DNA from: a virus
DNA length: 23,089 bases
Virus record (IMG/VR): IMGVR_UViG_3300038403_000005
Location: 1 to 23,089 of that record
Direction: 5' to 3' (one strand)
Shown: positions 1 to 23,089 of the stretch, piece by piece
Numbering within the stretch: the stretch's first letter is position 1
Layout of the letters: each line of letters starts with the position of its first letter
Translations under genes and position numbers: made by a program
The notes under the pieces: generated by a model
The model's input: only the letters and a program-made list of their open reading frames with translations
Databases searched by the model: none
Told to the model about the DNA's origin: nothing

Positions 1-981
1 CGTCAGCGCATGGGACCCGGATCGCGACACGTCAATCTGCGTGCCGGCGTCGATACTGGTTATCGCACCGCCGCTGTTTAGGTTAGGCGTCCAGCGAAAG
101 CCGCCATACTGGTCGTCGCCGTCGTACTCGCCGGTTAGATAAATCTCGTTGCCGGACGTACCTGACAGCTTTACGGTTGAGGCGCCCTCCGCCTCGCTGC
201 AATCGTCGTTGGTGCTGGCGATTTCAACCGCGCCCGTGGTGTCGGGCGAGACGTACAGCCATTCGTTCGCGTTTACGTCATGCGGGCCGAATGCGATGAC
301 GAGCTGACGCGTGCCGTCGCCATTGGTGACGAACTGGAACTGACGCTGTTCCGCTTCCTCGTATGTCCACCGCCACTCCACGTCGCGGAATCGGACGCCG
401 ACGCGGCGCGATGGCCGGTTGCCTGGCAGGACGCCAGAATCGATCCACTCGTAACCCTGCCCTTGGGCGATGGCGGTGAGCCCGTCGTTGATCCACAGAA
501 ACCTGACCCGCCCTGCAATCGGGGAGCGGAACCGGAAACCGAATTTCGACCGGCGGCGCTTGCCGGCCGTGATGCCGATCTGTAGGTCGTAGGGGGCGTT
601 GGGGAAGTCCAGGTACGCCGTCGCCTGGCCTTCCTCGGGGAAGTCTCTCGCCAGGTTACGGGTCGGCGCCCCGTGGTCTACGGTCTGCCAGTCCGTTCCG
701 GTCCAGCGCTGGACGAAGAACCGAGAGTCGGCGACCAGCGTCCGGCCAAGCGACCGGATGATCTGCTGACCGTTTGTAAACTCCACCTCGCCATTGGCGA
801 ACCGCAGGATGTTGGCGGCGCCGTCCCAGATGTACGGCTGCCACTCGCCCGCTGTATCCTGGATGTTCTCCTGACGTACCTCGCCGGTCCAGACGAATTG
901 GCCGGTCGGTAGACCGGTTACGTCGTCAATGACCTCGTAGGTTCGTCCGGTCTGCTCCCAACGAAGATGGCGCAATGCCAT
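1..981 (-). CDS. Phage tail/receptor-region structural protein, 3' end off the left edge
   Basis: An uninterrupted reading frame of 327 codons starts at ATG (981) and runs off the left edge without a stop, so the C-terminus is missing. The protein begins MALRHLRWEQTGRTYEV and is rich in Trp, Gly, Thr and short beta-type stretches (WTGTDWQTVDHGAPTRN, WINDGLTAIAQGQGYEWID, YVSPDTTGAVEIASTNDD). This is a composition typical of phage tail and fibre proteins. No transmembrane segment, enzyme motif or coiled coil is visible. It is the last gene of the virion operon in this window, after the internal virion proteins, where T7-like phages encode tail fibres. The preceding stop is 9 nt upstream and no strong Shine-Dalgarno sequence precedes the ATG, so translation may depend on coupling. 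That it is coding is clear from the length and overall codon pattern. The assignment as a tail or adhesin component is inference from composition and position. Confidence 0.8.
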   Translation of the reverse strand, partial: MALRHLRWEQTGRTYEVIDDVTGLPTGQFVWTGEVRQENIQDTAGEWQPYIWDGAANILRFANGEVEFTNGQQIIRSLGRTLVADSRFFVQRWTGTDWQTVDHGAPTRNLARDFPEEGQATAYLDFPNAPYDLQIGITAGKRRRSKFGFRFRSPIAGRVRFLWINDGLTAIAQGQGYEWIDSGVLPGNRPSRRVGVRFRDVEWRWTYEEAEQRQFQFVTNGDGTRQLVIAFGPHDVNANEWLYVSPDTTGAVEIASTNDDCSEAEGASTVKLSGTSGNEIYLTGEYDGDDQYGGFRWTPNLNSGGAITSIDAGTQIDVSRSGSHALT

Positions 982-990
982 GTCAATTGC

Positions 991-1164
991 TCATCTTGCT
1001 TCAAGTGCGCCCGGCGTTGGCGGGCTAGCTCGGCAATTTCCAGCAAGATCAACAGCCGCGAACCACTCACCGCACACAATTGGCGCAGACGTAGGTTCGG
1101 ACATGGCTGGCTCGCCACAGGCCGCCATCATGAGGATGCCCAGACACAACGTGACTCGCGTCAC
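991..1164 (-). CDS. Putative small lipoprotein (57 aa), low confidence
   Basis: A GTG-initiated frame starts one base after the stop of the upstream tail-fibre-like gene and ends 9 nt before the next gene. The N-terminus MTRVTLCLGILMMAAC looks like a short lipoprotein signal peptide: basic n-region, hydrophobic core, then Ala-Ala-Cys at residues 14-16, with Cys16 as the possible lipidated residue. The remaining 42 residues hold six prolines and two further cysteines. Small proline-containing lipoproteins in phages include outer-membrane spanins (Rz1 type) and superinfection-exclusion lipoproteins, but nothing here is specific enough to choose. Caveats: there is no clear ribosome-binding site, and another frame (918-1118) is also open over part of the stretch. 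It may be the only gene in this 180-nt gap, or the gap may be non-coding. Confidence 0.4.
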   Translation of the reverse strand: MTRVTLCLGILMMAACGEPAMSEPTSAPIVCGEWFAAVDLAGNCRASPPTPGALEAR

Positions 1165-1165
1165 G

Positions 1166-1603
1166 TCAGTCGAGCGTGAAGGACGTGCCCGTCGTGATCT
1201 GCGGAGTGACATTCTGCCCAATGTTGATGTTGGGAGAGAGCGTCCCAGACGCGATCAACGTTCCTCCAGTGGTCGCAGAGCTCAATCCCAGCCCCATGTG
1301 CGTGACGGTGCTGGTCGAGGTCGACGTGGCCTGTGGGAACGTGATGGCCGACACGGGCGAGGCGCTGCCGCTCGCCACGACCCAGCCGCCGGTGGTGCGG
1401 GCCACGGCAATACGTGTGTAGCCAGTGTACGCAGACTCGTTCGTCCCCTGCGTGCCGGTGTCACCGGGATCAGCCGTGTGCAGGCTGACCCAGATTGCGG
1501 TGCTGGGCGAGGAGGTGGTGTTAGCGGCGAGATTGGTGATCGCCGTGCCGTTCAGGATCAGTTGCAAGACCCCGGTTTCTAAGGTATCGGAAAAACCTGC
1601 CAT
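1166..1603 (-). CDS. Phage tail-fibre-like structural protein (145 aa)
   Basis: The protein begins MAGFSDTLETGVLQLILNG and carries VSLHTADPGDTGTQGTNESA around residues 39-58, followed by YTGYTRIAVART. This N-terminal helix plus the 'LHTADPGDTGT...Y..R.AV' pattern is recurrent in small phage structural proteins placed among tail genes. The rest is Thr/Ser/Gly-rich with beta character and no membrane segment. The start ATG follows an AGGAG sequence located in the last codons of the upstream coiled-coil gene, whose stop is 2 nt before the ATG, so the two are probably translationally coupled. The role is inferred to be a small tail or fibre-associated virion protein. It may be a separate fibre domain acting together with the larger downstream protein at the left edge. 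Confidence 0.75.
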   Translation of the reverse strand: MAGFSDTLETGVLQLILNGTAITNLAANTTSSPSTAIWVSLHTADPGDTGTQGTNESAYTGYTRIAVARTTGGWVVASGSASPVSAITFPQATSTSTSTVTHMGLGLSSATTGGTLIASGTLSPNINIGQNVTPQITTGTSFTLD

Positions 1604-1605
1604 GT

Positions 1606-2160
1606 TCAGTCTCCTGGAGTGAGTGTGACTTCACGGATCGTCCCGTCCCCATTTCGGACGGGCACCGCGCGGAACGATGGAATCGTTACCTGCGGCTTCA
1701 TCACCTTGCTTTTCTCTTCCAGTCTTTTGGTCAGTTCCAATACTCTTCCTTCCGATACGGACAGTTTCTTTTCCAGTTCGTGGGTCAGATTCTTCTCCAT
1801 GGCCGAAAGCGTGCGGGCATCATCCTTCGCGCGCAACAAGGCGCTGCGGGTCGATGCCAGTTCGTCCTCAAGCTTGCGGACCGTGGCCTGCATATCTGAC
1901 AGGCGGGACTGCAATTGGCCCAATTTCTGCTCGTTGGCTGTATGGCGTTCGAGCACGGCCTTCATCTCGGCGGCGATCTCCTCGGCCTTCCTCTCCGCCT
2001 GCGCCGTGGCATCCTTGGCTTTGGCAATTTCACGTTCCGCCTCGTTTCTAGCACGTGTCGTCGCCTCGCTGATCTCAGCGATCAACTGTTGCGCCGAGAA
2101 CGTATCATGCGCCTCTGATGCGCCTGCCAGTTCCTCCAGCAAGGACAGTCTGCTTTTCAT
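1606..2160 (-). CDS. Coiled-coil protein of the tail region (184 aa)
   Basis: Residues from about 20 to 150 are almost wholly charged heptad-like sequence rich in Glu, Lys, Ala and Leu (for example AEREIAKAKDATAQAERKAE and TRLSMDQ-like heptads), predicting a long coiled coil. The C-terminal 30 residues (beginning near KVMKPQVTIPSF) are non-coiled and end TLTPGD. There is no signal peptide or membrane segment. The start ATG overlaps the stop of a 25-codon ORF as ATGA, and the next gene starts 2 nt after its stop. Its place between the large internal virion protein and a fibre-like protein suggests a tail-fibre assembly factor, a fibre stalk or a virion accessory protein. None of these is proven, because coiled coils of this kind give little family information. 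Confidence 0.7.
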   Translation of the reverse strand: MKSRLSLLEELAGASEAHDTFSAQQLIAEISEATTRARNEAEREIAKAKDATAQAERKAEEIAAEMKAVLERHTANEQKLGQLQSRLSDMQATVRKLEDELASTRSALLRAKDDARTLSAMEKNLTHELEKKLSVSEGRVLELTKRLEEKSKVMKPQVTIPSFRAVPVRNGDGTIREVTLTPGD

Positions 2161-2234
2161 GGTAAGGCCCGAAGGACGCGCCAGCCGCGGCCCGAGGAGG
2201 AGTAGACGTTGAACCAGCGGCCCTCCGGACTCAT
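2157..2234 (-). CDS. 25-residue ORF coupled at both ends
   Basis: This very short frame starts with ATG overlapping the stop of the 1093-residue internal virion protein (ATGA) and ends with TGA overlapping the start of the coiled-coil gene (again ATGA). It encodes MSPEGRWFNVYSSSGRGWRV followed by LRALP. It exactly fills the 70-nt gap between its neighbours. Such an exact double overlap is what a translationally coupled phage gene looks like, and the aromatic/basic sequence is not low complexity. It could instead be a pure coupling peptide that lets ribosomes pass the gap. Function unknown. Confidence 0.5.
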   Translation of the reverse strand: MSPEGRWFNVYSSSGRGWRVLRALP

Positions 2235-5200
2235 TGCACGACCGGCATCTTCAATGCCGCCTCGCGATCTTTCATGATCTGCCAGTGCGATTGGAAGTCC
2301 GAGAACAACGGATCTTCCAATATCTTCTGCTGGGCCAGTTGTCGGTATTGACCGATCCAGGTCTGGACGAACGACAACTTGGCTTCGTCCGACAGGATGT
2401 TGTAGACATTGCTCATGGGATGCTTGCCGGAAACGACTGTGTCGAGAAAGTCTTTCGCCCCCATGTTCCAGGCCGGATGTTTTAGGTCATTCCCCGCCAT
2501 TCTCACGTAGGCGTCATAGACTTCCGGCCAATCGCTGAGGTTGACCTGCACACCACCGAAACTCGTCTTCTTCCGGATCCGTACTGGCAACGCGCCGTCA
2601 CCGCGCGTCGGGCTGTCGGCGAGCCTCAGAAGCTCGGTGTCGATCGGAGTCGGTTTGATGGTCCTCGCCGTTGCCGGGGAGAAAAAGTCATAAGTCTTCC
2701 CCAGTCCGCTCTCCGATCTGATCTCCCTTCCCCACAGGTCGCGCCGCGGCGTGAGCGAATCGGACAGGCCCGCGAGCCTGGCTTGCACGGCGTCGAACAG
2801 TGAATTCGTCTCCCTCACCGTCGGGTCAATGGCCCGCTCGATGCCGCCGGCCAGAGCCGTGAACGGCAAAAACGAGGAGCCGAGGTTCTGGATGTACCGC
2901 TCAGAGTATCGTGTCGGGTCCTGCATCATGTTGACGAACTCGGCCATGCCGCGCAGGTAAGTCTTGTTGATCGTGACCTGCGAGATTGCCGCGATTCCCA
3001 TGGCCATGACCTCCTGCATTTTGTCGATTTCATCTTCCTGCATCTCCCCGTGGCGGATTGTATCGGCAATATCCGCCGCGAGCCCGAGGGACATGCCAAG
3101 CGGGTCGGTGCGGTTGTAAGAGATCCACTTGTCTCCGACCTTTACTGCGTATGGTAGCCACTCCTGACGGATATTGGCGTCTCTTTCTCCAGGATCCTTT
3201 GGTCCCCTGCCACTGATCAATTTGCTATCGGCATAGTCGAGGGCCGTCGCCATGACCGCCGTGCCAGTTGCCATTCGTGCAATGGCGAGATCGGCGCGCG
3301 CGCCACCGGCCGCAATATCGGCCCGCCACTGCCCGACCAGGGGCGCAAATGGGCTGCGCTCGAATCCATAGCGGGCAATGTTCACCGGGGTCCGGACGAA
3401 CGGCAAAATGTATGGCATGGGATTCAACGGTGACTCCCCGCCTCTCAGATTCATTACGGCCCGCCCAAAACGGCCAACCTGGCTGTTGAAGGTCTGGTAA
3501 AGGGCCTGGTCGGCGGCGGCGATGCGGATCGAATCCGATGGGTCCGCAACGATCTGCGCCGCACGTTGTGCGAGATCATCTCCACGAAACCCTTCCGAGA
3601 AAGCCTGACGAACCGATTGCGCATGCAGTTCAGCGCGATACCCGATGGTCTTGAAGTATTCGTCCTCAGCGCCAAGCAGTCTGCCGGGAACGCGAAACGC
3701 TTTCCCGAGAAAATCAACCGACCCGCCGAGAGCTCCGGTTTCGTCCAGGTTGAAATTCCTAGCAGACAATGCGCCCTGTCTCGGCAGGTCTATCTTGTTG
3801 AGCGACAGCCCGGTTTCGCCGGTCTTGATGGCTCGCCACGCCAGCCGAAAGGCGTCCTTCTGAGCTTCGGTATAGCCATAGGTCATCGCTGCCGCTTCCC
3901 CTGGCGCTACACCACCGCCAGTCACACCGGAGATGATCTCTGCCGCCTTCCTCTCGTAGATTTGCTGCAATGCCACCAGAGTATTGGAGCTCGTGTTGAC
4001 CACATGAGTCGTAGGAAGCGACAAGAGTCCGTTAACCCATACTTCCTGGATGGCGTCCATCGTCTTGGCAAACGCACCACGTTCCGCGAACGTACGGATC
4101 GCCTGCTGGCTTGCGCCAGAATCCGCTAGGATGGCAAGTCGTGCCGCCATGCCCCTCGACACCTCCTGGCCTCCAGAAGCATCCAGCATGATTTGCAAGG
4201 CCCTGGCTTTTTCCACACCGGAACCGGCAGGAATCGCCCAGGCATTCAACGCCCTTGCGGTTTCCGTTCTGGCGGCAATGACCTCCGATTGAACTGCATG
4301 GTGTACAGCGAGCATTTTTCTGAAGTTGAACTGGTCGATCGCTCCGGCATTGGGAGCAGCAGCCTTCTTCGCCGTCTCCAGAAGCTTTTCTCCGGAAGCC
4401 GCCCAAATCTTCCGGGCGGCCAACGCGGTCTCCGCGTTGAGCGGCTCTCCCTGACGGCGTTGCAGGAGATCCTTCAGTGTGAAACCCATGTCGTTGGCCA
4501 GCCGCTCCGTTTCAGCGTGGCTCTGGACGCCGCGGGCGCTTTTAGCTAATGACGTTTTGAACGCATTGGCGACGTCTCCCATGAGTGTTTTGACGTCGTC
4601 TTCCCCATTGATCTTGGAAAAGTTCACGTAGACATCCGGACCATAGGTGCCGGACGCCTCGGTGAGGCCTTTGGCGGTTGGAGAGCCGGCCGTTTCCTTG
4701 GCCGCCTTCTCGAGCTTGCGCGACACCGTGAACAGCGGATCGGATGACTTTCCCAGCGGCCGGAATGCTTCGTCCGTCAGTTCGCCGTAGGTCTCCTTGA
4801 GCAACGCCGCTTCGCTTTTCTGTGCGGCCCTCAGCCGCATGGACGAGCGCAGAAACCTCGCCCCTTTCACGACGCCTTCGGTCATGAGACCAAGGCCAGC
4901 CCCTTCCAGTGAATTCTTGAAGCGCGCCTCCATGTCGGAGTCTTCCGGGCTCGACGCCATGTAGTCGGTCAGGATGTTCTTGGGTAGTCCGAGCTCGTTC
5001 CACAGATCGGCGAGCCTGCCCTGATGTGGGTCTTTCGTCACGAAATCGGACACCGCACCGGCCACGATGGAAGCGCCCGCGCCGGTGATATTCGCCCCCT
5101 CCAGCATGCGCAGGCCGGGGATGAAGCCGGTCAGAAACTGGCTGTAGGACCTTGCGATCCGTCCCCATCCGGTCTTGGGCGCGCTGACCGGGTCCCATCT

Positions 5201-5512
5201 CAGATCGACGACCTTTTCGTTGAACCAGTCGTCGAGTTCCTTCGCATACGGGATCACTTCCTTGACCAACTTGCCGGCATTGTCCACGGCGTCGGCGACA
5301 CCGCCAACCATCTGGCGTGGGGTCTCGGCAAAGCCGCGGATCACCTGTCCGACCACGGACGGCTTCCACTTCCCCGGCTTCTCCTCTTTCTTCGGCTCGC
5401 GCTGCGCCAGCCACTGTTCCATCTCGCGCGCTGCGTCGGACTCGTACTGGTAGCTACGCTGCGCCACGTAGTCGCCTGCGATGTCCTGAGATTCTGTTAG
5501 CTCATTGGCCAC
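2231..5512 (-). CDS. Large internal virion / DNA-ejection protein, T7 gp16-like position (1093 aa)
   Basis: This is the largest gene in the window, starting at GTG (5512) after the sequence GGAGAAGG and overlapping the upstream gene by 11 nt. Its size and place (after two helical internal proteins, before the fibre genes) match internal virion protein D (gp16, 1318 aa) of T7-like phages, part of the complex ejected to form the channel for DNA entry. The sequence is mostly helical, with amphipathic and hydrophobic stretches (for example GANITGAGASIVAGAVSDFV near residue 140 and MATGTAVMATALDYADS near residue 715) that could contact membrane. I see no lytic-transglycosylase motif, whereas T7 gp16 has such a domain at its N-terminus, so peptidoglycan cleavage is probably supplied elsewhere. 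The identification rests on size, order and character rather than a signature motif. Confidence 0.75.
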   Translation of the reverse strand: MANELTESQDIAGDYVAQRSYQYESDAAREMEQWLAQREPKKEEKPGKWKPSVVGQVIRGFAETPRQMVGGVADAVDNAGKLVKEVIPYAKELDDWFNEKVVDLRWDPVSAPKTGWGRIARSYSQFLTGFIPGLRMLEGANITGAGASIVAGAVSDFVTKDPHQGRLADLWNELGLPKNILTDYMASSPEDSDMEARFKNSLEGAGLGLMTEGVVKGARFLRSSMRLRAAQKSEAALLKETYGELTDEAFRPLGKSSDPLFTVSRKLEKAAKETAGSPTAKGLTEASGTYGPDVYVNFSKINGEDDVKTLMGDVANAFKTSLAKSARGVQSHAETERLANDMGFTLKDLLQRRQGEPLNAETALAARKIWAASGEKLLETAKKAAAPNAGAIDQFNFRKMLAVHHAVQSEVIAARTETARALNAWAIPAGSGVEKARALQIMLDASGGQEVSRGMAARLAILADSGASQQAIRTFAERGAFAKTMDAIQEVWVNGLLSLPTTHVVNTSSNTLVALQQIYERKAAEIISGVTGGGVAPGEAAAMTYGYTEAQKDAFRLAWRAIKTGETGLSLNKIDLPRQGALSARNFNLDETGALGGSVDFLGKAFRVPGRLLGAEDEYFKTIGYRAELHAQSVRQAFSEGFRGDDLAQRAAQIVADPSDSIRIAAADQALYQTFNSQVGRFGRAVMNLRGGESPLNPMPYILPFVRTPVNIARYGFERSPFAPLVGQWRADIAAGGARADLAIARMATGTAVMATALDYADSKLISGRGPKDPGERDANIRQEWLPYAVKVGDKWISYNRTDPLGMSLGLAADIADTIRHGEMQEDEIDKMQEVMAMGIAAISQVTINKTYLRGMAEFVNMMQDPTRYSERYIQNLGSSFLPFTALAGGIERAIDPTVRETNSLFDAVQARLAGLSDSLTPRRDLWGREIRSESGLGKTYDFFSPATARTIKPTPIDTELLRLADSPTRGDGALPVRIRKKTSFGGVQVNLSDWPEVYDAYVRMAGNDLKHPAWNMGAKDFLDTVVSGKHPMSNVYNILSDEAKLSFVQTWIGQYRQLAQQKILEDPLFSDFQSHWQIMKDREAALKMPVVQ

Positions 5513-6977
5513 TGGCCTTCTCCGCCATGCGTCTTGCTGCGTTCAGTTCTGCCAGTTTCTTGCGGTACTCGTCCTCGCTGATCCGATTGGCCTGCTTGTC
5601 CTCGCCGAGCTTGCGGGCCTGCGCGGCCAGGGCATCTATGACCGACGCCGGGTCGTCCTCTTTCGCTCCGGGGGCCGTCTTTCTCGCGAGGTCGGCCATG
5701 TTGATGAGCGAATATTTCTTCACGACTTCATCGGCCTTCTTGCGCAGGTCTTCATCCGTGCGCTTTCCGGAGACGACGTAATCGTCGTATTCCTGTAGGG
5801 CCAATCCCTGGCGGGCATAGGGCGCCGGATCCGTTGCCATCGGCGGGGGACGGAGCATTAGCATGACGCGTTCTTTCTCCCGTTCATACGGAGGCTTGGG
5901 CCCCTTGGAGCGGGCCGACGTCAGCACGCTTTTCATCGTCGTGTTGCTGATCTGGTTCGCCTCGCGGTAATGGAACGCCAGCCGTTCGGCTTCCTGCGGA
6001 TCGCTCCCAAGCTTGTCCATCAGGTCCGTGAAAGCCCGCGGATCATCCTCTTCCGGTCCGGCGCGGAATGTCTTGAGCAGCATGCGGTACTCGGTGGGCG
6101 ACACATAGGGCCGCACATGCTCGACGAACGACCGGTCGAGCGTCCCCTTGTCGGATCGGCTCCACGCCTCAGACAGGAGTTGGTCGCCGAGTTGCTTGCG
6201 GACCTTCTCCTGCGTGGCGCGGTCCGATTCGGCCCGGCGATAGGCCGTGTCGACCAGCCTTTCGCGCTGGAGCGGATCGATGTGCGGAGCGTACTCGCTG
6301 TCAAGCATCAGCCGGTCGCCAGTCGCAGTCGGGTCGGCCCGCATGTCCTCGAGCACTGTGTATTGGTCGATCCGCCCGGAGAACTGCCTCTCCCGCTTCG
6401 CCCCGTCCTCCGCGCTGATCCACCGTCCCGTCACCATGCCAGCGATTGACAGACGGGCATGGTTCACCACGGCTTCCCGCTCGATCTGGCTTTTCGCCTG
6501 CGCGGCCGATCTGGCATAGATATCCAGGCTGTCGTCCAGGTTCGCCACACGAAAGTCTTGCTCCTTCCTGACCGAATCCTTGAGTACGTTGAGGCTCTTG
6601 ACCTGCGCCAACTTGCCGAACTCGCTGCGGAACGACTGCTTGACGATGTCATCGTCGATCTGCGTCTCGTACTTGTCGAAGATGCCCTTGACGTCCTCCT
6701 GAAACCGCTTCGGCGACGTCTTGAAGTCCGAGTCCCGCTGGTACTGCAATTCCAGCAACGAAATGTCGTTGGTCGCGCCGCCCAGCATTTCCGTCAGTTG
6801 CCCGACACGCCTGGACTTCGTGATTTGCTCGTCGATTTGGAACATCGCGTCGCCGACGTTTGCGATCGCTCCCCCGAGGCGTGACACGGAACGACCTACG
6901 TCTCCGGCCTCGACCGGGACAATCCGGGTCGACGGCTGCGGAACCGGACGTTCCTGAACTGATGGGAGTTTCGGCAT
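5502..6977 (-). CDS. Internal virion protein C-like, T7 gp15 position (491 aa)
   Basis: A highly charged, almost entirely alpha-helical protein, beginning MPKLPSVQERPVPQPSTRIV and rich in Glu, Lys, Arg and Gln, with no membrane segment. In T7-like gene order the gene after gp14 and before gp16 encodes gp15, the helical core protein that forms the periplasmic conduit during DNA ejection. The protein here is shorter than T7 gp15 (747 aa). I chose the ATG at 6977 because it overlaps the previous stop as TAATG. An upstream in-frame codon at 7004 would overlap the previous gene by 28 nt without need. It ends 11 nt inside the next gene, supporting coupled synthesis. Function is inferred from position, size order and helical character. 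Confidence 0.75.
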   Translation of the reverse strand: MPKLPSVQERPVPQPSTRIVPVEAGDVGRSVSRLGGAIANVGDAMFQIDEQITKSRRVGQLTEMLGGATNDISLLELQYQRDSDFKTSPKRFQEDVKGIFDKYETQIDDDIVKQSFRSEFGKLAQVKSLNVLKDSVRKEQDFRVANLDDSLDIYARSAAQAKSQIEREAVVNHARLSIAGMVTGRWISAEDGAKRERQFSGRIDQYTVLEDMRADPTATGDRLMLDSEYAPHIDPLQRERLVDTAYRRAESDRATQEKVRKQLGDQLLSEAWSRSDKGTLDRSFVEHVRPYVSPTEYRMLLKTFRAGPEEDDPRAFTDLMDKLGSDPQEAERLAFHYREANQISNTTMKSVLTSARSKGPKPPYEREKERVMLMLRPPPMATDPAPYARQGLALQEYDDYVVSGKRTDEDLRKKADEVVKKYSLINMADLARKTAPGAKEDDPASVIDALAAQARKLGEDKQANRISEDEYRKKLAELNAARRMAEKASGQ

Positions 6978-7495
6978 TACGGCATTTCCATGCCGAAGAC
7001 CCACGGGAAGGTCTGCTGCTGGGGAGCCGGAGGCGGCGGCGTGTACATCCTTGACCCGATCGAGCCCGCACCCATTAGGGCCGTGGAAAGTGCCCCCATA
7101 TACCCGGCACGCCTCGCCAGCTTGCCCTGGTAGCGTCGGATGCCGGCCCCGTACTCCAGGCCCCTAGCGCCCGATTCGCCCTCGTAGAGGGCCACCGCAT
7201 GTCGGTATGCGCCCTCTTTGGCAAGGTCCGAGACAATATCGACCACGGTCGGTCCGCCGGATCCGCTCTTCGCGGCCAGAGCCTGTGCCCGAGACTCGGC
7301 CAGTCTCCCCTGCCTCGTCTCCTCCATGGCCTTGCGCTGGGACGCCGCCCGCACCGACAGGGCACGCTGCTCCATCTGCGAGGCTTCAGCACCGGCCGCC
7401 TTAGCCTCCGCTCTTCCCTGCTGGATCTGTCCGTAGGCACCGACTGCCGTTCCAGCCGCCACAAGTGCCGGCCACGCCGCCGCTAGTGCTGCCAT
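6977..7495 (-). CDS. Internal virion protein B-like, T7 gp14 position (172 aa)
   Basis: The protein starts MAALAAAWPALVAAGTAVGA, a hydrophobic Ala/Gly-rich N-terminal helix. A helical Ala/Gln/Glu/Arg-rich middle follows (IQQGRAEAKAAGAEASQMEQ, about residues 24-43), then a second Gly/Ala-rich segment (YMGALSTALMGAGSIGS, around residue 135) and a proline/glutamine tail. This plan is seen in many podovirus gp14-type internal virion proteins, which insert in the outer membrane during ejection. T7 gp14 is 196 aa. The ATG at 7495 has a strong GGAGGGG ribosome-binding site. A much longer frame to 7741 exists but lies inside the acetyltransferase-like gene. It overlaps the upstream gene by 13 nt and the next gene by 1 nt (TAATG). 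Confidence 0.8.
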   Translation of the reverse strand: MAALAAAWPALVAAGTAVGAYGQIQQGRAEAKAAGAEASQMEQRALSVRAASQRKAMEETRQGRLAESRAQALAAKSGSGGPTVVDIVSDLAKEGAYRHAVALYEGESGARGLEYGAGIRRYQGKLARRAGYMGALSTALMGAGSIGSRMYTPPPPAPQQQTFPWVFGMEMP

Positions 7496-7824
7496 ATATA
7501 GACCCCTCCGTTGTTCTCGAAACCGAGGTATTCCAGAAACCGTGCCGAACAGTCGTTCTCGGCGTAGGCATGGACCGGCAGACCGTTGGCGAGCCCCAAC
7601 ACCCGCTTTGCCAGCCGCACGATCAGAAACTTGTGCGCCTGCTTGTTCTGATCCGCAGACGTGTCGGAAAACAGGATAAACCGACCGTGGTCGAGATGAA
7701 CACCGGCCACGGCCACGACGCGCTCGCCGTCCATGACGCAAAAGGACCGCTGCGTTTTCGGGACCGACCCGTAAAACCGGCGCAGCAGTTCGGCCGTTGA
7801 TGGCCTGATCTCAAGACTTTCCAT
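7483..7824 (-). CDS. GNAT-like acetyltransferase-fold protein, T7 gp13 position (113 aa)
   Basis: The start ATG (7824) follows GGAG by 4 nt and lies 14 nt inside the end of the tail tubular protein B gene. The pattern is GNAT-like: a strand pair around CVMDGERVVAVAGVHLDHGR, a helix in the middle, then HAYAENDCSARFLEYLGFEN near the C-terminus, which resembles the GNAT motif 'N..A..FYE.LGF'. It is short for a full GNAT enzyme and the acetyl-CoA pyrophosphate loop (Q/RxxGxG/A) is not obvious, so catalysis is doubtful. In T7 the gene between gp12 and gp14 is gp13, a small internal virion protein (138 aa). I infer that this gene holds the equivalent place, perhaps as a virion-assembly protein built on a GNAT fold. 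Confidence 0.7.
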   Translation of the reverse strand: MESLEIRPSTAELLRRFYGSVPKTQRSFCVMDGERVVAVAGVHLDHGRFILFSDTSADQNKQAHKFLIVRLAKRVLGLANGLPVHAYAENDCSARFLEYLGFENNGGVYIWQH

Positions 7825-10504
7825 GGGACTCCGTCGCAATGATGGCAGCCAGAATCGTGCAAGGTCGTGGTGCCTGCGCCTGCAAGCACAGGCGTGAATC
7901 CGTGCTCCACTCGCCTGGAAACTCGAACGTATCCTCATCGAATGTCGCATGTACCGTGTCGAATGCCTGCGCAGCGCCCTGGCTCATGAGGGGCAGATCA
8001 TCCATGGTGGTGAAGTCCGGCCCGTACTGAAGTCCTTGGTAATGGGTGTCGTACAGGATGACGCCGAGTTGCGGGATGCGCTTTCTCTGGGTCAGAGAAG
8101 TACCCTGCGCCGTGTAGGCCAGTTTCGTGCTTTTCCACTGTGCCGTGTAGGGAAGTCCCACCACCACGCTGGTCACGGATTCACTGAGCAGGATTGCTCC
8201 GCTTGATACCGTGTAGGTCCCCAGATCCTTTCCGTTGCCCCAGGCGACTACGTTTTCGCCTTCCAGATGGGACAGCCCGCTGATCGACGCGGCGGCGACA
8301 CCCGAATAGACGATGAATGAATCTGCTTGCCTGTTGAGTGTCGCGCCCTGGCACTGCGATTCGAGCGCCCACTTCTCCAGGTAGCGTTTTGTCACGCCAC
8401 CGATGGTGCGGTTGACGAGGTAATAGACCTGATCCTCCACACTGGACGAGTCGCCTGGCAGAACGACCACGTCCTCCACGGTGCCGTCTGTTTCGACCTC
8501 CAGCCAGCATGTGACGTTTTCCGCCCTGTCATAGACTATGACGGCCACCGTCCCGTCGCCGCGCACGCAATGGATGCGCGTGTCGGGCTTGCGTTGCACG
8601 GCAATGCGCGTGATGCCAGCTTCGCCGAGTTCCGGAGCAATCACCATCAAATCCGTCGATCCGTACTCGTAGTCCTGCGGATCAAAGGCGAGCTCCATCA
8701 GCTTGGTTCCACCCCGCTGGACGTAGACCCCGCGCTTGTCGATGCGTAATGCCTGGACCGGAGCCGACCCGTTCGTCGAAGATGACCGGATGCTAAAGTC
8801 GGTTGGTGTCATGGGCTCGTCAAGCGACGACGCCTTGCAGACGTGTTCCGTACCTTCACCGCCCAGGATCAGGCGTTGAAGCGCCAACATCCAGTTGATC
8901 GTATCGACGGGTCCGGACCCAATGGTCCTTGAGATCGGACCGGAATCGCCTTCCACATCCTCATCGAACGAATAGAAGGCATCTGAAACGGACAAATCTA
9001 CTTTGTCCTTCCCGGCCCATCCCAGGCGCCCCTCGACAAATGCCACGGACGATGGCCACCCCCGGAAGTTTGACCAGGAGCCTTCCGACCAGTCCTCCGA
9101 GGCTGTCGTATTACCGAAATCCTGTAGCACCGCTACGGTCGCGATTTGCGAACTCGGCACAGACAGCACACGGCAGATCCCGGTTTTGCTGCCCGAAGCG
9201 TAGTTGAGTTCCAGGCCGACGGTCCCCGACGTGAAGTCACCGGTTTTCACTCCGATGCGGTAGTAGGCGATCTGATTGTCCAGACCGTCGTCATAGGTCA
9301 CAGTATCGTTCGTGGTGTAGGTCGTCACGTCCTCCCAAGGACCAGCGTCCGGATCATCGAGCGAACGCTGCAACGTCACCGTGGCAATCCATGTCCCAGA
9401 GCGGATCACGGTGAAGATGCGCGAGGACTCTACTCCGGTCACGCGAATGGAGTTGGTGAATGTGTTCTGTGCCGTTACCGAGGCCGTGACCTTCTGGCCC
9501 ACCGAGTTTACCTTGAACAAGGCACCGCGATGACTGGAACGAAACAAGGGAGCGGAAGAACTCAGCTGGGTGGCTCCGGACAAAGCCGATGGCGTCAATG
9601 TCACGGTCGTCGTGTTAACGGTCCGGAACGGACCGTCGTTGGACAGGTATTCCACCACCGACCAAGATTCCGTGCCACGCCGTTCTATCTTGCGCTGTCT
9701 GGTCCCGCCGCTTGCGATGAACAGGATGTCTCCGCTCTGATCGAAACGAACAGATTCCAGGTCGTCTTCTGCCCACGGCGTGGCGATTTCCATCGTCCCC
9801 GCGGCAGCGATCTCGCAACTGTCGATATACGCCCCATAGGGTGCTCGCGACGATAACTGAATCGTGAAGTTACCCGTGGGGGTGAAGGCCAGCGAGTGCT
9901 CTCCAGGTTCAAGTTCCGTTTCAGTGATGTATTCATCGCCACCTACCGTGGAACCCACTTTAAGCGTGACCGGGGTGAACACATCGGACGAATTGTCATG
10001 CGGAATGACGATTTTCAAGGCGTGCACGACGCCCTGATCTCCCGCAGCCACCGTCACTGTCTGATAGCGAATCGCTGCGGCCGTACCCGTGGAATCACCA
10101 GCCAATAACAAGAGATTCCCAACCAAGGTCGAAGTCGCCCCAGATTCATCGGCATCCGTCCATCCGGTGAGAGATGAGAAGTCACCATTGGTGACGGTCG
10201 TCGATACTGACGGACGAGTAACCAGCTCATCGTCAACCCAGACCCGCATGAGCGAGTCGGTGAGTTCGATCAGGGCGGTGTCATCGATGGCGAATACGAA
10301 CGGCAGGAACCGTGCTACCGAATTGTTGTAGGAACTGCCGATGTACTGTGTTCCAGGCCGGAGCATCATGGAGCCCAAGACCCTTGGCATCCAGTTCGTC
10401 ATGGTCTCCGCCGACAACGCCAGCCGTTGCAGGTCGGTGCGCGCCAGCGCCAGGGGCGATACGATTCCCCTGTTGAAGGCCAGTAGGGGAACGGTCTGCC
10501 GCAT
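7811..10504 (-). CDS. Tail tubular protein B, T7 gp12-like (897 aa)
   Basis: The N-terminus reads NRGIVSPLALARTDLQRLAL, then TNWMPRVLGSMMLRPGTQYI. This is the hallmark of podovirus tail tube/nozzle proteins ('N.G..SP...AR.DL.....NW.....G...RRPGT.Y'). The rest is long, beta-rich and Thr/Ser/Gly-rich, as expected of a beta-propeller-containing nozzle. The size is somewhat above T7 gp12 (794 aa). It forms the distal part of the short tail together with the tail tubular protein A encoded immediately upstream, whose TAA stop directly abuts this ATG. The C-terminal region has immunoglobulin-like, less conserved sequence (for example SLDDPDAGPWEDVTTYTTND around residue 390). The start is unambiguous because the conserved N-terminus begins at residue 1. 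Confidence 0.9.
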   Translation of the reverse strand: MRQTVPLLAFNRGIVSPLALARTDLQRLALSAETMTNWMPRVLGSMMLRPGTQYIGSSYNNSVARFLPFVFAIDDTALIELTDSLMRVWVDDELVTRPSVSTTVTNGDFSSLTGWTDADESGATSTLVGNLLLLAGDSTGTAAAIRYQTVTVAAGDQGVVHALKIVIPHDNSSDVFTPVTLKVGSTVGGDEYITETELEPGEHSLAFTPTGNFTIQLSSRAPYGAYIDSCEIAAAGTMEIATPWAEDDLESVRFDQSGDILFIASGGTRQRKIERRGTESWSVVEYLSNDGPFRTVNTTTVTLTPSALSGATQLSSSAPLFRSSHRGALFKVNSVGQKVTASVTAQNTFTNSIRVTGVESSRIFTVIRSGTWIATVTLQRSLDDPDAGPWEDVTTYTTNDTVTYDDGLDNQIAYYRIGVKTGDFTSGTVGLELNYASGSKTGICRVLSVPSSQIATVAVLQDFGNTTASEDWSEGSWSNFRGWPSSVAFVEGRLGWAGKDKVDLSVSDAFYSFDEDVEGDSGPISRTIGSGPVDTINWMLALQRLILGGEGTEHVCKASSLDEPMTPTDFSIRSSSTNGSAPVQALRIDKRGVYVQRGGTKLMELAFDPQDYEYGSTDLMVIAPELGEAGITRIAVQRKPDTRIHCVRGDGTVAVIVYDRAENVTCWLEVETDGTVEDVVVLPGDSSSVEDQVYYLVNRTIGGVTKRYLEKWALESQCQGATLNRQADSFIVYSGVAAASISGLSHLEGENVVAWGNGKDLGTYTVSSGAILLSESVTSVVVGLPYTAQWKSTKLAYTAQGTSLTQRKRIPQLGVILYDTHYQGLQYGPDFTTMDDLPLMSQGAAQAFDTVHATFDEDTFEFPGEWSTDSRLCLQAQAPRPCTILAAIIATESHGKS

Positions 10505-11143
10505 TTATCCGATCAGCTGGCCACGGTTCCCGCGATCACGTGACGACTTGCCCCTTCGGCTCCGGTTCCATGAGCCTTCGGGCGGGAATCTCGCAGGGCC
10601 AGTCATCGCGTTTTTTGACTTGGCTCGCAGCAGTTGCCGGGATTCCAGGGCAATGACCCGATTCTGTTTGTTCTCATCCGATGTCAGCCGCAGAATGATC
10701 TTCGAGGCGAAATGCGCCGCCACGAAGTCATGAAAGGTCGACGGCCAGAGCGTGAGGTCGCCGCCGTAGGACGAGTCATCGGACACGTAGCGCACGTACA
10801 ACTCGTCCAGGTCCGCGTACCAATAGCCGGTTTCGTCTGCATACTGGGTGAGCGGGGTGTTGAAATACTCATCCGCCGAGACCGCCGAGGTCAGTATCCA
10901 GTCGTCCGGCTTTTCAAACGCCCGCCGGTAGCCGAAGTCCGGCGTGACCGACGTGGCGTAGTCAAACCGGGTCGCGCGCATGGCGAAGTGCCACTGACCC
11001 ATTTCGAGACAGGCGTTGACGCCGCCGTTGTCCCAGACCTGATCCAGCAGCCGGCGCGGTTCCCGGTCCTCGGTAAGCGAGGCCAGAGACCGTTCCCCGC
11101 AAACCAGGAGGGCGTCGTTGTAGACCTGAAGCCGCGAGCTCAC
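10505..11143 (-). CDS. Tail tubular protein A, T7 gp11-like (212 aa)
   Basis: The protein begins MSSRLQVYNDALLVCGERSL followed by ASLTEDREPRRLLDQVWDNG. The pattern 'L..YN.AL...GER.L.SLTE..E....L...W' is characteristic of tail tubular protein A/gatekeeper proteins of podoviruses. Trp/Tyr-rich segments (LEMGQWHFAMRATRF, PDDWILTSAVSADEYF) also fit. T7 gp11 is 196 aa. It forms the ring joining the portal to the tail nozzle. The start is GTG, overlapping the previous stop as GTGA, which indicates coupled translation. The last 25 residues are strongly basic (SRRGKSSRDRGNRG) and probably lie near DNA or are disordered. The next gene, tail tubular protein B, starts at the base after the stop. Confidence 0.9.
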   Translation of the reverse strand: MSSRLQVYNDALLVCGERSLASLTEDREPRRLLDQVWDNGGVNACLEMGQWHFAMRATRFDYATSVTPDFGYRRAFEKPDDWILTSAVSADEYFNTPLTQYADETGYWYADLDELYVRYVSDDSSYGGDLTLWPSTFHDFVAAHFASKIILRLTSDENKQNRVIALESRQLLRAKSKNAMTGPARFPPEGSWNRSRRGKSSRDRGNRGQLIG

Positions 11144-11592
11144 GCTGCCTTGCCGCCCAGGTACAGTTTGAGCTGCTCCACCGCATCCTCACGGCGGCGC
11201 AGGTTCTCGTAGATCACTGCGTTGTCCTTCTTTCGGATGACGGACCATTTCTTCGGACCGCGCAGCTTGATGTCGTACTCATCCGATACGGCTTGCGTGA
11301 CCTTGAAGGCCACCGCGGAGATGTCCTCGAATCGCAACAGGTGCATCTGCGCCCAAGTCTTGTCGCACGCGAGTACCAGCAGTTCGGCATAGAACATGTC
11401 CTCGTCGTCGTGCACGATGATGATGTCACGAGGCCGAAACTTGCCCGAGACGTGCGCCCAGAAGTCCGGCCGCAACAGGTCGTCTTGGGTGATGCCGGCC
11501 TCCACCTCAGCCGTGTAAACCGTGTTCACGGAATTGCGCATGTGAAAACGGTTGGGCGGCAGCGTGACGTTTTTCCGCTTTTCCTCTTGCAT
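11140..11592 (-). CDS. Conserved-looking phage protein of unknown function (150 aa)
   Basis: A soluble protein of mixed alpha/beta character with no signal peptide or membrane segment. It contains ITQDDLLRPDFWAHVSGKFR (about residues 34-53), RDIIIVHDDEDMFYAELLVL (55-74), and a C-terminal segment DIKLRGPKKWSVIRKKDNAV followed by a charged helix. The final part resembles small DNA- or protein-binding modules found in podovirus virion operons, but I cannot name a family. The ATG has a good ribosome-binding site (GAGGAGGAAAG) lying just after an intrinsic terminator. It therefore begins the tail-gene segment that is reached by read-through from the capsid unit. The stop overlaps the GTG of tail tubular protein A. 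Its place between head and tail genes suggests a head-completion or connector role (inference). Confidence 0.75.
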   Translation of the reverse strand: MQEEKRKNVTLPPNRFHMRNSVNTVYTAEVEAGITQDDLLRPDFWAHVSGKFRPRDIIIVHDDEDMFYAELLVLACDKTWAQMHLLRFEDISAVAFKVTQAVSDEYDIKLRGPKKWSVIRKKDNAVIYENLRRREDAVEQLKLYLGGKAA

Positions 11593-11602
11593 CTTTCCTC
11601 CT

Positions 11603-11632
11603 CAGAAAAGAAAGGGGGAGGGTAGCTCCCCC
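11603..11632 (-). terminator. Intrinsic terminator after the capsid genes
   Basis: On the minus strand GGGGGAG and CTCCCCC form a perfect 7-bp GC-rich stem with a 5-nt loop. They are followed directly by TTTCTTTTCT, the T-rich tract of a rho-independent terminator. It lies 6 nt beyond the stop of the small head-protein gene and before the ribosome-binding site of the next gene. Read-through must feed the tail genes unless another promoter exists, so it may set a higher level for capsid than for tail transcripts. Confidence 0.85.
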
Positions 11633-11638
11633 GTTAAC

Positions 11639-11980
11639 TCAGGTCGATTCGATCAGCGAAGTCGAAGACAGTCCGGCACCCGATGTCGTCACCGCTCCCA
11701 ACGCTGCGATGTTCAACGTCTGCCCGGCCGCCGCCGACGACTGGCTGACGCAGATCACCACGTCGTTCTGCTTCATGCCGAGGTAATACGCGTCGGTGAA
11801 GTAGCCAGACGCCGTCACAAGCGTTGACGAATCGGTTGACTGGTACAACCACACCCCTCGACCCAGACTGAGCGTCGAGGAACCCGTGGACGAGGCGAGC
11901 TTCGGACCACCTATACGCCCTCCGATGTAAACCGGAGGATTGGCAACCGAAGAAGCCGCTGTTGAGCCTTGATATGCCAT
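11639..11980 (-). CDS. Small head protein, probable capsid decoration/stabilisation (113 aa)
   Basis: The protein starts MAYQGSTAASSVANPPVYIG and contains WLYQSTDSSTLVTASGYFTD followed by AYYLGMKQNDVVICV. This 'YF.DA..LGM..GD.V' pattern recurs in small proteins encoded next to phage capsid genes. It is Ser/Thr/Ala/Gly-rich and beta-type, without a membrane segment. The ATG is preceded by GGAGG at 4 nt spacing and sits 9 nt after the capsid stop codon, and the gene ends just before an intrinsic terminator. Capsid and this protein therefore form one strongly expressed unit. A role as a decoration or head-stabilising protein is inferred from position and the expected high expression. A head-fibre role is possible too. 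Confidence 0.75.
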   Translation of the reverse strand: MAYQGSTAASSVANPPVYIGGRIGGPKLASSTGSSTLSLGRGVWLYQSTDSSTLVTASGYFTDAYYLGMKQNDVVICVSQSSAAAGQTLNIAALGAVTTSGAGLSSTSLIEST

Positions 11981-11989
11981 AACTCCTCC

Positions 11990-12832
11990 TTACACCGTGA
12001 GTGTGCCGGTCGTGATGACGACCACGCCGGCGTTCTGGAGCAGGACCGCGCCCATGTACATGGAGCAGCGGGCGTAGGAATAGTCCTGTTCCTCGTCATA
12101 TCCGACCACGTTCTGCATACCACCCGTGTCGGCCGCGTGACCGATGGCCGACTTGTGGTACAGAAACGAGATCTCCGAGGTCGTCGCCTTGCCAGGCAGG
12201 TTCGGGTGCTCGACGATGAGACAGTTGCGCCAGCGGTACGCCATAGGCTTGTCGCGCCATGACGGATCCTGCCCCGCGTAGGGCCGCATGCTGACGTAGT
12301 CCGCCGAGGCGAACTCGTCGGCCTGCTCGAGATAGCCCAGGAACGAGGGCTGGCAGAGCAACGTCACGTTGGAATCCCATGGCACCGATGCGTTCGACAG
12401 CAGGACGCGCGCATACTGGAACAGTGGCACGCTGGGCACGGCCGAAGCCGCACCGGCAGTCACGGTTCCGGTGTTGAGCTGCGTGATGATCTGATCGTCA
12501 ACCTTGCGATTGACCACCGACATCGTCGTTTCCTGCATGATCTGCCGCTGGTTGCCCTGCGAGGCGAAGATGTTGAACCCGGTCTTGCGAACGAGGTCAT
12601 GCCATTCCTGTAGGACGGCGGTGTTTTGGGTGAGATTGTCGTCGCGGGCGGGAATGAGTCCATCCACGCCGCGAGACTGTGCGGTGGCGGAACCGGAGTC
12701 GGCAACGAGGAAAATCGCCTGATTTCCCTTGATGACCGCCTCGGTCGTCACCGTATCGCGCAGGAGCGATTGCCGCTGTTCGAAGCCGGCAATGAACTCC
12801 TGGCGGTACTGGTTCTGGAATGCTGTGTCCAC
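11990..12832 (-). CDS. Major capsid protein (280 aa)
   Basis: The protein begins MDTAFQNQYRQEFIAGFEQR and contains ATAQSRGVDGLIPARDDNLT. The body includes an E-loop/P-domain-like helix-strand pattern (FNIFASQGNQRQIMQETTMS; LLCQPSFLGYLEQADEFASA) and a C-terminal A-domain-like part ending VVVITTGTLTV. This composition matches the HK97-fold capsid proteins of podoviruses whose genes follow portal and scaffold. I chose GTG at 12832 because AAGGAGG lies 6 nt upstream. A TTG at 12850 would extend the protein by six residues but would include the ribosome-binding site. The gene has its own promoter and a structured leader upstream, and is followed by the small head protein and a terminator, as expected for the most abundant virion protein. 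Confidence 0.85.
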   Translation of the reverse strand: MDTAFQNQYRQEFIAGFEQRQSLLRDTVTTEAVIKGNQAIFLVADSGSATAQSRGVDGLIPARDDNLTQNTAVLQEWHDLVRKTGFNIFASQGNQRQIMQETTMSVVNRKVDDQIITQLNTGTVTAGAASAVPSVPLFQYARVLLSNASVPWDSNVTLLCQPSFLGYLEQADEFASADYVSMRPYAGQDPSWRDKPMAYRWRNCLIVEHPNLPGKATTSEISFLYHKSAIGHAADTGGMQNVVGYDEEQDYSYARCSMYMGAVLLQNAGVVVITTGTLTV

Positions 12833-12886
12833 GTACGGCCTCCTTAGCAAAGTTTGTGACCTTCGCTCGGGGTGACCGTATGGCCT

Positions 12887-12915
12887 GGATCGGGATGTCC
12901 TTGCGGTGCCGATCC
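12887..12915 (-). other. Stem-loop in the capsid-gene leader
   Basis: GGATCGG and CCGATCC form a perfect 7-bp stem around a 15-nt loop within the untranslated leader. A second small hairpin (GTGCT/AGCAC, 12939-12954) lies upstream of it in the transcript. There is no T-tract, so these are not terminators. They may stabilise or process the capsid mRNA, or influence translation. Function is inference. Confidence 0.45.
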
Positions 12916-12987
12916 GAACTTAACGGAGCCTTGCTACGGTGCTAGTTAAAGCACGGAGCGCAACAACAGCGGGTATCCGTACGCTAT

Positions 12988-13016
12988 AAAATAGTCCTTT
13001 CTGTGAGTCCGGTCAA
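12988..13016 (-). promoter_or_regulatory. Candidate sigma70-type promoter for the capsid unit
   Basis: On the minus strand TTGACC (13016-13011) and TATTTT (12993-12988) are separated by 17 nt. That is one mismatch from the -35 consensus, two from the -10 consensus, and ideal spacing. It lies just after the scaffold stop codon, in the only long untranslated gap (13022-12833) of the head operon. A transcript starting near 12980 would carry a leader of about 150 nt before the capsid GTG. A second TTGACA overlaps the scaffold stop but has no -10 box at usual spacing. Confidence 0.6.
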
Positions 13017-13022
13017 CACTTG

Positions 13023-13994
13023 TCAAGCGGACTTGCGTGTCTTCATCTTCTCCCGCGCCTCCAGCAGCTTGCGGTATTCGCCCTGCACCTTCTCGTCCTT
13101 CCAGTAGCGGGCGCTGTCGGGGGTGCCCTTGGGGGCGGACATCCAGCGTTCGATCTCGGAGATCCGGTCCTCGATGCGGTCCGGGCCCATGCCGCCACCA
13201 GTCAGTGTCGTGACCGGGTTCACGTCGTTGGCAAGCTGCACAAGCCACTTGAGGGCAGCCTGATCAGACCCGATCGGCGTGCCATCGGAGAGCCGCCCGT
13301 TCAGTATGCGGTCCTTCAAGCCCTCAGGACCCATGTCGAGCAGTCCGATGATGCGGTTCATGTTGCCGCGGTACTCGTTGCCCCACTCGGCATGCATGGC
13401 GTCCTCGAAGTCCTTCTTGGCCTGCGTGTCCGACTCGTTCTGCTCGGCTGCCATCCTTTGCTCGACGTCGTAGTACCAGCGCACCGCCTGCTTGACGTGC
13501 TGAGGCGGCATGTTCATGCCATGCGCGGCCTTCAGAAAATCGTCGATCATCGGCTTGTCCTGGTCTGCGATGGTCAGGCCGTCTTCAAAGGTCAGGTCGT
13601 ACTTCTCGGGCGACTCGGGCAGTCCATGTTCCTTGCGCCAGGCGTTCTTCTCCTCATCCGATCCCTTGTCCGGGAACGGAACCTCCTGCTTATACTCGCC
13701 GGAGCTGATCTTGTTTTGCGCGGCAATCAGAGCGTCCACGATGGCGGATGGTGATGCGTAGCGGCTAAGCCTTCCCAGTCTTGAGTCATCGACCTTCCCT
13801 TCACGGGTGGCGGCGAGCTCGCGCCAGTTGTCGGGCCATGTCGGAGCTCCTGACTCTGGGGTCGCGGGGGCAGATGGCGAAGCGGCTGTGGGTGCAGCAG
13901 TCGGTGCCGGGGCTACGGGAGCCGCTGGAGCGGCTGGGGTGGGCGTACCCGCTGGGGCATCGCCTTCCGGACTCATATACACGTGCTTAAACAT
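13023..13994 (-). CDS. Capsid scaffolding protein (323 aa)
   Basis: An acidic, helical protein lying directly before the major capsid gene. Residues 10-50 are a Pro/Ala/Thr-rich flexible tract (APAAPVAPAPTAAPTAASPS). A helical Glu/Asp/Lys-rich body follows, with PESPEKYDLTFEDGLTIADQ near residue 126, a feature common in podovirus scaffolds. A basic helical C-terminus (KLLEAREKMKTRKSA) is the usual capsid-binding end. The size is close to T7 gp9 (307 aa). Scaffold guides capsid assembly on the portal and is then lost. The ATG (13994) is preceded by a strong purine-rich ribosome-binding site (GAGGAGGAAGGAAA) located inside the upstream gene, which overlaps it by 8 nt. The stop coincides with a promoter -35-like region. 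Confidence 0.85.
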   Translation of the reverse strand: MFKHVYMSPEGDAPAGTPTPAAPAAPVAPAPTAAPTAASPSAPATPESGAPTWPDNWRELAATREGKVDDSRLGRLSRYASPSAIVDALIAAQNKISSGEYKQEVPFPDKGSDEEKNAWRKEHGLPESPEKYDLTFEDGLTIADQDKPMIDDFLKAAHGMNMPPQHVKQAVRWYYDVEQRMAAEQNESDTQAKKDFEDAMHAEWGNEYRGNMNRIIGLLDMGPEGLKDRILNGRLSDGTPIGSDQAALKWLVQLANDVNPVTTLTGGGMGPDRIEDRISEIERWMSAPKGTPDSARYWKDEKVQGEYRKLLEAREKMKTRKSA

Positions 13995-14268
13995 TTTCCT
14001 TCCTCCTCGTCTGATTCACAATCTTCAACTTGGCCGGCAATGCCACGATCTGCTGGCCGACAAACGCTTTCCCGAGGGCGAACGCCGTGTCCCTTTCGTT
14101 GCCGAAGTAATGGAACTCGTAGGTTCCGCACAAAGTATCGACGATGTACTTCATGGCCCGGATTTGCTGTTCCTTGGTGGCCTCGCCATGGATGACGGCC
14201 TGAATGGCGTGGGCGTCGGCCAGTTCCCATTTAGGCGGCTTCCACGGGCTTGCGTCGGATTTCTTCAA
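13987..14268 (-). CDS. Bbp19-like phage protein (93 aa)
   Basis: Residues 20-80 read HAIQAVIHGEATKEQQIRAM, then DTLCGTYEFHYFGNERDTAF and ALGKAFVGQQIVAL. The 'CG....F......RDTAF..G.R.VG..I' pattern is that of the Bbp19 family, named after a Bordetella phage BPP-1 protein and typically encoded between portal and scaffold/capsid genes. The function of the family is not known to me. The start is TTG, overlapping the portal stop as TTGA. No ATG in this frame would preserve the conserved part. No obvious Shine-Dalgarno precedes it, so translation probably depends on termination at the portal stop. It overlaps the scaffold gene by 8 nt. Confidence 0.75.
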   Translation of the reverse strand: MKKSDASPWKPPKWELADAHAIQAVIHGEATKEQQIRAMKYIVDTLCGTYEFHYFGNERDTAFALGKAFVGQQIVALPAKLKIVNQTRRKENV

Positions 14269-15884
14269 GCCGCAGACGCCATGTCTTTATTGGCACGGCT
14301 GAGATTGGCCGCCACTTCGGATCCCTGCTGCATCGCATCGAGTGTCTGCTGAGCCTTCTGTGCCGCCAGTTCCGCCTGCTCGATCTGCTTGACTGTCGTC
14401 TCGCTCCGGATCCACTTGGCCGGCACGCCGATGCCGTCAAGCGCGTCCCGCAGCGCGACCTTGGCATCTGGCAAAGCAATGGCCGTCTGGTCTATCGCTA
14501 CCGCTTCCGCAATGAGCGACTTCATCTCCAGTAGCTTCTGGCCCTTGCGTTGCTCGATCGCATCGTGCAGCGGGGACTTGAAGCGGAACTGGATGTCCGC
14601 GCCTTGCAGACTGGGCGGCAGGTCGAACGGCGAGCCGAATGCTCCAGCCCGCATCAGCACGTCAAACGTAGCCTCGCAAATGGCCCCGTTGTACTCATGC
14701 TCCATCGGCTCGAAGATCGGCAACGCGCCGCGGATGTATTCCTGGATACGTTGTCCGACCTCGTAGGCCGTCATCTCTGGGGCTCTTGCCGGCAACTGCA
14801 ACTTGTTCAGGAAGAACGCGTGCATCAGGATCTGGCGGGTGTCGCGCTGCATGTCTATGCCGATCGGCATGCCACGCAGGTCTTGTGTCAACGGACGCAA
14901 GGCTTCACCAAGCCTTTCGTCATATTCCTGGTCCACCCAGGTAATTCCGCCTGCGAAGGTTTCCACGTCGGACTTGACGGCATCAGTGGTTGCAACGAGC
15001 GGTGGATTGGTCGCCTTCTCGCCGGCTTCCAGCAGCGTGTACGTCATGGCCTGGATCAGGCGGGCATCGGGAAGTCCGACGATGGTTGCCGGTGAATAGG
15101 CATACTGGCTGTCTGGGATGGTTTGCCATCGTGGAATGACGTATTCCCGGTTGAACACGGGGATCTGCTCGATGATGTGATCGTGGTCGATATCGTAGTA
15201 GATCGACCAATAGGGCTTGCCGCGGGCGTTGCCGTCGTAGAAGTCCGCCTCGCAGATGATGTGATAACAATTGACCTCATCGAACGGCTTGCGGCTCACG
15301 TCCTGCTGGATCTGCGGGTGGTTCTTGTTTCCGAACAGGCCCATGAGATCCCGCAATGTCGGCTTCCAGCGCCGCGGGATAAACCCGATTTCGCCTTCTT
15401 CGTTCTCCATCCATGCCACGTCCCGGAGGTGCCAGCAGCGGTACAGCAGACGGTTTGCCTCGCGGCCAAGCCGGACTGACACCACGGCCTGGCCGAAGTT
15501 GGAGAAGTCGGCGTCCGCTTCCTTGGTTGCTCGGGTGAAGCGGGTCTTGCGGTCGTACATGGCAAAGCGTTGGATTTTAGTCGCACGCTCCAGCCACCGC
15601 TTGGCCTCGTTGTCCTCGCGCTCCGGGTCCTGCGGGGTCATGTGGAACCACTCGGTTTCCGTCGGCCGCAGCATGGTCGCCAGCTGGTCCGAGAGCTCGC
15701 GCGACACCAGCACCGGGTAACTGGTCGTCAAATGATCCGCAAACTCATCGCCAACGTCATGCGTGACGGTGAAGTCGGCTCGCTGCGGGTAGAAGTTCTC
15801 CGCGATCTCCTGCATCAGCGTCATCAGCTGCGTGCGCTTGCGGAAGAGGTTGTCGGCGGTTTCGCGGACTTGCTTGATGTTCAT
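14265..15884 (-). CDS. Portal (head-tail connector) protein, T7 gp8-like (539 aa)
   Basis: The protein has the N-terminal pattern of the podovirus head-to-tail connecting family: a helix, then EIAENFYPQRADFTV and HLTTSYPVLVSRELSDQLAT, followed by WFHMTPQDPE and RWLERATKIQ. A conserved middle (DVAWMENEEGEIGFIPRRWK; YVIPRWQTIPDSQYAYSPAT) and a helical, Gln/Ala-rich C-terminus complete it. The length is nearly that of T7 gp8 (536 aa). Twelve copies form the ring through which DNA is packaged by the terminase and to which tail tubular protein A binds. ATG (15884) overlaps the previous ORF stop as ATGA, and its own stop overlaps the TTG of the Bbp19-like gene. Confidence 0.93.
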   Translation of the reverse strand: MNIKQVRETADNLFRKRTQLMTLMQEIAENFYPQRADFTVTHDVGDEFADHLTTSYPVLVSRELSDQLATMLRPTETEWFHMTPQDPEREDNEAKRWLERATKIQRFAMYDRKTRFTRATKEADADFSNFGQAVVSVRLGREANRLLYRCWHLRDVAWMENEEGEIGFIPRRWKPTLRDLMGLFGNKNHPQIQQDVSRKPFDEVNCYHIICEADFYDGNARGKPYWSIYYDIDHDHIIEQIPVFNREYVIPRWQTIPDSQYAYSPATIVGLPDARLIQAMTYTLLEAGEKATNPPLVATTDAVKSDVETFAGGITWVDQEYDERLGEALRPLTQDLRGMPIGIDMQRDTRQILMHAFFLNKLQLPARAPEMTAYEVGQRIQEYIRGALPIFEPMEHEYNGAICEATFDVLMRAGAFGSPFDLPPSLQGADIQFRFKSPLHDAIEQRKGQKLLEMKSLIAEAVAIDQTAIALPDAKVALRDALDGIGVPAKWIRSETTVKQIEQAELAAQKAQQTLDAMQQGSEVAANLSRANKDMASAA

Positions 15885-16072
15885 TGTCGGTTATGTCTCC
15901 ATTCGATTCCATTCCTGTCCTGACATCTAAGGCCGAATTGCTCATGTCCGAGTTCACGGTTGCACCGACGGTCGACTTCCATGAACAATAGGCGCTTCAA
16001 AATGTCGACCGCTCTAACGCTGCGCCGATAAGGGCATCGTGGCGGTTTGATGGTGTATTCGTATTGCCTCAT
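15881..16072 (-). CDS. Small basic protein of unknown function (63 aa)
   Basis: The frame starts at ATG overlapping the stop of the 58-residue gene (ATGA) and ends with TGA overlapping the portal ATG (ATGA), exactly filling the gap between them. It is basic (many Arg) with two cysteines, beginning MRQYEYTIKPPRCPYRRSVR. I recognise no family. It may bind DNA or protein, or may serve mainly to couple translation from the terminase to the portal. The exact double overlap is the main reason for accepting it. Confidence 0.55.
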   Translation of the reverse strand: MRQYEYTIKPPRCPYRRSVRAVDILKRLLFMEVDRRCNRELGHEQFGLRCQDRNGIEWRHNRQ

Positions 16073-16245
16073 CCCAAGGTCTCGTTGCCGAGGGCCGACA
16101 GGATGGTCGATTCCCGGCCGGCGCGTCTGCGTTGAAGTGCTACGGACCGGCGTTTTGCCTTTCTCTGCGCCTCGTCATCCGGCAGCGGCATGACCGGCTG
16201 CGGCGGCGGCTGGGGAACATCAGGGGAATGGAAGAGACTAGCCAT
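16069..16245 (-). CDS. Small phage protein encoded between terminase and portal (58 aa)
   Basis: The protein begins MASLFHSPDVPQPPPQPVMP and continues with an acidic turn, a basic Lys/Arg/Ala helix and the segment RRAGRESTILSALGNE. This arrangement (short hydrophobic start, poly-proline, charged helix, 'R.GR.STILT/S') is a well-known feature of small conserved proteins near portal genes in many tailed phages, function unknown. The ATG lies 8 nt inside the terminase gene, with AGGAGG 10 nt upstream. The stop overlaps the next ATG as ATGA. Confidence 0.8.
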   Translation of the reverse strand: MASLFHSPDVPQPPPQPVMPLPDDEAQRKAKRRSVALQRRRAGRESTILSALGNETLG

Positions 16246-18919
16246 GGCTCATCAACCTCCTTTTGCGCTTCATGATAACCCGTGGGCGGTTTCTTTGCAT
16301 TCTAGCATCGGCCCATTGGATGGCGGCAGTCTTCTCCCGCGGGCCGGCGTACCAGGACATGACGACGGCGTCGGCATGGTTGGTCGACCGCCCCAGCCTT
16401 TCCGTGACCTTGTCCTTGGGCTCGACCTTGATCCCGTTCGGCGTGATCTCGAAGGTCGGCGCGGTGAGATCAGCAACCAGGACGGTATCGTCCGGAAGCG
16501 CGATGGGCGACCCTCCGGGTTGTCCAGGATCCAAAGCCTCGCGGAACCCCCAGTAGGCGGCTGACCGGACGTTCGTGAAGCCCAGCTTCTTGTCGGAAGT
16601 CCGCTTGGTGGACTTCTCCGCACCCTTGTACGGGTAGAGCTCGACCCCGTTCTGTTTCAGGTGATCGAAGGTCGACCCACCGTAGCCACCGCCCATGTCG
16701 ACCACGACCAGGCAGTTATCCTTGCGGTGAGTGATGATTACCCCAGCGGAATAGGGGCCGATATTGTCCATCGGGATGTCCTGACCCTCCACCACGATCA
16801 AAGGGGAGTACCAGCCGTCATATCGTGGTGCCAAGACCAGCGGGTCTGTTCCACCTCCGGAGCAATCAATACCCATAGCGCACATCGGTACGTCGGGATG
16901 CTTGTCGGTCCAGCGTTTCTGTGCCTGCCGTATCCAAGCCGTAGGGATGACCTGGTTGTGCTGATCCCGCAGAACCGTCTTGAACCGACCCAGCAGGATC
17001 GATCGATACGGCTCGATCATCGCGTCAAGCTGCGCCTGATAGCCCGTGGTGGCCAGATACGGGTTGTCCGACACCGACGCCGGAATGAAGGTCCGCGAGG
17101 TCGGCTGGACCTGTTTGCCGCTGATCAGTACCGGTTCGGGTCCGTCGACCCACCTGTCGTTGCCGCGCTCGTCGGTGACGACCCAGCGCAGTTCCCCAGG
17201 TTTGGCCGGATGCGGATGCTTGTCGTCCAGCCACGGGGCGAACATCTCCATGACCCAAAGACCTTCCGCGCTGAGCGGAGGGTTGGATGCGATGACGACC
17301 CGCTTTCTCTGATTTGGCTCGACTGACCGCAACCAGCCCATGAGGAAGCGGACCTGCGCGTAGCTGAACTGTGTCCCTTCATCCAGTCCGAGCAGGTCAT
17401 GCGGGTTGCCTTGCCAGTGTTCCTCGTCACCGGCGCGTGCCGCAGCTCCGAGGTCGATGACGCGGCCGTCCTGACGCTTGAGTGACGGGGGCGGCTGCCC
17501 GTTGTAGCCGTCGCGCCCGCCATTGAATCGCAGCAGCTCTTCAATGATATGGCCTAGATCGGTGTACTGCCGGCGCATGATGAGCGAGCGTCGGTGAGCA
17601 GTCAGGGCCAAGCCGAGCAGAAGTGAACTGTTGTGGGTCGGGATCATCGACCGGCCTGCCAAGTAGCAATGCGATGGAGAATCGACTTGAATGCACTGCA
17701 TCGGTACTGGATCAATCGGCTCGCATCCGACGATATAGCGCACGTCGTGTGTGCCGCGGAATCCAGAACGTTTCTGGCGTATAAGTTTTCGCGGAAGCTT
17801 GAAGGCAGGAAGGTCGGTCATAAACTTCAGGCGCCATTTATTACTGATAGTACGGCCATACAGTGTGGCTTTTCCTTCTCGCATTTGGGCCTTGATACCG
17901 AGCGAACTTAGTAGCTCATGCACTCCATCAATCAGTTCCTTTCGTGTGAGTTGGATTTCGCACTGACCGCGCTTGTCGCAATATCCGTCCGTATCCATCA
18001 AACCCTGAAGCAGCGAAAGTCGCTGATCCATGGACGCCCTGAGATAGCTGGGAGGAATGTGTTTGTTGCCGAATACGCCTAGTTGTTTAAGTTTGGTTTG
18101 TAACCCAATTACCCCACGAGCGTAGGGGGACGCATAGCGGTTTACCGTATATCCGCCTGCTTCAACTTGACGAAATACTTCATCGTCGATACCTGCTATC
18201 GAGCCCCCTTTTGATGTCCCATCGCCAAGCCAGGCGCCAAGTACGTAAGGATCAATAAGCAATTCGACATAGGGCAGATTCAAAGCACCGGCAACAGCAA
18301 CAGCATGGTTTAACCCACCGTCATACCGCCGTATAGTTTGTGCGATCTCAGCTGTAGTCTTAACTGAAAAGGTCGATAGGGTTTTCGGCTGCGCTGTTTG
18401 AGCATTGCGCAATGCCAGATCTGGGCGCTTCCCTGTGCCCCTCTTAGGGCGTGTCTCGCGACGCTTTGCCCGCCACTCATCGGTACATTTCAACGCACGC
18501 ATACGTTCTGCGCGCGTGCTGGTGATCCACTGATGTTGAGGATCAGCAACTATCTGAGAGCCATCAGAGAACTTCAGCAGATACGCTTCCCCCTTAAATA
18601 TCGGAGATTTGGCAATGACATTGCATGGTGTTCCGGCTTCATCAAACACTTGATCGCCAACGGTCAGCTCCCCCATTGTGGAGAATCCTGTTGGCGTTGG
18701 TATTAACTCATTGATTTCTAACGCTTTTCCACCACCAGGCTCGCCCCCGTACAGCAGAACATCCGCCTTGGAAAAGTAGGCTTGCGTCTGTGGACCGGGG
18801 TTCGGGATCCACGGGATAGACTGCCTCGCCTCTAGCGCCTTCTTGGCGACTTCTTCGTACTTGTCCTTGGGCATCGCTCCCAGGCGGGAGACGATCTCAT
18901 CCAGGGCTGATTGGCTCAA
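16238..18919 (-). CDS. Terminase large subunit, interrupted by an in-frame intein (893 aa precursor)
   Basis: The ATPase-nuclease motor that packages DNA through the portal. The N-extein ends in Walker A (YGGEPGGGK, residues 57-65). After the 365-residue intein (66-430) the motif resumes with SS. Walker B is LLGLDE (509-514), and the coupling motif is VVIASNPP (541-548). The C-terminal RNase H-like nuclease has MGIDCSGGGTD (Asp685), VVVDMGGGYGG (Asp741) and NHADAVVMSW (Asp850), the expected three acidic residues. The C-terminus is basic (IMKRKRRLMSHG). After splicing the protein would be 528 aa, within the range of podovirus terminases (T7 gp19 is 586). The start is TTG, overlapping the previous stop as TTGA. 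The next in-frame ATG is residue 16 and lacks a well-placed ribosome-binding site. Without splicing the ATPase site would be destroyed, so the intein must be active if the gene works. Confidence 0.93.
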   Translation of the reverse strand: MSQSALDEIVSRLGAMPKDKYEEVAKKALEARQSIPWIPNPGPQTQAYFSKADVLLYGGEPGGGKALEINELIPTPTGFSTMGELTVGDQVFDEAGTPCNVIAKSPIFKGEAYLLKFSDGSQIVADPQHQWITSTRAERMRALKCTDEWRAKRRETRPKRGTGKRPDLALRNAQTAQPKTLSTFSVKTTAEIAQTIRRYDGGLNHAVAVAGALNLPYVELLIDPYVLGAWLGDGTSKGGSIAGIDDEVFRQVEAGGYTVNRYASPYARGVIGLQTKLKQLGVFGNKHIPPSYLRASMDQRLSLLQGLMDTDGYCDKRGQCEIQLTRKELIDGVHELLSSLGIKAQMREGKATLYGRTISNKWRLKFMTDLPAFKLPRKLIRQKRSGFRGTHDVRYIVGCEPIDPVPMQCIQVDSPSHCYLAGRSMIPTHNSSLLLGLALTAHRRSLIMRRQYTDLGHIIEELLRFNGGRDGYNGQPPPSLKRQDGRVIDLGAAARAGDEEHWQGNPHDLLGLDEGTQFSYAQVRFLMGWLRSVEPNQRKRVVIASNPPLSAEGLWVMEMFAPWLDDKHPHPAKPGELRWVVTDERGNDRWVDGPEPVLISGKQVQPTSRTFIPASVSDNPYLATTGYQAQLDAMIEPYRSILLGRFKTVLRDQHNQVIPTAWIRQAQKRWTDKHPDVPMCAMGIDCSGGGTDPLVLAPRYDGWYSPLIVVEGQDIPMDNIGPYSAGVIITHRKDNCLVVVDMGGGYGGSTFDHLKQNGVELYPYKGAEKSTKRTSDKKLGFTNVRSAAYWGFREALDPGQPGGSPIALPDDTVLVADLTAPTFEITPNGIKVEPKDKVTERLGRSTNHADAVVMSWYAGPREKTAAIQWADARMQRNRPRVIMKRKRRLMSHG
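17630..18724 (-). mobile_element. Class 3-type intein with LAGLIDADG homing endonuclease in the terminase Walker A site
   Basis: This 365-residue insertion begins ALEINELIPTPTGFSTMGEL and ends CYLAGRSMIPTHN before Ser+1. Residue 1 is Ala, so the usual Cys/Ser first nucleophile is absent. Instead the three residues that define class 3 inteins are present: Trp66 in block B (ADPQHQWIT), Cys344 in block F (MQCIQV, where most inteins have Asp) and Thr363 in block G (IPTHN). In this class the block F Cys starts splicing, and terminal Asn365 cyclises after the penultimate His364. Between the splicing halves lies a LAGLIDADG endonuclease with both motifs, VLGAWLGDGT (Asp168) and LLQGLMDTDG (Asp246), both acidic residues kept. 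Its DNA is visibly more AT-rich than the flanking extein, a sign of separate origin. The endonuclease would cut intein-free terminase genes and so spread the element. Confidence 0.92.
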
Positions 18920-19812
18920 ATGTCGAACACCCCTGGGCGAATGCTAACCTTTACATCGCCGTCTTGGCCGTTCGGCTTTGCCTTCTTGCGGCGCTTGTAC
19001 TTGCGCTTGACCTTGGGTTCCACGAGTGGCGCGGACTGGATGGCCTTGAACGTGAAGTTCGTCAATGCCGGCACCGCAGGTGGCTCAAGGAACTGCTGGT
19101 CCTGCGATTGCCCAGCCCACGTGCCTTCCGACCATGACATGTCGTCCAATGCACCGCGCAGGAATTGGGCTTCCTGGGTCGATGCGTTGACCTGATTGGT
19201 GGCATTGGCTAACCGTGCTTCAAGTTCGCTGCGTCGTGCCCGTATCTTGGCCCGCATGTGATCGAGCTCGGAAATGCCATACAGGTACGATGGCCGGAAC
19301 AGGTCGGACTCGTAGGGAATGCCAACCTCGATGCCGTTTGCCTTGGCCAACATCGCGAAGAACCAGCAGCCTGGACGCTGTAGCATGTATTCCTCGGTGG
19401 CAGCCATATCCACGCCCCACAGACCGATGGAGTCCTGCGCGTCATCCTTGCGCGTCCCGCGGTCCTCCAGGATGGCCTCGATCGCCATGGCGAACATCCA
19501 TGACAGACTGGACGTGAAGAAGTAGGGTCCATACTTGTCGACCAACGGCTTCCACGGCAGGACAACACAGTTCGGAATCTCCGGTCGCTGTTCGTTCATG
19601 AACACGGGTCCGGGAAACTTTGCCATCCACTGGCAATATTCCGGGCTGAACCACGGTTGCCCCGGCTCATAGCGGTGCAGCTCGAACCACACGTCCATGC
19701 GGGCGGCGATGCCGTAAACACCTGGAGAGCAGCCCCAGATTTGCCAGTCCTTCGAGCCGTATGGCGCGAGTCGGATGGATGCTGGGGCGGAACCGATCAA
19801 AGCTATTCGCAT
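18916..19812 (-). CDS. Conserved phage protein beside the terminase, Rossmann-like N-terminus (298 aa)
   Basis: The N-terminus MRIALIGSAPASIRLAPYGS then DWQIWGCSPGVYG looks like a first beta-strand plus glycine loop of a Rossmann-type fold. This is the kind seen in conserved phage proteins distantly reminiscent of DUF115-type sugar or nucleotide enzymes. Further blocks are WFELHRYEPGQPWFSPEY, YGPYFFTSSLSWMFAMAIEA and DSIGLWGVDMAATEEYM. From about residue 185 a helical stretch (MRAKIRARRSELEARLANAT) leads to a linker, and residues 270-281 are strongly basic (KVKRKYKRRKKAK). The role is unknown. Position between the endonuclease and the terminase, and the basic tail, suggest a link to packaging or DNA. 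The ATG overlaps the end of the HNH gene by 10 nt, with GAGGGA as ribosome-binding site inside that gene. The stop overlaps the terminase TTG. Confidence 0.8.
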   Translation of the reverse strand: MRIALIGSAPASIRLAPYGSKDWQIWGCSPGVYGIAARMDVWFELHRYEPGQPWFSPEYCQWMAKFPGPVFMNEQRPEIPNCVVLPWKPLVDKYGPYFFTSSLSWMFAMAIEAILEDRGTRKDDAQDSIGLWGVDMAATEEYMLQRPGCWFFAMLAKANGIEVGIPYESDLFRPSYLYGISELDHMRAKIRARRSELEARLANATNQVNASTQEAQFLRGALDDMSWSEGTWAGQSQDQQFLEPPAVPALTNFTFKAIQSAPLVEPKVKRKYKRRKKAKPNGQDGDVKVSIRPGVFDI

Positions 19813-20288
19813 TCTACATATCCCTCATGTAATTCTCGTTTGGCCTTCAGGTAAACCTGTTGTGCCTCCTTTTTGCTGGCAAATGTCCCTAAGTGAATGG
19901 CATCAATTCTTGCTCTAAAGCGATTTCCATTTGGATTCGGACTAACACCAAGGATCCCGGTGCGACTATTACTCTTGGCCTTTCGTTTGTTCTGATTGTT
20001 AATCCTCCATGTAGTGTCGCGAAGATTTGCGATTCTGTTATCTGTCGGGTTGCCATTCTTGTGGTCGATAATTCCAGTTGGCCATTTTTCATGCACATAT
20101 AGCCATGCCAATCGATGTGCACGGTGAAGTTCGCCAAACACTTTTATCTGTATTGGCCCTCCAACTCGGGTAATTGTTCCAGCAATCTGCCCTATCCTGA
20201 TTCGTCGATTCGGCTTGATGCGCCACCTAAACAACCCTGTCTCAGGGCTATATTGCAATGCCGCTTTCAGCATTGTTGCCGTTAGCAT
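19803..20288 (-). CDS. Free-standing HNH homing endonuclease with AP2-type DNA-binding domain (161 aa)
   Basis: The HNH nuclease core spans about residues 55-100: HRAHRLAWLYV, then IIDHKNGNPTDNRIANLR with His76 and the Asn residues that hold the metal and loop, and Asn100 further on. Residues 108-155 form an AP2-like domain (TGILGVSPNPNGNRFRARI, HLGTFASKKEAQQVYLKAKR) that would recognise DNA. This domain pair is common in phage homing endonucleases. The gene is clearly more AT-rich than its neighbours. It has an excellent ribosome-binding site (AGAGGAGGAAC), part of a 10-bp direct repeat also found at the end of the preceding gene. It overlaps the next gene by 10 nt. It probably cuts at or near this locus in phages lacking it and spreads by gene conversion. 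Confidence 0.9.
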   Translation of the reverse strand: MLTATMLKAALQYSPETGLFRWRIKPNRRIRIGQIAGTITRVGGPIQIKVFGELHRAHRLAWLYVHEKWPTGIIDHKNGNPTDNRIANLRDTTWRINNQNKRKAKSNSRTGILGVSPNPNGNRFRARIDAIHLGTFASKKEAQQVYLKAKRELHEGYVECE

Positions 20289-20291
20289 GTT

Positions 20292-20367
20292 CCTCCTCTT
20301 AGGCGGCGCAAGGCGAGACCAGCCACCACAACTGATCCCGCCTGCGGTTTCCCCGCCCCTCCTCTTA
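20292..20367 (-). repeat. 10-bp direct repeat carrying a Shine-Dalgarno sequence, flanking the HNH leader
   Basis: TAAGAGGAGG occurs at 20367-20358, including the TAA stop of the 154-residue gene, and again at 20301-20292, where it forms the ribosome-binding site of the HNH gene. The copies are 66 bp apart. Between them is a GC-rich stretch of 56 nt with no start codon that makes sense. The duplication could mark how the HNH gene was inserted, or could be chance similarity of two strong ribosome-binding sites. Confidence 0.4.
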
Positions 20368-20829
20368 CGTTGATGTCGTGTACGTCACCAGCGGATTGGT
20401 CGTGGTCCCAAACGACCCGCCGATGACCCGCCAGATAGCGGTTGTCATCGCTTGCAGGATGACGGCCGCACCGGGCGAGTACAGATTGACCACGGCCGAA
20501 CTGGTGCCCGCGGACGATGTGTAGATCGTGGCATTCGTGGCCGTGAACTGATGGCCACCCGTCGACGTCGAGCTCAGGACGAGCTTCTTGATCAGGCCCG
20601 GATACGGCGGGGCTTGCAAGGTGAAACTGCCAGTTGCCGTCGAAGTTGCTATGACGCCGCGCGTAACGCCGTATGGTAATGCCGATGTTCCTGTCGAGGC
20701 ATCGAAGTCCTCGACCGGCTCGATCAGCTGCGGCGGACCAACCAGGTAATCGTCGGCTGTCAGGCCTACGCGGCGTCTACGGATGGGCGTGAGGATCTTG
20801 TCTCGAAGTGTCTTCAGTGAATTTGCCAT
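20365..20829 (-). CDS. Hypothetical phage structural-type protein (154 aa)
   Basis: The first 35 residues are basic and soluble (MANSLKTLRDKILTPIRRRR). The rest is Ser/Thr/Ala/Gly-rich beta sequence (ALPYGVTRGVIATSTATGSF; NATIYTSSAGTSSAVVNLYS) typical of small virion proteins. There is no signal peptide or membrane segment. The ATG is well placed after AAGGAG (7 nt). It precedes the HNH gene, and before that insertion it would probably have been followed by the 298-residue gene. I cannot name the family. A head-decoration or fibre-like role is a guess from composition. Confidence 0.7.
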   Translation of the reverse strand: MANSLKTLRDKILTPIRRRRVGLTADDYLVGPPQLIEPVEDFDASTGTSALPYGVTRGVIATSTATGSFTLQAPPYPGLIKKLVLSSTSTGGHQFTATNATIYTSSAGTSSAVVNLYSPGAAVILQAMTTAIWRVIGGSFGTTTNPLVTYTTST

Positions 20830-20850
20830 GATGGCGCTCCTTGTGAGAGA

Positions 20851-20868
20851 GGCAGGTTACGGCCTGCC
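20851..20868 (-). other. Small stem-loop between two structural-type genes
   Basis: GGCAGG and CCTGCC form a perfect 6-bp stem with a 6-nt loop in the 77-nt gap between the 133- and 154-residue genes. The following TCTCTC is not a convincing T-tract, so I read this as an RNA hairpin upstream of the next ribosome-binding site rather than as a terminator. Confidence 0.35.
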
Positions 20869-20906
20869 GCCTTTCCTCCTCGTGTCCAATTCAATCCTGA
20901 GCCTAT

Positions 20907-21308
20907 TCAAACAACCCGATAAGGGACAATCCCAAGCAGCAGCGTCCTGGCAGAGCCTTGCGCGACGGCCGCGGTCTTTGTGCCAGAGCGTAGCTGTACA
21001 TGGCTGTAGCCTGCGAACAGATCATGAGCAACCGAGACTGAGAATGCGCCAGAGGTGAACCCGGAGGTCAGATACGTGAGCTCCGTCATGGACGTCGTGT
21101 GGTGAATCGACTGCAATTCAGCCGAAGTCTTCTGCGACCCCAGGAACGTCAGGGCTGCGGCTGTCCAGGTTGTGCCGGTACATGTGATCGACACGATCGT
21201 GCCGCCATCGATCTTGATGACGTCGCTTAAGCCATCGGCTGCTGTCGTGACGGTAGCCGTGGCGTAGGTGACGAGACCGCCGACGGGTATAACCGGGATT
21301 GTTGCCAT
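20907..21308 (-). CDS. Hypothetical phage structural-type protein (133 aa)
   Basis: A short, beta-rich, Thr/Ala/Ser/Gly-rich protein beginning MATIPVIPVGGLVTYATATV. It has no charged clusters, signal or membrane segment, and ends LLLGIVPYRVV. The composition resembles that of the neighbouring 154-residue protein and of the small head protein further on, suggesting a virion component. The ATG directly follows the TAG stop of the preceding DUF6496-like gene, whose final codons supply a purine-rich GGGAGG sequence as ribosome-binding site. Family unknown. Confidence 0.7.
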   Translation of the reverse strand: MATIPVIPVGGLVTYATATVTTAADGLSDVIKIDGGTIVSITCTGTTWTAAALTFLGSQKTSAELQSIHHTTSMTELTYLTSGFTSGAFSVSVAHDLFAGYSHVQLRSGTKTAAVAQGSARTLLLGIVPYRVV

Positions 21309-21488
21309 CTAGCCTCCCATAGCCGTGCGTGACGGCTTGTGGAACTTGCGTCTATGGATTGTACCACCCGCACGCCTAGCTGTATCGAGTGCGATGGCCA
21401 CGGCGACGTTGTGCGCTTTGCCATGCTTCATCTCGGTCTTGATGTTCTTGCCGATGGCCTTGCGGGAAGCGGACTTGATGAGCGGCAT
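21309..21488 (-). CDS. DUF6496-like small basic phage protein (59 aa)
   Basis: The protein reads MPLIKSASRKAIGKNIKTEM, KHGKAHNVAVAIALDTARRA and a basic tail. The pattern 'MPL.KS.S.KAI..N...EM..GK....AVAIAL' is that of small basic proteins common in phage genomes (DUF6496-like), function unknown. I start at 21488, where ATG overlaps the previous stop as TGATG. A longer frame from 21554 lies in the preceding gene. Its high Lys/Arg content would suit binding to DNA or RNA. Confidence 0.75.
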   Translation of the reverse strand: MPLIKSASRKAIGKNIKTEMKHGKAHNVAVAIALDTARRAGGTIHRRKFHKPSRTAMGG

Positions 21489-21649
21489 CAGCCAGCCGCC
21501 GTGTCTTGAACGGGTCGCATGCGTGAGTGACCGCCGTAGTTGAGCTTGGCCCACTCCTCGAACGGCATGGGAGCTTCACCCCTGGATTGCTGGTCGACAA
21601 CGTATTGGTTGTACGCCTTGCGAGCCTGGATGATGGTTGCCGGGTCCAT
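21488..21649 (-). CDS. Small hypothetical protein coupled at both ends (53 aa)
   Basis: An ATG overlapping the stop of the DUF5681-type gene (TGATG) opens a frame of 53 codons that ends with TGA overlapping the next ATG (again TGATG). The protein starts MDPATIIQARKAYNQYVVDQ and contains MPFEEWAKLNYG near residue 28. This 'F.EW......Y' pattern is frequent in short phage helper proteins. The exact overlaps at both ends and the lack of any other coding frame in this gap support it. It could assist the terminase small subunit or simply be a conserved accessory gene. Function unknown. Confidence 0.7.
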   Translation of the reverse strand: MDPATIIQARKAYNQYVVDQQSRGEAPMPFEEWAKLNYGGHSRMRPVQDTAAG

Positions 21650-21975
21650 CAGTGCAGGGATTCGTGCTCGACTTCCTGGGCGGCACCCGCCAGCAGGAAT
21701 GCAATGGAGCGAGCGACTTCGAGCGTGTTCGACGTGTCGAACAGCTTTTCACCGTCCTTGCCGGTGAGTTCGGTCATCTGGATTGGCTTACCATAAGCAC
21801 GGTCCAGCAATCCGAATGCTGCGGTGACACGTACTGCCGCAGGAGCTTTCTTGTTGCGCATGATCTCGATCACTGTCTCGATCGACTCTCGCGTGACTCG
21901 TTGCGCCATCCTGCGCAGCGGTGAATCTTTCGGTCTGCCGCCGGGATTGCCTGATTGGCCTGGCTGGAATGCCAT
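21649..21975 (-). CDS. DUF5681-type protein, candidate terminase small subunit (108 aa)
   Basis: The N-terminus FQPGQSGNPGGRPKDS is the signature of DUF5681-type proteins ('F.PGQSGNP.GRPKG'), often found at the start of phage packaging modules. A helical body follows (RMAQRVTRESIETVIEIMRN, then VRVTAAFGLLDRAYGKPIQM) of the kind used for DNA recognition. I infer a DNA-binding packaging role, most likely the terminase small subunit, though the large subunit is about 2.7 kb downstream rather than adjacent. ATG at 21975 follows GGAGAAAGG. It is the first gene of the long operon, directly after a control region with a promoter candidate and inverted repeats that might include its binding site. Confidence 0.7.
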   Translation of the reverse strand: MAFQPGQSGNPGGRPKDSPLRRMAQRVTRESIETVIEIMRNKKAPAAVRVTAAFGLLDRAYGKPIQMTELTGKDGEKLFDTSNTLEVARSIAFLLAGAAQEVEHESLH

Positions 21976-22034
21976 TCTGTTACCTTTCTCCTCTCAATGA
22001 TCTATGCTGTTGTTTCTCTTGTGAAACTTGACTC

Positions 22035-22052
22035 ATGTTCCATGTGGAACAT
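22035..22052. promoter_or_regulatory. parS-like palindrome (ParB-site look-alike)
   Basis: ATGTTCCATGTGGAACAT has 8-bp perfect arms around a central TG. The inner 16 bases, TGTTCCATGTGGAACA, differ at one position from the chromosomal ParB site form TGTTCCACGTGGAACA used by pseudomonads and relatives (general consensus TGTTNCACGTGNAACA). It lies between the promoter candidate and the first packaging gene. Without evidence of ParB binding, it could also be an operator for another dimeric regulator. Confidence 0.55.
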
Positions 22053-22054
22053 AT

Positions 22055-22117
22055 GCGGTGCCAATGCCACACGGTATGTTATTCCGGTTTCTCTCCGGAC
22101 ATGGGCACTGGCACCGC
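22055..22117. repeat. 63-bp interrupted inverted repeat with nested hairpin
   Basis: GCGGTGCCAATGCC (22055-22068) pairs with GGCACTGGCACCGC (22104-22117) over 14 positions with one mismatch, a G-U wobble in the minus-strand RNA. Inside, TCCGG (22083-22087) pairs with CCGGA (22095-22099) around a 7-nt loop. There is no T-tract, so a terminator is unlikely. In the operon mRNA it would be a large leader structure. As DNA it could be a terminase, replication or recombination site. Confidence 0.65.
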
Positions 22118-22129
22118 CACTACAATCCT

Positions 22130-22157
22130 ATTCTCTGCCAAGCCGTTGAAATGTCAA
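22130..22157 (-). promoter_or_regulatory. Candidate sigma70-type promoter of the packaging/late operon
   Basis: On the minus strand TTGACA (22157-22152), a perfect -35 consensus, is followed after 16 nt by GAGAAT (22135-22130), which matches four of six -10 positions including the key A at position 2 and the final T. It lies immediately after the cassette-like attC site and upstream of the first packaging gene, so the transcript would carry the inverted repeat and the parS-like sequence in a leader of about 150 nt. Confidence 0.5.
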
Positions 22158-22162
22158 GTTGA

Positions 22163-22215
22163 TGCTAACGCTGCGTTAGACCGGACGCTTCGCGCCGCTG
22201 ACTTCCGCGTTAGGT
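22163..22215 (-). repeat. attC-like recombination site 2
   Basis: On the minus strand this 53-bp segment opens with ACCTAAC, a match to the integron R'' box (RYYYAAC), and closes with GTTAGCA, resembling the R' box (GTTRRRY) but off at its last two bases. CTAACGC and GCGTTAG pair over 7 bp at the ends. Inside, CGGCGC and GCGtCCG form a 6-bp stem with one extra-helical T and a 3-nt loop. Paired outer boxes plus an inner stem with a bulged base is the folded attC plan. The stop codon of the preceding ORF is inside the first box, as is usual for gene cassettes. Confidence 0.6.
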
Positions 22216-22398
22216 GTCTTTATCAACCGCCTGAGACACCTTTGGTTCAAGGTCGTCAATCATCAACCCAAGGTTTTCCATTATGCTGTCTCGCCGCTTC
22301 TTGTTTGGGTTTTCAAAAGCATTTACGGCACGCATCATTTGCAGCATTGCGCGGCAAAGCTGTAAGTCACTGAGATCGCAGTATTCTTGTTCGGTCAT
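22210..22398 (-). CDS. Small acidic helical protein, second ORF of a cassette-like unit (62 aa)
   Basis: The protein begins MTEQEYCDLSDLQLCRAMLQ and is helical and charged, ending EPKVSQAVDKDT. The only family-like feature is the general look of short proteins from integron cassettes and phage accessory regions. The TAA stop falls inside the ACCTAAC box of an attC-like site, the normal end of a cassette gene. ATG at 22398 is 10 nt after the previous stop, and the GGGGTTGAT stretch before it could act as a weak ribosome-binding site. Function unknown. Together with the preceding ORF it would be one two-gene cassette or two fused cassettes. Confidence 0.6.
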   Translation of the reverse strand: MTEQEYCDLSDLQLCRAMLQMMRAVNAFENPNKKRRDSIMENLGLMIDDLEPKVSQAVDKDT

Positions 22399-22408
22399 AT
22401 CAACCCCG

Positions 22409-22582
22409 TTAGGCCACTTGATCCTGTAGCACCACAGTCGCCCCCAAAATCTTGAAATCGCCGCGCTCTATTTCTGCTATGTATTCGTCTGGAGATTTTA
22501 TATCAGGCCGTGGATTATCCGGGTCATTCATAATTTCGTCCCAGTTGTTTCTTATTTGCTTTCGGCTCATAAACAAGTACAT
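22409..22582 (-). CDS. Small protein of unknown function, first ORF of a cassette-like unit (57 aa)
   Basis: The protein starts MYLFMSRKQIRNNWDEIMND and continues with PDEYIAEIERGDFKILGATV, a mixed alpha/beta pattern without signal or membrane segment. I chose ATG at 22582 because AGAGAGG lies 6 nt upstream and the start follows the attC-like site by 14 nt, the usual short leader of cassette genes. An open extension to 22669 would translate the attC-like sequence itself. Internal Met5 is an alternative start. The stop TAA is within GCCTAAC, the same box that holds stops in the neighbouring cassette-like units, but no paired GTTRRRY box follows here. Function unknown. Confidence 0.55.
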   Translation of the reverse strand: MYLFMSRKQIRNNWDEIMNDPDNPRPDIKSPDEYIAEIERGDFKILGATVVLQDQVA

Positions 22583-22596
22583 TGGTGTCCTCTCTG

Positions 22597-22661
22597 GCCT
22601 AACACGGCCATCAACCGGCCAGTCCAAACGCGCGTCGCGCTGGTCAACCTTTGTGTTAGGC
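22597..22661 (-). repeat. attC-like recombination site 1
   Basis: On the minus strand this 65-bp segment runs from GCCTAAC (RYYYAAC, R'' box) to GTTAGGC (GTTRRRY, R' box), both exact matches. The outer 9 bases (GCCTAACAC/GTGTTAGGC) pair perfectly. Inside, GACCAG and CTGGCC pair with one mismatch around a CGCG-ACG-CGCG stem, giving the nested imperfect hairpin that integron integrases recognise on the folded single strand. The preceding ORF ends with TAA inside the R'' box, and the next ORF begins 14 nt after the R' box. This is the clearest attC-like element in the window. Confidence 0.7.
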
Positions 22662-22874
22662 GCCTTCACGCCACGGCACCGCCAGCGTCCAAAGAACCCG
22701 GCGCATCCTCAGCATCTCGCGGCGGCTCATGTCTCGCGGTATCACAACCTGGGCAAGCCATCCGCCGTCGAGAACAATCGGAATCGCCAGCCCTGGTCGC
22801 GGCTTGGGTGACACCGCTGGCGGCTGCGAGGCAGAATGGTGCTTAGTCCGTCGATTTCCCATTTTAGGTGCCAT
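22656..22874 (-). CDS. Small protein of unknown function ending in an attC-like site (72 aa)
   Basis: The protein begins MAPKMGNRRTKHHSASQPPA with a basic, disordered start. It then has LAIPIVLDGGWLAQVVIPRD, followed by MSRREMLRMRRVLWTLAVPW. This 'IP..L.G...A...IP.DM...E..R....L..L' pattern is common in short bacterial and phage proteins of unknown role. ATG (22874) is 4 nt after GGAG and overlaps the end of the truncated sialic-acid-synthase frame by 11 nt. The TAA stop lies inside the GCCTAAC box of attC-like site 1, as expected for a gene cassette. Two in-frame Met codons (residues 1 and 5) are possible starts. Confidence 0.65.
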   Translation of the reverse strand: MAPKMGNRRTKHHSASQPPAVSPKPRPGLAIPIVLDGGWLAQVVIPRDMSRREMLRMRRVLWTLAVPWREGA

Positions 22875-23089
22875 TGCGCTCCGCCCGCAAACTGACCGAT
22901 GCCGATTCGCTTTGGACAGGTCCATAGTGGACTGTACCAATCGCCTCATGCGCCCGGCGACATTCCATCACCAGTGTCTTGAACTCCTGCGGTTCGAGCG
23001 CGAAGTGGGAGTCCAGACCGCCGTCGTTTCGATCGAGCGTGATGTGCTTCTCGATCATGCAGGCCCCGAGTGCTACGGCCGCCACGGAC
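22864..23089 (-). CDS. Sialic/legionaminic-acid-synthase-type (NeuB family) gene, 3' end only, lacking the SAF domain
   Basis: The frame enters from the right edge and stops at TAA (22866-22864), giving the last 74 codons of a larger gene. VAAVALGACMIEKHITLDRN and DGGLDSHFALEPQEFKTLVM are the end of the NeuB TIM barrel. The His of EKH and the His of DSHFALEP correspond to the metal ligands of the family, so the visible part of the active site is intact. Such enzymes condense phosphoenolpyruvate with N-acetylmannosamine or related sugars to make nonulosonic acids for surface glycans. After YGPVQSESASVSLR the protein ends AERNGT, where family members usually continue with RRSL and an antifreeze-like SAF domain of about 60 residues. 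The gene is therefore truncated, or belongs to a short variant. It could modify host surface sugars, or be bacterial DNA next to a prophage. Confidence 0.85.
   Translation of the reverse strand, partial: SVAAVALGACMIEKHITLDRNDGGLDSHFALEPQEFKTLVMECRRAHEAIGTVHYGPVQSESASVSLRAERNGT

Follow-up and report, generated by a model that had tools for sequence, protein, structure and literature searches.

Two segments that share the plan of integron attC sites lie upstream of the packaging genes of a phage genome, and the question they raise is whether they bound an integron-type cassette there and how a phage would come to own one. The window analysed here, meaning the whole stretch of DNA under study, is one complete IMG/VR record (IMGVR_UViG_3300038403_000005; 23,089 bp), which is classed as linear and is therefore probably a fragment. 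Judged from sequence, our comparisons support reading the two segments as attC sites of the integron type, which in this phage enclose a unit of cassette size and foreign composition. The explanation we hold to be likely is that the segment represents a CALIN (at least two close attC sites with no intI nearby, as found in the window) in a tailed-phage genome, in which two integron-type attC sites of the same polarity flank one 446-bp cassette carrying two small genes; the cassette would occupy a variable slot, with neuB on one side and the packaging genes on the other, and would presumably be exchanged by a host integrase.

Boxes and open reading frames (ORFs) lie where the initial annotation had placed them, and its observation holds overall. 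Site 1 (22163-22215, plus strand, 53 nt) runs from an R'' box TGCTAAC (22163-22169) to an R' box GTTAGGT (22209-22215), with crossover predicted between G22209 and T22210; site 2 (22597-22661, more likely plus strand, 65 nt) runs from GCCTAAC (22597-22603) to GTTAGGC (22655-22661), with crossover predicted between G22655 and T22656. The paired RYYYAAC...GTTRRRY boxes claimed for both are perfect at site 2, the only strict 7/7 box pair in the window, where pairing extends to 9 bp; at site 1 the first box does not fit RYYYAAC and its two outermost bases are unpaired, so that its R'' is imperfect. L'' and L' boxes at the proper distance and with polarity are found at both sites by a box-and-pairing score that leaves the central loop free. 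The box cores CTAAC/GTTAG number six in 22165-22655 and ten in the remaining 22.5 kb.

Proof does not come from general attC covariance models, with which both sites are weak and neither gives a significant match. The general training drew on known-polarity sites from class 1 plasmid arrays and from two integrons, one borne by a Vibrio phage and the other in a Shewanella prophage. A first general Infernal model (R1) gave 15.2 bits at site 2 (E=0.21) and 8.7 bits at site 1 (E=5.7), and on published phage attC sites it gave 19-21 bits for TJE1 and 26-29 bits for MW202573; a second (R2) did not list site 2 and returned site 1 at E=5.9. Under the box-and-pairing score trained on the same class 1, Vibrio and Shewanella sites, site 2 reached 24.0 bits, a value attained by none of 200 dinucleotide shuffles (top 23.8), and the top score in 445 kb of related phage DNA was 15.6. 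Site 1 reached 12.9 bits on the plus strand, which is expected about 0.1 times per window and is not significant alone under this bacterial-trained score.

Models built from viral sites separate both segments from their background. With 110 viral attC sites, part of them found by a pattern taken from site 1, site 2 scored 33.1 bits and site 1 30.4 bits, with the next best at 5.6. As a control for this circularity we retrained on 63 array neighbours anchored by neither of our search patterns, themselves still pre-picked by a loose general attC score; site 2 then scored 32.8 bits and site 1 24.1 bits, against a background maximum of 16.9 in 445 kb. Compared with true sites under this score, site 2 lies in their range and site 1 between their minimum and 5th percentile. 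An Infernal model of 68 viral attC sites (R3), which shares the bias of the larger training set, gave site 1 at E=1.9e-4 and site 2 at E=0.22, and thus site 2 was never significant with Infernal under R1, R2 or R3. The initial annotation had staked its reading on an attC covariance search and on the related phages. The search gives a divided answer, with nothing significant from the general models and site 1, not site 2, significant with the viral one; relatives of the phage lack the 57- and 62-residue ORFs between the sites altogether, rather than carrying them without paired boxes.

The L'-R' half of site 1 is nearly identical to an attC type found in other viral contigs. A pattern of 17 fixed bases from this half, run on viral contigs, returned 14 matches: 11 clear attC sites of one 57-nt type, one cut by a contig end (L090) and two unrelated. 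Two of the 11 contigs (L082 and L085) are identical at the site and may be one phage. Most contigs with the 57-nt type carry further attC sites of other types nearby, up to nine per array, and the type adjoins different genes in most of them. Terminase genes of different kinds are present in G002, G005, G007 and G010, and portal genes in G002, G007 and G010; in G007, a phage contig of 62 kb, an array of six attC sites takes a central position and is flanked by DNA polymerase and terminase genes. A second pattern, not derived from the window, found 46 stretches, many with one-polarity arrays of up to eleven attC sites. The L boxes of these phage arrays are GC-rich and GGAC-rich. The 57-nt type has one partial match among annotated phages (MW202573) and none among plasmids. 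The closer kin of the window phage are another matter: its terminase has relatives at 42-62% identity in 27 other viral loci, and no significant array was found among these except in distant L061, whose terminase is 44% identical. There, two low-scoring attC-like sites of one polarity lie at 1565-1885, about 8 kb upstream of the terminase, with genes running against them.

No integron integrase (TIGR02249) was matched in the window record, a fragment of a phage whose remainder could hold intI, and none scored above the family cut-off in 30 other array-bearing or related viral records. With no intI in the record, the locus lacks what defines a complete integron, intI with attI.

In these arrays the genes run mostly against their attC sites. 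At the 57-nt sites a start codon, in most cases accompanied by a ribosome-binding motif, stands just outside R'' and reads away from it. When direction was called by choosing the better ORF between neighbouring attC sites of the same polarity, arrays from the first pattern gave 21 antiparallel, 6 parallel and 4 undecided genes, and control integrons 32 parallel, 1 antiparallel and 5 undecided (Fisher p=7e-10); these counts and those that follow rest on a simple ORF score, non-independent contigs and few control records. Arrays from the second pattern gave 41 antiparallel, 15 parallel and 18 undecided, the parallel ones including all five calls in L126. This 7-kb IMG/VR contig, with six attC sites and with five parallel genes whose products are small and mostly membrane proteins, resembles a bacterial integron array rather than a phage, and some IMG/VR records may thus be host DNA. 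With a Shine-Dalgarno sequence and ATG required and both sets pooled, 52 genes were antiparallel versus 3 parallel, a strict call to be read beside the looser 32:1 of the controls. A set of 52 antiparallel cassette proteins includes DNA methyltransferases as well as relatives of each of Mom, dATP/dGTP pyrophosphohydrolase, HNH endonuclease, RNA ligase and NinX, and many have no assignment. Cassette genes are co-directional with neighbouring phage genes in G007, G010, L116 and L132.

Certain cassettes appear to have moved as units. G005 and L114 share one whole cassette unit (688 bp at 93%) with ends 7-9 bp from R', L116 and L150 share another (433 bp at 84%) with ends 7-16 bp from R', and two common pieces in G004 and G010 together cover one unit with outer ends 3-10 bp from R'. 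From the alignments, these three whole-unit blocks are the pattern that cassette exchange would leave, whichever enzyme performed it. Most other blocks common to two contigs do not end at crossover points, and this is one reason to weigh a different account, in which the attC-like hairpins are RNA or DNA elements of the phage, such as transcript ends or processing sites, that have lost, or never had, the role of integrase substrates, the arrays having spread by homologous or illegitimate recombination. Genes antiparallel to their sites are unlike integrons, the records lack integrase, and the hairpins sit between co-directional genes, all of which would fit such elements. However, sites that otherwise differ greatly within one array retain both the polarity and the letters that matter to an integrase (AAC and GTT), the three shared blocks are whole units, no terminator-like sequence was found at the two window sites, and phage attC sites elsewhere are active (PMC9892861). 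We consider it unlikely that the hairpins are such elements, and we retain the reading of the locus as a cassette between integron-type sites.

If the sites are attC, their polarity decides where the cassette ends. The annotation rightly gave both sites one orientation, to which the viral models assign the plus strand; the polarity it chose, judged by these scores, is probably reversed, with both sites reading on the plus strand and the genes on the minus strand. Site 1 prefers plus by 14.5 bits with bacterial attC training and by 17 to 29 bits with viral training, its other strand scoring 4.5 bits in the viral model. Site 2 prefers plus by a mere 0.2 bits with bacterial and by 14 to 15 bits with viral training, its other strand scoring 17.6-18.9 versus 32.8-33.1 bits. 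In the 63-site model the margins are 15 bits for site 2 and 20 bits for site 1 against a true-site minimum of 18.9, which leaves site 2 somewhat weak. The opposite choice, real attC sites of minus polarity bounding a parallel cassette at 22169-22602, has the textbook look in its favour: ORFs stop within CCTAAC, and a start codon follows 14 nt past site 2. It also draws on the first general model, which gives site 2 its 15.2 bits on the minus strand versus 13.5 on the plus strand, and on the implied R' of site 1, GTTAGCA, which occurs in a real attC (dfrA12). Against it stand the margins at both sites and the other phage arrays, where a like gene layout goes with clear opposite polarity, and we regard it as quite improbable.

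Because both sites score higher on the plus strand in the viral models, the unit first drawn at about 22169-22602 (434 bp) becomes a predicted mobile cassette at 22210-22655 (446 bp, plus strand) between the two crossover points, with its genes antiparallel to the attC sites and thus without the parallel arrangement of a canonical cassette. The cassette size that the annotation noted is retained. The interior (22217-22596) has 45.8% GC, which falls in the bottom 0.5% of 380-bp windows taken from the phage part (59.6% overall), whereas the attC sites have about 62%, so that composition shifts at the sites. Both ORFs lie on the minus strand. The 62-residue ORF (22210-22398) ends in the reversed R' of site 1; the 57-residue ORF (22409-22582) has an ATG preceded by GAGGA, 14 nt from the box of site 2, and is the ORF noted as starting at that distance. 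Together with the 72-residue ORF adjoining site 2, both stop at a TAA within CCTAAC, a context found at no other listed ORF end in the window (the nearest is CCTAAA, at neuB). The claim that these stops fall inside RYYYAAC boxes is correct in the minus-strand reading; in the plus-strand reading the boxes concerned are reversed R'. A search of viral contigs, species genomes, plasmids, phages, Pfam, PHROGs and NCBIfam found no relatives of the 57- and 62-residue proteins, so that the window cassette itself is not seen elsewhere.

The stop of the 57-residue ORF lies in a lone GTTAGGC box (22408-22414, plus strand), which may be what is left of a third site where two cassettes fused, as its sequence would allow. 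We did not adopt it as an attC remnant, for the half-site before it lacks statistical support. In fused gene cassettes, too, a box separates two ORFs of the same unit (PMC4670013); unlike these, the window offers a bare 7-bp box without such support. An operator-type palindrome CTAAC-N-GTTAG, also present in L019, was likewise dropped as a common element, with three cases in 1.3 Mb.

Could the sites be chance inverted repeats between ordinary small phage genes? The failure of the general models to reach significance would allow it, a 7/7 box pair by itself is no great rarity in 23 kb, and the folding energies of the single sites (z -1.0 to -2.7) are unremarkable and do not discriminate. Yet two sites of one polarity 382 bp apart, each above the 445-kb background with the viral models, together with the clustering of box cores, the CCTAAC stops and the shift in composition at the sites, make coincidence very improbable.

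The last rival places the locus at a junction of phage and host DNA, as a prophage beside or in a chromosomal integron or as a misassembly. The window is a fragment of a podovirus or tailed-phage genome, with nearly all genes on the minus strand and with a large terminase carrying a LAGLIDADG-type insertion, a head-tail connector (portal) and virion genes. Its upstream end holds the 3' part of a neuB-like gene (22864-23088, minus strand; Pfam NeuB E=4.5e-17), truncated at the point where its relatives enter their C-terminal SAF part. Next comes the 72-residue ORF (22656-22874, minus strand; 62.6% GC), which stops inside the reversed R' of site 2; of the three small proteins searched for, as the annotation had advised, it alone has a relative, 66% identical in phage contig L019. 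On the packaging side the first gene is a DUF5681 gene (21649-21975, minus strand; Pfam DUF5681). In L051 a full-length neuB, one gene and then a syntenic DUF5681 gene follow in the same order as in the window, and nine related phage contigs have a neuB-like gene upstream of the terminase. Because of this neuB/terminase order, the L051 synteny and the phage relative of the 72-residue gene, the cassette lies inside a phage genome. The suggestion that the phage sits at an integron locus therefore falls, as neuB, the 72-residue gene and the packaging genes are phage genes and the record has no integron integrase; although the record is a fragment with a truncated neuB end, the array in the middle of G007 argues in the same direction, and we reject a junction with a host integron as the least probable reading of all.

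Several further features of this neighbourhood deserve mention. In related phages a CMP-sugar synthetase-like gene is paired with neuB upstream of the packaging genes (L051, 4654-6327), which suggests that these phages make a nonulosonic acid. The 893-residue terminase ORF (16238-18919, minus strand) holds a LAGLIDADG/homing-endonuclease stretch that is absent from most related terminases, its frame reading GGEPGGGKA...THNSSLL, which gives the appearance of an intein interrupting the Walker A motif. An HNH endonuclease with an AP2-like domain, typical of free-standing homing endonucleases, adjoins the terminase region (19803-20288, minus strand). Between site 1 and the packaging genes, a consensus scan placed a promoter-like site TTGACA-16-GAGAAT just past site 1 and directed toward those genes (22130-22157, minus strand). 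A long imperfect inverted repeat with a smaller hairpin inside, GCGGTGCCAATGCC...GGGCACTGGCACCGC (22055-22117), could be a regulatory or packaging-related structure, and the leader RNA folds at -62 kcal/mol. Rfam and tRNA scans gave no matches. In the leader ahead of the DUF5681 gene lies the palindrome TGTTCCATGTGGAACA (22036-22051), which we take to be one base off a parS-type palindrome and which is a possible ParB-like or regulator site.

Contrary to what the annotation had implied, cassettes in a phage have a precedent. Qi et al. 2023 (PMC9892861) described 17 CALINs in phages and showed attC sites of TJE1 and others to be active with IntI1. The window and the arrays described here resemble those in being attC clusters without integrase, with small genes and with methyltransferases among the cargo, and MW202573, which carries part of the 57-nt type, is one of the records in that work. 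Its annotated genes are on the plus strand and our attC calls on the minus strand. Unlike the window, cassettes of TJE1 and PH101 are oriented as in bacteria, with divergent sites in other phages, and that paper describes neither a general antiparallel layout nor a cassette pool shared by phages. The phage sites share with the class 1, Vibrio and Shewanella arrays the paired R and L boxes, the spacers, the extra base in L'', the variable loop and one polarity per array; they differ from them in their antiparallel genes and their GC- or GGAC-rich L boxes, and the window record in having no intI. In insertion at attG outside integrons (Loot et al. 2024, as cited in PMC12901181) attI is not needed for a single cassette to enter a genome, and by that account one attC is left per cassette, whereas the window has attC sites on both sides. 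The searchable literature, outside which lie most subscription papers and all preprints, yielded no paper on a prevailing antiparallel layout or a phage-shared cassette pool. Within it, phage attC arrays, phage integrons and IntI1 activity are already known (PMC9892861), and a mostly antiparallel phage cassette pool is apparently new.

How such cassettes would reach a phage can be outlined from these features. We infer that an integron integrase of integron-bearing hosts would recombine the folded bottom strand between the G and the TT, and that cassettes would thereby be excised, inserted and exchanged between phages infecting such hosts. With less confidence, we suggest that the antiparallel layout may arise if a phage retains a cassette only when it reads along the phage operon, a filter that would separate phage cassettes from the parallel cassettes of bacteria. 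Where the polarity of an array is fixed relative to the operon, the antiparallel cassettes might be those that are expressed, and they might be silent behind the promoter of a host integron. Excision in Vibrio rises when the attC bottom strand is on the lagging-strand template (PMC11023631); such a gain for phage arrays would depend on fork direction.

The broader proposal, which we put forward at about even odds, is that tailed phages of different kinds own a common pool of cassettes, accessory genes (for methyltransferases, Mom, dATP/dGTP pyrophosphohydrolase, NinX, HNH and small proteins of no assignment) with antiparallel attC sites that host integron integrases exchange during infection, and that the reversed polarity isolates this pool from the cassettes of bacteria and perhaps puts the strand that recombines in a position where it is single-stranded more of the time. 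The dozens of phage contigs with reversed-gene arrays suggest that gene exchange among phages draws on a cassette pool private to them. If true, integron-type recombination would be a working route of gene exchange between phages rather than a rare accident, and any virome could be searched for its recognisable mark, attC arrays whose genes are reversed. Part of phage mosaicism would then be tied to a site-specific mechanism, and there would be a test for how anti-restriction and other accessory genes of phages travel. The proposal would also bear on the origin of cassettes and on why bacterial cassettes are nearly always parallel to their attC.
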